Shown here: one piece after another, positions 1 through 64,000 of the stretch
Layout of the letters: each line of letters starts with the position of its first letter
Numbering within the stretch: the stretch's first letter is position 1
Source: Microlunatus phosphovorus NM-1
GTDB taxonomy: Bacteria > Actinomycetota > Actinomycetes > Propionibacteriales > Propionibacteriaceae
NCBI RefSeq assembly: GCF_000270245.1
Contig: NC_015635.1
Coordinates: 3,162,001 to 3,226,000, forward strand
DNA length: 64,000 bases
Reading direction: 5' to 3'
Translations under genes and position numbers: made by a program
The notes under the pieces: model-generated
What the model saw: only the letters and a program-made list of their open reading frames with translations
The model's database searches: none
What the model was told of the DNA's origin: nothing

Positions 1-18
1 CTGGTGGGAAGCCACCAG
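1..18. terminator. Hairpin at the left edge, possible terminator
   Basis: A perfect 7-bp stem (CTGGTGG/CCACCAG) encloses a GAAG tetraloop. It stands before the first gene and may end transcription of a gene left of the window. There is no T tract, as is common in high-GC actinobacteria, so the role is inferred from shape alone. Confidence 0.35.
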
Positions 19-85
19 AGTGACCACGCAGGCGACAATTCGGCCAATGAGCACATTCGCGCTCGTACGTCTACCATGTCCTCCC

Positions 86-736
86 GTGACCTTCGCCAAA
101 TCGGAGCGTGCCGCTCTTTGCGACCTCTTCGATGTACGCGGCCCTGCCGCGCCGACTCTGTGCGAGGGCTGGCTGACCCACGATCTGGCCGCACATCTGT
201 GGATTCGTGAAACCGACCCGATCGGTGCCTCCGGGATCGTGGCCAAGCCGCTGTCCGGGCTGCTCGACCGGCGGATGGCCGGCGTCAAGCAACGCTGGGA
301 GTTCTCCGAGTTGGTCGACCGGATCCGCAACGGCCCCGGCCGCTTCTCGGTGTTCGCCCTGCCCGGAGTGGACGAACCGGCCAACACGACCGAATTCTTC
401 ATCCACCACGAGGATGTCCGCCGGGCCGGGGACGAGCCGCTGCCGCCGCGGGAGCTGGCGACCGAAGTCGAGGACTGGATCTGGAAGCGGCTGAAGCTGA
501 TGGCCCGGGCCTTCTTCCGGCGGGCCCAGGTCGGCGTGGTGCTGGAGCGGTCCGATCAGACGGGCGAGGAGCCGGAGACCATCCGGGCCGTCTCCGGAGC
601 CAGCATCGTCACGATCATCGGGAAGCCCAGCGAACTGCTGCTGTTTGCCAGCGGCCGGGTCACCGCCGCCGACGTCCGGCTGGTCGGCGAACCCGAGGCG
701 CTCGATCTGCTGCACAGCGCCGATCTCCGAATCTAG
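86..736 (+). CDS. TIGR03085-family protein (maleylpyruvate isomerase/DinB-like fold)
   Basis: A 216-residue protein. The opening FAKSERAALC, the segment APTLCEGWLTHDLAAHL and a conserved His in FFIHHEDVRR match the actinobacterial TIGR03085 family, which belongs to the mycothiol-dependent maleylpyruvate isomerase N-terminal/DinB-like four-helix fold thought to bind a metal. The substrate is unknown. The GTG at 86 fits the usual N-terminus just before FAKSERA; in-frame ATGs at 20 and 47 would add an unrelated 9-22 residue leader. No strong ribosome binding site decides between them. The gene converges on the ECF transporter gene. The family call is from remembered motif similarity. Confidence 0.75.
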   Translation: MTFAKSERAALCDLFDVRGPAAPTLCEGWLTHDLAAHLWIRETDPIGASGIVAKPLSGLLDRRMAGVKQRWEFSELVDRIRNGPGRFSVFALPGVDEPANTTEFFIHHEDVRRAGDEPLPPRELATEVEDWIWKRLKLMARAFFRRAQVGVVLERSDQTGEEPETIRAVSGASIVTIIGKPSELLLFASGRVTAADVRLVGEPEALDLLHSADLRI

Positions 737-783
737 CCAGCAGCCGGTCACCGAAGGAAGCACCGACACGAAACGTGTGCGCT

Positions 784-1383
784 CTAGTCGTCCACACCTC
801 GAGCGACCAAGGCGTCACCCATCCGCTGGGCGTGTCGTAGGGCCCGGACCAGCAACGGCACGGCAAAGGCCCGCGGACTCAGCGTCTTGCCCCGGGCTCG
901 TTGGGCGTCGCGGATCTGCTCGGCCAGACCGAGCACCACCGGCACAGCACGAATGCTGAGCGCGATCAACAAGCCGACTCGCTCTGGGTTCACCCCGAAA
1001 CGTCGAAACGGGCCCAGCGCAGCCACGACGACGTCACTGAGGTCGGTTGTCGTGGTGGTCAGCGTGACCAGGCCGGCTGCCAGCACCAGCAGCCCGATGG
1101 TGACCACCACCGAGACCGCCAACTGCCAGCTGCCAAACACCAACTGCGCTACCCCAATGGCAGCCAGCATCCACCACAACGGACGCAGCTGGCGAAGGGC
1201 GAAGCGCAGGTCAATCCTGGCCAGCGGATACAGACCGCAGACCAGGACGAGCAGTACGCATCGGGCCCACCAGGGAATCAGCTGGGTCACCAGGGCAAGC
1301 GCAACCAGACCGATGAGCTTCGTCGCAGCCGGTGCTCGATGCAGCATTGAGCCACCCGGCAGATAGAGCCCGAGCAGACTCAT
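784..1383 (-). CDS. ecfT: Energy-coupling factor transporter transmembrane protein (EcfT/BioN-type)
   Basis: A 199-residue integral membrane protein with about five hydrophobic segments. It carries the EcfT coupling-helix features near the C-terminus (RAVPVVLGLAEQIRDAQRARG, with the Ala-Arg-Gly type motif, and a second DALVARG motif). EcfT links the ATPases to a substrate-binding S component and drives its toppling in the membrane. At 199 residues it is short, like BioN. Its ATG overlaps the ecfA stop by 4 bp (ATGA), so the two are translationally coupled. A bioY gene on the same strand at 7.7-8.3 kb makes biotin the likely substrate; this is inference. Confidence 0.88.
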   Translation of the reverse strand: MSLLGLYLPGGSMLHRAPAATKLIGLVALALVTQLIPWWARCVLLVLVCGLYPLARIDLRFALRQLRPLWWMLAAIGVAQLVFGSWQLAVSVVVTIGLLVLAAGLVTLTTTTTDLSDVVVAALGPFRRFGVNPERVGLLIALSIRAVPVVLGLAEQIRDAQRARGKTLSPRAFAVPLLVRALRHAQRMGDALVARGVDD

Positions 1384-2075
1384 CCGCCGGTCCGCATCAG
1401 CTGCTGGTAGCGGTCGATCGCCTGGTCGGGCGGCGCATCGGCGACGATCCGCCCTTCCTCGAACACCAGGACGCGATCAAAGCCGGCCAGCAGGTCGAGG
1501 TGGTGGGTGAGCAACACCACCTGCTCCCCCAGGCCCGCGACCAGGGTCATGATCTGCCGGGCATTCCGCAAGTCGAGCAGCGTGGTCGGCTCGTCCATCA
1601 CGACCAGCGCCGGCTCGGTGACCAGCACCGATGCCAACGCCAGCAGCTGCTTCTGGCCACCGGACAGCAGATGGGCCGGGTGGTCGGCGTGCTCGGCCAG
1701 CCCGAACCGAGCCAGCGTCTCCGCCACGCGAGCACGCAGCGCGGTCCCGCGGAGATCTCGGCGGCGCAGGCTGAAGGCGACGTCCTCGGCGACGGTCGGC
1801 ATCACGATCTGTGCGTCCGGATCGGTGAAGCAGAAGCCGACCAGCTGGCGTACCCGTTTGCCGTCCCGGCGGGTGTCGTGACCGGCGATCCGTACGCTGC
1901 CGTGGTCCGGCAGGATCAGGCCGTTCAGCAGCCGGGCGAAGGTCGACTTCCCCGACCCGTTGGCCCCGATCACGCCGATCCGGTGTTCGTCCAGCCGGAC
2001 CGTGATGTCGTGCAGCACCGGTCGTCGTCGCCCGGCGTAGGTGTGGCTGACGCCCTCGACCTCGATCAGGGGCAC
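1380..2075 (-). CDS. ecfA: Energy-coupling factor ABC ATPase (EcfA/BioM-type)
   Basis: A 231-residue ATP-binding subunit. Walker A GANGSGKST is at residues 37-45, the signature LSGGQ is followed by Walker B LVVMDEP, and the H-loop is LTHH. A GTG start at 2075 with GGTGGA five bases upstream gives the family's usual N-terminus (PLIEVEGVSHTY); the open frame extends to 2207 but that part lies inside the thiolase gene and has no homology. It overlaps the thiolase end by 10 bp and ecfT by 4 bp. A single ATPase gene is typical of the BioM/BioN biotin transporters. Confidence 0.9.
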   Translation of the reverse strand: MPLIEVEGVSHTYAGRRRPVLHDITVRLDEHRIGVIGANGSGKSTFARLLNGLILPDHGSVRIAGHDTRRDGKRVRQLVGFCFTDPDAQIVMPTVAEDVAFSLRRRDLRGTALRARVAETLARFGLAEHADHPAHLLSGGQKQLLALASVLVTEPALVVMDEPTTLLDLRNARQIMTLVAGLGEQVVLLTHHLDLLAGFDRVLVFEEGRIVADAPPDQAIDRYQQLMRTGG

Positions 2076-3181
2076 GATTCCACCGCCATTGCCACCCCCT
2101 GCCCGCCGCCGACCGCGATAGCGGCCAAGCCCAGGACTCCGGGCCGCGGGGTACGCACCAGTTGGCTGAACAGCCGGGTCAGGAGCACGGCACCGGATGC
2201 CCCCCACGGGTGGCCGAGCGCCAGCGCACCGCCCTGTACGCAGATCCGCTCCGGGTCAAGACTCAAGTCGTCACAACACGCCAGGACCTGGCCGGCGAAC
2301 GCCTCGTTGAACTCGATCACCCCGACATCGTCGAGGCTCAGGGCGAGCTGATCGAGCACGGCTCGTACGGCGGGCACGATCCCCAGGCCCGGGGTCCGCG
2401 GATCCACCCCGGTCGTCTTCGAGGCCAGGATGCGGAGGCCCGGAAGTCCGCGACGGCGACGCTCTGTCTCGCTCATCAGCGCCACGACCGCGGCGCCGTC
2501 GTTGACCCCGCAGGAGTTCCCGACGGTCGCCGTGCCCTCGGGACCAAAAATCGGTCGCATCCGCGCCAGCCGTGCCAGACTCATCCGTGGCCGCGGCCGC
2601 TCGTCCTGAGCCAACCCGGCAACTGGCACGAGCTCGCCGTCGTAGGTCCCGGCGGCCTGTGCGGCGACCGCCAGCCGGTGCGAGCGGAGTGCGTACGCGT
2701 CCTGCCGCTCCCGCGACACCCCGCGCAGCCGGGCGACGTGGTCGGCGGCGTCCCCCATCTCCGGATCACCCAGCTCCGGCGGCGCGAACGGTGCACGACC
2801 AGGGCGCGGGGACGTGGAGGCAGACTCGACCCCGCCGGCCAGGATCACCGGTCTCGACGATTGGGTGGCTGAGACCAGCGCGGCCCCCACGGCGACCGCG
2901 GCCAGCCCACTGCCGCACTGGCGATCCACGGTCAGGCCGGGGACCGCGAGCCCCAATCCGGCCTGCAAGGCGGCGAATCTCGCCAGGTCGCCGCCTGGCC
3001 CGGTGCAGTTGCCGAGCACCACATCCGCCACGTCGTCGGGTGCGATCCCGGCGTCGGCCACAACGGCCGGCAGCACCGCGGCCGCGAGATCGGCGGCAGT
3101 GCTGGTTGCCAGCCCGTGCCCGGCCGTGCCGGTCGGGGTTCGGCGGGCGGCGACGATCGCGACGTCATTCATCGCCATCAT
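2066..3181 (-). CDS. Thiolase-family protein lacking the second catalytic cysteine
   Basis: A 371-residue thiolase. The nucleophile Cys89 sits in VDRQCGSGLAA, NEAFAGQ precedes the C-terminal lobe and the catalytic His324 is in GHPWGASGA. The C-terminal loop that normally reads C-x-G-G-G is AVGGGQG here, so the general acid/base Cys (Cys378 of Zoogloea thiolase) is Ala356. At 371 residues it is slightly shorter than the usual ~390. Its start overlaps the upstream ligase-like gene (ATGATGA) and its end overlaps ecfA, so all four genes form one operon. Without the second Cys the reaction could be altered, for example condensing only or acting on an unusual acyl-CoA. A link with biotin or its precursor is suggested only by position. 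Confidence 0.82.
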   Translation of the reverse strand: MMAMNDVAIVAARRTPTGTAGHGLATSTAADLAAAVLPAVVADAGIAPDDVADVVLGNCTGPGGDLARFAALQAGLGLAVPGLTVDRQCGSGLAAVAVGAALVSATQSSRPVILAGGVESASTSPRPGRAPFAPPELGDPEMGDAADHVARLRGVSRERQDAYALRSHRLAVAAQAAGTYDGELVPVAGLAQDERPRPRMSLARLARMRPIFGPEGTATVGNSCGVNDGAAVVALMSETERRRRGLPGLRILASKTTGVDPRTPGLGIVPAVRAVLDQLALSLDDVGVIEFNEAFAGQVLACCDDLSLDPERICVQGGALALGHPWGASGAVLLTRLFSQLVRTPRPGVLGLAAIAVGGGQGVAMAVESCP

Positions 3182-4179
3182 GACTGGGCGATCCTGGCTC
3201 GGTCGAGCTTGCCGGCGGCGGTGGTCGGGAACCGATCCAGTACCGACCAGGCTCGTGGCCGATGGCTGGGCGCCAGCTCGCGACGCGCCACCACGGGCAG
3301 ACTCTGTGCGTCGGTCGGATCGGTGCAGACCGCGACCAGCACAGTGCCGAGGCGGGGATGTGGTCGGCCGACCACCAGGACCTCGCCACGCGCGTACGGC
3401 CGCAGTGCGGCCTCCACGTCGGCCAGCACCACCGTGACGCCGGCGGTGGTGATCGCGTCGGCACGACCCGACACGGTGATCCGTCCGTCCGGCTGGATCG
3501 AGCCACGGTCGCCGACGCTCATCCAGAGCTCACCGTCGCGCTCCATCGTGCAAAGCACCGGTTCGGCGCTGTCCTCCCGCAGGCACAGCCACGGCGAGGT
3601 CACCCACAGCTCGCCATCGATCGTCGCTGCTCGCACCTCAGGGAAGAGGGTGAGGGACTCGGCATCTCGACCCCACGCGACGAAGGACAGCTGAGCCGCT
3701 CCGTAGTAATGGTGCACCTGATGACCGACGGCTTCAGCGGCCTCGGCCAGTCCCTTCGGGAGCCGGTCGCCGGCCACCACGAAGACCACTCGATGATCGT
3801 CGCCAGCCTGCTCGTCGAGCAGTCGGTGCAGGACCGCCGGGGTGCAGAACACGTGGCTGGCCGATCCGAGATCGTCGACCAGGGGCGCGCCGGTGTGGTC
3901 CGCCAGGCAGATCGCGTACGCGTTCATGCTGGCCTCGGCCGGCCCCGGCACCCAGACGCTGCTCTCTGCCGAGAGGCCGCACAGGCCCGCCACCACGGGA
4001 AAGCTGTCCACCCAGGACGCGGCCGTACGCACCACCCAGCGGGGGCGACCGGAGGTGCCGGCAGTCGCGAGCCGGATGGTGCCCTCGGCCGCGTATGCGG
4101 CTCGGAGTTGGGCAGGAGTGATCACGGAAGCGCCCGCTCCGAGAGTCGGCACGGCGTCACGGACGGGATCGTACGTCAC
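3178..4179 (-). CDS. AMP-dependent acyl-CoA synthetase-like protein (short ANL family)
   Basis: A 333-residue member of the adenylate-forming family. The P-loop TAGTSGRPR, the YGAAQ motif, the acid in SVGDRGSI, the hinge Arg/Asp in SGRADAITTAG and the C-terminal catalytic Lys in TTAAGKLDR are all present, so ligase activity is plausible. It lacks about 150 N-terminal residues compared with full acyl-CoA synthetases, similar in size to short MenE-like ligases. The GTG at 4179 is preferred; the open frame runs to 4242, but that start lies inside the inverted repeat 4222-4282, and a GTG at 4221 is also possible. The stop overlaps the thiolase ATG. The acid activated is unknown. Confidence 0.75.
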   Translation of the reverse strand: MTYDPVRDAVPTLGAGASVITPAQLRAAYAAEGTIRLATAGTSGRPRWVVRTAASWVDSFPVVAGLCGLSAESSVWVPGPAEASMNAYAICLADHTGAPLVDDLGSASHVFCTPAVLHRLLDEQAGDDHRVVFVVAGDRLPKGLAEAAEAVGHQVHHYYGAAQLSFVAWGRDAESLTLFPEVRAATIDGELWVTSPWLCLREDSAEPVLCTMERDGELWMSVGDRGSIQPDGRITVSGRADAITTAGVTVVLADVEAALRPYARGEVLVVGRPHPRLGTVLVAVCTDPTDAQSLPVVARRELAPSHRPRAWSVLDRFPTTAAGKLDRARIAQS

Positions 4180-4221
4180 AATCGCTCGGCGTCCGCGCCG
4201 TGCGGACTGCTCAAGACCCAC

Positions 4222-4282
4222 CACGAGAAGGAGGTTTGGCACCTGATCTCGGCCTTTTCGGGTGCCAAACCTCCTTCTCGTG
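4222..4282. repeat. Palindromic repeat element, copy 1 (terminator-like)
   Basis: Two perfect 22-bp arms (4222-4243 and 4261-4282) flank a 17-base loop. The arm begins CACGAGAAGGAGG and ends TTTGGCACC. It lies 7 bp beyond the stop of the GH3 gene and just upstream of the ligase-like gene, so it can act as a terminator for the former. The same end sequence recurs at 22636, and related ends occur at four other places in the window. Confidence 0.85.
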
Positions 4283-4288
4283 AGCCGA

Positions 4289-6914
4289 CTACGCGACCTG
4301 GATCGCTCCGGTCAGCCGAATGTCGGCCGAGGAGGCACCGACGCCGATCTCGACCTCACCAGCGGGGGTGGCCCAGTCGTGGGTCTCGACGTCGAAGTAC
4401 GACACCTTGCGGCGCGGCACCGACAGCGACACCCGCTCGGACTCGCCCGGGGCCAGCTTGACCTTGGCGAACGCCGCCAGCTGCCGAGCCGGGGTGGGCA
4501 CCGGAGCCGGCAGCTCGCCGACGTAGACCTGGACGACCTCCGAGCCTTCCCGGCCACCGGTGTTGGTCACCGATACCGACACCGTCGCCACATCGTCGCC
4601 GTCGGCCGCCTCGACCGCCAGGTCGGAGAAGTCGAAGCTGGTGTAGCCCAGGCCGTGACCGAACGGGTACGACGGCGCCGGACCGTCCGCGGTCACCGCG
4701 CGATAGCCGACGAAGACGCCCTCGGTGTAGTGCACCTGTCCGTCCACGCCCGGGTAGGTGCGCGGGTCCGCGGCCGGCGTGTCCGCCAGGCTCGCCGGGA
4801 TGGTCAGCGGCAGCCGACCACCGGGCTCGACCTCGCCGGTCAGCACCCGAGCGAGCGCCTCACCCTGCGCCTGGCCGGGGAACCATGCCTGCAGCAGCGC
4901 GGCCGGCTCCTGACCCCAGCGGGTGACATCCACCGGCGCGCCGGTCATCAGCACCACGACCGTCCGGGGATTCGCAGCCAGCACGGCCTTGATCAGGTCG
5001 TCCTGGCCACTGGGCAGACCCATGTGCGGCCGGTCATCGGCCTCCGCCTCGTAGGTGCGCACGACGACCACGGCCACATCCGACTTGGCCGCGAGCTCGG
5101 CGGCCTCGGTCACCTCCGGTGAGTACACCCCGGCCGGCGGCACCCAGCCGAGCCGGAACCGGGCGCCGAGCAGGAAGCCCTGCGACGGATGGTTGGCGGC
5201 GTAGTCCAGCCGGATCGGATACTCCTTGCCGGCCTCGAGCTCGAGGGTGAGCTCCTCCACGGTCGGGTTCTCGGCGGCGTCGCCACCCCAGCCGTATGGC
5301 TTTGGTTCAGCCGGCTCGGCCGCCTCGACCTCGGTCGCCACCGCCAGGTTGCCGCTGGAGGAGACCGCCTTGCCGTCGATCGAGAACGCGTACGAGCCGA
5401 GGGAGGTGATGGCGAACTGGTAGGTGCCAGTGGTCGGCACGACCAACGAGCCGGTCCAGCGCGCCGAGATCTGCGCGTTCAGGTCGCCGGGCAGCTTGTC
5501 GTACCGCGGCGACGCAGCGTTGAAGCCCGGGAAGTTGTGGAAGCCCATGTTGAGCTCGACCTGGCCGTCGTTGCGCACCAGGAACGGGTCGCCGCCGAAG
5601 TCGGGGTTCGTCCAGAACTCGGCCCGCAGTCCGCGCTCACCCTCCGGGGTGCGGAAGAAGCTCGACGGGATCGCATCCGGCCCCGGCAGCAGGGCGCCCG
5701 GGGTCACCGGGTCCGAGCCGTACGCCACCGTGATCTCGACATCCTCGCCGAGCGCTGCGGCCAGGCCGTCCAGCGGCGAGGTGCCCTTGGTGGCGCGCAC
5801 CATCGAGCTGCCGCCACCCTGAGCGCCGACGCCGTCGACATCCGGTCCGATCAGCGCAACGCTCCGGACCTCGCCGAGCGGCAGCAGTCCGTCGTTGCGG
5901 AGCAGCACCGTGCCGGCCTCGGCGACCCGACGGGCCACCTCGTGGTGGTCGTCGACGGCGAACTCGGCGATCCCGACCGGGTTCTCGAGCTGACCCATGC
6001 CGATCAGCGGCCGCAAGATCCGGCGCACCTTGTCGTCGATCACCGACTCAGCGACCTCACCGTTGCGCACTGCCTCGAGCAGCTTCGAGCCCCAGAAGCC
6101 CTCGTTCGGCTGCTCCTGGTCGAGCCCGGCGTTGGCGGCGTCCGCGGTGCTGTGGTTGGCGCCGTAGTCGCTCATGATCCAGCCCTGGAAGCCGAAGGTG
6201 TTCCGCAGCAGATCGGTGAGCAGGGTCGGGTTCTCGCAGGCGAAAGCGCCGTTGACCCGGTTGAACGAGCCCATCATCGAGGCGACCTCGGCCTCGCTGA
6301 TCAGCGCCTCGAACGGCGGCAGATAGAGCTCGCGCATGGTCCGCTCGTCGATGACGGCGTCGACGCTGCTGCGATGGTCTTCCTGATTGTTGATCGCATA
6401 GTGCTTGGCACACGCCTGCACACCCTGCGCCTGGACGCCACGCACCATCTCGACACCGATCGCGCCGGCCAGCAGCGGATCCTCGCCGTAGGACTCGAAG
6501 GTACGTCCGCCGACCGGCACCCGGGCGAGTCCACGGCCGGGCCGAGCGACACGTTGTGGTCGGTCGCCCGGCACTCGATGCCGACGACCGCGCCGTACTC
6601 GTGGGCGACCGAGGGATCCAGGTCGCAGCAAGTGCGATCGGGGCCGGCAGCGCCGTTGCCTTGCCCTCGTGCACGTCACCCTTGTTGATCCGTACGCCGG
6701 CGGGGCCGTCGGCCATCTGCAGCCCCGGCAGACCGAGGCGCTCGAGCGGACCGGAATAGAACCCGTAGTTCCAGTTCAGGTCACCGGTGGCGAAGGCGAC
6801 CTTCTCCTCCAGGGTCATGTCGGCCAGCAGGCCTTCGACGCGCTCCTCGACCTCGGGGGTCGCCCACGAGGGCGAAGCCGAGGTGGTGTCGTCGGGATGT
6901 GCGGTTTCTACCAT
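4289..6914 (-). pseudogene. GH3 beta-glucosidase with PA14 insert, disrupted by two 1-base deletions
   Basis: A glycoside hydrolase family 3 protein. The N-terminal barrel (PEVEERVEGLLADMTLEEK, MADGPAGVR, nucleophile Asp in WIMSDYGAN), a PA14 domain inserted in the second domain (GLRAEFWTNPDF onwards) and a C-terminal fibronectin-III-like domain are all recognisable. The reading frame is broken twice: near 6616-6619 (TGGATCCC where TGGGATCCC restores TWDPSVAHEYG) and near 6529 (GACTCGCC where GACCTCGCC restores VDLARVPVGG). Adding two bases gives exactly 876 codons. ATG 6914 has GGAG upstream. Either a recent pseudogene or two sequencing errors in G/C runs; otherwise intact. A promoter and hairpin operator precede it. 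Confidence 0.85.
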
Positions 6915-6985
6915 GTGTGACACTCCGTTGGGGTCGGTGGGTGGGTTGATGTGCGCGTGGGTCGGATGGGTGGGCGGGGTCGGAT

Positions 6986-7009
6986 GGACGCGGACGGTTG
7001 TCCGCGTCC
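6986..7009. promoter_or_regulatory. Inverted repeat, probable operator in the GH3 leader
   Basis: Perfect 10-bp arms (GGACGCGGAC and GTCCGCGTCC) are separated by 4 bases. It starts three bases beyond the inferred -10 box of the GH3 gene, covering the expected transcription start. That position suits a repressor operator; the adjacent TetR gene is the obvious candidate regulator. It could instead terminate the bioY-TetR transcript. Confidence 0.55.
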
Positions 7010-7011
7010 GG

Positions 7012-7040
7012 AGTATCTAGCGAAAACCGAACCGCGTCAA
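7012..7040 (-). promoter_or_regulatory. Sigma70-type promoter of the GH3 gene
   Basis: On the minus strand a TTGACG -35 box (7040-7035) is followed after exactly 17 bases by GATACT (7017-7012), a four-of-six match to the -10 consensus. It points toward the GH3 gene start at 6914. Confidence 0.55.
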
Positions 7041-7062
7041 TGTTTCGTCTCGCCCGGGTCGT

Positions 7063-7662
7063 CTATCCCGGCAAGGATCGCCAGGACGAGCGGCAGATCA
7101 ACTGCCACAGGCCGGTGAGCTGACCGGTGATGTCCACCGAGTGGTCCAGTGCCCATTGCACCTGCAAACCGTCCGCGGCGGCGATCAACAGGTCGACGGC
7201 AGCCCCGACATCGACGGCCGGGCCCATCTCGCCGTGCTCCTGGGCGTTCACGATCGAGGTGACGAGCATCCCGCGTACCCAGTCGTAGCGCCGCAGGAAG
7301 AACTCTCGGGACGGATGTCCGTGAATGGTCGCCTCGGCCGAATACTCCACGTACAGCTGCACCAGCCCGGGGACCTCGGCGTTGTGGGCGATGAGGGCCA
7401 GGAAGCCCTCGAAGCTCGGGTTCGGCAGATAGTACGTCTCGTTGTCGCGTTCGTCCCTGGCTCGCAGCACCGCCTCGTACAGCTCCTCGCGGGACCCGAA
7501 GTAGTGCATCAGCCCGGCCTGGCTCAGCCCGACCCGGCGGGCGATCTCGCGGCTGGACGCCTTGCGGCAGCCATTCTGGGCGATGACCTCGAGGGCCACG
7601 GCGAGGATCTCCTCGCGTCGGGCCACGCCCTTGGCGTACGGCCCTCGGTCCCGACCCGTCAC
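7063..7662 (-). CDS. TetR/AcrR-family transcriptional regulator
   Basis: A 199-residue repressor. The N-terminal helix-turn-helix (REEILAVALEVIAQNG, then SREIARRVGLSQAGLMHYFG) is typical of TetR proteins, followed by a helical ligand domain. The opening YAKGVARREEIL resembles regulators found next to actinobacterial beta-glucosidases. The GTG start at 7662 overlaps the bioY stop by 4 bp (GTGA), so it is co-translated with bioY, while downstream on the same strand lies the GH3 gene with a palindromic operator. It may control either: BioQ-type TetR repressors control biotin genes in corynebacteria, but the sequence alone does not decide. An open frame upstream to 8331 is antisense noise. Confidence 0.85.
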   Translation of the reverse strand: MTGRDRGPYAKGVARREEILAVALEVIAQNGCRKASSREIARRVGLSQAGLMHYFGSREELYEAVLRARDERDNETYYLPNPSFEGFLALIAHNAEVPGLVQLYVEYSAEATIHGHPSREFFLRRYDWVRGMLVTSIVNAQEHGEMGPAVDVGAAVDLLIAAADGLQVQWALDHSVDITGQLTGLWQLICRSSWRSLPG

Positions 7663-8255
7663 ACTTGGACCGACTGTCGATCGCGTGGCTGCTGGTCCGG
7701 CAGGATGCCCGGCAGTGCCTGGTGTACGCCCCGCGCGACCAGGGCCGCGGCGACGGCCTTGATCAGGTCGCCAGGCAGGAAGACGACCGACACGGTCGCC
7801 GCCTTGGCCAGCGGCAAGTGCCCGATGATCGACATGCCGACGATGCCGAACGCATACAGCACAACGATGCCGCCGAGCACGTTCACCGCGATCCCGCGGG
7901 GCAGCGACCTGGCCGCGTCGAAGCGCTCGGTCAGCCAGCCGATCACGAAGGCCGCGAACGGGAAACCGATCAAGAACCCGGCGCTGGGGCTGACGAAGAC
8001 ACCCAGCCCGCCACGGCCACCGGCCAGCAGCGGCAGCCCCAGCGCCACCAGCACCAGGAACACCACGACTGCGGCGGTGCCCCGCCACTTGCCGAGCACG
8101 GCGCCAGCCAGCATCACGCCGAGCGTCTGCAAGGTGATCGGCACCAGCACACCCGGAACCGCGATAGCGGGCACCAGGCCCAGCGCAGCGATGATCCCGA
8201 CGAAGACGGCGATCAAGGCCAGGCCGGTGGCGGAGAACGGTCGGTTCGGCGTCAC
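7659..8255 (-). CDS. bioY: Biotin transporter BioY (ECF S component)
   Basis: A 198-residue membrane protein with about six hydrophobic segments. LALIAVFVGIIAALGLVPAI, VLVPITLQTLGVMLAG and the Gly-rich GLGVFVSPSAGFLIGF match BioY substrate-binding components, which capture biotin and work with EcfT/EcfA or alone. The GTG at 8255 fits the family start; a TTG at 8294 is possible. The ecfA and ecfT genes expected beside it lie 6 kb away beyond the TetR and GH3 genes, suggesting an ancestral bioY-ligase-thiolase-ecfA-ecfT cluster that was split. It overlaps the TetR gene by 4 bp. Confidence 0.9.
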   Translation of the reverse strand: MTPNRPFSATGLALIAVFVGIIAALGLVPAIAVPGVLVPITLQTLGVMLAGAVLGKWRGTAAVVVFLVLVALGLPLLAGGRGGLGVFVSPSAGFLIGFPFAAFVIGWLTERFDAARSLPRGIAVNVLGGIVVLYAFGIVGMSIIGHLPLAKAATVSVVFLPGDLIKAVAAALVARGVHQALPGILPDQQPRDRQSVQV

Positions 8256-8302
8256 CTGTGGAATCGTACGGTAAGCGAGCGCTGATGCTCGCAAGCAGCA
8301 GG

Positions 8303-9355
8303 TTACGCCGGGACCTTCGTGGCCGGATCACCGTCTGCGGCGGCCCGCAGCTGAGGCACGTAGCGATCGAGAACGTACGGCAGGCTGAGCGGTGTCACCA
8401 TGTTGAAGGCGGCGTCATAGATCTCATCGCCCTGCGGCGTGATGTAGATGTCGCGTCCCTCGACGTTGGCCTTGGTCGAGGTCCAGACCTTGCCAAGGGA
8501 GGAATCGACCTGTTGCTCGGTGTCCAGCCAGATGACGACATCGAGATCGTCCAGATCCACCGCCCGCTCGGCACTGAGCGACCAGCCGTACGCGTTCTTC
8601 GGCCGGCCCTCCAGCAGAGCCGACGGGAAGTCGAACCCGAGTTGCTGAAGCAGTCGGCCACGCGGATCCTCGGGCCCGAAGACGTACACGCCCTCATACG
8701 GGGACACGATCGCCCCGGTGCCACCGGAGAACTCCTCGCCGGCCTTGGCGATCTTGTCCCGGACCCGGTCGACGAGCGCCTGACCCGCCGCAGGCTTGCC
8801 GACCGCCGCGGCCACGGTGAGAGTCGCCTCGTCCCACGGCACGCCGTAGTCGACATAGTCGCCCGGCTGCGCCGCCACCGGAGCCAGCTTGGACAGCAGG
8901 TCGTATTCCTTCTTGGTGATGCCGGAGTAGACGGCGATGATCAGGTCGGGTTCGAGCGCGGCCACCTTCTCCACCGGGACACCGTCGCTGGAGTTGTCCA
9001 GGACCGTCGGCAGCGGCGCACCGCCCAGCGCCTCGGTAGCCCAGGGGAACACCCCACCCGGAGCCTCGTACCACTGCGAGGTCGCAACCGGCACGATCCC
9101 CAGCGCCAGCAGCGCGTCCTGCTCCACCAGGCCCACGACCACGATCCGCTTGGGTGCGGCGGTGACGGTGGTCGTCCCGTACTTGTGCGTCAAGGTGACC
9201 GGGAAAGCGGCTTCCTGGTCGGGGGCTGCGTTGCTGCCGGGGGCCCCATCGGATGGGGTTGTTGCCGCACAGGACAGCAGCCATGGCCCGGCGGCCAGGA
9301 TCGACAGCCCACGTACCACGTCGCGACGACTGATTCGTGGGTCACGCTGATTCAT
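8303..9355 (-). CDS. Iron-siderophore ABC transporter substrate-binding lipoprotein
   Basis: A 350-residue periplasmic-binding-type protein of the FepB/FhuD family. A twin-arginine signal (SRRDVVRG, residues 9-16) precedes a lipobox LLSC with Cys29, so it is probably exported by Tat and lipid-anchored. TAAPKRIVVVGLVEQDALLALG and EPDLIIAVYSGI are characteristic of the siderophore-binding fold. ATG 9355 has GGGAGG seven bases upstream. An IdeR/DtxR-like box lies just upstream at 9371-9389, consistent with iron control. No permease or ATPase gene accompanies it, so it must use a transporter encoded elsewhere. Confidence 0.9.
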   Translation of the reverse strand: MNQRDPRISRRDVVRGLSILAAGPWLLSCAATTPSDGAPGSNAAPDQEAAFPVTLTHKYGTTTVTAAPKRIVVVGLVEQDALLALGIVPVATSQWYEAPGGVFPWATEALGGAPLPTVLDNSSDGVPVEKVAALEPDLIIAVYSGITKKEYDLLSKLAPVAAQPGDYVDYGVPWDEATLTVAAAVGKPAAGQALVDRVRDKIAKAGEEFSGGTGAIVSPYEGVYVFGPEDPRGRLLQQLGFDFPSALLEGRPKNAYGWSLSAERAVDLDDLDVVIWLDTEQQVDSSLGKVWTSTKANVEGRDIYITPQGDEIYDAAFNMVTPLSLPYVLDRYVPQLRAAADGDPATKVPA

Positions 9356-9370
9356 CTGATACCTCCCAAG

Positions 9371-9389
9371 TCAGGTGAGGCTAACTTAA
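9371..9389. promoter_or_regulatory. IdeR/DtxR-type iron box
   Basis: The 19-bp site TCAGGTGAGGCTAACTTAA matches the actinobacterial IdeR consensus (TTAGGTTAGGCTAACCTAA) at 16 of 19 positions. It lies 16 bp upstream of the siderophore-binding protein start, where a bound repressor would block transcription when iron is plentiful. Confidence 0.75.
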
Positions 9390-9419
9390 GGGTCCAGACC
9401 GCCCGCCCGTCAAGGCTCC

Positions 9420-10943
9420 TCAGCCGAGCTTGGTCAAGATCAGCTCGCGAACTTTCCCAGCGTCGGCTTGACCTCGCATCTGCTTCATCACCGCGCCGAT
9501 CAGGGCGCCGGCGGCCTGCACCTTGCCGGCCCGGATCTTGTCGGCGACATCCGGATTGGCCGCGATCGCCGCATCCACCGCCGCGCCCAGCGCCGAGTCG
9601 TCGGAGACCACCGCCAGGCCACGCTTCTCGACCACCTCCGCCGGTGAGCCCTCACCGGCCAGCACGCCCTCGATCACCTGCCGGGCGAGCTTGTCGTTGA
9701 CCGTCTTGGCATCGACCAGTTGCTGCACCTCGGCCACCTGCTGCGGCGTGATCCCGGCGTCGGCCAGCTCCACGCCGGCGTCGTTGGCATGCCGGGAGAT
9801 CTCGGTCAACCACCACTTGCGCGCGCTCTGCGGTGAGGCACCGGCGGCGACCGTCTGCTCGATCAGGTCGACCGCGCCGGCGCTGACCACGTCACGCAGC
9901 TCCAGCTCGGAGAAACCCCACTCGGCGCTGAGCCGCTTCAACCGCTCGGCCGGCGGCTCCGGCAGCGTGGCCCGCAGCTCCTCCACCCACTCCCGACTCG
10001 GCGCCACCGGCACGAGATCGGGCTCCGGGAAATAGCGGTAGTCCTCTGCCGTCTCCTTGCTCCGGCCGGCCGTGGTCGCGCCCGTGTCCTCGTGCCAGTG
10101 CCGGGTCTCCTGGGTGACCGTGCCGCCATCGTCCAGCACCGCGGCCTGCCGGGTGATCTCGTACCGGATCGCCCGTTCGACGCTGCGCAGCGAGTTGACG
10201 TTCTTGGTCTCGGTCCGGGTCCCGTACGGCGCATCGGTGCCCGGGCGCAGCGACACGTTGGCGTCGCAGCGCAGTGACCCTTGCTCCATCCGGACGTCGG
10301 AGACGCCGAGCGCGCGCAGCAGATCCCGCAGCATGCTCACGTACGCCCGCGCGACCTGCGGGGCCTTCTCCCCTGCCCCTTCGATCGGCTTGGTGACGAT
10401 CTCGATCAGCGGCACGCCGGAGCGGTTGTAGTCCAGCAGTGAGTGGTCGGCGCCATGGATCCGTCCGGTAGCACCGCCCACGTGCAGCGACTTGCCGGTG
10501 TCCTCCTCCATGTGGGCACGCTCGATATCGACCCGATAGGTCTCGACTGTGCCGTCCGAACCGGGGACCTCGACCTCGCACCAGCCGTTGTAGGCGATCG
10601 GCTCGTCGTACTGGGAGATCTGGTAGTTCTTCGGCATGTCCGGGTAGAAGTAGTTCTTCCGGGCGAACCGGCACCACTCGGCGATCGAGCAGTTCAGTGC
10701 CAGCCCGATCCGGATCGCCGACTCGATCGCCTTGGCGTTCACCACCGGCAGTGAGCCCGGCAGCCCCAGGCAGACCGGGCAGGTCTGGGTGTTCGGCTCA
10801 GCACCGAACGCCGTCGAGCAGCCGCAGAACATCTTCGACGCGGTGTTGAGCTCGACGTGCACCTCGAGCCCGAGAACCGGGTCGTAGCGCTCCAGGGCTT
10901 CGTCGAAGTCGACGACCCGAGCCTGCGAGACATGGGCGCTCAT
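9420..10943 (-). CDS. gatB: Aspartyl/glutamyl-tRNA(Asn/Gln) amidotransferase subunit B
   Basis: A 507-residue GatB. The cradle domain opens [20 protein letters not shown], the zinc ligands are in CGCS and CPVCLGLPG, and the C-terminal GatB/YqeY domain ends [12 protein letters not shown]. GatB binds the misacylated tRNA and phosphorylates the Glu or Asp for amidation with ammonia from GatA. The ATG at 10943 overlaps the gatA stop by 4 bp; the frame extends to 11150 without homology. It is the last gene of the ABC-gatCAB run. Confidence 0.97.
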
Positions 10944-12457
10944 CGTGCGATCTCCTTGATCTGGCTCAGGAGCGGTCCGCCCCAACGGTCGACGAGGGTG
11001 CGCTCCAGCGCAGCGCCAACCCGGTAGAGCCGGTCGTCGGCCAGCGGTGGCGCCATCACCTGGAACCCGACCGGAAGACCATCTTCCGGCGCCAGTCCGA
11101 CCGGGAAGGAAGCCGAGGCGTTGCCGGCCAGGTTGGACGGGATCGTGCACAGATCGTTCATGTACATGGCCAGCGGGTCGTCCACCTTCTCCCCCAGCGG
11201 GAACGCCGTCACCGGCGTGGACGGTGAGACCAGCACGTCGGCCTGCTCGAAGGCACCGGCGAAGTCCCGGCTGATCAGGGTCCGGACCTTCTGCGCCGAG
11301 CCGTAGTAGGCGTCGTAGTAGCCGCTGGACAGCGCGTAGGTGCCGATCATGATCCGGCGCTTCACCTCCGCGCCGAAGCCGGCCTCGCGGGTCAGCGCCA
11401 TCACCTGCTCGGCGCTGCGGCTGCCGTCGTCGCCGACCCGCAGCCCGAACCGCATCGCGTCGAACTTGGCCAGGTTGGAGGACACCTCGCTCGGCATGAT
11501 CAGGTAGTAGGCGCCGAGCGCGTACGTGAAGTGTGGGCAGGAGACCTCGACGATCTCCGCACCCTGCGCGGCCAGGATCTCCAGGCCCTCACGGAAGCGC
11601 TGCTCGACCCCGGGCGCATAGCCCTCGCCGCCCAGCTCCTTCACCACGCCGATCTTCATCCCGGAGACGTCGCCGGAGCGGGCGGCCTCAACCACCGGTG
11701 GGACGGGTGCGTCGATCGAGGTGGAGTCGTAGGGGTCGTGCCCGGCGATCACCTGGTGCAGCAGAGCCGCGTCCAGCACGTTCCGGGCGCACGGTCCCGG
11801 CTGGTCCAGCGAGGACGCCATCGCGACCACGCCATAGCGGGAGGTGCCGCCATACGTCGGCTTCACGCCGACAGTGCCGGTGACCGAGGCTGGCTGCCGG
11901 ATCGATCCCCCGGTGTCGGTGCCGATCGCCAGCGGCGCCTCGAAGGCGGCCAGTGCCGCGGCCGAGCCGCCGCCGGAGCCACCCGGGATCCGGCTGGTGT
12001 CCCAGGGGTTGCGGGTCGGACCGTACGCGGAGTTCTCGGTGGAGGAACCCATCGCGAACTCGTCCAGGTTCGTCTTGCCAAGGATGACGATGTCGGCATC
12101 CAGCAGCCGCTTGGTGACGGTCGCGTCGTACGGAGGGATCCAGCCCTCGAGGATCTTCGAGCCGCAGGTCGTCGGCGCGCCTCGGTAAGCCAGGATGTCC
12201 TTGAGCGCGAGCGGTACGCCGGCCAGCGGGCCAAGCTGTTCCCCGCCGGCGATCCGGTGGTCGATGATCGCCGCCTGCTCGAGGGCGCGCTCGGCATCCA
12301 CGTACAGGAACGCGTTGATGGTGCCGTCGACGGCTTCGATCTGGTCGAGGTGTGCCTGGGTCACGGCGACCGAGGTGGTCTCGCCGTTGGCGATCGCGGC
12401 AGCCAGTTCCGCGGCGGTGCTGTGGATCACCCCGGTGCCGTTGGTCTCTTCAGCCAT
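10940..12457 (-). CDS. gatA: Aspartyl/glutamyl-tRNA(Asn/Gln) amidotransferase subunit A
   Basis: A 505-residue amidase-signature enzyme that frees ammonia from glutamine. The Ser-cisSer-Lys triad is visible: Lys in GVPLALKDI, cis-Ser in [15 protein letters not shown] and nucleophile Ser in [13 protein letters not shown]. The length is normal. It starts 3 bp after gatC and overlaps gatB, so C, A and B are made together as the trimeric complex needs. Confidence 0.97.
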
Positions 12458-12460
12458 TGG

Positions 12461-12757
12461 TCAGGCCTCCTCTCCGAGGATCCGCGGGACCCGGAAGCGG
12501 TCCTGCTCGGCCGCCGGGGCCCCGGCCAGCACCTCGTCGACCGGCAACGACGGGCGCACGACGTCCTCGCGGAACACATTGGTGAGCGGCAGCGCATGTG
12601 AGGTCGGCGGGATGTCGGCGGTCGCCACATCGGACACACTCGCCACCGACTCCAAGATCACGTCCAGCTGCGGCGCCAGATGGGCCAGCTCATCGTCGGT
12701 CAGCTCGATCCGGGCCAGCCTTGCCAGGGCGGCCACGTCGTCAGGACTCAGTGCCAC
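12461..12757 (-). CDS. gatC: Aspartyl/glutamyl-tRNA(Asn/Gln) amidotransferase subunit C
   Basis: A 98-residue GatC, the small belt subunit that stabilises GatA and GatB. SPDDVAALARLARIELTDDE is the typical N-terminus, and the hydroxyl/Pro-rich middle (ADIPPTSHALPLTNVFREDV) is also family-like. It starts with GTG. The upstream ABC gene ends inside it at 12741, a 17-bp overlap, which makes gatCAB the distal part of an ABC-exporter operon. Confidence 0.93.
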   Translation of the reverse strand: MALSPDDVAALARLARIELTDDELAHLAPQLDVILESVASVSDVATADIPPTSHALPLTNVFREDVVRPSLPVDEVLAGAPAAEQDRFRVPRILGEEA

Positions 12758-14828
12758 GGGTCAGTTCTCTTCTCGTTTGCGTTGGATCCCGCCGGGAGGG
12801 AATCAGGACATCCCCGTCCAGGCATCTAGAGGTGAAGCCGGTCAGCCATCCTAGGCGGTCGCTGCTCTCGCCTTCGGCACCGTCAGAGCGGCAGGTAGTG
12901 GACGCCGTCCTTCCCTGTGTCGGTCGGTTCTCACCGGAGCCCGGTGTCTGGCCCGCCCACGTGCTCCACAGTTGCGCGTAGACCCCAGCGGAATCTCGCA
13001 GGCGGTTCGGCGGACCCGACTCGACGATGCGGCCGCCGTCCATCACCACCACCCGATCCGCGGTCTCGGCGATATCGAGCCGGTGCACGATGGCGAGCAC
13101 CGTCCGTCGGTCACCGGCAACGGATCGTTCGACAGCCAGTGCCGTCGTCGGGTCGAGCAGCGAGGTCGCCTCGTCCAGGATCATCACCGGTGGGTCAGCG
13201 GCGAGAATACGAGCAATGGCAATCTGCTGAGCACGCGCCGGTGACAGCGACAAGCCATCGACACCGAGCTGGGTGTCGAGGCCCTCCTGGAGACATGCGA
13301 GCCACGGCCCGGCGCCCACGGCTTGGAGCGCCGCGACGATGTCCGAGTCGGTCAGCTGCTGCCGAGACAGCCCGATGTTGTCGCGCAGGCTGCCGGTGAA
13401 GACGTGGTGCTCCTGGGTCACCAAGGCGACTTTCGCCCGGAGCTCGGGCAGCGGAATGGTGGAGACCTCGACCCCACCCAACGTCACCGAACCCCGACCG
13501 GGGGCGGCGATGCCGCTGAGAAGCCTCGCCAAGGTGGACTTCCCCGATCCCGAGGCACCGACGACGGCAACGGACTCCCCGGCCGGGATCGTCAGATCCA
13601 GCTGATCGAGCACGTCGTGCCCACCGTCATAGGAGAAGGCGACCTCGTCACACCGCAGGTCTGTCCCCCGATCTGTCCCCCGCGGCGGCATCGAGTGCTG
13701 TGCCTCAGCATCCCGGTCGCGCAGGTCGAGTCCGGTCACGCGGGCGGCGGACACGACGCCGGTGAGCACCCCGCCGAGGGTCTGGACGAGCCGGTTGACC
13801 GGTGCCGGCCAGGACAGGCTGTAGAGCACCGCGGTGGTGAGCGTCCCGATGTCGATCCAGCCCTGCGAGCGGGCGAACACACCGAGCAGCAGGGTGGGCA
13901 CCAGCGGCCAGTTGTAGGCCACCTCCAAAGCGAAGAACAGCCGCAGCCGAAGGCCGAGTGTGTATCGCTGAGCCTCCGACACCAGCTGGAATCGGTCTGC
14001 CAGATCGTCAAGACGAGCGTTCTCGAGCCGCAGCGTGCGTACCAGCCGTACGCAGTCCACCGTCTCCAGCACCGACGCGTTCAGCCGGCTGTCCACCGAA
14101 CCGGCGTAGAGGTACGCGGCCGGCGCTCGCCGGAGAAATCGCCGAGACGCCCAGACGATCAGCGGCAGCCCCAGCAAGGTCGGCACCGTCAACAACGGTG
14201 AGTTGAGCACCATGCCCAGCAGGATCGTGATCGAGGTGATGGCCGCCAGCAGCACTTGCGGCACATCGTTGCGCAACGTGTCCCCGACAACGTTCGAATC
14301 CTGGGTCAGGCGCGTCGTCAGGTCACCGGAACTCGCTCGCTCAATGCGACCCAAGGGCAACGACAGGGCATCGCGGACGGCCTTCTCACGGAGCTTGGCT
14401 GTCATTCGCTGTCCGACGATCACCTCCCAACGCGCAGCCAGGTAGGTGAAGATCGCCTGCAGCCCGACCACTCCGACGATCAGCAGGAGCAGTCCCCGGA
14501 CTCCGTCGGTCGGCATCGACTCAGCAGAGGAGACCAGCGACCCGAGCAGCCTCGGCAGCGTCTGCGTCGCGACGGCAGCCACCACCGTGAAGACGATCAG
14601 CAGCACCACCAAACCCACCGAGCCGCGGAGCTGCGTTCGCCACAGCCTGCCGACCTCACCAAGTGGGGCGACCGGCAGGTCGCGATCGTTGCCCTCGAGC
14701 TCGGCGAAATAGGCTTGGGCTTGAGCGGCACGCTGCCGGTGCGTTCCTCGATCGGTCGCCAACTGATCGAGGGCCTCAGCCACCTCCCAGGTCTCGGCGG
14801 ACCTGTCCAGGGCTATCGGATCAGCCAT
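12741..14828 (-). CDS. ABC exporter half-transporter B (active Walker sites, degenerate signature)
   Basis: A 695-residue fusion of a six-helix exporter domain and an ATPase domain. Walker A GASGSGKST, Q-loop VTQEHHVF, Walker B VMILDEATS and H-loop AIVHRLD are intact, but the signature reads LSPAR in place of LSGGQ. The partner encoded upstream has the opposite pattern, so together they form a heterodimer with one working site. ATG 14828 overlaps the partner stop by 8 bp. The last ~70 residues after the usual end (AQLWSTWAG) are unrelated, Arg/Thr-rich and run into gatC, perhaps after loss of a stop codon. Substrate unknown. Confidence 0.88.
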   Translation of the reverse strand: MADPIALDRSAETWEVAEALDQLATDRGTHRQRAAQAQAYFAELEGNDRDLPVAPLGEVGRLWRTQLRGSVGLVVLLIVFTVVAAVATQTLPRLLGSLVSSAESMPTDGVRGLLLLIVGVVGLQAIFTYLAARWEVIVGQRMTAKLREKAVRDALSLPLGRIERASSGDLTTRLTQDSNVVGDTLRNDVPQVLLAAITSITILLGMVLNSPLLTVPTLLGLPLIVWASRRFLRRAPAAYLYAGSVDSRLNASVLETVDCVRLVRTLRLENARLDDLADRFQLVSEAQRYTLGLRLRLFFALEVAYNWPLVPTLLLGVFARSQGWIDIGTLTTAVLYSLSWPAPVNRLVQTLGGVLTGVVSAARVTGLDLRDRDAEAQHSMPPRGTDRGTDLRCDEVAFSYDGGHDVLDQLDLTIPAGESVAVVGASGSGKSTLARLLSGIAAPGRGSVTLGGVEVSTIPLPELRAKVALVTQEHHVFTGSLRDNIGLSRQQLTDSDIVAALQAVGAGPWLACLQEGLDTQLGVDGLSLSPARAQQIAIARILAADPPVMILDEATSLLDPTTALAVERSVAGDRRTVLAIVHRLDIAETADRVVVMDGGRIVESGPPNRLRDSAGVYAQLWSTWAGQTPGSGENRPTQGRTASTTCRSDGAEGESSDRLGWLTGFTSRCLDGDVLIPSRRDPTQTRRELTRGTES

Positions 14829-16521
14829 GGCCCACGGCTCCACGAACGAGAGCACCGTAGCCAGGGATGGCCCGCAGCTCCTCGTGCTTGCCAGCACGCC
14901 AGCCGTCGTCGTAGACGAACACCACAGACTGGCAGCGCGCCAGCCACAGCGGCGACGAAGTGATCACGATTGTCGTGAGACCCTCCCGGAGTCGGGCGAC
15001 TCGCTCGGCGATTCGATCCTCGGTAACACTGTCCACAGCCGACGTCGGCTCCTCCAGCACGACGGTCGGAGCGCCCGAGAGCAGTGTGCGAGCCAGCGCG
15101 AGGCGCTGTCGCTGCCCCCCGGAGTATTCGCGTGCTCGTTCGGTGACCCGAGTCGCCCAACCGTCCGGTGCGGCCTCGAAGATGTCTTCGGCAGCGGCCG
15201 CCCACAAGGCCCGTTCAGCGGCCACTCGGGTACTGGTTCCGGTGGGGTCGAGTGTCGAGCGCAGCGTCCCGCTGAACATCGACACCGCCGCCGGCATCAC
15301 GACGAGGTCATCGGACAGCCCGAGGACGAAGGGGTCCGCACCGTGCACGCTCGCGAACACGAGTCCCGTCAGCTCTCCGCGGCGGAACGTCAGGCCGCCG
15401 AGCGCCAGCTCTGCCTGTGCACCCGACTCGTGAACCTCCAGCTCCCGCGCCTCCAACTTTCGCGGTGTCTCCGAATCCGGAGCGGCAGAAGAACTGCTCG
15501 CACCCGATGCGTGGGCCGCTCGGACAACGCGTGCTACCCGAGCAGCGGCGACCTGAGCTCGCACGAGCACCTGTCCGAACCCGAACAGCGTGTCGATCGG
15601 CCAGGTCAGGAACGTCGCATAGCCGAAGAGCGCGATCAAGGCGCCCACCGACAGCGATCCGGCCAGCACCATCTCCACCCCGAGCCAGGCCAGGGCGCTC
15701 AACAGCACACCTGCGGCCAGGACACTGCTCATCCGGATGAGTGCCTGCCAACGGCCGGCGGCCTCACCGGCTTCGCGGGTCAATGTGGACTGATCACGAT
15801 AGGCATCCTCGAACGAGGACTCACCGCCGACGCCACGCAGCACCCGGACACCGGCGGCGATGTCACTGGCGATGGCGGTGAGACGCCCGGTCGCCGCACG
15901 TTCCGCGGCTTGCCTGCGTGTCGTCGGTCGCAGCAGGGGGCGGACCGCGAAGTACATGAAGGGTGCCGCGATGACCACCAGCAGTCCCAAGGGCACCGAG
16001 GCCCGAAGGACGACGATGGTGACAGTGACGTACGCCACCGCGGCACCGAGCGCGTGCGCGGTGCCGCCCGCCAAGCCTGCTAGCGTCCCCGCGTCACTCG
16101 TCGCACCCGTGACGATGTCGCCACGCACCTTCTGGTCGACCTCGTCCGGGTCGTGTTTCGTCGCGGCACGGACCAGGATCTCGTCCACATGGAACCGCAT
16201 GATCAAGCGATTGCGCTGGGTGTAGACACCCATCACCGTGCCGAAGAAGCCTCCCACCAGCACGGCCAGGAACAGCAGCCCGGCTGCCGCCAACAATCCA
16301 GGGTCCGTCCAGCCCGCAGCCGAGCGGTCGATGGCCAGGCCCACCAAACGCGGCCCGACCGAGCCTGGGATGAACCACAGGACCGCCAGCAGTCCGGCGA
16401 CGAGGATGACCGGCAGTTGGCGTCGCAGCAACTCCCGGATCAAACCCCAGGGCGACAGCTTCGGCTTCCGGCCCAGGGCAGCCCACAGGGCATCGCCGTC
16501 CTGGGGTGGGTAGTCGATCAC
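14821..16521 (-). CDS. ABC exporter half-transporter A with vestigial ATP site
   Basis: A 566-residue exporter half. The membrane domain has about six helices. In the nucleotide domain the Walker A lysine loop is gone: GELTGLVFASVHGADPF leads almost directly to the region after the Q-loop (VVMPAAVSMFSGTL), some 30 residues short. The signature YSGGQRQRLALAR is perfect, Walker B is VVLEEPTSAVD with Asp changed to Glu, and the H-loop His is Ser (ITSSPL). It can therefore only serve as the signature donor to half-transporter B. First gene of the minus-strand run that ends with gatB. Confidence 0.88.
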   Translation of the reverse strand: MIDYPPQDGDALWAALGRKPKLSPWGLIRELLRRQLPVILVAGLLAVLWFIPGSVGPRLVGLAIDRSAAGWTDPGLLAAAGLLFLAVLVGGFFGTVMGVYTQRNRLIMRFHVDEILVRAATKHDPDEVDQKVRGDIVTGATSDAGTLAGLAGGTAHALGAAVAYVTVTIVVLRASVPLGLLVVIAAPFMYFAVRPLLRPTTRRQAAERAATGRLTAIASDIAAGVRVLRGVGGESSFEDAYRDQSTLTREAGEAAGRWQALIRMSSVLAAGVLLSALAWLGVEMVLAGSLSVGALIALFGYATFLTWPIDTLFGFGQVLVRAQVAAARVARVVRAAHASGASSSSAAPDSETPRKLEARELEVHESGAQAELALGGLTFRRGELTGLVFASVHGADPFVLGLSDDLVVMPAAVSMFSGTLRSTLDPTGTSTRVAAERALWAAAAEDIFEAAPDGWATRVTERAREYSGGQRQRLALARTLLSGAPTVVLEEPTSAVDSVTEDRIAERVARLREGLTTIVITSSPLWLARCQSVVFVYDDGWRAGKHEELRAIPGYGALVRGAVGHG

Positions 16522-16557
16522 GGTTGGATGTCTATAACACCAGGGCCAGGCGCAACA

Positions 16558-16599
16558 AGGTGATAACTCATCCCCGATGTCGGGGACAAGCCTTCACCT
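16558..16599. repeat. Imperfect 42-bp palindrome between convergent-side gene ends
   Basis: Outer arms AGGTGA/TCACCT and an inner TCCCCGA-TG-TCGGGGA stem form a 42-bp dyad. It lies 20 bp beyond the stop of the DUF1015 gene and before the ABC gene start, a suitable place for a terminator. The inner core CCCCGAYGTCGGGG and the total length equal those of the perfect palindrome at 31788. Confidence 0.65.
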
Positions 16600-16618
16600 C
16601 GTCGGCGACAACAGGAGT

Positions 16619-17773
16619 TCAGAGGGGGCGAATCACGAACCCCGTCTTGAGTTTGGGGGTGAAAAAGGTCGATTTGGGCGGCATCAGCAGCCCCTCACGG
16701 GCGGTGCGCTCGATCTCGGCGACGCTGACCGGACGGATCAGCACGGCGCAGGCGGCGCGGCCCTCGTCCACCGCGGCCAGGGTCTCGGCGAGACCATGCT
16801 GGTAGGTCACGGGCACCTCGCCCAGCGTGTGTTCCAGCCAGGCGCCGTCCAGTGAGCGGACCTCGTGGAATGCGCCGGGAATCGGGTCCAGTCGATAGGT
16901 CCGGTCCGGGGTGTAGAGCACCAGGAAGCCCTCGGTCTGCATCGCGGCGAGCGTCTGCGGGGTCGGCCGGTCCATCTCGGTCAGGGTGAAGGTGTCGCTG
17001 AACTCGCTGTAGAGCCGGTCGTACAGCCGGTGGATCGCGGCAACACTGAGCTGATCGGCCACCAACTCGCTGACGAACGTCAGGGTCTCCTCGGCCGGCG
17101 TGTCGGTCCGTCCCGTGGCGGCGCGCACCTCGTCACGATAGATCCGGCTGATGCCGTAGCGATGATGCCCGTCGGCGATCAGCACGTCGTCGGCACCGAC
17201 CGCAGCGGCGATCGCGGCGATCCGATCGGGATCGGTGACCCGCTCGACCCGATGCCGTACGCCGTCCTCGATCACCTCGCCGATCAGCTCGCCCGGCTCG
17301 GCGAGCAGTTCAGCGAGTCCGGCGCTGAGCGAGAGTCCCCAGACCGGTGACAGGTTGGCCCGGGTGGCCCGGGTCAGATCCAGTCGGTCGGTGGAAGCCT
17401 TGGGCGTGGTGCGCTCGTGCGGCAACACCCCACCCGCGCCCGCGTCGACGACCTCCAGGCCGCCGAGCACACCGACGATCTCGCGGGGGCTGCCGGTCTC
17501 GTCGGTGAAGCTCAGCCGGTAGAGCGTGAAGCTCGGCTCGTCGTCGCCGACCAGGACTCCCCCGGCGCACCAGTCTGCGAGAGTCGCCGCCGCCACCTCG
17601 TACCGGTCGTCTCCCCCGCGCGGCACATCGACGTGGGTGACGTTGTGCTCGTCGAGCGCCAGGTAGTGATCGAGATCGGCGTCGGACAACACGTCGTACG
17701 GCGGTGCGATCAGGGACGCAAGCTGGTCGGTGTCGGCGTAGCGGAGGGCGGCAAAGGGGCGGAAGCGAGGCAC
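16619..17773 (-). CDS. DUF1015 family protein
   Basis: A 384-residue protein of the widely distributed DUF1015 family, of unknown function. Recognisable segments are RFRPFAALRYAD at the start, IAPPYDVLSDADL, LPHERTTPKASTDRL and DVLIADGHHRYGISRIYRDE. The GTG at 17773 matches the family N-terminus; a GTG at 17797 would add eight residues. It is divergent from the ACT-domain gene, with 75 bp between them. Confidence 0.85.
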   Translation of the reverse strand: MPRFRPFAALRYADTDQLASLIAPPYDVLSDADLDHYLALDEHNVTHVDVPRGGDDRYEVAAATLADWCAGGVLVGDDEPSFTLYRLSFTDETGSPREIVGVLGGLEVVDAGAGGVLPHERTTPKASTDRLDLTRATRANLSPVWGLSLSAGLAELLAEPGELIGEVIEDGVRHRVERVTDPDRIAAIAAAVGADDVLIADGHHRYGISRIYRDEVRAATGRTDTPAEETLTFVSELVADQLSVAAIHRLYDRLYSEFSDTFTLTEMDRPTPQTLAAMQTEGFLVLYTPDRTYRLDPIPGAFHEVRSLDGAWLEHTLGEVPVTYQHGLAETLAAVDEGRAACAVLIRPVSVAEIERTAREGLLMPPKSTFFTPKLKTGFVIRPL

Positions 17774-17847
17774 GGGCCTAAGCCTGTCATGCGACACTGC
17801 AGGGTCCGAAACATCCTGGTAACCAGGGATGGGAGAGGATAGGCAGC

Positions 17848-18474
17848 GTGTACCTGATGCGGGTGTCCCTCCCCGACCGGCCCGGCTCGCTGGGCCTGGT
17901 CGCCAGTGCCGTGGGCAGCGTCGGCGGTGACATCAACGCGGTCGAGATCGTCGAGAAGGGCGACGGCGTGGTGGTGGACGACTTCATCGTCGATCTGCCG
18001 CCCGACCGGCTGCCCGAGACGATGATCGCCGCCTGCCAGCACCTGGACGACGTACGCGTGGAGTGGATCTCGCGCTATCCCGAGGGCGGCGGGCTGCAGT
18101 CCGACCTGGAGGCGCTCGAGCGGATGACCGCCGATCCGGCCAACGCGGCCGAGACGCTGGTGTCGCTGAGCCCCGTGGTCTTCCGCTCACACTGGTCGGT
18201 GTTGCTCGACGTGGCCGGCGATCGGGTGTCCACGCTTCGGGCGACCACGCTGGCACCTGAGTTCCACACCGCCAATGCCGGACCGCTCACCCCGTTCGAG
18301 ACGACGCACCGCTGCGATCTGGCGGCCGGTTGGCTGCCCGGCTGGGCCGAGTCGACGGCGGTCGTGGTGCCCCTGACGCGCGACCGGGTGATCGTCATCG
18401 GCCGGCACGGCGGGCCGCCGTTCCTCGACTCCGAGATCGCCCGGCTGCACCACCTGGCCGAACTGATCAAGTAG
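17848..18474 (+). CDS. ACT-domain protein
   Basis: A 208-residue cytosolic protein. The first 75 residues form an ACT domain (LMRVSLPDRPGSLGLVASAVGSVGG), the amino-acid-binding regulatory module. The rest is a longer alpha/beta domain (residues 90-208) with no recognised family. Such actinobacterial proteins are annotated only as amino-acid-binding ACT proteins. GTG start; divergent from DUF1015. A hairpin at 18500-18527 follows the stop. Confidence 0.8.
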   Translation: MYLMRVSLPDRPGSLGLVASAVGSVGGDINAVEIVEKGDGVVVDDFIVDLPPDRLPETMIAACQHLDDVRVEWISRYPEGGGLQSDLEALERMTADPANAAETLVSLSPVVFRSHWSVLLDVAGDRVSTLRATTLAPEFHTANAGPLTPFETTHRCDLAAGWLPGWAESTAVVVPLTRDRVIVIGRHGGPPFLDSEIARLHHLAELIK

Positions 18475-18499
18475 CCGTTCACCAAGTCGTCACTTCCCA

Positions 18500-18527
18500 G
18501 GGGACCTTCGACCCACCGAGGTTCCCC
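18500..18527 (+). terminator. Hairpin after the ACT gene
   Basis: GGGGACCTTCG pairs with CGAGGTTCCCC (two mismatched/wobble positions) around a six-base loop, 26 bp after the stop codon. Terminator by position; no T tract. Confidence 0.45.
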
Positions 18528-18605
18528 ATTGACCCTTGGAGTGAGTCTTGGTTTTCGGCGATCCTGGCCATGAGATCGAGTGCGATGGCCAAGGAGGCGA
18601 GTGTG

Positions 18606-19205
18606 ATGGCCAAGTCAGTCAGCAAGAAGGCGTCGGCCGGTAAGAAGTCGGCTGCCACCAAGAAGGCGTCGGGCAAGAAGGCGCTGGTGGTGTACGAGTC
18701 GATGTTCGGCAATACCGAGAAGGTCGCGCATGCCATTGGCGAAGGCCTTTCCGCGTCGCTGGAGGTCGAGGTCGTCGAGGTGAGCGAGGCCCCGGTAGAG
18801 CCGGGTCCGGACGTGACCCTGGTCGTCGCGGGCGGTCCGACACACGCCTTCGGGATGACTCGCGAAGAGACTCGGGCCGATGCCATCGAGCTCGGCGCGG
18901 AACACGGCGCCCGAGAGTTCGGGCTTCGGGAGTGGATCGACCGGCTCCCTGCCCGCCATGGCGGTCCCAGCCTGGCTACCTTCGACACCCGCTCCTTGGG
19001 CAGGCGTCGGATGCCTGGGTCGGCCGCGCGGGCAGCTGCCCGCGCCGCGCGTCGGCATGGCTACGACGAGGCTGCGCCGGCCGAGAGCTTCTTCGTCGCC
19101 GACACGGACGGACCGCTGGTCCCCGGTGAACTCGAGCGGGCGACCGATTGGGGCCGCGACCTGATCGCCCTGGTCAAGGTCACCGCCAAGGAGACCCGCC
19201 ACTGA
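18606..19205 (+). CDS. Flavodoxin-like protein with basic N-terminal tail
   Basis: A 199-residue protein. Residues 27-190 form a flavodoxin-like fold: ALVVYESMFGNTEKVA holds the FMN phosphate loop, and VAGGPTHAFGMT is the second isoalloxazine loop. Unusually, residues 2-25 are a Lys/Ala/Ser tail (AKSVSKKASAGKKSAATKK...) like those on actinobacterial histone-like proteins. ATG 18606 follows AAGGAGG by 8 bp; the in-frame ATG at 18585 lies upstream of that site and is unlikely. Likely an electron carrier or NAD(P)H-quinone-type protein, possibly held near nucleic acid or membrane by the tail. Confidence 0.85.
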   Translation: MAKSVSKKASAGKKSAATKKASGKKALVVYESMFGNTEKVAHAIGEGLSASLEVEVVEVSEAPVEPGPDVTLVVAGGPTHAFGMTREETRADAIELGAEHGAREFGLREWIDRLPARHGGPSLATFDTRSLGRRRMPGSAARAAARAARRHGYDEAAPAESFFVADTDGPLVPGELERATDWGRDLIALVKVTAKETRH

Positions 19206-19242
19206 TTGATCGGTAGCCCCGATCGGTCGGTAGCCTGCCCCG

Positions 19243-19746
19243 ATGACCTGGGGTGTGCTGCTGGCGTGGCTGACCTCGGTCGCGTTCGGCGTCGTCTCGG
19301 CGATTGTGCCGGTGGTGAACGCCGAGCTCTACGTGCTCGCCTCCCAGGTCACGCTGGAGGTCGGCGTGGTGCCGATCGCCGTGGGCGTCGGCATCGGCCA
19401 GACCATCGGCAAGTGCCTGCTCTTCTACGGCGTCCGGCGAGGCCGCCAGTTCCGCTTCGTCCAGGAGCATCGAGAGAAGGTCCGAGCCCAGCCACGTGGT
19501 CGAGTGCGCCAGGCGTTGCACGAGGCCATCCAGTTCCTGCTCCGCCTGGTCGGCACGAAACGCTGGGGTCTGCCGATCACCTTCGTCGCCGCCGTGGCCG
19601 GCATCCCACCGTTGTACGCCGTCGCGCTGTTGGCCGGCGCGACCCGCATGAAGCTGCTCTATTTCGCGCCAGTGGTGCTGGTGGGCCGGATCACCCGGTT
19701 CCTGCTGGTGGCGTACGGGGTGAACCTGCTCCCGTTCTGGCCGTGA
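19243..19746 (+). CDS. VTT/DedA-like small membrane protein
   Basis: A 167-residue integral membrane protein with about four hydrophobic segments. NAELYVLASQ, GVGIGQTIGKCLLFYGVRRG and a late GIPPLYAVALLAGATRM resemble the short VTT (SNARE-associated Golgi) proteins such as YqaA, thought to be lipid scramblases or transporters. It starts 37 bp after the flavodoxin gene on the same strand. Function not known. Confidence 0.75.
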   Translation: MTWGVLLAWLTSVAFGVVSAIVPVVNAELYVLASQVTLEVGVVPIAVGVGIGQTIGKCLLFYGVRRGRQFRFVQEHREKVRAQPRGRVRQALHEAIQFLLRLVGTKRWGLPITFVAAVAGIPPLYAVALLAGATRMKLLYFAPVVLVGRITRFLLVAYGVNLLPFWP

Positions 19747-19794
19747 GCTTCAGATGAGCCCGTCGAAACGGGCTGCGGTAGTGTCGGCGGCATC

Positions 19795-19833
19795 ATGAGC
19801 CAGGTGATCAAGCGAGGTAGCGGGAACCGCTAG
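19795..19833 (+). CDS. Possible 12-residue leader peptide (MSQVIKRGSGNR)
   Basis: A short ATG-TAG reading frame lies 147 bp before the ABC-2 exporter ATPase gene, and its 3' end is part of the first of three stem-loops. This is the layout of ribosome-stalling leader peptides that control drug exporters. The Shine-Dalgarno sequence is weak (GGCGG), so translation is uncertain. Confidence 0.3.
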   Translation: MSQVIKRGSGNR

Positions 19834-19898
19834 GTCCCGCCTCCCTCCTCGATACCCGGACCGTCCGGTCCGGTTCCGCCCGCCCCGAAGTGTTCGGG
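19820..19898 (+). promoter_or_regulatory. Structured 5' leader of the ABC-2 exporter operon
   Basis: Three consecutive perfect stems occur: 19820-19840 (GCGGGA/TCCCGC, 9-base loop), 19856-19873 (CCGGACC/GGTCCGG, 4-base loop) and 19884-19898 (CCCGAA/TTCGGG, 3-base loop). They fill most of the 230-bp gap between the VTT gene and the exporter ATPase. An attenuator or a riboswitch-like element is possible; no known riboswitch consensus was recognised. Confidence 0.45.
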
Positions 19899-19979
19899 AG
19901 CGGCGGCGTACGTGGTGTGGGTCCACGCTGGGCCGGCGATCACGTCCCGCCCGACTCCAACGAGCCCCTCGAGGTGATC

Positions 19980-21032
19980 ATGATGTCTGCTCTCTCCACC
20001 CGTTCCCACCCAGGCGACGTCGTCGTACGTTGCCGTGATCTGACCAAGCATTTCCGGTACCACGAGCAGCAACCCGGCCTCGCCGGAACGGTGCGGGCCC
20101 TTCTCCGCCGCCGTCACCGCACGCGGGTCGCGGTCGAAGGGCTGGATCTGGACCTGGCGCCGGGTGAGGTCTGCGGTCTGCTCGGTCGCAACGGCGCCGG
20201 CAAGACGACCACGATCAAGATGCTCTGCGGTTTGATCCAGCCGACCGCCGGGGAACTCAGCGTGCTCGGTGAGCGCCCGTCGCGCCGCTCGTTCACCTTC
20301 CTGCGCCAGATCTCGGTGATCTTCGGCCAGAAGAGCATGCTGTGGTGGGACCTCCCGGCCTACGACTCGCTGCTGCTGCACCGGCGGATGTACGACCTGA
20401 GCCGCAGTGAGTTCGACCTCGCGGTCGGGCAGCTCAGCGAACTGCTCGAGCTCGGCGACCTGCTGAGCATTCCTGTCCGCCGGCTCTCACTCGGGCAGCG
20501 GATGCGCTGCGAGCTGGCCCTGGCGCTGTTGCATTCACCTCGGCTGCTCTTCGCCGACGAGCCGACCATCGGGCTGGATGTCTTGGGCAAGCGCGTCATC
20601 CGCGACTTCCTGGCCCGGGTCAATGTCGAACTCGGCACCAGCATCGTGCTGACCAGCCATGACATGGACGATGTCGCGGCCCTGTGCCCGAGAGTGGTGC
20701 TGATCGACCACGGAACCAAGCGCTACGACGGTGATCTGACCGGGCTGGCCCGCTCGGTGCGGCCCGCCAAGCAGATGATGGTGACGTTCACGGCGGAGCC
20801 GCAACTACCCGATCCGCTGCCACCTGGCGTAACGGTGGTTGGCCGGCCTGCCCCGGATGTGCTGCAGCTCGACATCGACCGGGAGTGGCTGGCTGAGGTT
20901 CTCACCGCGGTGTCCGGGTGGGGTCCGGTGGTCGACCTGGAAGTGACCGACGCCGACCTCGACGAGGTGATGGTCAGCGTGTTCGACGGTTTCCCCGAGC
21001 AGCGGTCGCCCGGCGAAAGCCGCTCGGCATGA
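19980..21032 (+). CDS. ABC-2 type exporter ATP-binding protein
   Basis: A 350-residue ATPase. Walker A GRNGAGKTT, the Q-loop FGQKSMLWW, the signature LSLGQ, Walker B LLFADEPTIGLD and H-loop LTSHDMDD are all visible, as in the YbhF/DrrA-like group; the GQKSMLWWDLP stretch marks the subfamily that works with two paired membrane proteins. ATG 19980 (or 19983) follows GAGGTGATC. The stop overlaps the next permease ATG. The C-terminal ~90 residues form an extra alpha/beta domain. Substrate unknown, possibly a drug or lipid. Confidence 0.9.
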   Translation: MMSALSTRSHPGDVVVRCRDLTKHFRYHEQQPGLAGTVRALLRRRHRTRVAVEGLDLDLAPGEVCGLLGRNGAGKTTTIKMLCGLIQPTAGELSVLGERPSRRSFTFLRQISVIFGQKSMLWWDLPAYDSLLLHRRMYDLSRSEFDLAVGQLSELLELGDLLSIPVRRLSLGQRMRCELALALLHSPRLLFADEPTIGLDVLGKRVIRDFLARVNVELGTSIVLTSHDMDDVAALCPRVVLIDHGTKRYDGDLTGLARSVRPAKQMMVTFTAEPQLPDPLPPGVTVVGRPAPDVLQLDIDREWLAEVLTAVSGWGPVVDLEVTDADLDEVMVSVFDGFPEQRSPGESRSA

Positions 21033-21826
21033 TCGCCCGGACGGCGCGCACCTTCGGGGCTCTGGTGTCGCGCGACATCCAGATCACCTTGACCTACCGT
21101 GCGTGGTTGTTCTGGCTGCTGTTGGGCAATCTCCCGGTGCCGGTGATCTCGTTGCTGGTCTGGCAGGGCGCTGCGGCACTCGGCGCGGAGCTGTCGGTCG
21201 AACAGGACTACCTGGTGACCTACTTCGTCCTGGTCGCACTGGTCAGCATGCTGACCAGCAGCTGGTCGGCCGGATTCCTGGCCGATAGCATCCGGCTCGG
21301 CGATCTTGCCTCGTGGCTGGTCCGTCCGTGCTCCACCCACCTGAACGGGATCGCCAACAACGTGGCGGAGAAGATCGCCAAGCTCGTCTTGATGGTGCCG
21401 ATGGTCGCCGTCCTCGCGCTGCTCATGCATCGCCAGATCAGCCTGCCCACCGACCCACTGCGTTGGCTCGGCTTCGGGGTGGCGATCGTGCTGGGCTCGG
21501 TGATCATGTTCGCCCTCGACGTCCTGATCGGCAGCTTGGCCTTCTGGGTCGACGAGGTGTCGGGGGTGCTCCGAGCGAAGAGTCTGGTCGCCGGCGTGCT
21601 GTCCGGGGCGGTCCTGCCGCTCGCCCTCATGCCTGCCGTGCTTCAGCCGGCGCTCGCGGTCCAGCCGTTCCGGTACGTCGTGTCGTTCCCGCTGGAGGTC
21701 CTCCTCCTGCCGACGATTCCCGGATCGGGCTTTGCGCTCGCGACCGGCTGGGCCGCGGCGCTCAGCGCGACGGCCGCCGTGGTCTGGCGGATCGGGCTCC
21801 GCGGCTATCAGGCGGCAGGAGCATGA
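21029..21826 (+). CDS. ABC-2 type exporter permease subunit 1
   Basis: A 265-residue membrane protein with six predicted hydrophobic segments (first around TYRAWLFWLLLGNLPVPVIS) and no ATP motifs, of the ABC-2/YhgE-like class. The ATG overlaps the ATPase stop by 4 bp and its own stop overlaps the next permease start by 4 bp. Same length as its partner (265 residues), as expected for a heterodimeric channel. Confidence 0.85.
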   Translation: MIARTARTFGALVSRDIQITLTYRAWLFWLLLGNLPVPVISLLVWQGAAALGAELSVEQDYLVTYFVLVALVSMLTSSWSAGFLADSIRLGDLASWLVRPCSTHLNGIANNVAEKIAKLVLMVPMVAVLALLMHRQISLPTDPLRWLGFGVAIVLGSVIMFALDVLIGSLAFWVDEVSGVLRAKSLVAGVLSGAVLPLALMPAVLQPALAVQPFRYVVSFPLEVLLLPTIPGSGFALATGWAAALSATAAVVWRIGLRGYQAAGA

Positions 21827-22620
21827 GGACCCTACGACGACATCTGCTCGTGTGGTGGCAGGTGACGGTCCAGGCGATCCGCCGAGATCTGCAGTTCCGG
21901 TCGCAGGCGGCCACGACCCTTCTCACCAGCATCGTCGAGCTGGGCCTGGCGCTGGTGCCGGTGTTGATCCTCGCCTCGGTCGCCGGGACGGCGAGCGGTT
22001 GGTCCGCGCCCTTGGCCCTGGCTGTCAGCGGTGCGTACGGGATCTCGGCCGCTGTCTTGGACTGCTTCGTCGGCCCCAACTGCGCCCGCATGGACCGCTA
22101 CATTCGCGAGGGCGAGCTGGACCTGCTGCTGATGCGGCCGGTCAGGACCGGTTTCCTCGCCGCGGTGCGCTGGGTTGCGCCATCCGAACTCGCCGCTATG
22201 GTGCCCAGTGCCGGGCTCCTGGTGATTGGCCTGCGGCTCGCCGACGTCCAGCCGGACACCGCGTCCGTCGCCCTGGCCGTCGGTTGGGCCCTTGTCGGGG
22301 TGGTCGCGTTCGCTCTTCTGTGGCTGAACCTGTCGTACTCGGCGTTCTGGATGGATGGCTCTGAACCGGTCCCCTTCGTCGTGCTGTCGCTGCGAACCGC
22401 GGGCCGGTACCCGCGGTCGTACTTCCCCCAGCCGGCGCGGGTCGTGCTGGCCACCGCGATCCCTGCCGGGCTGCTGGGAGCCGTGCCTGTCGAGGCCTTG
22501 CTGGGAGACGGCTCGGTGGGCCTGCTCGCGGTCGCGGCCCTTGGGCTGCTCGGCGCGGGCGGATTGACTGCGCTGCACTGGTCGATCGCCCTGCGGCGCT
22601 ACTCGGGAGCAAGCACCTGA
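21823..22620 (+). CDS. ABC-2 type exporter permease subunit 2
   Basis: A 265-residue membrane protein with six hydrophobic segments. EGELDLLLMRPV near residue 95 is the short conserved loop of this ABC-2 subfamily, and its partner has the similar LGDLASWLVRPC. Last gene of the exporter operon. A palindromic repeat at 22636 lies 15 bp after its stop and can end transcription from both sides. Confidence 0.85.
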   Translation: MRTLRRHLLVWWQVTVQAIRRDLQFRSQAATTLLTSIVELGLALVPVLILASVAGTASGWSAPLALAVSGAYGISAAVLDCFVGPNCARMDRYIREGELDLLLMRPVRTGFLAAVRWVAPSELAAMVPSAGLLVIGLRLADVQPDTASVALAVGWALVGVVAFALLWLNLSYSAFWMDGSEPVPFVVLSLRTAGRYPRSYFPQPARVVLATAIPAGLLGAVPVEALLGDGSVGLLAVAALGLLGAGGLTALHWSIALRRYSGAST

Positions 22621-22635
22621 ACGCAGATCGGGTGA

Positions 22636-22692
22636 CGAGAAGGAGCTTTGGCACCCGTTTCGGCCGGAATCGGGTACCAAAACTCCTTCTCG
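22636..22692. repeat. Palindromic repeat element, copy 2 (bidirectional terminator-like)
   Basis: Arms of 21 bp (22636-22656 and 22672-22692), two mismatches, around 15 bases. The arm CGAGAAGGAGCTTTGGCACC is nearly the same as copy 1 at 4222. It lies between two convergent genes. Confidence 0.85.
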
Positions 22693-22711
22693 CCGAGCGA
22701 GAATGCCGAAG

Positions 22712-22945
22712 CTAGCTCTGATCGCCGAGCCCGAAGCCGATGTTGCCGGTCATCAGGTAGTAGACGTACCAGCCGAGCAGAAAGCAGGCCAATAGAGCGC
22801 CGAACAGTGCCAGGCTGACCCAGATCCGCATCCGCCGCTTGGACTTGGTGGTCGGCACCATCTCCGGACCCCACTCGCCCAGGTTGGGCTGCACCCGCGG
22901 TGGCGTACCCGCGTTCAGGTTCAAGTTGGAGAAGACCTTCGGCAC
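22712..22945 (-). CDS. Small single-span membrane protein
   Basis: A 77-residue protein with a soluble basic N-terminal part and one transmembrane segment (IWVSLALFGALLACFLLGWY, residues 42-61). It starts at GTG with no clear ribosome binding site. No family recognised. It is the last gene before the convergent exporter operon. Confidence 0.55.
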   Translation of the reverse strand: MPKVFSNLNLNAGTPPRVQPNLGEWGPEMVPTTKSKRRMRIWVSLALFGALLACFLLGWYVYYLMTGNIGFGLGDQS

Positions 22946-23003
22946 CCGACCAGGGTAGTCGGCAGTCAGGCACGGGAGACTCGGCCGTGTGTGATTGGCC
23001 GCA

Positions 23004-23246
23004 TCAGTCCAGGTCCGCCCACACTCTCGCAGCGTTCTGCCTGGCCCATGCAGCAAACGATGCCAGGTCAGGATCCTCCCCCTGAGTCGCGTAGATGGCG
23101 GCGTCCCGCTCGGCGCGCTGCCGCCGAGCCGCGCGGCGCAGGAGCTTGCTGAGGACGGCCTCACGGCCCTGCCCGGATCGCTCGACTTCCTGATCGAGGA
23201 AGCTGACGGCATCCTCGGGAAGACGGACGGTGATCTGGACACTCAT
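23004..23246 (-). CDS. Ribbon-helix-helix antitoxin-like protein without a toxin partner
   Basis: An 80-residue protein. The first 45 residues (MSVQITVRLPEDAVSFLDQE..., KLLRRAARR) are a ribbon-helix-helix DNA-binding domain as in MazE/CopG-type antitoxins, followed by a charged C-terminal tail that would bind a toxin. No toxin gene follows: the next gene on the strand is the small membrane protein. Two direct repeats overlapping the start codon look like its own operator. May be a solitary antitoxin or a plain regulator. Confidence 0.7.
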   Translation of the reverse strand: MSVQITVRLPEDAVSFLDQEVERSGQGREAVLSKLLRRAARRQRAERDAAIYATQGEDPDLASFAAWARQNAARVWADLD

Positions 23247-23262
23247 ACCAAGTGCATACCAA
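23244..23262. promoter_or_regulatory. Direct-repeat operator of the RHH gene
   Basis: The octamer CATACCAA occurs at 23244-23251 and again at 23255-23262, 11 bp apart, one helical turn. One copy covers the ATG. Ribbon-helix-helix dimers bind such spaced repeats side by side, so self-repression is likely. Confidence 0.55.
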
Positions 23263-23286
23263 TGTGGTGGGCAATTGGGAATAGGT

Positions 23287-25921
<2,635 letters not shown>

Positions 25922-25925
<4 letters not shown>

Positions 25926-26569
25926 TTGATCCCCTCTCTTGCCGCCCGCACTCGCGCCACTTGCCGACGGCTTTTCACTCTGCTGCCGCAGCTTCGCATG
26001 CTGCACCAGCGCCGGGTGCCGCTCTTGCTGAGGTCCAAGAACAACCAGCCACAGTGACCGTCGTCGCCCGGGCAACGTCGAACCCGGGCAAGTCGTTCGG
26101 AAACCGCAAGGTCAACAGCGGATCGGGCGATCGGCCAGACCACCTGATCGAGGGGTCCACGGTCCGGCCAGCACCAATCGAGTCCACCCGAAACGGCGCC
26201 CAGGGATGCCTGACGGAGCGTCTGAAGGTACGCCTCCCGGATGACATCGAGCGCCGGAGCCGGGACGCGATCGCCGTCGGCGGCCGTCGAGAACGCCCGG
26301 TAGACCGCCTCGCGCAGTCCTCGGGCGTCGGCCAGCACCATGTCGGCAGCGACGGGATCGTCAGCTGCCGCTGTCTCCAACGCCGTCGCTTGCCCGGTCG
26401 TCAACACACCCGCCCAAACGGCCCACCGGACCAGTTGCCGGTAGTCGGCGACATAGTCGCGCCCTTGCTCTCCAGGCGGCGGCCGCCGTGGGCCAACCGT
26501 GTTGGCGAAATCCAAGCAGGCACTGCCGCCGACTAAAGCCGGCCACCCCGACGTCCGCACAGCACCCAT
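25922..26569 (-). CDS. ABATE/CGNR zinc-finger transcriptional regulator
   Basis: A 215-residue regulator. The N-terminal ABATE domain (GGSACLDFANTVGPR) is thought to bind a small ligand; the C-terminal CGNR zinc finger has Cys in RRCPGDDGHCGW and RRWCSMRSCGSRVKSRR (here CGSR). Such proteins often control a neighbouring exporter. It is divergent from an MFS exporter with a dyad between them, and co-translated with the deaminase, so a response to a nucleoside-like or drug-like compound is possible. Confidence 0.87.
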
Positions 26570-26621
26570 CGCTCTCGCACCATCGCCTTCTCCCGTCGAG
26601 CCCTGATACTATCACCGTTCA

Positions 26622-26649
26622 ATACCATCAAACTAGTTTATGCCGGTAT
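26622..26649. promoter_or_regulatory. Dyad in the divergent CGNR/MFS promoter region
   Basis: A perfect 10-bp palindrome AAACTAGTTT (26630-26639) lies within outer half-sites ATACC (26622) and GGTAT (26645). The A/T-rich stretch stands out from the G/C-rich surroundings and lies midway between the two divergent starts. A likely binding site of the CGNR regulator. Confidence 0.45.
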
Positions 26650-26673
26650 GTCACCTAGTCACCGAGAGTAGCT

Positions 26674-28047
26674 ATGACCCCGAGCAACAGAGGCAGTGGC
26701 CAAGTCACCGCGATACCACCGGCAGCCCCGAGCCCAAAGCGGACGTTTGCCGGCATCTTTGTCACCGTTTGGGCGAACTTCACCGCATTCGGCGTGGCCG
26801 TGCCGGTGATCCCCACGCTCGTCACCCAGACGATCGGCGGCTCTGCCACGCTTGTCGGTGCCGCCTTCGCGACGGCGGCAGTCCTGGCCCTGGTCTTCCG
26901 ACCGGTCGCAGGTCGACTCGCCCAGCGGCACGGCCCTCGCCGCGTGATGATGCTGGGTTCGCTGCTGGCCGCGCTGGCCGCCGCGGCGTACGCCTTGCCG
27001 TTCGGCGAAGCTGGACTCTTGTCGGTACGGATCGCCATCGGAACCGCTGAGGCACTCGTGATGACCGCCGGCGCAGTCTGGACGGTCTCGCTCGCTCCAG
27101 TTTCACGTCGCGGACGGATCATCGGCATCTACGGCCTGTCCATGTGGGGCGGGCTCGCGGCCGGTCCGATCCTGGGCGAACTCGCCTATCGGCTGGGCTC
27201 GTATTCGCTGGTCTGGGCAACAGCCGCCGCTTTGTCAATCTCGGCGTCCATCGTGTTGGCGGCACTCCCGAAAGGCGAGCGCAGCGACAGCCCCGTATCG
27301 GCCCGGTTGCTGCCGCCCGCCGCGATCTTGCCTGGACTCGCACTGGCCGCCGGCGGCTTCGGGTACGCGGCCGTCACCAGCTTCGGCGCGTTGGCGATGG
27401 CCAGCCGAGGGATCGACGGTGGCTCCATCCTGCTGAGTCTGTTCAGCGCCGCGTACGTGTTGGTTCGCTTGCTCGCCGGTGGGCTTTCCGACCGGTTCGG
27501 TCCGGTTCCGCTCATCCTGGCCGCAGCCACACTCGAAGCGACCGGTCTGACGCTGATCGCGCTGGCGCCGAACTGGGGTCTGGCCGCGGCAGGGGCCGTC
27601 ATCGCCGGGGGTGGGTTCACCCTCCTCTACCCATCCCTGGCCATCATCGCCGTTGCCACCGCGCCCGAATCCGAACGTGGCGCGACCCTCGGTGCGGTCA
27701 GCTCGTTCTTCGATCTGTCGATCGGAGTGGCCGGCTTGGCCGGCGGCGCACTCGCGGCGGTGAGCTACTCAGCTGTCTTCGGCCTCTCCGCGGTCCTCGC
27801 TCTGACCGCGATCGCCGCTGCCATTGCCGCACTGCGACGATCACGATCGCGGGATGACAGCCGAGACCGGTCGCTCGCCGACCGCTCGCAGGCCGCTATT
27901 CGGTCCGGTCAGGGTCGCTCGCGAGAGCGTCCTCGACCCGCCGGACCTTCGCGTGCAGCATGTCGGTGTGCCCGGGGCGGATATCGGCCTTCAGCACGAG
28001 TGATACGCGTGCGGCATCCGCGGCGATCGCCTCGGTTGCGCGTTTGA
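26674..28047 (+). CDS. MFS transporter, probable drug exporter
   Basis: A 457-residue membrane protein with about 12 helices. The loop 2-3 motif ([16 protein letters not shown]) and its repeat [10 protein letters not shown] identify the major facilitator family. Residues after about 395 ([14 protein letters not shown]...) are a 60-residue Arg/Ser/Pro-rich tail that runs 152 bp antisense into the thiamine-binding gene. A frame change near 27845 would end the protein at 27857, close to a normal length, so the tail may result from an indel. Divergent from the CGNR regulator, which probably controls it. Confidence 0.85.
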
Positions 28048-28207
28048 CGACATCCATCACCTCGTCCCATTCGCCTTCGATGGTGGTGAACATGGACGTC
28101 GTCTCGTTGGGGAGTCCCGATTCACGGACCACGCGGACGGCTTTGGCGACGGCATCGCCCACACTGGCGTCGCCGCCGGTGGGAGCGACGGAGAAGGCGA
28201 CCAACAT
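27896..28207 (-). CDS. MTH1187 family (UPF0045) thiamine-binding-like protein
   Basis: A 103-residue protein of the MTH1187/YkoF-like fold. [36 protein letters not shown]-like [18 protein letters not shown] and [12 protein letters not shown] match the family, which binds thiamine in some members. ATG 28207 is preceded by AGGTTGG. It overlaps the end of the MFS gene on the other strand and is divergent from galE. Confidence 0.85.
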
Positions 28208-28274
28208 GGACACCAACCTACGGCCAGCTGACCGGGCGCGCGCTGATGGGCCATAGTCGGTAGGCTCGAGCACC

Positions 28275-29288
<1,014 letters not shown>

Positions 29289-29289
29289 C

Positions 29290-29554
29290 CCATCCCTCCT
29301 CCTGATCCAGCGCCGCGGCGGCCGTCCGCAGGTCAGCGACCAGCGCTGCGTACGCCTCTTCACGCTCAGCACCGTCGGTCGTCCGCAGGACGGCAGAAGG
29401 GTGCGCGGTCGCCAACAGCGTGCGCGGTTGGCCGTCGATCTCAGCCTCGACCAGCCGCCCGCGATCCCTGGTGAGCCGAAAGCCATTGCCGAGCAGCGAC
29501 TTTGCGTAGCGTCTTGAGGTCGGCGTCCTGCGGCACCCACTCTTGCGCACTCAT
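29290..29554 (-). pseudogene. Relic of a UdgX-type uracil-DNA glycosylase
   Basis: Two pieces of one gene remain. From ATG 29554 the frame reads MSAQEWVPQDADLKTLR, the usual N-terminus. It then joins in another frame to the C-terminal part: KSLLGNGFRLTRDRGRLVEA, TLLATAHPSAVLRT and EEAYAALVADLRTAA, typical of UdgX/family 4-5 glycosylases. The roughly 110 residues in between, with the active-site loops, are missing, so an internal deletion with a frame change has destroyed the gene. The frame has no stop before galE. Recognition is by motif memory. Confidence 0.7.
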
Positions 29555-29600
29555 CGGTCGATCCGTACCCACTTCGGATAGGGCTCACGCGGCTCGGCAG

Positions 29601-30605
29601 TCAGTCGTAGATGCCTTCGGCGACGATCGAAGCTGCCGAGCGCACGGTACGCAGGGCGCGCAGGCCGCCGGCTCGGCTGAACCCAGCGAGTCCGCAGGCT
29701 GGCGTGATCACCGTGTGCGCAGAGATCTCGGGGGCCAGGCCCAGGCGGCGAATCGGCCCGAGAGTGGCGGCGGCGACCTGGTCCGGGTTGGGCTGAACCG
29801 CCGCCGGATCGGCCGTGGGCAGCGCCCCGGCGAACAGCCAGAGGCCCTGTTCCATCGCAGCACCGAGCGCATCCCAGTCGCGGGTGCCGAGCAGACCGAG
29901 ATCGACGGCAACTCCCGCCGCTCCTGCCTTGGCGAGCAGTCCGATCGGTAGCTCGGGTGCACACGAGTGCACGATCACCGGGGTCTTGCCGAGACGCTCG
30001 ACCAACCTCGTGTACGCGGTGCTGACCTCGGGGACATCGATCGCCCGATGCCTGCTCAGCCCGCTGGCGGTGGCAATCCCACCGGCCAGCACAGCTGGAA
30101 GCAACGGCTCGTCGAGCTGGACGATCAGCGCGACCGCCGGCAGCCGCCGGGCCAGCTCGCCTGCCAGATCGGCCAGGCCCTGCTCGAGCGACTGTGCGAT
30201 ATCGCGCCGTGCGCCGGAGTCCGCCAACACCTTGTCGCCCCGCGGATGCTCCAAGCTCGCCGCCAGTGTCCACGGTCCGGCGACCGCGATCTTGAGCGGC
30301 CCCTCGTATCCCTGGGCGATCTCCTCCAGCTGATCCAGATCGGACCGCAGGGTAGCGATCGCGCGACGATGATCACGCGCGGAGGTGTCGGTAAGTCGCC
30401 ATCCGACCGAGGTGAGCTCCACACCGAGCCCGGTCAACACGGCCGTGCCCCGCCCGATCAGCGCGGCATGCGGCCCGCGGGCCGGAAGCTCCGGCAGATA
30501 CGGAAGATCCGGACATTCGGCGAACGTGATCTTGAGTGCGTCCGCCAGGTCCGTGCCGGGCCAGGAGCCGATGCCGCTCGAGACCACCCCTTCGATGGCG
30601 ATCAT
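29601..30605 (-). CDS. Cobalamin-independent methionine synthase-like protein (MetE C-terminal type)
   Basis: A 334-residue single-domain protein like the catalytic half of MetE. GIGSWPGTD opens it; LIVQLDEPLLPAV and VHSCAPELP include the conserved Asp/Glu and the zinc-ligand His-x-Cys, and ITPACGLAGF holds the later Cys. Homologues lie between mnmA and ligA in mycobacteria and other actinobacteria, usually named methionine synthase, vitamin-B12 independent. Without the N-terminal folate domain the methyl donor may differ. It follows mnmA by 22 bp. Confidence 0.8.
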   Translation of the reverse strand: MIAIEGVVSSGIGSWPGTDLADALKITFAECPDLPYLPELPARGPHAALIGRGTAVLTGLGVELTSVGWRLTDTSARDHRRAIATLRSDLDQLEEIAQGYEGPLKIAVAGPWTLAASLEHPRGDKVLADSGARRDIAQSLEQGLADLAGELARRLPAVALIVQLDEPLLPAVLAGGIATASGLSRHRAIDVPEVSTAYTRLVERLGKTPVIVHSCAPELPIGLLAKAGAAGVAVDLGLLGTRDWDALGAAMEQGLWLFAGALPTADPAAVQPNPDQVAAATLGPIRRLGLAPEISAHTVITPACGLAGFSRAGGLRALRTVRSAASIVAEGIYD

Positions 30606-30627
30606 CGGCTGGTCGCGACTGTGCTGA

Positions 30628-31701
30628 TCATGACGCCGTCCCGGCGATGGTCGCGCTGCCGATCACCCGAGACCCGCGATACGCCACCAGCGCCTGGCCC
30701 GCGGCGACACCGGCGACCGGCTCATCCAGCCGAGCGACAACCCGCTCGTCCTCGTAGCTGATCACGGCTGGGACCGCCTCACCATGGGCGCGTACCTGCA
30801 CCTGACCCCGCCACGATGCGCTGATCGGCCGGTCCGTCCAGGTCGGCCGGATGCCCGCGATCTCTCGTACCAGCAGAGAATCCCTGGGCCCGACGGTGAT
30901 CGTGTTGGTGACCGGCGAGATATCGAGGACATAGCGCGGCTTGCCGTCGGCTGCCGGTCGGCCGATCTTGAGACCCTTCCGCTGCCCGACCGTGTAGTGG
31001 TGGGTCCCGTCGTGCCGGCCGATGGTCACGCCGGTCTCGTCGGCGATGACGCCTGGCCGGGTGCCGAGCCTGCGATCCAGGAACCCGGCAGTGTCGCCGT
31101 CGGCGATGAAGCAGATGTCGTGGCTGTCCGGCTTGTCGGCGACTGCGAGCCCGCGCCGGTCAGCCTCGGCTCGGACCGCCGACTTCAGCGAATCGCCCAG
31201 CGGAAACAGCGAGTGCTGCAGCTGATCCTGGGTGAGCACGCCGAGCACGTACGACTGGTCCTTCCCGGTGTCCACCGCGCGGTGCATCTCGATCCCCTCA
31301 GGCCCCTCGACGAGACGGGCGTAGTGACCGGTGCAGACCTTGTCGAAGCCGAGCGCCATGCCCCGTTGCAGCACGGCGGCGAACTTGATCTTCTCGTTGC
31401 AGCGCAGGCAGGGGTTCGGCGTACGCCCGGCGGCGTACTCGGCTACGAAGTCATCGACCACATCAGCCGCGAACTCGTCACTCAGGTCCCAGACATAGAA
31501 CGGGATGCCCAGCACGTCAGCTGCCCGCCGCGCATCGTGCGCGTCCTCCTTGGAGCAGCAGCCTCGAGCGCCGGTCCGATACGACTGCGGGTTCTTACTC
31601 AGCGCCAGGTGGACTCCGGTGACCTCGTGTCCCGCATCGACCGCCCGCGCCGCGGCCACGGCGGAGTCGACCCCGCCGGACATCGCCGCCAACACCCGCA
31701 T
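30628..31701 (-). CDS. mnmA: tRNA-specific 2-thiouridylase MnmA
   Basis: A 357-residue enzyme that adds sulfur to U34 of Lys, Glu and Gln tRNAs. The PP-loop [13 protein letters not shown] is at the N-terminus; the catalytic cysteines are in [12 protein letters not shown] and [11 protein letters not shown]-terminal beta-barrel domains follow the [11 protein letters not shown] motif. ATG 31701 has GGGAGG eight bases upstream. It takes persulfide sulfur that originates from IscS, encoded just upstream on the same strand. A 42-bp palindrome lies 87 bp before its start. Confidence 0.96.
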
Positions 31702-31787
31702 GGACTCCACCTCCCTTCTGCTCTGGCCTAGGCCCGTCCTGCCAGCCGCCCAGTCTTCCACGGCCACCCAGGTCGACACCCTCACTC

Positions 31788-31829
31788 ATGGATGATGAAA
31801 TCCCCGACGTCGGGGATTTCATCATCCAT
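31788..31829. repeat. Perfect 42-bp palindrome
   Basis: The two 21-bp arms (31788-31808 and 31809-31829) are exact reverse complements without a spacer; the arm starts ATGGATGATGAAATCCCC. It lies 87 bp upstream of mnmA on one side and 86 bp before a small plus-strand gene. The centre CCCCGACGTCGGGG resembles the core of the dyad at 16558. May be an operator, a cruciform-forming site or a target of a mobile element. Confidence 0.9.
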
Positions 31830-31914
31830 AAGTGGCCCGCGACGGTGTTCGATTCCCCAGAACCGCCGCGGTTCGGCGTGCCAGACACGCGCTCTTCGGG
31901 ATGCATCGACGACG

Positions 31915-32091
31915 ATGGAGTGCGTGACTGAGCTGGGGAGCGATATCGACGTTGCCCTGGCGGCGGCTGCGGCAGGTGCTGCTGCGGTGCGGGCCGCCTA
32001 TGGCGTGGGTGCCGACCAGGAGACTCAGGAGAGAGTGGTCCAGTTGGTCGCGCCCCACTTCGATGCGCTTTCGGCCACGACCAGTGACTGA
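31915..32091 (+). CDS. Small Ala-rich hypothetical protein
   Basis: A 58-residue reading frame: MECVTELGSDIDVALAAA, then an Ala-rich helix (AAAAGAAAVRAAYGVG) and ERVVQLVAPHFDALS. An alternative GTG start is at 31924. It lies alone on the plus strand between mnmA and iscS, breaking that usual pair, and ends just before repeat copy 3. No family recognised; the composition looks like real protein, but expression is unsure. Confidence 0.4.
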   Translation: MECVTELGSDIDVALAAAAAGAAAVRAAYGVGADQETQERVVQLVAPHFDALSATTSD

Positions 32092-32138
32092 TCGGATCCT
32101 CACCGCACGGTATGCCGGCAACTGGCTCAATCCCTCGT

Positions 32139-32195
32139 CGAGAAGTAGTTTCTGGTTACAAATCCGGTCTGACTAGGACCGTTACCTACTTCTCG
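32139..32195. repeat. Palindromic repeat element, copy 3
   Basis: The ends CGAGAAGTAG and CTACTTCTCG are exact reverse complements; the interior is 37 bp. About 88 percent identical over its whole length to copy 4 at 43082. It lies between the small plus-strand gene and the iscS stop, a convergent junction. Confidence 0.85.
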
Positions 32196-32231
32196 CGAGG
32201 GTTGGCGACCCGCCACAAGATACGACCGAGG

Positions 32232-33407
32232 TCAGCGGGTGGCGGCGGAGAAGGCGCGAGCGCGGGCGAGAACTTCGGGGAGGGCACGGGCCACGGCACC
32301 AATGTCGGCCACCGTCGAGGTGTGACCGAGAGAGAAGCGCAGGGCCGAACGGGCTTGGGCTTCGGTACGCCCGATTGCCAGCAGGACATAGGACGCTTGC
32401 GACACTCCGGCACTACAGGCTGAGCCGGCCGAGCAGTCGATGCCGGCCGCATCCAGCAGCAGGAGCAAGGCGTCGGAGGTGCAGCCCGGCAGTTCGACGT
32501 TCAGCAGCCCGGGCAGCCGCTTCTCCGACTCAGCCGGCCCGTGCACAACGGCATCCGGCGCGGCCGCCAGCACAGCGTCGATCAAGCCGGCCCGCAGACT
32601 CTCCAATCGCGCCCGCTCAGCGTCACGATGCGCCACAGCCACCTGCAGAGCGGCCGCAAACCCGGCGACACCGGCGGCGTCCAGCGTCCCGGAACGGACA
32701 TCGCGCTCCTGACCGCCACCGTGCAACTGCGGCGCCAGTCCGACCTCACGACGAGCAAGCAAAGCACCCACTCCGACCGGGCCGCCCAGCTTGTGCCCGG
32801 TGACCGTCATCAGGTCCAGACCGCTCTCGGCGAAATCGACCGGAAGATGGCCCACCGCCTGCACGGCATCGCTGTGCGCCAGCGCCCCCACCCGGTGAGC
32901 CAGTTCAGCGACCCTCGCCACCGGCTGGGCCGCGCCGATCTCATTGTTGGCCCACATCACCGAGGCGATCGCCGTTCGAGAGTCGATCGCTGCGGCCAGT
33001 TCGGACAGATCCACCACGCCCGATGGCGTGACTCCGACCTCAACCAGTTCCGCGCCCTCAGTCGAAGCCGAGGCCAGCCAGCGGGCCGAATCCAGCACCG
33101 CATGATGCTCGATCGCGCTCACCACAACCCGGTTCCTGCCCTGCAGCCGTCCCAGCGCGTACGCGCCCTTGACTGCGAGGTTGTCTGCCTCGGTGCCGCC
33201 GGAGGTGAAGATCACCTCGCTCGGTCGGGCGCCGAGCAACTCGGCGATCAGCTCGCGGGACTCCTCGACGACCCGGCGGGTGGCTCGCCCGGAGGCGTGC
33301 AGCGATGACGGGTTCCCCACCAGTGCCAGCTGGGCGGCAACAGCCTCGATTGCCGCTGGCAACACGGGCGTGGTGGCGGCGTGATCGAGATAGGTACGTG
33401 TGGTCAC
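32232..33407 (-). CDS. iscS: Cysteine desulfurase IscS/NifS family
   Basis: A 391-residue PLP enzyme that moves sulfur from cysteine to a persulfide. YLDHAATTP starts the fold, EHHAVLDSA holds the His that stacks on PLP, VTGHKLGGPVGVGAL holds the Schiff-base Lys and SAGSACSAGVSQAS the active Cys in a long flexible loop as in IscS-type enzymes. It stands upstream of mnmA on the same strand; the remains of etfBA lie directly upstream, as intact fixAB do near iscS in mycobacteria. Confidence 0.95.
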   Translation of the reverse strand: MTTRTYLDHAATTPVLPAAIEAVAAQLALVGNPSSLHASGRATRRVVEESRELIAELLGARPSEVIFTSGGTEADNLAVKGAYALGRLQGRNRVVVSAIEHHAVLDSARWLASASTEGAELVEVGVTPSGVVDLSELAAAIDSRTAIASVMWANNEIGAAQPVARVAELAHRVGALAHSDAVQAVGHLPVDFAESGLDLMTVTGHKLGGPVGVGALLARREVGLAPQLHGGGQERDVRSGTLDAAGVAGFAAALQVAVAHRDAERARLESLRAGLIDAVLAAAPDAVVHGPAESEKRLPGLLNVELPGCTSDALLLLLDAAGIDCSAGSACSAGVSQASYVLLAIGRTEAQARSALRFSLGHTSTVADIGAVARALPEVLARARAFSAATR

Positions 33408-33679
33408 TGTGTCTGCTGTCCTTTGCGTGCTCGGAACTGTTCGGTCACCGCGGGCAGGACGACCTGCAGATCACCCACCACACCGAGATCGGCCAGCGTG
33501 AAGATCGGCGTCTCGGGATCCTTGTTGACCACCACGATGGACTTGGAGGTCTGCATTCCGGCGCGATGCTGAATGGCACCGGAGATGCCGGGCGCGACAT
33601 TCAGCTGCGGGGACACGCCACGACCTCGACGTCGTCTCCGCTGCCGGCGAGTTGGAGAGACTGCTCGACGGCCCTTCAT
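33404..33679 (-). pseudogene. Chimeric relic of the etfBA electron-transfer flavoprotein operon
   Basis: The open frame is 91 codons. Its second half (VSPQLNVAPGISGAIQHRAG, then TSKSIVVVNKDPETPIF and GVVGDLQVVLP) is the FAD-binding C-terminus of EtfA. Its first part, read one frame over, gives AVEQSLQLAGSGDDVEVVAC, an internal piece of EtfB. AAGGAG and the ATG-AAG of an EtfB-like start remain at 33679. Deletions have thus removed most of etfB and the front of etfA. The short chimera could still be translated but cannot bind both cofactors. It ends 3 bp inside iscS. Confidence 0.75.
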
Positions 33680-33721
33680 GCCCGCACTCCTTCGCGACGG
33701 ACCTGGGCCGTCGAGAACATA

Positions 33722-33735
33722 TTACTCACGAGTAA
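33722..33735. promoter_or_regulatory. Palindrome upstream of the etfBA relic
   Basis: TTACTC-AC-GAGTAA is a perfect 6-2-6 dyad in an A/T-rich island, 43 bp upstream of the retained EtfB start. It has the form of TetR-type fatty-acid/acyl-CoA regulator sites. It may now serve iscS or the divergent glgX operon. Confidence 0.4.
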
Positions 33736-33898
33736 CTTACTGCGCTCCCGTCCAGACCGTTGGGGGCAGTGCACAATGTAGGCGCCAGACCCAGGAGGGC
33801 AGCGTCGCCCTGCGACCCGACGGCACGACCCTGCCGTGCGGATCTCACCGTCCAGAACCCAGAACTCACCGCCAGAACTCAGAGGTGCAGCGAGCGAT

Positions 33899-36010
33899 AT
33901 GAGCCCCACCCCGGCAATCCTGCCACCCCCCGCGGACTCGTCCCGGCTGGGTGCCCGCTTGCTCGGAGACGGCGCGCGCTTCGGCCTTTGGGCACCCCGG
34001 GCAAGCCGGGTCGAACTGGTCCTGATCGGGGACGACAAGAAGCAGACCAACCACGACCTGCACCGCGGGCATGACGGTGTGTGGACCCGGCACCTCAGCG
34101 GGGTGACGGCCGGCCAGCGGTACGGCTACCGCGTGCACGGCGACTGGGCCCCGCACTCCGGCGCGCGGTTCAACCCGGCCAAGCTGCTCCTCGATCCGTA
34201 CGCCCGGGCCATCACGGGCGGGGTCGACTACCGCGGGCCGATCCTGGACCACACCGACGAGTCCGACTATGAGCCTGATCAACGCGACTCCTTCAACGCC
34301 GTGCCGCTCGGTGTGGTCGTCGCCGACACCCCGCCGCCGACCGCGCTGGCCGCCCCGATCCCGATGGCGGACACCGTCCTCTACGAGTTGCACGTCAAGG
34401 GCTTCACCCGGCTGCACCCGGCGGTCCCCGAGCACCTGCGCGGCACCTATGCCGGACTGGCCTATCCCGCCGTCATCGAGCACCTCAAGGAGCTCGGAGT
34501 CACCTCGGTGGAGCTGCTGCCGGTGCACCAGTTCGTCTCCGAACCGTTCCTGATCAAGCGCGGCCTGTCGAACTACTGGGGCTACAACACCCTCGGCTTC
34601 TTCGCACCGCACTCTGCGTACGGATCGGTCGGCACCCTCGGCCAGCAGGTCACTGAGTTCAAGGAGATGGTCTCGGCCTTCCATGAGGCCGGCCTCGAAG
34701 TCATCCTGGACGTGGTCTACAACCACACCGGCGAAGGCGGCCACGAGGGCCCGACCCTGTCCTTCCGCGGCATCGACCACTCCGGCTACTACCGGCTGGC
34801 CGGCGATCTGCGCACCGATTACGACGTCACCGGCTGCGGCAACTCGGTCGATACCTCCCAGCCCGGAGTGCTCCAACTGGTGGCCGACTCGCTGCGCTAC
34901 TGGGTCTCCGAGATGGGGGTGGACGGCTTTCGCTTCGACCTGGTGACGACGCTGATCCGCGACGAGCACCACCAGGTCGACCTGCGCCACCAGTTCCAGC
35001 AACTGCTGCGCACCGACCCGGTGCTCAGCCAGGCCAAGATCATCGCCGAGCCGTGGGACCTGGGTCCGTACGGTTATCAGGTGGGCGCGTTCGGGCGGCC
35101 CTGGAGCGAGTGGAACGACAAATTCCGCAACTACGTCCGCGACTTCTGGCGCGAGAACACCCACGGCATCGCCGAGATGGGCAAACGACTCTCCGGCTCC
35201 CCCGACATCTTCAACCACCACGGGCGTTGCACCACCGCCAGCATCAACTTCATCACCGCCCACGACGGCTTCACGCTGCGTGACCTGGTCACCTACAACG
35301 TCAAGCACAACGGGGCGAACGGCGAGTCGAACCGGGACGGCACCGACGACAACCGGTCCTGGAACTGCGGGGTCGAAGGTGACACCGACGATCCGGTGAT
35401 CAACGCACTGCGGCACCGCCAGGCCGGCAACATGCTCGCGACCATGATCTTGTCCACCGGCGTGCCGATGATCACCGCCGGCGACGAGCAGGGCCGCACC
35501 CAGTTGGGCAACAACAACGCCTACTGCCAGGATTCGCCGCTGGCGTGGCTGCACTGGGACACAGGCGACGAGTGGGCAGACCTGTTCGACCTCACCCGCC
35601 GGTTGCTGAGACTCCGAGCCGAGCACCGGGTCTTCCGGCGGTCTCGCTACCGGCATGGCGAGCCCGTGCTGGACAGCGCCGGCAACCCCACCGGCCGCAA
35701 GAACCTGGCCTGGTTCGGCGGCGGGGAGCACGAGATGACCCATGAGGACTGGCATGACCCGCACCGCGCGACGCTCGGCATGTATCTGGCCGACGACGAG
35801 ACCGACCGCGAGGCCGACGACGCCTTCTTGATCTGGCTGCACCGCGGCTCCGAGCCGGTGCAGGTCACCCTGCCCGAAGGAGACTGGGCCACCACCTACA
35901 CCGTGGTGGCTCACACCGGCCGATATGACGAGCTACTGGACGACAAGATCCCGGCGGGCAGCCGCCTGTGGATCCCCGGCCGCAGCGTCGTCGTTCTCCA
36001 GGTCGACTGA
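33899..36010 (+). CDS. glgX: Glycogen debranching enzyme GlgX
   Basis: A 703-residue GH13 isoamylase-type enzyme that hydrolyses alpha-1,6 branches of glycogen. An N-terminal CBM48 (GARLLGDGARFGLWAPRASRV) is followed by the barrel: VVYNHTGEG, nucleophile Asp in GVDGFRFDLVTTL, acid Glu in KIIAEPWDLGPYGYQVG and ITAHDGFTLRDLV. ATG 33899 is chosen over an upstream start at 33836 because the added residues have no homology. First gene of the operon glgX-glgE-mak-glgB. A short duplication (GGTCGACTGA at 36001 and 36026) covers its stop codon. Confidence 0.95.
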   Translation: MSPTPAILPPPADSSRLGARLLGDGARFGLWAPRASRVELVLIGDDKKQTNHDLHRGHDGVWTRHLSGVTAGQRYGYRVHGDWAPHSGARFNPAKLLLDPYARAITGGVDYRGPILDHTDESDYEPDQRDSFNAVPLGVVVADTPPPTALAAPIPMADTVLYELHVKGFTRLHPAVPEHLRGTYAGLAYPAVIEHLKELGVTSVELLPVHQFVSEPFLIKRGLSNYWGYNTLGFFAPHSAYGSVGTLGQQVTEFKEMVSAFHEAGLEVILDVVYNHTGEGGHEGPTLSFRGIDHSGYYRLAGDLRTDYDVTGCGNSVDTSQPGVLQLVADSLRYWVSEMGVDGFRFDLVTTLIRDEHHQVDLRHQFQQLLRTDPVLSQAKIIAEPWDLGPYGYQVGAFGRPWSEWNDKFRNYVRDFWRENTHGIAEMGKRLSGSPDIFNHHGRCTTASINFITAHDGFTLRDLVTYNVKHNGANGESNRDGTDDNRSWNCGVEGDTDDPVINALRHRQAGNMLATMILSTGVPMITAGDEQGRTQLGNNNAYCQDSPLAWLHWDTGDEWADLFDLTRRLLRLRAEHRVFRRSRYRHGEPVLDSAGNPTGRKNLAWFGGGEHEMTHEDWHDPHRATLGMYLADDETDREADDAFLIWLHRGSEPVQVTLPEGDWATTYTVVAHTGRYDELLDDKIPAGSRLWIPGRSVVVLQVD

Positions 36011-36050
36011 GGAGATAGTCCTCCGGGTCGACTGACGATAGGCTGGGCTC

Positions 36051-38153
36051 GTGACAGACGCAGCGGCGACCCAAACCCCCGCCCCCTCTGATTCAGCCCA
36101 CCCCACCTCCCCCGGTGATTCGGCCCACCCCACCTCCCCCGGTGCGCCGTCCGGCCTCGGCGCCGAGATCCGCCGCATTCCGGTGACGAAGGTGTCGCCG
36201 GTGATCGAGGGCGGCGCCTATCCGGCCAAGGCCGTGGTCGGCGAGGAGTTCGAGATCCGCGCCACGGTCTTCCGCGAGGGCCACGACGCCGTCAACGCCT
36301 CCGTGATCGTGACCAACCCGTCCGGAGTCGAGACCGAGGTCCGGATGGAGCCGACCACCCCCCTCGGCTTCGACTGGTGGCATACGTACGTGACCCTCGA
36401 GACCGAGGGTGCGTGGACCTTCCGAGTCGAGGGCTGGAGCGACCCCTGGGAGACCTGGGTGCACAACGCCGAGATCAAGATCCCGGCCGGCATCGACGTC
36501 TCCTTGATGATCACCGAGGGCACCGCACTGTTCCATGGTGCCGCCCTGCGGGCCCGCGAGGCCGACGACCACGAGACCGCCGCCATCCTGTCCGGCGCGG
36601 CCGACGGACTCGCGGCGCCGCATCAGGTCGAGGACCGTCTGCACGTCGCGTTGGCGCCCGAGGTTCGCGCCGCCATGGTGACCTACGGACCGCGCGAGCT
36701 GGTCTCCCCCACCCCGGACTATCCGATCTTCGTCGACCGTCGGAAGGCGCTCTTCTCCTCGTGGTACGAGTTCTTCCCGCGCTCGGAGGGTGCTTACCGC
36801 AAGGAGAACGGCGAGTGGGTGTCCGGCACCTTCGACACCTCGCACAGCCGGCTCGAGGCGGCAGCTGCCATGGGCTTCGATGTGGTCTACCTGCCGCCCA
36901 TCCACCCGATCGGCACCGCATTCCGCAAGGGTGCCAACAACACTTTGCAGCCGGGCCCCCATGACCCCGGGTCGCCGTGGGCGATCGGCAACGTCGAGGG
37001 CGGCCACGACGCGATCCACCCGGACCTCGGCGACTTCGACGCCTTCGACCGGTTCGTCGCCCGAGCCAACGAGCTGGGCGTGGAGATCGCGCTCGATCTG
37101 GCGCTGAACGCCTCACCCGACCATCCCTGGGTGAAGGAACATCCGGAATGGTTCAGCAAGCGGGCCGACGGCTCGATCGCGTACGCGGAGAATCCGCCGA
37201 AGAAGTATCAAGACATCTACAACTTCAATTTCGACAACGACCGGGACGGCATCCGCGCCGCCTGGCTGGAGGTCGTGCGACTGTGGATGTCACACGGCGT
37301 GCGAATCTTCCGAGTGGACAATCCACACACCAAGCCGGTCGAGTTCTGGGCCTGGCTGTTCGCCGAGGTGCGCAAGACCGATCCGGACGTGCTGTTCCTG
37401 GCCGAGGCGTTCACCAAGCCATCGATGATGCACATGCTCGGCAAGATCGGCTTCCACCAGAGCTACACCTACTTCACCTGGCGCAACGAGAAGTGGGAGA
37501 TCGAGGAGTACCTGCGCGAGCTCACCACCGAGACCGACGCGTTCTTCCGGCCGAACTTCTTCGTCAACACCCCCGACATCTTGCCGACCTTCCTGCAATG
37601 GGGCGGCAAGCCGGCTTTCACCATCCGCGCCGTGCTGGCAGCGACCCTGTCACCGACGTGGGGCGTCTACGCCGGCTACGAGCTGTTCGAGAACGAGGTG
37701 CTGGCCCGTGGCCGCGAGGAGTATCTGAACTCGGAGAAGTTCGAATACCGGCCACGTGACTGGGCCGGCGCGGAGGCCAGTGGGGAGAACCTCAATCTGC
37801 TGCTCGGCAGGCTCAACCAGATCCGTCGCGAGCACCCGGCGCTGCAGCAGCTGCGAGATCTCACCTTCCATCACGCGCCGCACAGTCACGTGCTGGCCTT
37901 CTCCAAGAAGTCCGGCGACGACGTGGTGCTCACCATCTGCAGTCTCGACCCGACGGCGATCGTGGAGTCCGAGATCATCCTCGACATGGAGGCGCTCGGG
38001 ATGAGCCCGGGCGATGTGTTCCTGGTCCACGATGAGATCACCGGCCAGTCCTGGCGCTGGGGGCAGCGCGCCTTCGTCCGACTCACCTTCGACGACCCGG
38101 CGCACGTGCTCACGGTCGTGAAGCAGGGCGGATCGCCGTACCGGCGGGGCTGA
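36051..38153 (+). CDS. glgE: Alpha-1,4-glucan:maltose-1-phosphate maltosyltransferase GlgE
   Basis: A 700-residue GH13_3 enzyme that extends alpha-glucan with maltosyl units from maltose-1-phosphate. After a low-complexity N-terminus comes the family core (IRRIPVTKVSPVIEGGAYPA), YNFNFDNDRDGI, the nucleophile Asp423 in IFRVDNPHTKP and the acid Glu in FLAEAFTKPSMMH. GTG start. Residues 14-31 are two copies of DSAHPTSPG encoded by a 27-bp tandem repeat. It ends at the start of mak (TGATG overlap), so its substrate-making kinase is translated with it. Confidence 0.96.
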   Translation: MTDAAATQTPAPSDSAHPTSPGDSAHPTSPGAPSGLGAEIRRIPVTKVSPVIEGGAYPAKAVVGEEFEIRATVFREGHDAVNASVIVTNPSGVETEVRMEPTTPLGFDWWHTYVTLETEGAWTFRVEGWSDPWETWVHNAEIKIPAGIDVSLMITEGTALFHGAALRAREADDHETAAILSGAADGLAAPHQVEDRLHVALAPEVRAAMVTYGPRELVSPTPDYPIFVDRRKALFSSWYEFFPRSEGAYRKENGEWVSGTFDTSHSRLEAAAAMGFDVVYLPPIHPIGTAFRKGANNTLQPGPHDPGSPWAIGNVEGGHDAIHPDLGDFDAFDRFVARANELGVEIALDLALNASPDHPWVKEHPEWFSKRADGSIAYAENPPKKYQDIYNFNFDNDRDGIRAAWLEVVRLWMSHGVRIFRVDNPHTKPVEFWAWLFAEVRKTDPDVLFLAEAFTKPSMMHMLGKIGFHQSYTYFTWRNEKWEIEEYLRELTTETDAFFRPNFFVNTPDILPTFLQWGGKPAFTIRAVLAATLSPTWGVYAGYELFENEVLARGREEYLNSEKFEYRPRDWAGAEASGENLNLLLGRLNQIRREHPALQQLRDLTFHHAPHSHVLAFSKKSGDDVVLTICSLDPTAIVESEIILDMEALGMSPGDVFLVHDEITGQSWRWGQRAFVRLTFDDPAHVLTVVKQGGSPYRRG
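36090..36143 (+). repeat. Two-copy 27-bp tandem repeat in glgE
   Basis: Units 36090-36116 and 36117-36143 differ at one base (TCAGCC against TCGGCC) and each encode DSAHPTSPG. In-frame copy changes would lengthen the flexible N-terminus without harming the enzyme. Confidence 0.85.
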
Positions 38154-39586
38154 TGGATCCCGAGAGCGCCGACCAGCTGCTCCGCCACCTGGCGCAGGCA
38201 CGCTGGTTCGCCGGCAAAGGACGCCGGGCCGAGATCGGCTCGGTGACACCGCTGCCCTGGCTCACCGACAGCTCCACCTGGCCGGCGGTCCGGGTGGAGA
38301 TCGTCCGGGTCGACTACCCGCCTGCCGAGGATCCCCCCACCCACGACTTGCAGCCGTCCGAGGATTCGCCGCCGACCCAGGACTCGCAGCCGGCCGCGGC
38401 TGGGACCCAGCCGTGGCCCTACGAGCTCTATCAGCTGATGGTCGCCTATCACCGAGCTCCGGTGCCAGGTCTGCTGCACGCCGAACTCGGCCGACGCACG
38501 GTAGCCGAGCTGGGACCGGTGATCGGCTACGACGCCACCCAGGACCCGGCGGCCTGTGCGCTGCTGTGGCAGATGCTCCTCGACGGACATCAGACCCGGT
38601 ATCGAGACAGTGAGATCTCCTTTCACCGCACGGACATCTCGGAACTGGCGCCGGACGCGGTCGCCCAGCCGTTCACCGGCCAGCAATCCAATACCTCGGT
38701 GATGTTCGGCGATCAGGCGATGATCAAGTTCTTCCGCCGGATCGAGCTGGGAGCCAATCTCGATATCGAGGTGCACGATGCCCTCGGCCGGGCCGGCGTA
38801 CGCGATGTCGCCCGGCTCTACGGCTGGATTCATGCTCACTGGCTGCAGGACGGGACGCCGGTGGAGGCCGACCTGGCAATGGCGGTGGAGAAGCTCGCGT
38901 CCGCCGAGGACGGCTGGGGGCTGGCCCTGGACTCCCTGCGGACCGCCGGTGACTTCAGCGAGGACGCCGCAGCCCTGGGCACCGCGCTGGCGCAGATCCA
39001 CCACGCCCTGCGCGGAGCGTTCCCGACCGCCGAGATCGACGGCCGGACGACCGAGTCGCTGATGCGCACCCGGCTCACTGTCGCCGCCGACGTGGCGCCG
39101 GTGCTCACCGAGCTCACGCCCGGGCTGGAGTCCGCCTTCGCCCAGCTCGGGGCAACCACCCTCGCGACGCAGCGCGTACACGGCGACTTCCATCTCGGCC
39201 AGACGCTGAAGACCCCGCACGGGTGGCGGATCATCGACTTCGAGGGCGAGCCGGCCAAGTCGATGGCGGAGCGGGTCGCGCTGGATTCCCCCTGGCGAGA
39301 CGTGGCCGGCATGCTGCGATCGTTCGACTACGCCGCCGCGACCGTGCCCGGTCCCGGCGCGGCACGCTGGCTCGCCTCCGCACGGGAGGCGTTCCTGACC
39401 GCGTACGCTGGCGGACTGCCCGGCCTGGACGAACAGGCGATCCTGCGGGCGTACGAAGCGGACAAAGCGGTCTACGAGCTCGTCTACGAGGTGCGCAACC
39501 GTCCCGACTGGACAGCGATCCCCCTAGGTGCGATCCGCACCATCGCTAATGAAGGAGACCACGATGGCATTCGACCCCGGCGGTGA
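38153..39586 (+). CDS. mak: Maltokinase (Mak/Pep2)
   Basis: A 477-residue kinase that makes maltose-1-phosphate from maltose and ATP for GlgE. The N-terminal cap (LAQARWFAGKGRR) is diagnostic; the catalytic loop VHGDFHLGQTL and the metal-binding WRIIDFEGEP resemble aminoglycoside phosphotransferases. A Pro/Asp/Gln-rich insert of about 30 residues (PPAEDPPTHDLQPSEDSPPT) occurs in the cap. Starts in the glgE stop codon and overlaps glgB by 23 bp. Confidence 0.94.
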   Translation: MDPESADQLLRHLAQARWFAGKGRRAEIGSVTPLPWLTDSSTWPAVRVEIVRVDYPPAEDPPTHDLQPSEDSPPTQDSQPAAAGTQPWPYELYQLMVAYHRAPVPGLLHAELGRRTVAELGPVIGYDATQDPAACALLWQMLLDGHQTRYRDSEISFHRTDISELAPDAVAQPFTGQQSNTSVMFGDQAMIKFFRRIELGANLDIEVHDALGRAGVRDVARLYGWIHAHWLQDGTPVEADLAMAVEKLASAEDGWGLALDSLRTAGDFSEDAAALGTALAQIHHALRGAFPTAEIDGRTTESLMRTRLTVAADVAPVLTELTPGLESAFAQLGATTLATQRVHGDFHLGQTLKTPHGWRIIDFEGEPAKSMAERVALDSPWRDVAGMLRSFDYAAATVPGPGAARWLASAREAFLTAYAGGLPGLDEQAILRAYEADKAVYELVYEVRNRPDWTAIPLGAIRTIANEGDHDGIRPRR

Positions 39587-41819
39587 GCTGACCGGTTGGG
39601 ACCTGACCGGGTTCCATCAGGGGCATGACACCGAGGCCTGGCGCCGGCTCGGTGCGCACGAGATCACGGTGACCGATTCCGAGCGGGGCGAGATCTCGGG
39701 CACCCGGTTCTCGGTCTGGGCGCCGAATGCCCAGGCGGTGCGGCTGGCGGGCGACTTCAACTACTGGAACGACGAGTCCTCGCCGATGCAGCTGGTGCCG
39801 GGTTCCGGGGTCTGGTCGCTGTTCGTCGAGGGCGTCGGGACCGGCACGCTCTACAAGTTCGAGGTGCTCGGGGCCGATGGTGTCTGGCGGCTGAAGGCGG
39901 ATCCGTTCGCCCGGTTCTGCGAGGCGCCGCCGCACAACGCCTCGATCGTGTACGAGTCCCAGTACGAGTGGGGCGACGACCAGTGGCTGTGGTTCCGGGG
40001 CCAGAAGAAGCAGTACGAGGAGCCGGTCAGCATCTACGAGGTGCATCTGGGCTCGTGGCGCAAGGGCCTCACCTATGTCGAGCTCGCTCGGCAGCTGGTG
40101 GAGTACGTGTCCTGGCAGGGCTACACCCACGTCGAGCTGATGCCGGTCGCCGAGCACCCGTTCGACGGGTCCTGGGGCTATCACGTCACCGGCTACTACG
40201 CGCCGATCTCCCGGTTCGGCTCCCCCGACGAGTTCCGCTACCTGGTCGACGAGCTGCACAAGGCCGGCATCGGGGTGCTGGTCGACTGGGTCCCGGGTCA
40301 CTTCGCCACCGATCCGTGGGCGCTGCAGCGCTTCGACGGCACTGCCCTGTTCGAGCACGAGGATCCGCGGCTGGGCTGGCATCCCGACTGGGGCTCCTAC
40401 ATCTTCAACTTCGGCCGCAACGAGGTGAAGAGCTTCCTGGTCTCCAACGCCTACTACTGGCTGGACGAGTTCCACATCGACGGGTTGCGGATCGACGCGG
40501 TCGCCTCGATGCTCTATCTGGACTACTCCCGCGAAGCCGGCCAGTGGGTGCCGAACAAGTTCGGCGGCAACGAGAACCTCGAGGCCGTCGAGCTGTTGCA
40601 GACGGTGAACGCGCACAACTACCGGCGCAAGCCCGGGATCATGATGGTCGCCGAAGAGTCGACCTCATGGCCCGGAGTCACCCGAGCGGTCGACGACGGC
40701 GGCCTGGGATTCGGCTTCAAATGGAACATGGGCTGGATGAACGACTCGCTCCGCTACTACGGGCGAGACCCGCTCTACCGGCAGTATCACCACCACGAGA
40801 TGACGTTCGCGATGGCGTACGCGTACTCGGAGAACTTCGTGCTGCCGATCAGCCACGACGAGGTCGTGCACGGCAAGGGCTCGATGTTCGAACGGGCGCC
40901 GCAGGACGAGTGGCGCAAGTTCGGCACGATGCGGGCGTTCTATGCCTTCATGTGGGCGCATCCGGGCAAGAAGCTGCTCTTCATGGGCACCGAGTTCGGC
41001 CAGCGGCGGGAGTTCGCCGAGACCCGCAGTCTCGACTGGGACGAGAGCGCCCACTGGGGTCACCGCGGTGTGCAGCGCCTGGTCAAGGACCTGAACACCG
41101 TCTACAAGGCGCATCCGGCGCTGTATGCCCTGGACACGGATCCGGCCGGCTTCCGGTGGATCAACGCCGACGACGCCGGCGGGAACGTGTTCTCCTGGGT
41201 GCGCTTCGACGGCGACGGCCAGATGATCGCCTGCATCACCAACTTCTCCGCCGACCCCCGGCCGGACTATCGCGTCGGGCTGCCGGCCGAAGGGGCCTGG
41301 GTGGAGATCATGAACACCGATGCCGCGGTCTATGACGGCACCGGCAAGATCGGCAACCTCGGCCAGGTGATCGCCCATCCGGTGCCCTCCAACGGGTTCC
41401 CGGCGTCGGCCAATGTGACCATCCCGCCGCTCGGTGCGGTGTGGCTGCTGTTCCAGCCGACCCCGACCGAGGAGTCCGACGAGCCGGAGAAGGTCGAGGC
41501 CGGTACGCGGGCAGCGGCCAAGCAGGCTTCGCCGAGAAGGCGCGAGCCCGCGGCCGTGGAGCCGGCCGAGGAGGAACTGGCCGGGGAGGAACTGGCCGAC
41601 ACCGGAGACGAAGGGTCGGCGACACCCGCGAAGAAGACGCCGGCCAGGAAGTCTCCTGCCAAGAAGACTCCTGCCAAGGCGGCGGCGCGGAAGACCAGCT
41701 CGGCCGCGGCGGCGAAGAAGGCGACCACCAAGAAGACTCCTGCCAAGTCGACCGCTACGAAGAAGACGACCACTCGGAAGTCTGCGGCGAAGAAGACCAC
41801 CCCACCGCCGGAGGCGTGA
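39564..41819 (+). CDS. glgB: 1,4-alpha-glucan branching enzyme with histone-like C-terminal tail
   Basis: A 751-residue GH13_9 branching enzyme. CBM48 (GTRFSVWAPNAQAVRLAGDFNYW), HPFDGSWGYHVTGYYAP, nucleophile Asp in GLRIDAVASMLYLDY, Glu in MMVAEESTSWP and LPISHDEVVHGKGS are intact. After the normal end (about residue 632) comes an acidic linker (EESDEPEK...EEELAGEELAD) and then residues 688-751, a run of Lys/Ala/Pro/Thr repeats (AKKTPARKSPAKKTPAK and so on) like histone H1 or actinobacterial HU tails. This is absent from ordinary GlgB. ATG 39564 follows AAGGAGA. Last gene of the operon. Confidence 0.95.
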   Translation: MAFDPGGELTGWDLTGFHQGHDTEAWRRLGAHEITVTDSERGEISGTRFSVWAPNAQAVRLAGDFNYWNDESSPMQLVPGSGVWSLFVEGVGTGTLYKFEVLGADGVWRLKADPFARFCEAPPHNASIVYESQYEWGDDQWLWFRGQKKQYEEPVSIYEVHLGSWRKGLTYVELARQLVEYVSWQGYTHVELMPVAEHPFDGSWGYHVTGYYAPISRFGSPDEFRYLVDELHKAGIGVLVDWVPGHFATDPWALQRFDGTALFEHEDPRLGWHPDWGSYIFNFGRNEVKSFLVSNAYYWLDEFHIDGLRIDAVASMLYLDYSREAGQWVPNKFGGNENLEAVELLQTVNAHNYRRKPGIMMVAEESTSWPGVTRAVDDGGLGFGFKWNMGWMNDSLRYYGRDPLYRQYHHHEMTFAMAYAYSENFVLPISHDEVVHGKGSMFERAPQDEWRKFGTMRAFYAFMWAHPGKKLLFMGTEFGQRREFAETRSLDWDESAHWGHRGVQRLVKDLNTVYKAHPALYALDTDPAGFRWINADDAGGNVFSWVRFDGDGQMIACITNFSADPRPDYRVGLPAEGAWVEIMNTDAAVYDGTGKIGNLGQVIAHPVPSNGFPASANVTIPPLGAVWLLFQPTPTEESDEPEKVEAGTRAAAKQASPRRREPAAVEPAEEELAGEELADTGDEGSATPAKKTPARKSPAKKTPAKAAARKTSSAAAAKKATTKKTPAKSTATKKTTTRKSAAKKTTPPPEA

Positions 41820-41875
41820 AGTCCGGTTCAGCCGTCGCAGTCCGTGAGGTCGCAGTTCGCTATGTTGGCCCGGTC

Positions 41876-42139
41876 GTGAGCAACAACTCCGGCCCCGGCG
41901 CGTCATCGTTCGAGTTCGTCATGTCGCCGGCCGGCCTGGAGCCCGTCTCCCGGCCGGATATCAGACCAGGGTCGTGCCTCAGAACGCTCGGGCCTCAGTG
42001 CCGCCGGCACGTTGAACTGTGGACCGCAGAAGCTGAGCGATTCTGCCGGGATGTCCCGGCAGAATCGCTCAGCTTGTTCCCGGGAACCCCAAGTTCGCTG
42101 GGGGTCCTGGAGTCGGAGTCCGCGAGGTGGCGGTGGTGA
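41876..42139 (+). CDS. Possible leaderless small ORF in the glgB-Nudix gap
   Basis: An 87-codon frame from GTG 41876 (VSNNSGPGASSFEFVMSPAG...). A -10-like TATGTT ends 9 bp before the GTG, a layout seen for leaderless actinobacterial mRNAs. The second half crosses the 46-bp palindrome and looks random, so at best it is a fragment. The preceding GTCCGTGAGGT is echoed before the next gene (GTCCGCGAGGT, 42118). Nothing else is recognised in this 308-bp gap. Confidence 0.2.
   Translation: MSNNSGPGASSFEFVMSPAGLEPVSRPDIRPGSCLRTLGPQCRRHVELWTAEAERFCRDVPAESLSLFPGTPSSLGVLESESARWRW
42030..42075. repeat. Near-perfect 46-bp palindrome with adjoining 12-bp palindrome
   Basis: Two exact 22-bp arms (42030-42051, 42054-42075) are separated by TG; the arm begins AAGCTGAGCGATTCTGCC. 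Directly next to it GTTCCCGGGAAC (42076-42087) is another palindrome. It lies 211 bp after glgB and 52 bp before the Nudix gene. It may end the glg operon or be a mobile palindromic unit; its sequence is unlike the GAGAAG family. Confidence 0.9.
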
Positions 42140-42924
42140 GCGATCCGGTACGGCTGAGCGACGGCGGCGCCGGTATCGCCGTCCTCAACTGGGATGCTGG
42201 ACTGGATCTGGCGACCCTGCAGTCTGCGGCGACGGCGATCACCGAGCAGGCGCTGGCCAGCGGAGTCCGCCGGATCGAGGTGGCGGTGCCAGCTGCCGAC
42301 CAATGGGCTCGCCGGGCGTTCGTCCGCTCAGGTTTCCGGCTCGAAGGGGTGCGGCGTGCCGTCATCTCGCGATCGGACGGGAGCTATGACGATCTGATGC
42401 TCTATGCCCGGCTGGCCGAGGACCTGGTCGGTGGCCCACACGGCTTCTCCAGCGTGATGAACACGGTGCTGCCCAGGAAACGGCTGATCGCCCACGTACT
42501 GATCCGCGACGAGTTCGGGCGGATCCTGTTGTGCGACACCGCGTTCAAGACCGACTGGGAGCTACCCGGCGGCATCGTGGAGCCGGGCGAGCCGCCCCGC
42601 ACCGGCGCCATCCGCGAGGTCCGTGAGGAACTCGGAGTCGATCGCGCGGTGGGCCGGCTGTTGGTCGCCGACTGGATGCCGCCCTACCTCGGCTGGGAAG
42701 ACGCCGTCGAGCTCATCTTCGACGGCGGCATCGTGACCGAGACCCAACTGGCCACCTTCTCCCTGCAACCCAACGAGATCAAGCGAGTCGAACTCGTCAC
42801 CCTGGACCAAGCCGCCGGCCTGGTGACGCCCCTCTCCCACCGCCGGCTGAGTGTGGCGATGGAGCTGACCAGCAGGCCCGCCGGTTTCGAGACCGCGTAC
42901 CTCGAGGATGGGCGCCCTACATAG
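42127..42924 (+). CDS. GNAT-like domain fused to a Nudix hydrolase
   Basis: A 265-residue two-domain protein. Residues 1-100 resemble the second half of a GNAT acetyltransferase (VAVPAADQWARRAFVRSGFRLEGVRR). Residues 115-250 are a Nudix domain with an exact Nudix box, GGIVEPGEPPRTGAIREV followed by REELGV. The Nudix part should cleave a nucleoside-diphosphate-linked compound; the GNAT part lacks its N-terminal strands, so acetyl-CoA binding is uncertain. GTG start. Confidence 0.8.
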   Translation: MAVVSDPVRLSDGGAGIAVLNWDAGLDLATLQSAATAITEQALASGVRRIEVAVPAADQWARRAFVRSGFRLEGVRRAVISRSDGSYDDLMLYARLAEDLVGGPHGFSSVMNTVLPRKRLIAHVLIRDEFGRILLCDTAFKTDWELPGGIVEPGEPPRTGAIREVREELGVDRAVGRLLVADWMPPYLGWEDAVELIFDGGIVTETQLATFSLQPNEIKRVELVTLDQAAGLVTPLSHRRLSVAMELTSRPAGFETAYLEDGRPT

Positions 42925-42976
42925 GCGGTCGAGCTACTTCGGGTGCGAGAGGCGCCAGATCTCGCCACCTCGGGAC

Positions 42977-43049
42977 GGCAATTTCCATCCATGGGCGACT
43001 TTCCCTTGATCGGAGGGCCCGCGCCGCCGGCAACTTCCATCCGTGGACG
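42977..43049 (+). repeat. Pair of 21-bp imperfect direct repeats
   Basis: GGCAATTTCCATCCATGGGCG (42977-42997) recurs as GGCAACTTCCATCCGTGGACG (43029-43049), 18 of 21 bases equal and 52 bp apart, in the gap between the Nudix gene and repeat copy 4. Role unknown. Confidence 0.6.
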
Positions 43050-43081
43050 CCAATTGCCCATCGGCCCGCCGGGGGAGCATT

Positions 43082-43139
43082 CGAGAAGTAGTTTCTGGTG
43101 CCAAATCGTGCGGTGACTAGGACCGTTACCTACTTCTCG
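43082..43139. repeat. Palindromic repeat element, copy 4
   Basis: Ends CGAGAAGTAG/CTACTTCTCG are exact reverse complements and the body matches copy 3 closely; it also shares CCAAATCGTGCG with copy 6. It lies between convergent genes and supplies the TAG stop of the 34-codon reading frame on the minus strand. Confidence 0.85.
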
Positions 43140-43234
43140 TGATGGCCGTCCAGCTCCATAGTCAGGATGGTGCCGATACTGGCCATCGCCGGATCGTGCT
43201 CGCGTGTGTTCGTGACCCGCCGGGCCAAAGACAT
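43130..43234 (-). CDS. 34-residue small ORF ending inside a repeat
   Basis: ATG 43234 is preceded by an unusually strong Shine-Dalgarno run (GGAGGAGGTGG), 17 bp after the membrane protein stop. It encodes MSLARRVTNTREHDPAMASI and 14 more residues, then stops at TAG within repeat copy 4. No family recognised. The site may serve a true small protein or mark the start of a gene cut off when the repeat arrived. Confidence 0.4.
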   Translation of the reverse strand: MSLARRVTNTREHDPAMASIGTILTMELDGHHEK

Positions 43235-43251
43235 ACGCCACCTCCTCCAGA

Positions 43252-43875
43252 TCAGGCGCTCTTGCGGGCCACCAGGATGCCCAGGGTCGCGTACCCGATC
43301 AGCAGGTGCAGCGGAGCGACCGCGGCAGCCACAGACGGACCGAAGATCATCAGCGTCGGGATGGTGACCACGGCCCAGCTCTCGGCGATCATCGGCCAGA
43401 AGCGAGCAGCGCCGGTCCAGCGGCCGGCAACGGCGATCCGGATGCCGATGAAGAACATGCCGAGCATCGAGAAGGGCCAGAAGGCATCCAACAAGGCCCA
43501 GCCGGGCTGGGTCAGGTCGCTGACTCCGACCCCGTCGGCAATCGTCGAGCCGATGGCCAGCGTCAACAATCCGGTCTCGATCAGGATCGCCGCCTTGGCC
43601 ACCTTGCCACTGCCCAAGGCGTTGGTCCGCCACAACACCCGCAGCAGGGCGAGCACGCCGAGCTGGAAGAGACCGGAGCCGAGCGAGTACGCCGCCTCGC
43701 CGGCCGCGGTCTGCGGGTCGAGCCCGATCACCGCGATCGCCGCCGCCCAGGCCACCGCGCCGACGCTGAGCAGCGCGCCGTGCTTGAGGAAGGGCCGAGC
43801 AGCGACAGCGCCTGGGGCCGGCACGTCGACCACCAGGTCGGAGCGAGCCGGAGCGGGTGTCTGGGACAGGGTCAT
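43252..43875 (-). CDS. Small polytopic membrane protein
   Basis: A 207-residue protein with about six membrane segments (for example HGALLSVGAVAWAAAIAVIG and FWPFSMLGMFFIGIRIAVAG). ATG 43875 has GGAGG nine bases upstream. No named family recognised. It is divergent from a NarL-type two-component system, with two matching operators between them, so it is probably a target of that system. Confidence 0.7.
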   Translation of the reverse strand: MTLSQTPAPARSDLVVDVPAPGAVAARPFLKHGALLSVGAVAWAAAIAVIGLDPQTAAGEAAYSLGSGLFQLGVLALLRVLWRTNALGSGKVAKAAILIETGLLTLAIGSTIADGVGVSDLTQPGWALLDAFWPFSMLGMFFIGIRIAVAGRWTGAARFWPMIAESWAVVTIPTLMIFGPSVAAAVAPLHLLIGYATLGILVARKSA

Positions 43876-43990
43876 GATGATGCCTCCGAATGTCGGGGCC
43901 GACTCTGCTGCCGGCCCGATGAGGTGAAGACTGCTGGGCCGCTCGACCCGGCGCCCAGGGTGCGGAGTCACCTTCGTGCCGGGCGGAAAT

Positions 43991-44030
43991 GTCCCGTCCG
44001 ATCGGGACGCGCGTCCCCTGACCGCGGGAC
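43991..44030. promoter_or_regulatory. Twin GTCCC-N8-GGGAC operators
   Basis: Two sites with the same architecture, GTCCC-8 bases-GGGAC, lie at 43991-44008 and 44013-44030, exactly 22 bp (two helical turns) apart. They are in the divergent promoter between the membrane protein and the histidine kinase. Likely binding sites of the response regulator encoded by the operon. Confidence 0.6.
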
Positions 44031-44053
44031 GCGGCGGCGGCAATAATCGCCAG

Positions 44054-46096
44054 ATGCGCACGCTTGGACCCTGGCCCGCCGTCTGGCTGACGCTGGCGGT
44101 CGGCTGTGCGCTCGCCACCGTGGTCGCCACAATCCTGGTGCTACGCGCCGGCGGCGGTCTGGAGCTGATCAGCCCGACCGCACCACTCGGCGCGATCATG
44201 ACCGGCTGCGGTGCCGTGGTGCTGTCGCGCCGCCCGGGTCACCGGGTCGGCTACGTCCTGGTCGGTTTCGGCCTGCTGTGGGCGGTCGACGGTCTGCTGG
44301 AGGCGTGGTACGCCGTCGGGATCACCGCGCCGTACGGCACTCCCCCGGACGACGTGCTGCCAGGCACCGGATTCGCGTACTGGTTCGTGGCCAGGGCCGG
44401 CGCCTTCCTGCTGATGGGATTGCCGCTGCTGCTCGTCCTCTATCCGACGGGCCGATTGATCACCGGTCGTTGGCGCATCCTCGCCGTCGGGACGGTGGTC
44501 GCGTCGGCGCTGCTGCCGGTGACACTGATGCTCACCCCCGCCAGCGTGTTGGAGCTGGGTATGCCCGCACCGCCGATCCCGGACCCGGATCTGCTGAGCG
44601 TGCCGATCCCGGCCTCCGTCGGGTTTCCGCTGCTGGTGATCACCCGGCTGATCACCATCGCGGCAGTGTCTCCGGCGCTGCTGCTCGCCGTCGTACGGCA
44701 CCGCCGCGCAGTCGGTGTGGAGCGCCGCCAACTCCGTTGGCTGCTGTGGGCGGGGATCGTCTGCCTCTTCCTGACCATCATCGGCGTTCTGGCACCGGCC
44801 AGCGTGCTGGCGAGCGGTGCCCTGTTCGTCGCCGTGGCGGTGACGTCGATCTCGGTCGTGATCGGCATCTGCGAGCCTGATCGCTACGACGTCGACGGTC
44901 TCGTCGCCGACACCGTTGCCTGGGGCGCGGTCGCGGGCATCGTCATCGGGGTCGACCTGGTGGTCGTCACAGCCGTCAGTCGGCTGTTCGGCGATCAACT
45001 GAACCAGCGCGACGTCACGATCACGGTCCTGCCGCTGGCGATGCTGCTCTATATCCCGCTGCGTAACCTGATCTGGGCACGAGTGCGACGCCTGATCCTG
45101 GGCCGGCGGAGTGATCGCTATCAGGTGGTCTCCGACCTCGCCGCTCGACTGGAGACCTCGGGCTCGGTGGCAGATCAGCTGCCCGCCCTGATCGCCGCCG
45201 TGGCCGACTCGTTCAAGCTCCCGTACGTCGCCGTGGAGGTGCTGCAGCCCGATGGCGGCCGGCTGATGGCCGAGCACGGCGAACGCCCGGAGCGGGTCAC
45301 CGAGCTGCCGATCGCCTATTCCGAGCAGAGCGTGGGCCGGCTGCTGCTGGCCGACCGCGGCGGGCTGCGCGGGCTGCTCACCCGCGCCGACCAGGCGCTG
45401 CTGCTCGATGTCGTCCGCCAAGCCGCGATCGCTGTCCGGCTGGCGACCCTGGCAACCGAGCTGCAGGCGAGCCGGGAACGGCTGGTGCTGGCTCGGGAAG
45501 AGGATCGCCGGCGGATCCGGCGCGACCTGCACGACGGTCTCGGCCCGCTGCTCGGCGGGGTCGGGCTGCGGCTGGCGGCCGCCTCGCAGGCGGTTGATCC
45601 CGATCCGGTGCGGGCCAAGGAGTTGATCGCAACCTCCCGGACGGATCTGTCCGCGGCGGTGACCGAGGTACGTCGGTTGGTCCACGGGCTTCGGCCGCCC
45701 GCGCTGGACGATCTCGGTCTGCTCGCGGCCGTCGAGCAGCAGGCTGACCTGCTCCGTTCCGAGGGACTGCGGGTCGAGGTCGAGGCGACGGGGTTGGAGG
45801 ACCTGCCGGCCGCCGTGGAGGTGGCGGCGTACAGGATCATCGCCGAGAGTCTCACCAACATCACCCGGCACGCCCAGGCATCGTCGGCCCGGGTCCGTCT
45901 CGTCGCCGGGCCGGACCGGCTGATCGTCGAGGTCAGCGACGACGGGATCGGGATATCGTCGGCGCGAACCGCCGGCGTGGGTTTGCTCTCACTGCGGGAG
46001 CGGGCTGGGGAGCTCGGTGGCAGCACCGCCGTCACCTGCCCACCTGAGGGCGGAACCAAGATCTGCGTCGAGTTGCCCATCGGAGGGATGCCGTGA
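44054..46096 (+). CDS. NarL-type membrane sensor histidine kinase
   Basis: A 680-residue kinase. About eight N-terminal membrane segments (residues 10-320) form the sensor, followed by a GAF-like stretch, the HisKA_3 dimer helix EEDRRRIRRDLHDGLGP with phosphorylated His493, and a C-terminal ATPase domain (EVSDDGIGIS, GVGLLSLRERAGELGG). ATG 44054. Its stop overlaps the regulator start by 4 bp. The stimulus is unknown. Confidence 0.92.
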   Translation: MRTLGPWPAVWLTLAVGCALATVVATILVLRAGGGLELISPTAPLGAIMTGCGAVVLSRRPGHRVGYVLVGFGLLWAVDGLLEAWYAVGITAPYGTPPDDVLPGTGFAYWFVARAGAFLLMGLPLLLVLYPTGRLITGRWRILAVGTVVASALLPVTLMLTPASVLELGMPAPPIPDPDLLSVPIPASVGFPLLVITRLITIAAVSPALLLAVVRHRRAVGVERRQLRWLLWAGIVCLFLTIIGVLAPASVLASGALFVAVAVTSISVVIGICEPDRYDVDGLVADTVAWGAVAGIVIGVDLVVVTAVSRLFGDQLNQRDVTITVLPLAMLLYIPLRNLIWARVRRLILGRRSDRYQVVSDLAARLETSGSVADQLPALIAAVADSFKLPYVAVEVLQPDGGRLMAEHGERPERVTELPIAYSEQSVGRLLLADRGGLRGLLTRADQALLLDVVRQAAIAVRLATLATELQASRERLVLAREEDRRRIRRDLHDGLGPLLGGVGLRLAAASQAVDPDPVRAKELIATSRTDLSAAVTEVRRLVHGLRPPALDDLGLLAAVEQQADLLRSEGLRVEVEATGLEDLPAAVEVAAYRIIAESLTNITRHAQASSARVRLVAGPDRLIVEVSDDGIGISSARTAGVGLLSLRERAGELGGSTAVTCPPEGGTKICVELPIGGMP

Positions 46097-46755
46097 CTGG
46101 CGAGACGATCACCGTGCTCATCGCCGACGATCATCCGGTCTATCGCGACGGTCTCGCCTCCTTGCTGGAGCCGCTGCCAGGCATTGAGGTCGTCGCCCGG
46201 GCCGCGGACGGCATCGAAGCCGTCGAGCAAGCCCGCGTCACCCAACCCGATGTGGTGATCATGGACCTGCAGATGCCTCGGCTGAACGGCATCGAGGCGA
46301 CTCGCCAGGTGCTGGCCGAGCTGCCCCACACCGGCGTACTGGTGATCACCATGGGCGAGGACGAGTCCACGGTGTTCACCGCCGTCACCGCCGGGGCTCG
46401 CGGCTATCTGCTCAAGGGTGCCGATGCCGAGGAGGTGATCCAGGCTATCCGCACCGTGCACAACGGCGGGGTGGTCTTCGGCGCCTCGCTGGCGCAACGG
46501 ATCGCCCGGGTCTTCGCCACCGGACCGAGCGCGAGGGCACCGGAGGCCTTTCCCCAGCTGAGCGATCGGGAGCGCGAGATCTTGGACCTGGTAGCGGCCG
46601 GGCTGTCCAACCCCGATATCGCCGCGCGCCTCTATCTGTCTCCGAAGACCGTACGCAACAACGTCTCGGCGATCTTGGCCAAGCTCCAGGCCCGGGATCG
46701 CTCGGCGGCGATCATCCGAGCCCGTGAGGCCGGACTCGGTCGGGCATCTTCCTGA
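46093..46755 (+). CDS. NarL/LuxR-family response regulator
   Basis: A 220-residue regulator with receiver domain (acidic pair in IADDHPVYRDG, phosphorylated Asp58 in VVIMDLQMPRLNG, Lys in YLLKGAD) and LuxR helix-turn-helix (LSDREREILDLVAAGLSN, KTVRNNVSAILAKLQ). GTG start overlapping the kinase gene. It probably binds the twin GTCCC-N8-GGGAC sites upstream. Confidence 0.95.
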   Translation: MTGETITVLIADDHPVYRDGLASLLEPLPGIEVVARAADGIEAVEQARVTQPDVVIMDLQMPRLNGIEATRQVLAELPHTGVLVITMGEDESTVFTAVTAGARGYLLKGADAEEVIQAIRTVHNGGVVFGASLAQRIARVFATGPSARAPEAFPQLSDREREILDLVAAGLSNPDIAARLYLSPKTVRNNVSAILAKLQARDRSAAIIRAREAGLGRASS

Positions 46756-46826
46756 CCGATCGATAACCTGGCGCGGCCGGGGTCCTTGCGACCGACAACC
46801 TGGATGACGACACGATTGGAGTGCCG

Positions 46827-47444
46827 ATGAGCACCGACGAGCCCACCCAATGGCAGCGAATGGTCGCGGGGCGGTCATACCGATCCACCGACCCCGAGCT
46901 AACCGAGGCACGCGCGGCGACCAAGCGCATCCTGCACGAGTACAACACCACGCATCCCGATGACGAGGCCACCCGGGACAGGCTGTTGCGCGGGCTGCTG
47001 AAGTCTGCCGGCGAGATGATCTGGATCGAGCCGCCGTTCCGCTGCGACTACGGCAACCAGATCACCTTCGGCAACGGCATCTTCGCCAACTACGACCTGT
47101 CGATCCTCGACTGTGCCCCGGTGACGATTGGCGACATGGTGCTGTTCGGGCCGCGGGTCACCATCGCGACCGCGAGCCATCCGATCGACTTCGTGCAACG
47201 AACCGGAGACATGTACGAGTACGCCGAGCCCATCACGATCGAGGAGGGCGCCTGGCTCGGCGCCCATGTGGTGGTTGGCCCCGGGGTGACCATCGGAGCC
47301 CGTTCGGTGATCGGTGCCGGCAGCATTGTGACCCGCGACATCCCCCCGGACGTGGTGGCGGCCGGCGTACCGTGCAAGGTGGTCCGGGAGATCACCGAGC
47401 AGGACCGAGACGCGTATCTGGCGGCCTACGGCACCGCTGGCTGA
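46827..47444 (+). CDS. Maltose/galactoside O-acetyltransferase family protein
   Basis: A 205-residue left-handed beta-helix acetyltransferase like Maa/LacA/NodL. The N-terminal Mac domain (MVAGRSYRSTDPELTEAR) and hexapeptide repeats with the catalytic His in TIATASHPID, then GAWLGAHVVVGPGVTIGARS, are clear. It transfers acetyl from acetyl-CoA to a sugar hydroxyl. GGAG lies seven bases before ATG 46827; a GTG at 46821 is also in frame. Confidence 0.9.
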   Translation: MSTDEPTQWQRMVAGRSYRSTDPELTEARAATKRILHEYNTTHPDDEATRDRLLRGLLKSAGEMIWIEPPFRCDYGNQITFGNGIFANYDLSILDCAPVTIGDMVLFGPRVTIATASHPIDFVQRTGDMYEYAEPITIEEGAWLGAHVVVGPGVTIGARSVIGAGSIVTRDIPPDVVAAGVPCKVVREITEQDRDAYLAAYGTAG

Positions 47445-47449
47445 TCCCT

Positions 47450-48499
47450 ATGTCCTCCTCGACGAGCCAAGACTCCACCGCCGACGACCGGCCGCTGGTG
47501 ATCCTGCAGCCCGCCCCGCAGCGGAGCGAACGGATCTTCACCGCGTCGGCTCGGATGGAGCTGGAGTCGTCGTTCCGAGTGGTGGATCTGGAAGACGACG
47601 ATGATCCGGCATCGTTCGAGGCGGCCCTGCCCGAGGCGTTCGCGATCATCGGCCAACCCGAGCTGCCTGCCGCACGGCTCGCCCGGGCCACCAGACTGCG
47701 AGCGATCTGCAATGTCGAGGGGAACTTCTTCCCCAATGTCGACTACCCGGCGGCCTTCGCCCGGGGCATCCACGTGCTGGGCTGCGGACCGGCGTACGCG
47801 CAGGCCGTCGCCGAGTTCGCCCTCGGCCTGGCGCTCGACCTGTGCCGCGGGATCAGTCGCGAAGACCGGGCGTTCCGATCCGGCACCGAGCGGTATGTCT
47901 CGGCCGGCAACACGGACGCGATCTTGTTGCGTGGTGCGCGGGTCGGGTTGATCGGGTACGGGAATCTCGGCCGCGCGTTGCGGCCGCTGCTGGACGCATT
48001 CGACGTCGACCTGCGGGTGTACGACCCGTGGCTGCCGGACCGAGCGCTGGCCGATTGGGGTCTGGTGCCGGCGTCGCTGGAGGAACTGCTGCGCCGCAGT
48101 CAGGTGGTGTTCATGCTGGCCACGGTGACCGCTGACAGTGAGCACCTGCTCGGTGCCGGCGAGCTGGCCATGCTGTCCGACAACGCTCGGCTGGTGCTGG
48201 TCAGCCGCGCGGCAGTCGTGGACTATGACGCGTTGTGGGCCGAGCAGGTCGCCGGCCGAATCTTGGCCGGGGTTGATGTCTGGCCTCTGGAGCCGGTGCC
48301 CGCCGACGATCCGTACCGACGGCTCGACAACCTGGTCTTCTCCGGCCACCGCGCCGGCGGGATCCCCCAGGCGTTCCAGCAGATCGGCGACATGGTGGTC
48401 GACGATCTGCGCCAACTCGCCCGCGGACTACCACCCGTTCGGATGCAGGCCGCCGCGCCGGAGCTGGTCGGCCGCTATCGCAACCGGCCGGTGACCTGA
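47450..48499 (+). CDS. D-2-hydroxyacid dehydrogenase (phosphoglycerate dehydrogenase-like)
   Basis: A 349-residue NAD-dependent oxidoreductase. The Rossmann loop GARVGLIGYGNLGRALRPLL, Arg in LVLVSRAAVVDYDAL, Glu in VDVWPLEPVPADDP and His in VFSGHRAGG form the usual catalytic set. The second half is typical; the N-terminal ~90 residues are diverged. ATG 47450 lies six bases after the acetyltransferase stop, so the two are probably co-transcribed. Substrate unknown. Confidence 0.88.
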   Translation: MSSSTSQDSTADDRPLVILQPAPQRSERIFTASARMELESSFRVVDLEDDDDPASFEAALPEAFAIIGQPELPAARLARATRLRAICNVEGNFFPNVDYPAAFARGIHVLGCGPAYAQAVAEFALGLALDLCRGISREDRAFRSGTERYVSAGNTDAILLRGARVGLIGYGNLGRALRPLLDAFDVDLRVYDPWLPDRALADWGLVPASLEELLRRSQVVFMLATVTADSEHLLGAGELAMLSDNARLVLVSRAAVVDYDALWAEQVAGRILAGVDVWPLEPVPADDPYRRLDNLVFSGHRAGGIPQAFQQIGDMVVDDLRQLARGLPPVRMQAAAPELVGRYRNRPVT

Positions 48500-48517
48500 A
48501 CTCCCCGCTACCCAAGG

Positions 48518-48567
48518 GAGGTGAGAAAACAGCCGCCTCACTGGGGGAAGTGCGGGAAACTCACCTC
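48518..48567. terminator. Hairpin after the dehydrogenase gene
   Basis: GAGGTGAG (48518-48525) pairs exactly with CTCACCTC (48560-48567) over a 34-base loop, 19 bp after the dehydrogenase stop. A terminator by position; its ends are not those of the GAGAAG family. Confidence 0.4.
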
Positions 48568-48649
48568 TCGCTGGGACATCGGGGTCAGCTCACCGGCGTG
48601 TCGCCACGTTGAGGGGCGAGTTCTCCGCGCTTCCGTAAAATCCGGGCGC

Positions 48650-48988
48650 ATGGAGATCCTGCGCTCGATCGGCCTGTTCGTCCTCGCTGCCATCGCCGAG
48701 ATCGGCGGTGCCTGGCTGGTCTGGCAGGGCGTCCGCGAGCATCGCGGCTGGATCTGGATCGGCGCCGGAGTGATCGCCCTGGGTCTCTACGGCTTCGTCG
48801 CCACCCTTCAACCGGACGCGCACTTCGGCCGCATCCTGGCCGCGTACGGCGGGGTCTTCGTCGCCGGCTCCCTCGTCTGGGGCATGGTGGCCGACGGTTT
48901 CCGCCCCGACCGCTGGGACATTGCGGGCGCCTTGGTCTGCCTGGTCGGCGTGGCACTGATCATGTACGCCCCACGCTCCGCGAACTGA
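48650..48988 (+). CDS. YnfA/UPF0060 family small membrane protein
   Basis: A 112-residue protein with four membrane segments. [42 protein letters not shown] and [20 protein letters not shown] are the conserved UPF0060 stretches. The family resembles small multidrug exporters; function not firmly known. It lies alone between hairpins. Confidence 0.93.
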
Positions 48989-49035
48989 CTCTCGCCCGCG
49001 CTTCTCCCCACACATACCGCCCTTCCGTTCACCGA

Positions 49036-49089
49036 CTAGGAGCAGTTACAGGTCAAACCCGCCGATTCACCTGCAACTGCGCCTTTTCG
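49036..49089. repeat. Palindromic repeat element, copy 5 (left flank of nuclease gene)
   Basis: GCAGTTACAGGT pairs with ACCTGCAACTGC (one mismatch); the right end GCGCCTTTTCG equals that of copy 6. Copies 5 and 6 stand in the same orientation on either side of the DUF559-type gene, 54 bp before its start and 34 bp after its stop. Confidence 0.8.
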
Positions 49090-49143
49090 ATGGGCCTGTG
49101 GATAACTCCCCAGGAGGGGTTGACGGGTGCGACGCTCCCGTGC

Positions 49144-50139
49144 ATGAGCAGCTTCTCAGTCGAGCGCAGCAGTTGCCGGCCGGCCGCATCCATCGCCGAG
49201 TGGATCCGTCGCGGTGTCCCCCGGGGGACGCTGGTGGGGCCGGGGTTCGAACCGACCACCTACGGCTACCGCCGCGGCGGCGCGCTGCCCACAACCGCGC
49301 AACGCATCACCGATGTCGTCGCCGGGCTGCCCGAGGGTGCCTGGATCGCCGGTTGGGCGGCGGCGTACGTGCATGGTGTCGACAGGCTCGACGGTTTGGA
49401 CGATCACACCATGGCCAAGCTGCCGATCCCAGTGCTGCTGCCACCTGGCCAACGACGCCGGACGACGAGCGGCATCAGCTATCGACAGAGCACCCTGATC
49501 CCGCGCGGCGAGGTGTTCGAGGGCATCCCGGTGACCACGGCATTGCGCACCGCCCTTGATCTGGCCTTGCTGGCGCCCGACCTCACCGAGGCAGTCGTCG
49601 CGCTCGACGCGATCCTCGCGGCACGGATGCTCACCTATGACCGGCTCCAGCGAGCAGGGGCGAAGCTGCCTCCCCGGCGCGGAGCGCGGCAAGCCAGAGC
49701 TGCCATCGGGCTGGCACGGGCCGGGACTCGAAGCAGCTGGGAGTCCCGGCTGAGGATGTTCGCCGGCCAGCAGCTCGGACTGGTCGATCTCGAGGTGAAC
49801 CGGCCGGTCTTCGATCCCGAGGGGCGATTGCTGGGCATCCCGGATCTGCTCGATCTCGAGGCTGGGCTGGCGATGGAGTACGACGGTGCAACATGGCGAG
49901 CGGAGCGAACCGCCGGCCATCGCGATCGGGCCCAGCATCGGGAGGACAACGAGCGCGAGGAGCGGCTCGAACGCGCCGGGCTGGTGGTGGTCCGTGTCGA
50001 GAAGGATGATCTGACCCACTATCAGCGCAAGCTCACCGAGCGAATCAGTGCGGCACAGGAGGACGGGCTACGCCGGGACCGCACACGAGACCGCTGGACC
50101 ATCGACAAACCCGAAGGATGGCTCGGCCTACCCGCCTGA
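49144..50139 (+). CDS. AbiEi-like/DUF559 (Vsr-fold) nuclease-domain protein
   Basis: A 331-residue protein. The N-terminal part (residues 15-160) resembles the DNA-binding half of actinobacterial AbiEi-like proteins (AGWAAAYVHGVDRLDG, GIPVTTALRTALDLALL). Residues 215-315 match DUF559, related to Vsr endonuclease: SSWESRLRMF, GIPDLLDLEAGLAMEYDG (a PD-(D/E)xK-like core) and HREDNEREERLERAGLVVVRV. A predicted DNA endonuclease or regulator of unknown role; such genes are often multicopy in actinobacteria. It stands alone between repeat copies 5 and 6. Confidence 0.8.
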   Translation: MSSFSVERSSCRPAASIAEWIRRGVPRGTLVGPGFEPTTYGYRRGGALPTTAQRITDVVAGLPEGAWIAGWAAAYVHGVDRLDGLDDHTMAKLPIPVLLPPGQRRRTTSGISYRQSTLIPRGEVFEGIPVTTALRTALDLALLAPDLTEAVVALDAILAARMLTYDRLQRAGAKLPPRRGARQARAAIGLARAGTRSSWESRLRMFAGQQLGLVDLEVNRPVFDPEGRLLGIPDLLDLEAGLAMEYDGATWRAERTAGHRDRAQHREDNEREERLERAGLVVVRVEKDDLTHYQRKLTERISAAQEDGLRRDRTRDRWTIDKPEGWLGLPA

Positions 50140-50173
50140 CCCGGATTCGCCCTCGAAAAGGAGATGCCTGCGC

Positions 50174-50230
50174 CGAAAAGGAGCAGTTACACCCAAATCG
50201 TGCGAAATCACCTGTAACTGCGCCTTTTCG
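50174..50230. repeat. Palindromic repeat element, copy 6 (right flank of nuclease gene)
   Basis: Arms of 17 bp (CGAAAAGGAGCAGTTAC and GTAACTGCGCCTTTTCG, one mismatch) around 23 bases. A partial extra copy of the left end, CGAAAAGGAG, lies 20 bp upstream at 50154. Between convergent genes. Confidence 0.85.
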
Positions 50231-50295
50231 AGGGACGCGGGCTCGGCATCACGTACCCAAGCGGACGTGAGCTGGGGCCAGCAGGCGAACACCCC

Positions 50296-51270
50296 TCAGA
50301 ACAGGGCGGTCATCAGGTCCCGGCGCGCCTTGAGCACCCGGGGGTCGGCGTTGCCGAGGGTCTCGAAGAGCTCGAGCAGCCGGACACGTACCTGGTCGCG
50401 CTCGGCACCCGTACGGGTCTTGACCTGTCCGATCAAGCGGGCGAAGGCGTCTTCGACGCGGCCGGAGGTGAGCTCCAGGTCGGCGGCGTCCAGGTGAACC
50501 GCAACAGGTGCCGTGGGGCTCGAAGCGGCCAACATGACCACCTGTGCGTCGAGCGCGGACGCCCGAGCCAGCAGCCCGGCCTGCGCCTTGCCCACCTTGG
50601 CCTCGGTGTCGCTCGGGTTCGCCTGGAGCAGCTTGTCGAACTCCTCGACAGCCCCGGCGAAATCACCCCGTTCGAGTGCCGCATCCGCTTCGGCGAATCG
50701 CGGATCGGGCCCGACCTCTTCCTCACCTCCAGCAGCGACCCCGTCGCCAGCCCCACCGACTGGTTCAGCACGCCCGACGATGCCGTTGGTGACCGCGGCC
50801 TGGAGCACCGAGTCGATCACCTGAGACACCTGATCACCCGGGATCGCGCCTTCGAACAACGGTGCCAGTTGGCCCCCGATCAGAGCGATCACCGTCGGCA
50901 GCGCCCGCAGGCCGAGGGCCTGCACGATCTGCGGTGCCGTATCGGCGTTCAACCGGGCCAGCAGGAACTTGCCACCCGATGAGTTGGCAAGCGAGATCAG
51001 GGCATCGGAGAGCTCCTGGGTCGCCGGCGTGCCCCGGCCCGCGGAGTAGATCTCCACGATCACCGGGTGCTGCATCGACGGGCGGATCGCCTGGGTCTCG
51101 AAAGTCTGCTCGGTCAGCTCCACCACATACGAACCGCCGTCCCTGGACCCGCCTGCGCCAGACCCGAGCCCCGCACTCGCAGGACGCCCGGACGAAGCGG
51201 ACTGCTTGGCCTTCTGCGCAAGCTGGGAGAGATCGACGGCACCATGACGACTGAAGCTGGACGTGCTCAT
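50296..51270 (-). CDS. CnoX/YbbN-like thioredoxin-fold co-chaperone
   Basis: A 324-residue protein. A thioredoxin domain (residues 55-165: VIVEIYSAGRGTPATQEL, GLRALPTVIALIGGQLAP) is followed by TPR-like helices (DAALERGDFAGAVEEFDKLL). The redox CxxC motif is replaced by SAGRGT, so it cannot act as a reductase; actinobacterial CnoX homologues protect other proteins and hand them to chaperonin. ATG 51270 or 51279. Its own N-terminal 50 residues are Ser/Gly-rich and flexible. Divergent from pgm. Confidence 0.85.
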   Translation of the reverse strand: MSTSSFSRHGAVDLSQLAQKAKQSASSGRPASAGLGSGAGGSRDGGSYVVELTEQTFETQAIRPSMQHPVIVEIYSAGRGTPATQELSDALISLANSSGGKFLLARLNADTAPQIVQALGLRALPTVIALIGGQLAPLFEGAIPGDQVSQVIDSVLQAAVTNGIVGRAEPVGGAGDGVAAGGEEEVGPDPRFAEADAALERGDFAGAVEEFDKLLQANPSDTEAKVGKAQAGLLARASALDAQVVMLAASSPTAPVAVHLDAADLELTSGRVEDAFARLIGQVKTRTGAERDQVRVRLLELFETLGNADPRVLKARRDLMTALF

Positions 51271-51330
51271 GGGGGCCATCTTTCCAAAGGTCGCAAGGGC
51301 GGTGACACCAGCCGACCAGTCATGGGCAGA

Positions 51331-52974
51331 ATGACCCCTATGGCTCATCCCCGCGCCGGCCAGCCGGCCCTCCCTGAAGACCTGATCGACGTCGACGCCG
51401 TCCTGGGCGCCTACTACGACCTGGTACCCGATCCCGACAATCCTGACCAGCAGGTCAGCTTCGGCACCTCCGGCCATCGTGGCTCCAGCCTCGACACCGC
51501 GTTCAACGAGAACCACATCGCCGCCACCACCCAGGCAATCGTGGAATATCGCGCTGGTCAGGGCATTACCGGGCCGCTCTACATCGGCAAGGACACCCAC
51601 GCGCTGTCCCTGCCGGCGTGGAAGACCGCCATCGAGGTGCTGGTCGCCAACGGAGTCAGCGTGCTGTCGGAGGCCCAGACCGACTACACCCCGACCCCGG
51701 CGGTGTCGCGGGCGATCGTGGTGCACAACGCCACCAGGTCCAGCAGCGATCCCGAGGCCGACGGCATCGTGGTGACTCCCTCCCACAACCCGCCTCGGGA
51801 CGGCGGCTTCAAGTACAACCCCCCGCACGGCGGCCCGGCCGACACCGATGCCACCTCCTGGATCGCAGCCCGGGCCAACCAGCTGCTCGCCGACATGTCC
51901 GGTGTGCAGCGGATCCCGTTCGAGCGCGCCTATCCGGAGGTGACCCGGTTCGACTATCTCGGCAACTACTGCAACGACCTGGTCAACGCCCTCAACCTGG
52001 ATGCCATCCGGGAGGCGGGCGTGCACATCGGGGCCGATCCCCTCGGCGGCGCCAGCGTGCAGTACTGGGCCTACATTGCCGAACACCTCGGGATGGATCT
52101 GACCGTGGTCAACCCGCGCGTCGACCCGCAGTGGTCGTTCATGACCCTGGACACCGACGGCAAGATCCGGATGGACTGCTCCTCACCGAACGCGATGGCC
52201 AGCCTGATCAAGAACAAGGACGCGTACGACATCGCCACCGGCAACGACGCCGACGCCGACCGGCACGGCATCGTCACCCCCGATGCCGGGCTGATGAACC
52301 CCAACCACTATCTGGCGGTAGCGATCCAGTACTTGTACGCCCACCGCGACGGCTGGAACCCGGCCGCCGGCATCGGCAAGACCCTGGTCTCCTCCTCGAT
52401 GATCAACCGGGTGGCCACCGACCTCGGCCGACAGCTGATCGAGGTGCCGGTCGGCTTCAAGTGGTTCGTGCCCGGTCTGCGCACCGGCGAGATCGGTTTC
52501 GGTGGCGAGGAGTCCGCGGGCGCCTCGTTCCTCACCCTGCAGGGCACGACCTGGACCACTGACAAGGACGGCATCCTGCTCGCCCTGCTGGCCAGCGAGA
52601 TCAAGGCCGTGACCGGCGAGTCACCCAGCGAGCACTACGCGGAGCTGACCGCCCGGCACGGATCGCCCGCGTACGCCCGGGTCGACGCCCCGGCCAACCG
52701 GGAGCAGAAGGCCAAGCTGGCCAAGCTCGATCCGTCGGCGGTCACCGCCACCGAGTTGGCCGGCGAGCCGATCACCGCCAAGCTCACCAACGCCCCCGGC
52801 AACGGTGCCCCGATCGGCGGACTGAAGGTCACCACGGAGTCCGCCTGGTTCGCTGCCCGGCCGTCGGGCACCGAGGATGTCTACAAGATCTATGCCGAGT
52901 CGTTCCGCGGCGCCGATCACCTCGCCGAGGTGCAGCAGGCAGCCCGCGAGGTCGTCTCGGCAGCCCTTGGGTGA
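51331..52974 (+). CDS. pgm: Phosphoglucomutase, alpha-D-glucose-specific
   Basis: A 547-residue enzyme exchanging glucose-6-phosphate and glucose-1-phosphate. VSFGTSGHRG opens domain 1, the phosphoserine is in GIVVTPSHNPPRDGG, the metal loop is NDADADRHG, the sugar loop is GFGGEESAG and the phosphate loop is RPSGTEDVYK. ATG 51331 is taken; 51322 and 51340 are also in frame. It joins glucose metabolism to the alpha-glucan and UDP-sugar steps encoded elsewhere in the window. Confidence 0.96.
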   Translation: MTPMAHPRAGQPALPEDLIDVDAVLGAYYDLVPDPDNPDQQVSFGTSGHRGSSLDTAFNENHIAATTQAIVEYRAGQGITGPLYIGKDTHALSLPAWKTAIEVLVANGVSVLSEAQTDYTPTPAVSRAIVVHNATRSSSDPEADGIVVTPSHNPPRDGGFKYNPPHGGPADTDATSWIAARANQLLADMSGVQRIPFERAYPEVTRFDYLGNYCNDLVNALNLDAIREAGVHIGADPLGGASVQYWAYIAEHLGMDLTVVNPRVDPQWSFMTLDTDGKIRMDCSSPNAMASLIKNKDAYDIATGNDADADRHGIVTPDAGLMNPNHYLAVAIQYLYAHRDGWNPAAGIGKTLVSSSMINRVATDLGRQLIEVPVGFKWFVPGLRTGEIGFGGEESAGASFLTLQGTTWTTDKDGILLALLASEIKAVTGESPSEHYAELTARHGSPAYARVDAPANREQKAKLAKLDPSAVTATELAGEPITAKLTNAPGNGAPIGGLKVTTESAWFAARPSGTEDVYKIYAESFRGADHLAEVQQAAREVVSAALG

Positions 52975-53091
52975 ACTGTTCTCCGAGCGTGAGTAACGCC
53001 TCCGGGCGAGCGAGATGAACTGTTCGTGAATCCGCCGCCCGGGGGCCGTTCCAGGTGGATTTGACCGGTTTCGGAACCCCACGATGGTCGC

Positions 53092-54315
53092 GTGACCGAA
53101 GCTCTTTTCATCCTGGTGGTGGTCATCGTGACCGCCCTGGCATTCGACTTCACCAACGGCTTCCACGACACCGGAAACGCGATGGCCACCTCCATCGCCA
53201 CCGGTGCGCTGAAGCCCAAGGCAGCCGTTGCCCTCTCCGCCATCCTGAACCTGGTCGGGGCCTTCCTCTCGATCGAGGTCGCCTTGACCGTCAGTAACAA
53301 GGTCGTCTCCATCCAAGACAGCAGCGGCGTCCCGATCGAGGCTCTGATGGGGACACCGATCCTCACCATCGTCTTCGCGGGCCTGGTCGGCGGCATCTTG
53401 TGGAACCTCACCACCTGGCTGCTGGGCCTGCCCTCCTCCTCCTCGCACGCCTTGTTCGGCGGCCTGATCGGGTCGGCCATCGCCTCCCTCGGCCTCAGCG
53501 GCGTCAAGTGGGATGGCGTGATCACCTCGATTCTCATCCCGGCCTTCTTCGCCCCGCTGGTCGCCGGCCTCGTCGCCGGCATCGGCACCTGGACCGTCTA
53601 CCGGCTGGTGGCCAAGATCCCGGAGAGCCGGCGCGACGCTGGTTTCCGCTGGGGCCAGATCGGCTCCGCTTCGCTGGTCTCACTGGCGCACGGCACCAAT
53701 GACGCACAGAAGACCATGGGCGTCATCACCCTGGCGTTGATCGCGTACGGCAGTTGGACCGACACCCACGCCATTCCGTTCTGGGTGAAGGCGGCGTGTG
53801 CCTTCGCGATCGCGGCCGGCACCTACATCGGTGGCTGGCGAGTGATCCGCACCCTCGGCAAGGGCCTGGTGGAGATCCACTCCCCGCAGGGCATGGCCGC
53901 CGAGACCGCCTCTGCCGCGATCATCCTGTCCTCCAGCCACCTGGGCATGGCGCTCTCGACCACCCACGTGGCGACCGGTTCGATCCTGGGCTCCGGGGTC
54001 GGCAAGCGAGGTGCCGAGGTCCGCTGGGGTGTCGCCGGCCGGATGGTGGTCGCCTGGGTGACCACCCTGCCCGCAGCAGCCATCGTGGGCGCCCTCTGCT
54101 GGTATCTCGCCAGCGTCATCGGCGGCGCAGTCGGCATCGGCGTCGTGTTCGCCATCCTGGTCGCCGCGGCGGCGTGGATGTTCAGCCGCTCGCGCCGGAC
54201 CGCGATCAACCCAAACAACGTCAACGCCGAGTGGGAGGGCGGCCTGGCTGTCACCGAGCAGCAGGATGTCGCTCAGGAGACCGCCAAGGTTCCCGCCGGC
54301 GCGGAGAGGAACTGA
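53092..54315 (+). CDS. pit: Inorganic phosphate transporter, PiT family
   Basis: A 407-residue membrane protein with about ten helices. The two family signatures are present: DFTNGFHDTGNAMATSIATG near the N-terminus and SLAHGTNDAQKTMG in the second half, with SSSSHALFGGLIG between. It takes up phosphate with protons, probably as a neutral metal phosphate. GTG start. The next small gene follows by 3 bp and is probably part of the transport unit. Confidence 0.95.
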   Translation: MTEALFILVVVIVTALAFDFTNGFHDTGNAMATSIATGALKPKAAVALSAILNLVGAFLSIEVALTVSNKVVSIQDSSGVPIEALMGTPILTIVFAGLVGGILWNLTTWLLGLPSSSSHALFGGLIGSAIASLGLSGVKWDGVITSILIPAFFAPLVAGLVAGIGTWTVYRLVAKIPESRRDAGFRWGQIGSASLVSLAHGTNDAQKTMGVITLALIAYGSWTDTHAIPFWVKAACAFAIAAGTYIGGWRVIRTLGKGLVEIHSPQGMAAETASAAIILSSSHLGMALSTTHVATGSILGSGVGKRGAEVRWGVAGRMVVAWVTTLPAAAIVGALCWYLASVIGGAVGIGVVFAILVAAAAWMFSRSRRTAINPNNVNAEWEGGLAVTEQQDVAQETAKVPAGAERN

Positions 54316-54318
54316 CCC

Positions 54319-54594
54319 ATGGACATCGTCATGAAGACCGTCAACGCTCTGTGGCAGGTCATCGCCGTCGGGCTCCTGCTCGGTGCCGGCCTGCCCGCCC
54401 TGTTCTCCCTCGGCATGCGGTCGTTGGAACGCGGCCGAGTGCCGGCTCCGGCAGGTGTCACCACGGCCAGCGCTGACGGCACCGTCGCCAGCACCAGCGG
54501 CAAGATCGGCGCGGGGATCTGCTTCGCCGTCACCATCCTGGCCGTGCTGTTCGGCATCGTGGTGATCATCTTCGGCAAGCAGCTCTTCCACTGA
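54319..54594 (+). CDS. Small two-span membrane protein downstream of pit
   Basis: A 91-residue protein with two membrane segments (LWQVIAVGLLLGAGLPALFS and IGAGICFAVTILAVLFGIVV). Such genes commonly follow pit in actinobacteria, and it begins 3 bp after the pit stop, so an accessory role in phosphate uptake is likely. No named family. Confidence 0.75.
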   Translation: MDIVMKTVNALWQVIAVGLLLGAGLPALFSLGMRSLERGRVPAPAGVTTASADGTVASTSGKIGAGICFAVTILAVLFGIVVIIFGKQLFH

Positions 54595-54617
54595 ACGAGC
54601 CGACTAAACTCACCCAG

Positions 54618-54923
54618 ATGGCGTTACCTGGCTTCCTCGGCTCGATCGTGACGTGGCTGCGCGCCGGCTATCCCGAAGGGATCCCGGAAAGCGACTACAT
54701 CCCACTGCTGGCCGTCCTTGCCCGGCGGCTCAGCAATGACGAGGTCCAGCAGGTGGCCCGGGAGCTCATCGCGGCTGGTGAGCTTCCGGTCGACCACATC
54801 GACATCGGCGCTGTGATCATCAAATTCACCGATGAACTCCCCCGCGATGAGGACGTCGACCGTGTCCGCGACAAGCTCATCGCGCACGGCTGGCCACTGA
54901 CTGAACAGCCTCGAGAGAGCTGA
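54618..54923 (+). CDS. DUF3349 domain protein
   Basis: A 101-residue protein of the actinobacterial DUF3349 family. FLGSIVTWLRAGYPEGIPESDYIPLLAVL and LSNDEVQQVARELI are the conserved helices; IITKFTDELP-like IIKFTDELPRDEDVDRV closes the domain. Function unknown. It follows the pit pair on the same strand. Confidence 0.87.
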   Translation: MALPGFLGSIVTWLRAGYPEGIPESDYIPLLAVLARRLSNDEVQQVARELIAAGELPVDHIDIGAVIIKFTDELPRDEDVDRVRDKLIAHGWPLTEQPRES

Positions 54924-55086
54924 CCGAACGGTCTCGTTAGATTTGCACGCACCTCGCGCTCGATGAGCATATTTTTGGCAGCCGATTCTTTCTGAACTGA
55001 TTCTTGGAAACGTGTACGTGACGCGCGGAATCCTGCTCTACTTCCACTGGAACCAAGCCCGTTTCCCATGAGCCATGAGGAGAGCC

Positions 55087-57111
55087 ATGAGGCGTCTACG
55101 GACTCGATCGAAACTCGGTGCCACAGTCGCGGCGGCAGTGACCGCCGTCGCACTGATCGGCACCATGGGTGGCCTGCCGCCGACGGCAGCAGCCGACCCA
55201 GCACCTGCCACAACCGGCGGTCCAGGCACCGTCGACAGCGAAGCCGGCGGTCCGGTGAAGGCCGCGGTCAGTGGCACCGCACCCAAGGCATTCAAGACCT
55301 ACCAGTTGAAGGGCGGCTATGTCGCGGGCGGCATCAGCCTCCGTAACCGCGGCTCCGGCAAGATCAAGATCAGCGGCATCCCGAGCGGCTCCAAGATCAA
55401 GGGCGCCTACCTGCTCTGGTCGGTGCTCGGCAAGAGCGAGGGTTCGGCGTTCAAGAAGGGCACCTTTGCCGGCAAGAAGATCACCGGCACCAAGGTCGGC
55501 TCCGGCGACGGGCCGTGCTGGCCGGACGGACCCAAGGGGTACGCGTACCGCGCCAATGTCACCAAGAAGGTCAAGGGCAACGGGACGTTCAAGCTCAAGG
55601 GCTTCGCCTCCGGCATCAAGAACGCGGCCGATCCCTGGGTGACCAGCAAGGCTCCGCTGGCCGAAGGTGCCTCGCTCGTTGTGGTGTACGAGAAGTCCAC
55701 CTACCCGCTCACGAAGGTGGTCCTGTCCAACGGCTACGCGATGGTCACCAACGACACGGCCACCACGACAGTGCCGTTCGGCTTCGCGGCCACCAACCCG
55801 GTCGGCGCGGTGAAGACCACCTTCATCGGCGGCGACGGGCAGTTGGCCGGTGAGCCGGCGAGCACCGTCAACGGGGTCCCGATCGCCGCCGCCGACTGGG
55901 ACGGCACCGACGGCCCGACGCCCCGCTACTCCCAGGGCAATCTCTGGGACACCGACACCGTGAACCTGGTCAACGTGGTCAAGCCCGGTAACACCTCGGC
56001 TCAGATCACCGTCTCCGGTGGTCCCGACTGCCTGGCCTGGGTCGGCCAAGCCTTCTCGATCGGGGTCAAGGGCACGGCCGACACCGACGGCGACAAGCTG
56101 CTCGACGGCTGGGAGGCCAACGGCTACGACTACAACGGTGACGGCGTCATCGATGTGAATCTGCCTGCGATGGGTGCCAACCCGCTCCGCAAGGACCTGT
56201 TCGTCGAGATGGACTACATGAGCGACGCGCTGCTGCCTGCGGCCGCTGATCTCAACCGGATCGTGAACGTGTTCGCCACTGCGCCGCAGGCCAAGAACCC
56301 GAACGGTCAGACCGGCATCAGGCTGCACCTGGACGCCGGAGCTGCCCGCGGTGCCGCCTACAACCTGGGTGGTGGCAACCCGGTGCCCTTCGACTTCGAC
56401 CTGAACCCGGTCGTGCCGCAGTTCAAGGCCATCAAGGCCTCCAACTTCGACTCCACGGCACGGGCGAAGATCTTCTACTACATGATCTGGGGCAACGGCT
56501 ACGACGGCGGCACCAGCAGTGGCAATGCCTTTGCCATCCCGAGTGACAGCTTCCTGGTCTCGCTGGGACGCTGGCCCAGCGGCGGCACCCCGGATCAGCG
56601 GGTCGGCACCTTCGTGCACGAGTTCGGTCACGCACTCGGCCAGAAGCACGGCGGCAACGATCACTCCAACTACAAGCCCAACTACCTGAGTGTGATGAAC
56701 TACTCGTTCCAGCTCGGCGGTGTGATGCGCACCAATGGCACGAGGTACTTCGGCTACTCATCGTTCAAGCTGCCCAGCCTGAATGAGACGAACCTGAACG
56801 AGAAGAAGGGGCTGCGCAGCAAGCTGGCCAAGCCCTACCGCACCCAGTGGGTCTGCCCCAACTACACGTTCAAGATCGGCGGTCGCTCCGACAAGAACCT
56901 GGACTGGACGTGCAACGGCAAGCTGGCCAAGAAGGTGAAGGCCGACATCAATGGTGACGGCTATCTGTCGACGCTCGGCACCTACAACAACTGGGGCAAC
57001 ATCGTCTACGGCGGCGGCGCCGTCGGTGGCGGCCCAGCGGTGATGAGCAATTCGATGAAGATCATGCCGGAGCTGACCCTCGAAGAGCACGAGGAGCATC
57101 AGCATCGCTGA
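55087..57111 (+). CDS. Secreted zinc metalloprotease (HExxH type) with calcium-loop motif
   Basis: A 674-residue exported protein. The signal peptide is about 36 residues (MRRLRTRSKLGATVAAAVT...), ending after TAAA. A beta-rich Gly/Lys domain (residues 55-320) precedes a DTDGDKLLDGWEANGYDYNG calcium-loop stretch and the catalytic domain with HEFGHALGQKH (His511, Glu512, His515, His521) and Met-turn SVMNYSF, a metzincin-like pattern. ATG 55087 has GAGGAG seven bases upstream; ATG 55075 is less suited. Stands alone, with an AT-rich 163-bp region upstream that probably holds its promoter. Substrate unknown. Confidence 0.85.
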   Translation: MRRLRTRSKLGATVAAAVTAVALIGTMGGLPPTAAADPAPATTGGPGTVDSEAGGPVKAAVSGTAPKAFKTYQLKGGYVAGGISLRNRGSGKIKISGIPSGSKIKGAYLLWSVLGKSEGSAFKKGTFAGKKITGTKVGSGDGPCWPDGPKGYAYRANVTKKVKGNGTFKLKGFASGIKNAADPWVTSKAPLAEGASLVVVYEKSTYPLTKVVLSNGYAMVTNDTATTTVPFGFAATNPVGAVKTTFIGGDGQLAGEPASTVNGVPIAAADWDGTDGPTPRYSQGNLWDTDTVNLVNVVKPGNTSAQITVSGGPDCLAWVGQAFSIGVKGTADTDGDKLLDGWEANGYDYNGDGVIDVNLPAMGANPLRKDLFVEMDYMSDALLPAAADLNRIVNVFATAPQAKNPNGQTGIRLHLDAGAARGAAYNLGGGNPVPFDFDLNPVVPQFKAIKASNFDSTARAKIFYYMIWGNGYDGGTSSGNAFAIPSDSFLVSLGRWPSGGTPDQRVGTFVHEFGHALGQKHGGNDHSNYKPNYLSVMNYSFQLGGVMRTNGTRYFGYSSFKLPSLNETNLNEKKGLRSKLAKPYRTQWVCPNYTFKIGGRSDKNLDWTCNGKLAKKVKADINGDGYLSTLGTYNNWGNIVYGGGAVGGGPAVMSNSMKIMPELTLEEHEEHQHR

Positions 57112-57224
57112 GCCCAGGTGACTGGGAACGCAGCATCGGCGGTGGTCGTTCTCCCTTGTGGAGGGCGGCCACCGCCCCGTTTCTGAAGGTCCTGTTCGAC
57201 AGGCCTGTTCGGAAGGTAGGGATC

Positions 57225-57695
57225 ATGATCACCATCCGCTCTGCCGCTCGTCCCCTCGCGTTGCTGCTGCTGGTCACCGCCCTGGCGGCGTGCCAGTCCG
57301 GCACCGACTCGGCGCCGGCCGCCTCACCGGCACCCTCGCAAGTCGCGAGTCCCAATCCGACCCAGGAGCTCACCCTGGAGGAGGCCGAGGCGATGCACCC
57401 GCCGGCACCGACCGCGGTCAAGGCCGAAGTCACCGCCGACAAGTCGGTGCGGATCACTTGGCAAACCCCGCCGGCGCCCACCGTCACACCGCGCTTCAGC
57501 GAGAAGATCGTCGAATACCGGATCCATCGCCGCGGGCCGGGCGAACTCGAGATGCGCCAGATCGGCACCAGCAAGACCCTCGAGTTCGTCGACAAGACTC
57601 CCGGCAAGGGGGACTTCGCCTACGTGGTGACCGCGGTCCACGAGAACAACGTCGAGAGCACGGCTTCCGATCCGGCCGCCGAGGTCAAGATCTAG
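57225..57695 (+). CDS. Fibronectin-III-like lipoprotein
   Basis: A 156-residue lipoprotein. Signal peptide ends with LAAC, Cys23 being the lipid site. A Ser/Pro-rich spacer leads to one fibronectin type III domain (APTAVKAEVTADKSVRITWQ, EYRIHRRG, YVVTAVHENNVES). ATG 57225 has GGAAGG eight bases upstream. It follows the metalloprotease and may display or tether it; this is inference. Confidence 0.82.
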   Translation: MITIRSAARPLALLLLVTALAACQSGTDSAPAASPAPSQVASPNPTQELTLEEAEAMHPPAPTAVKAEVTADKSVRITWQTPPAPTVTPRFSEKIVEYRIHRRGPGELEMRQIGTSKTLEFVDKTPGKGDFAYVVTAVHENNVESTASDPAAEVKI

Positions 57696-57706
57696 AACGT
57701 CACCGT

Positions 57707-59425
57707 CTAGAAACGGGCCGTCTCGGTGTAGGTGCCCCATTCCTCGCGGAGCACGTCGCAGATCTCGCCCAAGGTTGCTTCGGCCCGGGCCGCGGCCAGC
57801 ATGGGCAGGACCAGATTCTCATCGGATGTCTGAGCCGCCCGGCGCAGCTCGGCCAGAGTCTGAGCGACCAGGGTGTCATCCCGGGCCGCCCGCCGGTCGG
57901 CGAGCACGGCGCGCTGGGCAAGCTCGACCTCGTGGCTGACCCGCAGGATCTCGACCTCGCCCGACACGGTCGCGGTATGGACGTTGACCCCGACGATCCG
58001 CTTGTCACCCTTCTCCAGCATCGTCTGGTACGTGAATGCGGCGTCGGCGATCTCGGAGGTGAACCAGCCGTCCTCGATCCCGCGCAGCAGCCCGGCGGTC
58101 ACCGGTCCGATCGGATGGGCGGCTTCCTCTCCCCCGCCCAACTCGATGATCTGCGCGAAGATTCGCTCGGCGGCCGCCTCGATCTCATCGGTGAGCGCCT
58201 CGACATACCACGACCCGCCCAACGGATCGGCGACATTGGTCACCCCGGTCTCGGCGGCCAACACCTGCTGGGTGCGCAGCGCGATCTCGGCCGACGACTC
58301 GGTCGGCAGGGCGAGCGTCTCGTCCAGCGCGTTGGTGTGCAGCGAGTTGGTGCCGCCGAGCACGGCGGCCAGTGCTTCCACAGCGGTCCGTACGACGTTG
58401 TTGTAGGGCTGTTGGGCGGTCAGCGAGACGCCGGCGGTCTGGGTGTGGAACCGCAGCCACTGAGCCTTGGCCGTGGTCGCGCCGAACCGGTCGCGCATCC
58501 AGCGCGCCCAGATCCGCCGCGCAGCCCGGAACTTGGCGATCTCCTCGAAGAAATCGATGTGGGCATCGAAGAAGAAGCTCAGCCCGGGTGCGAACGCCTC
58601 GACATCCAGCCCTCGGGACAGCCCCAACTCGACATAGCCGAAGCCGTCGGCCAGCGTGAACGCAAGCTCCTGCGCGGCCGTCGAGCCTGCTTCGCGAATG
58701 TGATAGCCCGACACGCTCAACGGCTTGTACGCCGGCACCTCGGCCAGGCAGAACTCCATCAGATCGCCGATCAGCCGCAGGTGCGGCTCCGGCGCGAACA
58801 GCCACTCCTTCTGAGCGATGTACTCCTTGTAGATGTCGGTCTGCAAGGTGCCGTTGAGCTGACCGATCGGCACCCCTTGGCGCTCCGCTGCGACCAGATA
58901 CATGCAGAAGATCGGCACCGCCGGTCCGGAGATCGTCATCGACGTGGTCACCGAGCCGAGGTCGATGCCGTCGAACAGCACGTCCATGTCGGCGGCCGAA
59001 TCGATCGCCACCCCGCAGTGCCCGACCTCGCCCAGGCTGCGCGGGTCGTCGGAATCACGCCCCATCAAGGTCGGCATGTCGAAGGCGACACTCAGTCCGC
59101 CGCCGCCCGCATCCAGGATCATCCGATAGCGCTCGTTGGTCTGCTGGGCGTTGCCGAAGCCGGCGAACTGCCGGATCGTCCACTCGCGGCCGCGATAGCC
59201 GGTCGGATACAGCCCCCGGGTGTACGGGAACTCCCCCGGCCAGCCGATCCGCGGCATTCGCGGATCTGCGTCCTCGTCGACCGGCCCGTAGACCGGGTCC
59301 ACCTCGGCGCCGGACAGGGTGGTGAAGTCGGCCGACCGGATCCGCCCGGCGCGCTCGGCGGCGGCGTATGCGGCCCGCCAACGTTCCCGGCCTGAAGCTG
59401 CGGGTGGCTCGGAACTCTGCATCAT
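57707..59425 (-). CDS. icmA: Isobutyryl-CoA mutase large subunit (IcmA-type)
   Basis: A 572-residue acyl-CoA mutase barrel without a B12-binding domain. Substrate-site residues are Phe87 (TIRQFAGFG) and Gln205 (KEYIAQKEWLF), the pair that marks isobutyryl-CoA mutase; methylmalonyl-CoA mutase has Tyr89 and Arg207 with the same spacing of 118. His in SVSGYHIREAG is present. It interconverts isobutyryl- and n-butyryl-CoA with cobalamin held by a small subunit (IcmB) not found here. ATG 59425 has GGAGG eight bases upstream. Divergent from the neuA-like gene with a palindrome between; meaB lies 4 kb away. Confidence 0.9.
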   Translation of the reverse strand: MMQSSEPPAASGRERWRAAYAAAERAGRIRSADFTTLSGAEVDPVYGPVDEDADPRMPRIGWPGEFPYTRGLYPTGYRGREWTIRQFAGFGNAQQTNERYRMILDAGGGGLSVAFDMPTLMGRDSDDPRSLGEVGHCGVAIDSAADMDVLFDGIDLGSVTTSMTISGPAVPIFCMYLVAAERQGVPIGQLNGTLQTDIYKEYIAQKEWLFAPEPHLRLIGDLMEFCLAEVPAYKPLSVSGYHIREAGSTAAQELAFTLADGFGYVELGLSRGLDVEAFAPGLSFFFDAHIDFFEEIAKFRAARRIWARWMRDRFGATTAKAQWLRFHTQTAGVSLTAQQPYNNVVRTAVEALAAVLGGTNSLHTNALDETLALPTESSAEIALRTQQVLAAETGVTNVADPLGGSWYVEALTDEIEAAAERIFAQIIELGGGEEAAHPIGPVTAGLLRGIEDGWFTSEIADAAFTYQTMLEKGDKRIVGVNVHTATVSGEVEILRVSHEVELAQRAVLADRRAARDDTLVAQTLAELRRAAQTSDENLVLPMLAAARAEATLGEICDVLREEWGTYTETARF

Positions 59426-59442
59426 CGAAACCTCCACCCAAA

Positions 59443-59460
59443 TACTAGGACATCCTAGTA
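59443..59460. promoter_or_regulatory. Palindromic operator between icmA and the neuA-like gene
   Basis: TACTAGGA-CA-TCCTAGTA is a perfect 8-2-8 dyad in an A/T-rich gap, 18 bp upstream of the icmA start. It has the form of a TetR- or MarR-type operator and probably controls icmA. Confidence 0.6.
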
Positions 59461-59518
59461 AATAGCGTTGCCCACCTCGTTCACCACCTCGTCATGCAAG
59501 CTCCGTACGGTCTCGCGA

Positions 59519-60682
59519 GTGAGGCCACATGTCGTCGCCGTGATCCCTGCCCGCGGCGGATCCAAGGGCGTGCCGGGCAAGAATCTGCGCCGCGTGGGCG
59601 GTGTGTCCCTGGTGGCGCGCGCCCTCGCGGCGTGTCTGGCGGCCGACCGGATCGACGCCGTGCACGTCTCCACCGATTCGGCAGAGATCGCCGCAGAGGC
59701 CCGGGCGGCCGGTGCCGGAGTGATCGAACGACCGGCCGAGCTGGCGGGCGACCAGGCCAGCTCGGAGTCGGCCCTGTGTCACGCGCTCGACACACTGGCC
59801 GGCCAGGGCATCGAGGTCGGGGTGTTGGTCTTCGTCCAGTGCACCAGTCCGTTCATCCGATCGGCCGACCTGGACGCCGCCGTCGGCATGGTGGCTTCCG
59901 GTGCGGCAGACTCGGTCTTCGCCGCGGTCGACAGCCACGCCTTCCTCTGGCGACCGACCGGCGACACGGTCGTCGGGGTCAACCACGACGTGGCTCGACG
60001 GCTGCGCCGCCAGGACCGGGCACCCGAGTTCCGGGAGACCGGCGCCTTCTACGCATTTCGGGCCGACCTGTTCACCCAGGTCCGCCATCGCTTCTTCGGC
60101 CGGACGAAGGTCGTCCTGGTCCCGGAGCTGACCACACTGGAGATCGACACCGAGGCCGACCTCGAACAGGCCCGTGCCCTCGCGCCCCTCCTCGATCCAC
60201 GGCCGCCCGCGCTCCCGGTCGCGGCAATCGCCACCGACTTCGACGGCGTGCACACCGACGACCGGGTGCTAGTGGACCAGGACGGAGTCGAGACGGTGCG
60301 GGTCTCCCGTTCCGACGGGCTGGGCATCTCGCTGCTCCGTCAGGCCGGCATCGGCTTCGTGATCGTGTCCAAGGAGCGCAACCCGGTGGTCGGGGCCCGG
60401 GCAGCCAAACTCGGCGTGGACGTGCTGCAGGGCATCGACAACAAGGCGCACGCACTCGGGGTCTGGCTGACCGAGCGAGGGCTGGACGCCCGCGAGATCG
60501 CCTACGTCGGCAACGACCTCAATGACCTTCCGGTGATGGCCTCGGTCGGCTGGCCGATCGCCGTGGCCGACGCCCATCCGCTGGTACGCCGAGCGGCACG
60601 GCTGGTGCTCGAACGCAACGGCGGAGCTGGAGCGGTCCGCGAGGTCTGCGATCTGGTGTTGGCGTCTCAGCCAACCCGCTGA
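59519..60682 (+). CDS. Acylneuraminate cytidylyltransferase fused to a HAD phosphatase
   Basis: A 387-residue fusion. Residues 1-225 are a CMP-sialic-acid-synthetase-like domain: VVAVIPARGGSKGVPGKNL nucleotide loop, FVQCTSPFIRSADLD, RRQDRAPEFRETGAFYAF. Residues 235-385 are a KdsC-like HAD domain (AIATDFDGVHTDDRV, ISLLRQAGIGFVIVSKERN, IAYVGNDLNDLPVM). The pair would activate a nonulosonic acid and remove a 9-phosphate. GTG 59519 is taken; the frame reaches 59468. It converges with the DUF6716 gene, overlapping it by 16 bp. No NeuB-like synthase is in the window. Confidence 0.88.
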   Translation: MRPHVVAVIPARGGSKGVPGKNLRRVGGVSLVARALAACLAADRIDAVHVSTDSAEIAAEARAAGAGVIERPAELAGDQASSESALCHALDTLAGQGIEVGVLVFVQCTSPFIRSADLDAAVGMVASGAADSVFAAVDSHAFLWRPTGDTVVGVNHDVARRLRRQDRAPEFRETGAFYAFRADLFTQVRHRFFGRTKVVLVPELTTLEIDTEADLEQARALAPLLDPRPPALPVAAIATDFDGVHTDDRVLVDQDGVETVRVSRSDGLGISLLRQAGIGFVIVSKERNPVVGARAAKLGVDVLQGIDNKAHALGVWLTERGLDAREIAYVGNDLNDLPVMASVGWPIAVADAHPLVRRAARLVLERNGGAGAVREVCDLVLASQPTR

Positions 60683-61815
60683 GCCCCGGGTCGGGTCCGC
60701 CGCAGCACCCAGGACGGCACCGCCAGACGCGCGACGGAGCGAGCGGTGGCCAGGTTCGGCGGCGGACCTGAGGGGCGCGGCAAACCAGCCGTTCGCCGCC
60801 TCGCAACCAGGTCCTTGAGCCGCTCGACCAGGTCGTCCTCCGCGGCCGGGTGGAAATAGTTGTCGACCAGCCACCTCGGATCGGGGGTGAAGGCGCGACC
60901 GGCCCGAAGATCTGCCAGGGTGCCCAGACAGCCCGAACCCTCGAAGACCGAATTGATCATCGCTGTGTTGACACCGAAGTCGGTCAGCACGACGACCGGC
61001 AGTCCCCGGTCGATCGCCTCCAACGCCGCGGTCGAGGAGACGGTGATCAGACTCCGCGCGGTGCTCAGTGCGCGGTGCATGGGCCCGGCGACGAGCCGTA
61101 CCGAGTCCGCGCGCACCGCACCGCGAGCCGCCAGATCACGCCACAACTCGGCGTACCCGTGGACTTCGTGGTGAGTCTGCCGCTCACCGGGAAGCGCCCG
61201 GACCTTGACCACCGCCGAACCGGCCGGGATCAGCTCGCTGAGGGCGAGCAGGATCGCCTCCCGATCGGTCGGCCGTCGCGGCACCTTGGCCTGGGCTGCG
61301 AACACCACGTCGCGACGCGGCCCCGAAACGGGGTCGGCAGGCCCGGTGAGAAACGGGAACCGGCCCAGCGCGACCCTCATTCCCGGAGCCCGAGTCGTCG
61401 CGAGCGCCGCGAACTCCGTCCGCTCCCGGCGGCTGTGCGCCACGATCAGGTCACAGCCCCGACGGAACTCGATCGCCTTCTCCGACGCCGGCACGGCGAT
61501 GCCCGGCAGCCCGGTCACCAGCACCGGCCGACGACGTCGCCGACACGCCGGCAGCCCAGCCAGCACCTGGACGGTCGGCCCGGTGCAGGCCAGCAGCAGC
61601 ACATCGGGCGGATCCCGCACCAGCGAGGCATGCAAGGCGGCCAGCGACACCGGGGGCACCTCGACCCCGGCGGCATCGAACGTCTGCGCTCTCGACGGCG
61701 AGATCGGAGACTTCACCACGGCCTGTCGCCGGTCCCACTGAGCGGGCAGCCGATCGAGGGTCGCGGCGCTCCACTTCAGATAGGAGTCGGCGTCGGCGAC
61801 CGCCAAGACGCGCAC
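60667..61815 (-). CDS. DUF6716 putative glycosyltransferase
   Basis: A 382-residue protein resembling actinobacterial DUF6716 putative glycosyltransferases: MRVLAVADADSYLKWSAATL at the start, DVLLLACTGPTVQVLAG, and a GT-B-like C-terminal half (SLITVSSTAALEAIDRGLPVVVLTDFGV). Such genes often accompany sialic-acid-like cell-surface sugar genes, and here it meets the neuA-like gene tail to tail. GTG start, 3 bp after the MarR stop. Confidence 0.75.
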   Translation of the reverse strand: MRVLAVADADSYLKWSAATLDRLPAQWDRRQAVVKSPISPSRAQTFDAAGVEVPPVSLAALHASLVRDPPDVLLLACTGPTVQVLAGLPACRRRRRPVLVTGLPGIAVPASEKAIEFRRGCDLIVAHSRRERTEFAALATTRAPGMRVALGRFPFLTGPADPVSGPRRDVVFAAQAKVPRRPTDREAILLALSELIPAGSAVVKVRALPGERQTHHEVHGYAELWRDLAARGAVRADSVRLVAGPMHRALSTARSLITVSSTAALEAIDRGLPVVVLTDFGVNTAMINSVFEGSGCLGTLADLRAGRAFTPDPRWLVDNYFHPAAEDDLVERLKDLVARRRTAGLPRPSGPPPNLATARSVARLAVPSWVLRRTRPGAQRVG

Positions 61816-61818
61816 CGG

Positions 61819-62328
61819 TCAGAAGTCGCCGGCGGCTGCCCGCGGCGGAGCGAGCAGCTGGGTCAGCTCGTCACACTGCTCGTCGGTCAACGATGACAAC
61901 GCGAACTGGGCCGAGACGATCGCATCGGTCGCCTGTTGCAGCACCTGGCGACCCTCAGGCGTGATCGAGGCGAGCACCGCGCGACCGTCCTCAGGATGCG
62001 GCGTGCGCTGGATCAGTCCGGCGCTCTCCAGCCGCTTGACCAGCGGGGTGACCGAGGTGGCGTGCACCTGGAGTCGCTCGCCGATCTTGCCCAGCGGCAA
62101 CGCTCCACGCCGGGAGAAGGAGAGCAGCACCAGCACCTCGTACCGTGCGAAGGTCAGTCCGAGCGGACGCAACAGCTCATCCAACTCGGTCAGCACCAAC
62201 TGGTGCACCCGCATCAACGAGGTCACCGCCCGCATCCGGGGGGTCTCCTCCCAGCGCAGTCCCCAGAGCCGGGACGCCTCCTGGATCGGGTCGAACGGCA
62301 GCCGATGGCGTTCGGTGCTAGTCGTCAC
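61819..62328 (-). CDS. MarR-family transcriptional regulator
   Basis: A 169-residue winged-helix regulator. LTFARYEVLVLLSFSRRGALP, KIGERLQVHATSVTPLVKRL and the wing HPEDGRAVLASITPEG are typical. GTG 62328 overlaps the PH-domain stop by 4 bp, and the DUF6716 gene follows closely, so it belongs to a four-gene minus-strand operon. It may also act at the icmA palindrome; unproven. Confidence 0.92.
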   Translation of the reverse strand: MTTSTERHRLPFDPIQEASRLWGLRWEETPRMRAVTSLMRVHQLVLTELDELLRPLGLTFARYEVLVLLSFSRRGALPLGKIGERLQVHATSVTPLVKRLESAGLIQRTPHPEDGRAVLASITPEGRQVLQQATDAIVSAQFALSSLTDEQCDELTQLLAPPRAAAGDF

Positions 62329-62873
62329 GTGCCGTCGTCCTTCGTGGAATTCACCGTGGTCGGCCCGGTGCCGAGCCCAGCCTCATGGATCACCCGCTGG
62401 ATCAGCCGCTCCCGCTCATCGATCTCGGGCACCCACTTGATTTCACGGAGCCCCTGGTCCTGCGCAGCGGACTCAAAGACGAAGTGACCGTAGCCCAGGA
62501 TCCGCCCGATGAATGGCCGATCCACGGTGATGTCCAGGATCCGGGTCAACGGCATGCTCGCACGCACCTGGCTGATGGTTCCGTAGACCCGATAGACCTT
62601 CTGATTGGTGACCACGAATCGGTCGCGATACTGGTCGGCCAGCCGCCACAACGCCTGGGCCACCACCCCGAGCGGCAGCAGCATGGCCACCCAGAAGAAC
62701 CAGGAGGTGAAGACGAACGAACTCGCCAAGAACCACAGACCGATGCAGAGCCGAGTGATCGGCCAGATGCCGGCAGCCCAGTGCCGGACCACCTCGTCGC
62801 GCATCAGCTCGCCGTCTTCGACCAGTACGTATCGCTCGACCCGGGGGTCGAGCCACTCCATCGGCCCGGCCAC
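62325..62873 (-). CDS. Bacterial PH-domain membrane protein (YdbS-like)
   Basis: A 182-residue protein with two adjacent membrane segments (residues 38-80: WPITRLCIGLWFLASSFVFT, WFFWVAMLLPLGVVAQALW) and a bacterial PH domain (DRFVVTNQKVYRVYGTISQVRASMPLTRILDITVDRPF). Family function is poorly known. GTG 62873 begins 2 bp after the stop of the 54-residue gene; ATG 62861 is an alternative. Confidence 0.87.
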   Translation of the reverse strand: MAGPMEWLDPRVERYVLVEDGELMRDEVVRHWAAGIWPITRLCIGLWFLASSFVFTSWFFWVAMLLPLGVVAQALWRLADQYRDRFVVTNQKVYRVYGTISQVRASMPLTRILDITVDRPFIGRILGYGHFVFESAAQDQGLREIKWVPEIDERERLIQRVIHEAGLGTGPTTVNSTKDDGT

Positions 62874-62875
62874 GG

Positions 62876-63040
62876 CTAGCCGGCGAGTGCGTTGAAGAAG
62901 GTGATGATGGAGTTGACGGCGTTACCCACGGCCGATGCGGCACCGCGAACGGCGGCCGCCGCCCCCTCTGGCTGATTCACCAGGTAGAAGAGCACGAAAC
63001 CGATCACCAGGACCGTCAGCAGTCGCTTGATCCACTTCAT
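62876..63040 (-). CDS. 54-residue small membrane protein
   Basis: A short gene opening with MKWIKRLLTVLVIGFVLFYL, one membrane segment, then an Ala-rich amphipathic helix (AAAAVRGAASAVGNAVNSII) ending FFNALAG. ATG 63040 has a strong GGGGAGGTGA ten bases upstream and the stop is 2 bp before the PH-domain start, so it is the first gene of the PH-MarR-DUF6716 operon. No family name known. Confidence 0.75.
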   Translation of the reverse strand: MKWIKRLLTVLVIGFVLFYLVNQPEGAAAAVRGAASAVGNAVNSIITFFNALAG

Positions 63041-63163
63041 GTGCGTCACCTCCCCGGTTGCTCGCGCATAGCCACAGCACGAGGGTGCCGGGCGCTATGG
63101 ATATGTCTACCGTACGCTCAGCCGCCTCTCATGCACTCCTCTCGCGCCACGCCGGGACAGACC

Positions 63164-64000
63164 TCATGCTGTAGTTGAGCCTGAGGGCGTCGAGACCAGC
63201 AGCCTGTCAGCGGCCGTGTATGCATCGAGGCGGCCGTTCGCCACCGCCGTTGCCAGCGCATCCAGCCCGTCCCTGCCCTGGGTCGGCACGGCGGCTCGCA
63301 ACCGCGCCAGCACCAAGGACTCGACCTCGCGCCGGGCTCTGGCCAGCCGTCGTCTGGCGGTCAGACCTGATGCCGCTGCCTGGGCGAAGAACCGATCCAG
63401 CTCAGCCAGCAACTCGATGATCCCGGTGCCGTCCACCGCGACGATGCTGACCACCGGCGGCTTCCAGTCCGCCGGCGTGCGCTGCGTCAAGGCCACCATG
63501 TTCCGCAACTCACGTACCACGGCGTGTGCTCCGTCGCGATCGGCCTTGTTCACCACGAACACGTCACCGATCTCCAAGACCCCGGCCTTGGCCGCCTGGA
63601 CGCCGTCCCCCATCCCAGGTGCCAGCAGGACCAGGGTGACGTCGACCTGCTCGGCCACTTCGACCTCCGACTGGCCGACACCGACGGTCTCGACCAGGAC
63701 GAGATCGAAGCCGGCCGCGTCCAGCACCCGGATCGCCTGCGGCGCGGCGACGGCGAGACCGCCGAGGTGACCACGGGTCGCCATCGACCGGATGAACACC
63801 CCGTCGTCCAGGGCGTGCTGCTGCATCCGTACCCGGTCGCCCAGCAGCGCTCCGCCGGAAAACGGCGAACTGGGGTCGACGGCGAGCACCGCTACCCGCT
63901 GTCCGCGTTGACGGAGCTCGGTGACCAGCGCCGCGACCGTGGTCGACTTGCCCACTCCTGGTGCTCCGGTGAGTCCGATCACCCGTGCGCGACCCGTGTC
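63164..64000 (-). CDS. meaB: Methylmalonyl-CoA mutase-associated GTPase MeaB (partial, runs off the window)
   Basis: At least 278 residues of a G3E-type GTPase; the start lies beyond 64000. Walker A GAPGVGKST, AVDPSSPFSGGALLGDRVRM, the switch motif VETVGVGQSEVEVAE and base-recognition NKAD are present. It guards and reloads cobalamin in methylmalonyl- or isobutyryl-CoA mutases, matching icmA at 57.7 kb. The C-terminus ends normally at 63164. Confidence 0.93.
   Translation of the reverse strand, partial: DTGRARVIGLTGAPGVGKSTTVAALVTELRQRGQRVAVLAVDPSSPFSGGALLGDRVRMQQHALDDGVFIRSMATRGHLGGLAVAAPQAIRVLDAAGFDLVLVETVGVGQSEVEVAEQVDVTLVLLAPGMGDGVQAAKAGVLEIGDVFVVNKADRDGAHAVVRELRNMVALTQRTPADWKPPVVSIVAVDGTGIIELLAELDRFFAQAAASGLTARRRLARARREVESLVLARLRAAVPTQGRDGLDALATAVANGRLDAYTAADRLLVSTPSGSTTA

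Follow-up and report, generated by a model that had tools for sequence, protein, structure and literature searches.

AbiEi-Vsr-like nuclease genes framed by their own classes of dispersed palindromes: a probable type of mobile element

In the window, by which we mean the whole 64,000-nucleotide stretch of Microlunatus phosphovorus NM-1 DNA analysed here (C1:3162001-3226000 of its own genome), a nuclease gene is framed by two copies of a palindrome that is also dispersed elsewhere in the genome. We think it probable that this is a mobile element, made of a sequence-specific nuclease gene and its own pair of palindromes, which spread as solo copies too. Mobility is well supported for the palindrome-nuclease type; the window unit is a member of this type by its architecture, and by extension this copy would have moved as well. 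The proposal is built on direct observation of framing, of one palindrome class per nuclease lineage, of dispersal, of co-divergence, and of the presence or absence of a whole unit and of solo palindromes between Nocardioides albus and its relatives. Bacterial genomes commonly contain dispersed palindromes; to our knowledge, the RAYT transposase is the sole enzyme known to accompany them. Here, the same combination of framing, dispersal, co-divergence, and presence or absence between close species accompanies an enzyme non-homologous to RAYT. What spreads the RAYT-less palindromes thus becomes directly testable, and many actinobacterial DUF559/AbiEi-like genes annotated as 'hypothetical' would acquire a function as selfish elements.

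Consistent with the preliminary description of this locus, two palindromes of 57 bp each lie around a lone gene (Table 1), and their presence is above chance, the exact inner pattern having one match in the window and none in 100 shuffles. The two frame palindromes are nearly symmetrical and share 77% identity over a 62-nt register. The upstream one (C1:3211033-3211089 in genome coordinates, by covariance model match) ends 54 bp before the start codon, which was set at ATG 49144 by alignment with a 62%-identical paralogue, and the downstream one begins 34 bp after the stop codon. The two neighbouring genes match models of a UPF0060/YnfA-like protein and of a thioredoxin/TPR-like protein; no DUF1814 toxin gene adjoins the nuclease gene, since both window neighbours match these other models.

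Table 1. Features of the framed nuclease gene and other palindromes of the same family in the window
Feature	Position in window	Strand	Description
Solo class-B palindrome	4224..4280	.	Pattern and covariance model matches
Solo class-B palindrome	22636..22692	.	Pattern and covariance model matches
Upstream class-A palindrome	49033..49089	+	57 bp; copy 5 of the preliminary description; class-A covariance model, 62.2 bits; CGACTAGG replaces CGARAAGG in one arm; without outer half-unit
DnaA-box-like motif TGTGGATAA	49097..49105	+	Reverse complement of TTATCCACA; 47 bp 5' of the start codon
Nuclease gene	49144..50139	+	331 aa; AbiEi-antitoxin-like DNA-binding half, then Vsr-like PD-(D/E)xK nuclease domain
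AbiEi-like half	49144..49713	+	About residues 1-190, boundary approximate; PADLOC AbiEi models and Foldseek match to Rv2827c (1zel)
Vsr/DUF559-like nuclease domain	49735..50052	+	About residues 198-303; alignment and Foldseek
Outer half-unit CGAAAAGGAG	50154..50163	+	20 bp upstream of the downstream palindrome
Downstream class-A palindrome	50174..50230	+	57 bp; copy 6 of the preliminary description; pattern and covariance model matches

The description of the gene as Vsr/DUF559-like was also borne out, weakly at the level of sequence, where the Pfam families MTES_1575 (18.4 bits, cut-off 38.2) and DUF559 (13.3 bits, cut-off 20.6) both match below their cut-offs. MTES_1575 is a Vsr-type REase according to the available part of PMC3710099. 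Among 34 members of the family, Pfam detects DUF559 in 12, MTES_1575 in 11, AbiEi_4 in three and AbiEi_1 in three, and in the window protein PADLOC AbiEi models match residues 97-178 (best 4.3e-8). The AlphaFold model, computed from 34 sequences, has a mean pLDDT of 91.9. Foldseek found Rv2827c (1zel) as the closest solved structure, a modest match over most of the model (E 5.9e-4, TMq 0.36); for the nuclease part it returned weak matches to the catalytic domain of I-Bth0305I (3r3p; E 0.036, probability 1.00, TMt 0.69, 110 columns) and to ngo0050 (3hrl; E 0.17). Seven residues (E200, D234, E245, D247, H259, H265 and D268) are invariant in a 20-sequence alignment, and from these the window gene appears catalytically intact.

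Two known protein groups are approached by this combination of domains. The first is that of the AbiE type IV antitoxins (AbiEi, Rv2827c), which the window protein resembles in its N-terminal half by the AbiEi models and in its whole model by 1zel, but from which it differs by the nuclease domain and by its gene standing alone, with no toxin partner among the window neighbours. Rv2827c binds pairs of 23-bp inverted repeats lying 13 bp apart, as described in the accessible sections of PMC7319586; such a pair spans 59 bp, against 57 bp for the class-A and class-B elements. The second is that of the EDxHD homing endonucleases, represented by I-Bth0305I, with which it may share a Vsr-like catalytic fold (the weak 3r3p match). 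The active form of I-Bth0305I on its target, nearly 60 bp long, is a dimer (PMC3943268, from the portion available). Unlike these enzymes, the present gene is not phage- or intron-encoded, is framed by its own palindromes, has dispersed solo copies of them and carries an AbiEi-like DNA-binding module.

Within the 5,683,123-bp single-contig genome, the two-arm pattern of the palindrome family has 53 matches per strand, as compared with none for the pattern reversed. Two classes can be recognised among the 50 of these 53 matches that were listed: class A, with inner sequence GCAGTTACAGG (26/50), and class B, with inner sequence GGCACC (24/50). Both have the common ends CGANAAGG...CCTTNTCG, without the GTAG tag, and are almost always 57 bp long. 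Two covariance models, R1 and R2, gave 91 and 85 matches (both strands counted, the models overlapping), and those listed span model positions 1-57. As these searches scored the best 150 of 2334 and the best 150 of 3612 first-look candidates, and as truncated copies may escape them, the copy numbers are lower bounds: the merged list holds at least 29 class-A and at least 34 class-B places, four of the latter being weak (575958, 1357775, 2634701 and 4713454). An extra outer half-unit is present on at least one side in 26 of the 29 listed class-A copies. By crude ORF calls, 57 of the 63 listed copies lie outside called ORFs, among diverse neighbour genes, and the only same-class neighbours within 1.5 kb of each other are those of the two nuclease frames. 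The first 28 matches had suggested a general tie of the palindromes to nuclease genes, those of the DUF222-HNH type among them, which the diversity of these neighbours led us to reject; a DUF222-HNH-like family, by our own reading of the sequences, adjoins only two of the 63 copies.

The window protein has four relatives encoded in its own genome. The 62%-identical paralogue (C1:3460015-3461037, a reading frame with no internal stop) is framed by class-B elements at 3459945 and 3461092; L048, 28% identical to the window protein, is framed by a class-C pair and L047 by a class-D pair. Only the fourth, L046, has no apparent frame. Each nuclease lineage therefore has its own palindrome class in this genome, and classes C and D are themselves dispersed over at least 22 and at least 17 distinct places, respectively, among the 57 of 64 own-genome matches listed. 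In addition, a 3-kb region surrounding the third paralogue of this genome contains three class-C palindromes (725795, 726921 and 728634).

These counts bear on a homing-like explanation, in which the nuclease cuts a chromosomal target and homologous repair brings in the framed gene. The carrier would be protected by the frame, and recombination between the two copies would delete the gene and leave a solo palindrome as a scar. The resemblance of the nuclease domain to the homing endonuclease I-Bth0305I, the capacity of direct copies around a gene to recombine to one, and the existence of empty sites (see below) all agree with it. Nevertheless, a single class-A gene stands in this genome against at least 27 solo class-A copies, whose sites are mutually unrelated; since solo copies so far outnumber the genes of their class, deletion scars would require equally many past insertions. 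We regard this explanation as scarcely credible, the least probable of those considered here.

Framing is not confined to this genome. A two-protein profile gave 24 matches in 13 of 147 genomes of the family at 1e-20, and a profile from the 20-sequence alignment found 39 loci in named genomes, mostly Propionibacteriales, the others belonging to Cellulosimicrobium, Blastococcus, Geodermatophilus, Actinoplanes, an Acidimicrobiaceae MAG and a Chloroflexi MAG; one framed locus lies in a Chloroflexi MAG. When the two flanks of each gene were aligned with each other, 48 of 66 loci scored at least 22, compared with 44 of 4290 mismatched pairs (some of them pairing a locus with its own duplicate). Four loci (L084, L085, L087 and L089) occupy the same places as L076, L062, L065 and L069 and were left out, which gives 62 unique loci. 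With thresholds chosen after the data had been seen, 34 of these 62 scored at least 30 and 44 scored at least 22; among 610 control windows, taken in an identical layout from other parts of these loci, 0 and 35 did so, respectively. This leaves 28 of the 62 loci below 30, own paralogue L046 included, and 18 below 22. In clear cases, what matches between the flanks is a palindrome of about 50-75 bp; a few matches above 22, e.g. L078 and L086, are not convincingly palindromic. By crude ORF calls, 24 of the 62 loci have a neighbour family in common with another locus and 38 have none. Other such genes are thus framed, as the preliminary description had proposed to verify: own paralogues by their own classes, and homologues at the 34 loci just mentioned. 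The same orientation that it had pointed out for the two window copies does not extend to a general trait, the direct match being better in 25 of 44 framed pairs, the inverted one in 11, and both equal in eight.

Dispersal accompanies framing elsewhere too. A query of 20 palindromes found matches in all 11 genomes examined; summed over both strands and all classes, those listed number from 3 to 64 per genome. Palindromes of the L063 class are many in G074 and those of the L066 class in G098; G018 and G015 have three matches each, little besides the frame. G041 has many L063-class palindromes but, at 1e-20, only a nuclease of the L062 type, so that its copies are either orphan palindromes or served by a diverged partner. 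A plasmid or phage origin of the window gene was rejected, tblastn of the window protein at 1e-5 having given no match in 72,556 plasmid and 50,697 phage records.

Palindromes and proteins diverge together. Over 41 framed loci (pairs scoring at least 26, plus L257), the more identical two proteins are, the more similar are their palindromes (Mantel r 0.27, a value that none of 5000 permutations reached), and the mean palindrome score is 20.7 in the six pairs with at least 60% protein identity, compared with 8.6 in the 366 pairs below 30%. The signal is carried mostly by close pairs, many pairs at 50-60% identity being without it. The G363 homologue, 59% identical to the N. albus protein, is framed by a related but different palindrome.

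The arms of the class-A palindrome vary independently of each other. They pair in 79.1% of cells, compared with 78.4% after shuffling, and their covariation score was reached by 118 of 500 shuffles, so that a hairpin maintained by covariation finds no support in this class; two protein half-sites on duplex DNA fit this independence better than a hairpin kept by pairing. The preliminary description had seen in the arrangement a likeness to REP/RAYT or IS200/IS605 elements. Taken as membership, this likeness fails: Y1_Tnp (PF01797) has no match in the window's genome, the same search being positive in 5 of 14 control genomes, and a RAYT/IS200 element was consequently rejected. With neither a Y1/RAYT enzyme nor compensatory covariation in class A, the element looks like a duplex site read by a protein rather than a REP hairpin.

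The comparison of Nocardioides albus with its relatives gives the presence and absence of such units. N. albus JCM 3185 carries a framed nuclease gene (L105), the whole unit measuring about 1.28 kb. When 391 genomes of the order were searched with joined flanks from five units, the matches listed showed the flanks of the N. albus unit to be continuous at 89% identity in G363 and G398, with 3 bp in place of the unit. The flanks of units L110, L093 and L094 likewise lie side by side in more distant relatives, and no contiguous relative of unit L096 was found among the matches listed. At the site of the Soil797 unit (L094), we also observed that the close relatives G261 and G361 (L214 and L215) hold unrelated palindromes of about 60 bp.

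Solo palindromes follow the same pattern. Counted at up to three mismatches per arm, the N. albus class has eight copies in N. albus (two in the frame and six solo), none in G363, one in G398 (which has no nuclease homologue) and none in three further genomes. Five of the six solo sites are empty in at least one of the two relatives compared, G363 and G398, with a net gain of 68-103 nt in N. albus: L231 and L222 in both, L227 in G398, and L229 and L218 in G363. The flanks are clean at L231, nearly clean at L227 and differing at L222, L229 and L218, where inserts of 94-170 nt stand against 3-87 nt in the relatives. About 4.7 kb separates the L227 flanks in G363. Other sequence occupies L229 and L218 in G398, amounting to about 470 and 495 nt, respectively. 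At the sixth solo site (L234), which is an insertion hot spot in a coding sequence that we read as pabB, each of the two relatives (L245 and L248) has, at this very position, a different insert that is partly palindromic. Inspection by eye revealed no target-site duplication at the N. albus unit or in seven site comparisons. As the class is absent from G363, we infer gain in N. albus rather than loss in the relatives, an argument from class distribution and not from a tree; loss in G363 and G398 may have occurred instead. Empty sites, which the preliminary description had named as a check, therefore exist for the type, both for a whole unit and for solo palindromes, and together with the framed paralogues and the 34 framed loci they support the mobile unit that it had put forward as possible. 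In N. albus we also noticed a broken nuclease remnant followed by one own-class palindrome, and a distant intact homologue (27%) framed by another pair (L258, L259 and L260).

Alternatively, the palindromes might be MITE-like elements that depend for their movement on a transposase acting in trans, of the DDE or another type, with the nuclease gene a passenger caught between two copies. They are indeed short, have inverted arms and contain no gene, and the unit resembles a composite in having two copies around a gene. Under this explanation, though, one passenger family is framed in many genera by a palindrome that differs each time and tracks the protein; moreover, no target-site duplication was seen at the N. 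albus sites, and the window's genome has no Y1 transposase. We hold the passenger explanation to be very improbable.

According to a third explanation, the palindromes are host operators or bidirectional terminators and the nuclease is a resident regulator that binds, and does not move, the dispersed copies of its regulon or terminators. Autoregulation of AbiEi-type proteins through inverted repeats is described in the available text of PMC7319586, the upstream copy is at an operator-like position, most of the own-genome copies listed lie outside called ORFs (crude calls), and other hairpins occur in relatives at the L094 site. Against this, the classes switch from one nuclease lineage to the next and differ in their presence among close species, one copy is inside the coding sequence that reads as pabB, and the whole unit comes and goes as a block; a downstream operator would also be needless, yet matched flanks occur in 44 of the 62 loci. 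The operator or terminator explanation is in our opinion unlikely, though less so than the two others.

For the mobile element that we prefer, we suggest the following scheme. (i) The AbiEi-like halves of a protein dimer would each read one arm of the duplex palindrome, as homology and geometry suggest. (ii) The Vsr-like domains, judging from their fold, would cut at or beside the palindrome, or at a target. (iii) Host repair would then bring the palindrome, or the whole palindrome-gene-palindrome unit, into the break by copying or capture, a step conjectured from the pattern of presence and absence; we know of no PD-(D/E)xK nuclease that joins strands by itself. A protein specific for its own palindrome would in this manner drive its own class, and its upstream palindrome may at the same time serve as an operator.

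A further constituent may be the motif found between the upstream palindrome and the gene. A DnaA-box-like 9-mer with at most one mismatch to TGTGGATAA, the reverse complement of the classical DnaA-box TTATCCACA, is present in the 200-bp upstream window of 37 of the 62 unique loci (13 exact), compared with 1 of 62 downstream, 0 of 62 gene-body and 4 of 976 far-flank windows. In its TGTGGATRA form it typically lies 45-70 bp 5' of the start. We cautiously propose a link to replication, such that expression of the nuclease would be tied to it; the 9-mer could equally be the site of another regulator. In a wider and rather speculative form, to which we give somewhat less than even chances, AbiEi-Vsr-type dimers would constitute a general prokaryotic class that reads duplex palindromes of about 60 bp and copies them via breaks and host repair, perhaps in connection with replication initiation. 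If so, AbiEi-Vsr elements would account for many RAYT-less palindrome families in Actinobacteria and possibly beyond.

Of the known systems, REPtrons (REP sequences with their RAYT) are similar in having a lone gene between two palindromes, many solo copies and several pairs of gene and class per genome. In REPtrons, enzyme and palindrome co-diverge (PMC2817692 and PMC3733652, both from the parts available). A frame of own palindromes, genome-wide dispersal and co-divergence with the enzyme, which are REPtron properties, are found here. The two systems differ in the enzyme, an HUH Y1 transposase there and a Vsr-like PD-(D/E)xK domain with an AbiEi-like half here, and in the palindromes, which measure 20-40 bp there (PMC3733652, available part) and 50-75 bp here, where they have no GTAG tag, are not regularly inverted and, in class A, show no compensatory covariation. 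The same source, a 2013 survey, describes in its accessible sections a large palindrome group, the CGTC REPs including the rickettsial elements, apparently without a dedicated transposase. Like the present palindromes, the rickettsial palindromic elements and CGTC REPs are short, lie in some cases within coding sequence and have no known transposase (PMC3733652); unlike them, they have no nuclease partner reported in those sections. Our search of the open-licence PMC literature turned up no account of dispersed palindromes that frame a DUF559/Vsr-type gene or move together with one, and we provisionally consider this element type to be new.

Two minor observations concern the surroundings of nuclease genes and palindromes. 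Six nuclease loci (L100, L102, L107, L108, L110 and L112) adjoin one neighbour family, about 74-85% identical, which reads like a phosphate permease, their palindromes being different; this may be either a hot spot or an old shared position. In the window's own genome, 14 listed class-B copies (e.g. 2594753, 2832107 and 5042704) are embedded in a longer mosaic repeat that also contains a second palindrome, GACTTCGCACC...GGTGCGAAGTC. The mosaic copy at 2557319 has the same left flank and a different palindrome, which suggests that palindromes may be exchanged within this repeat.
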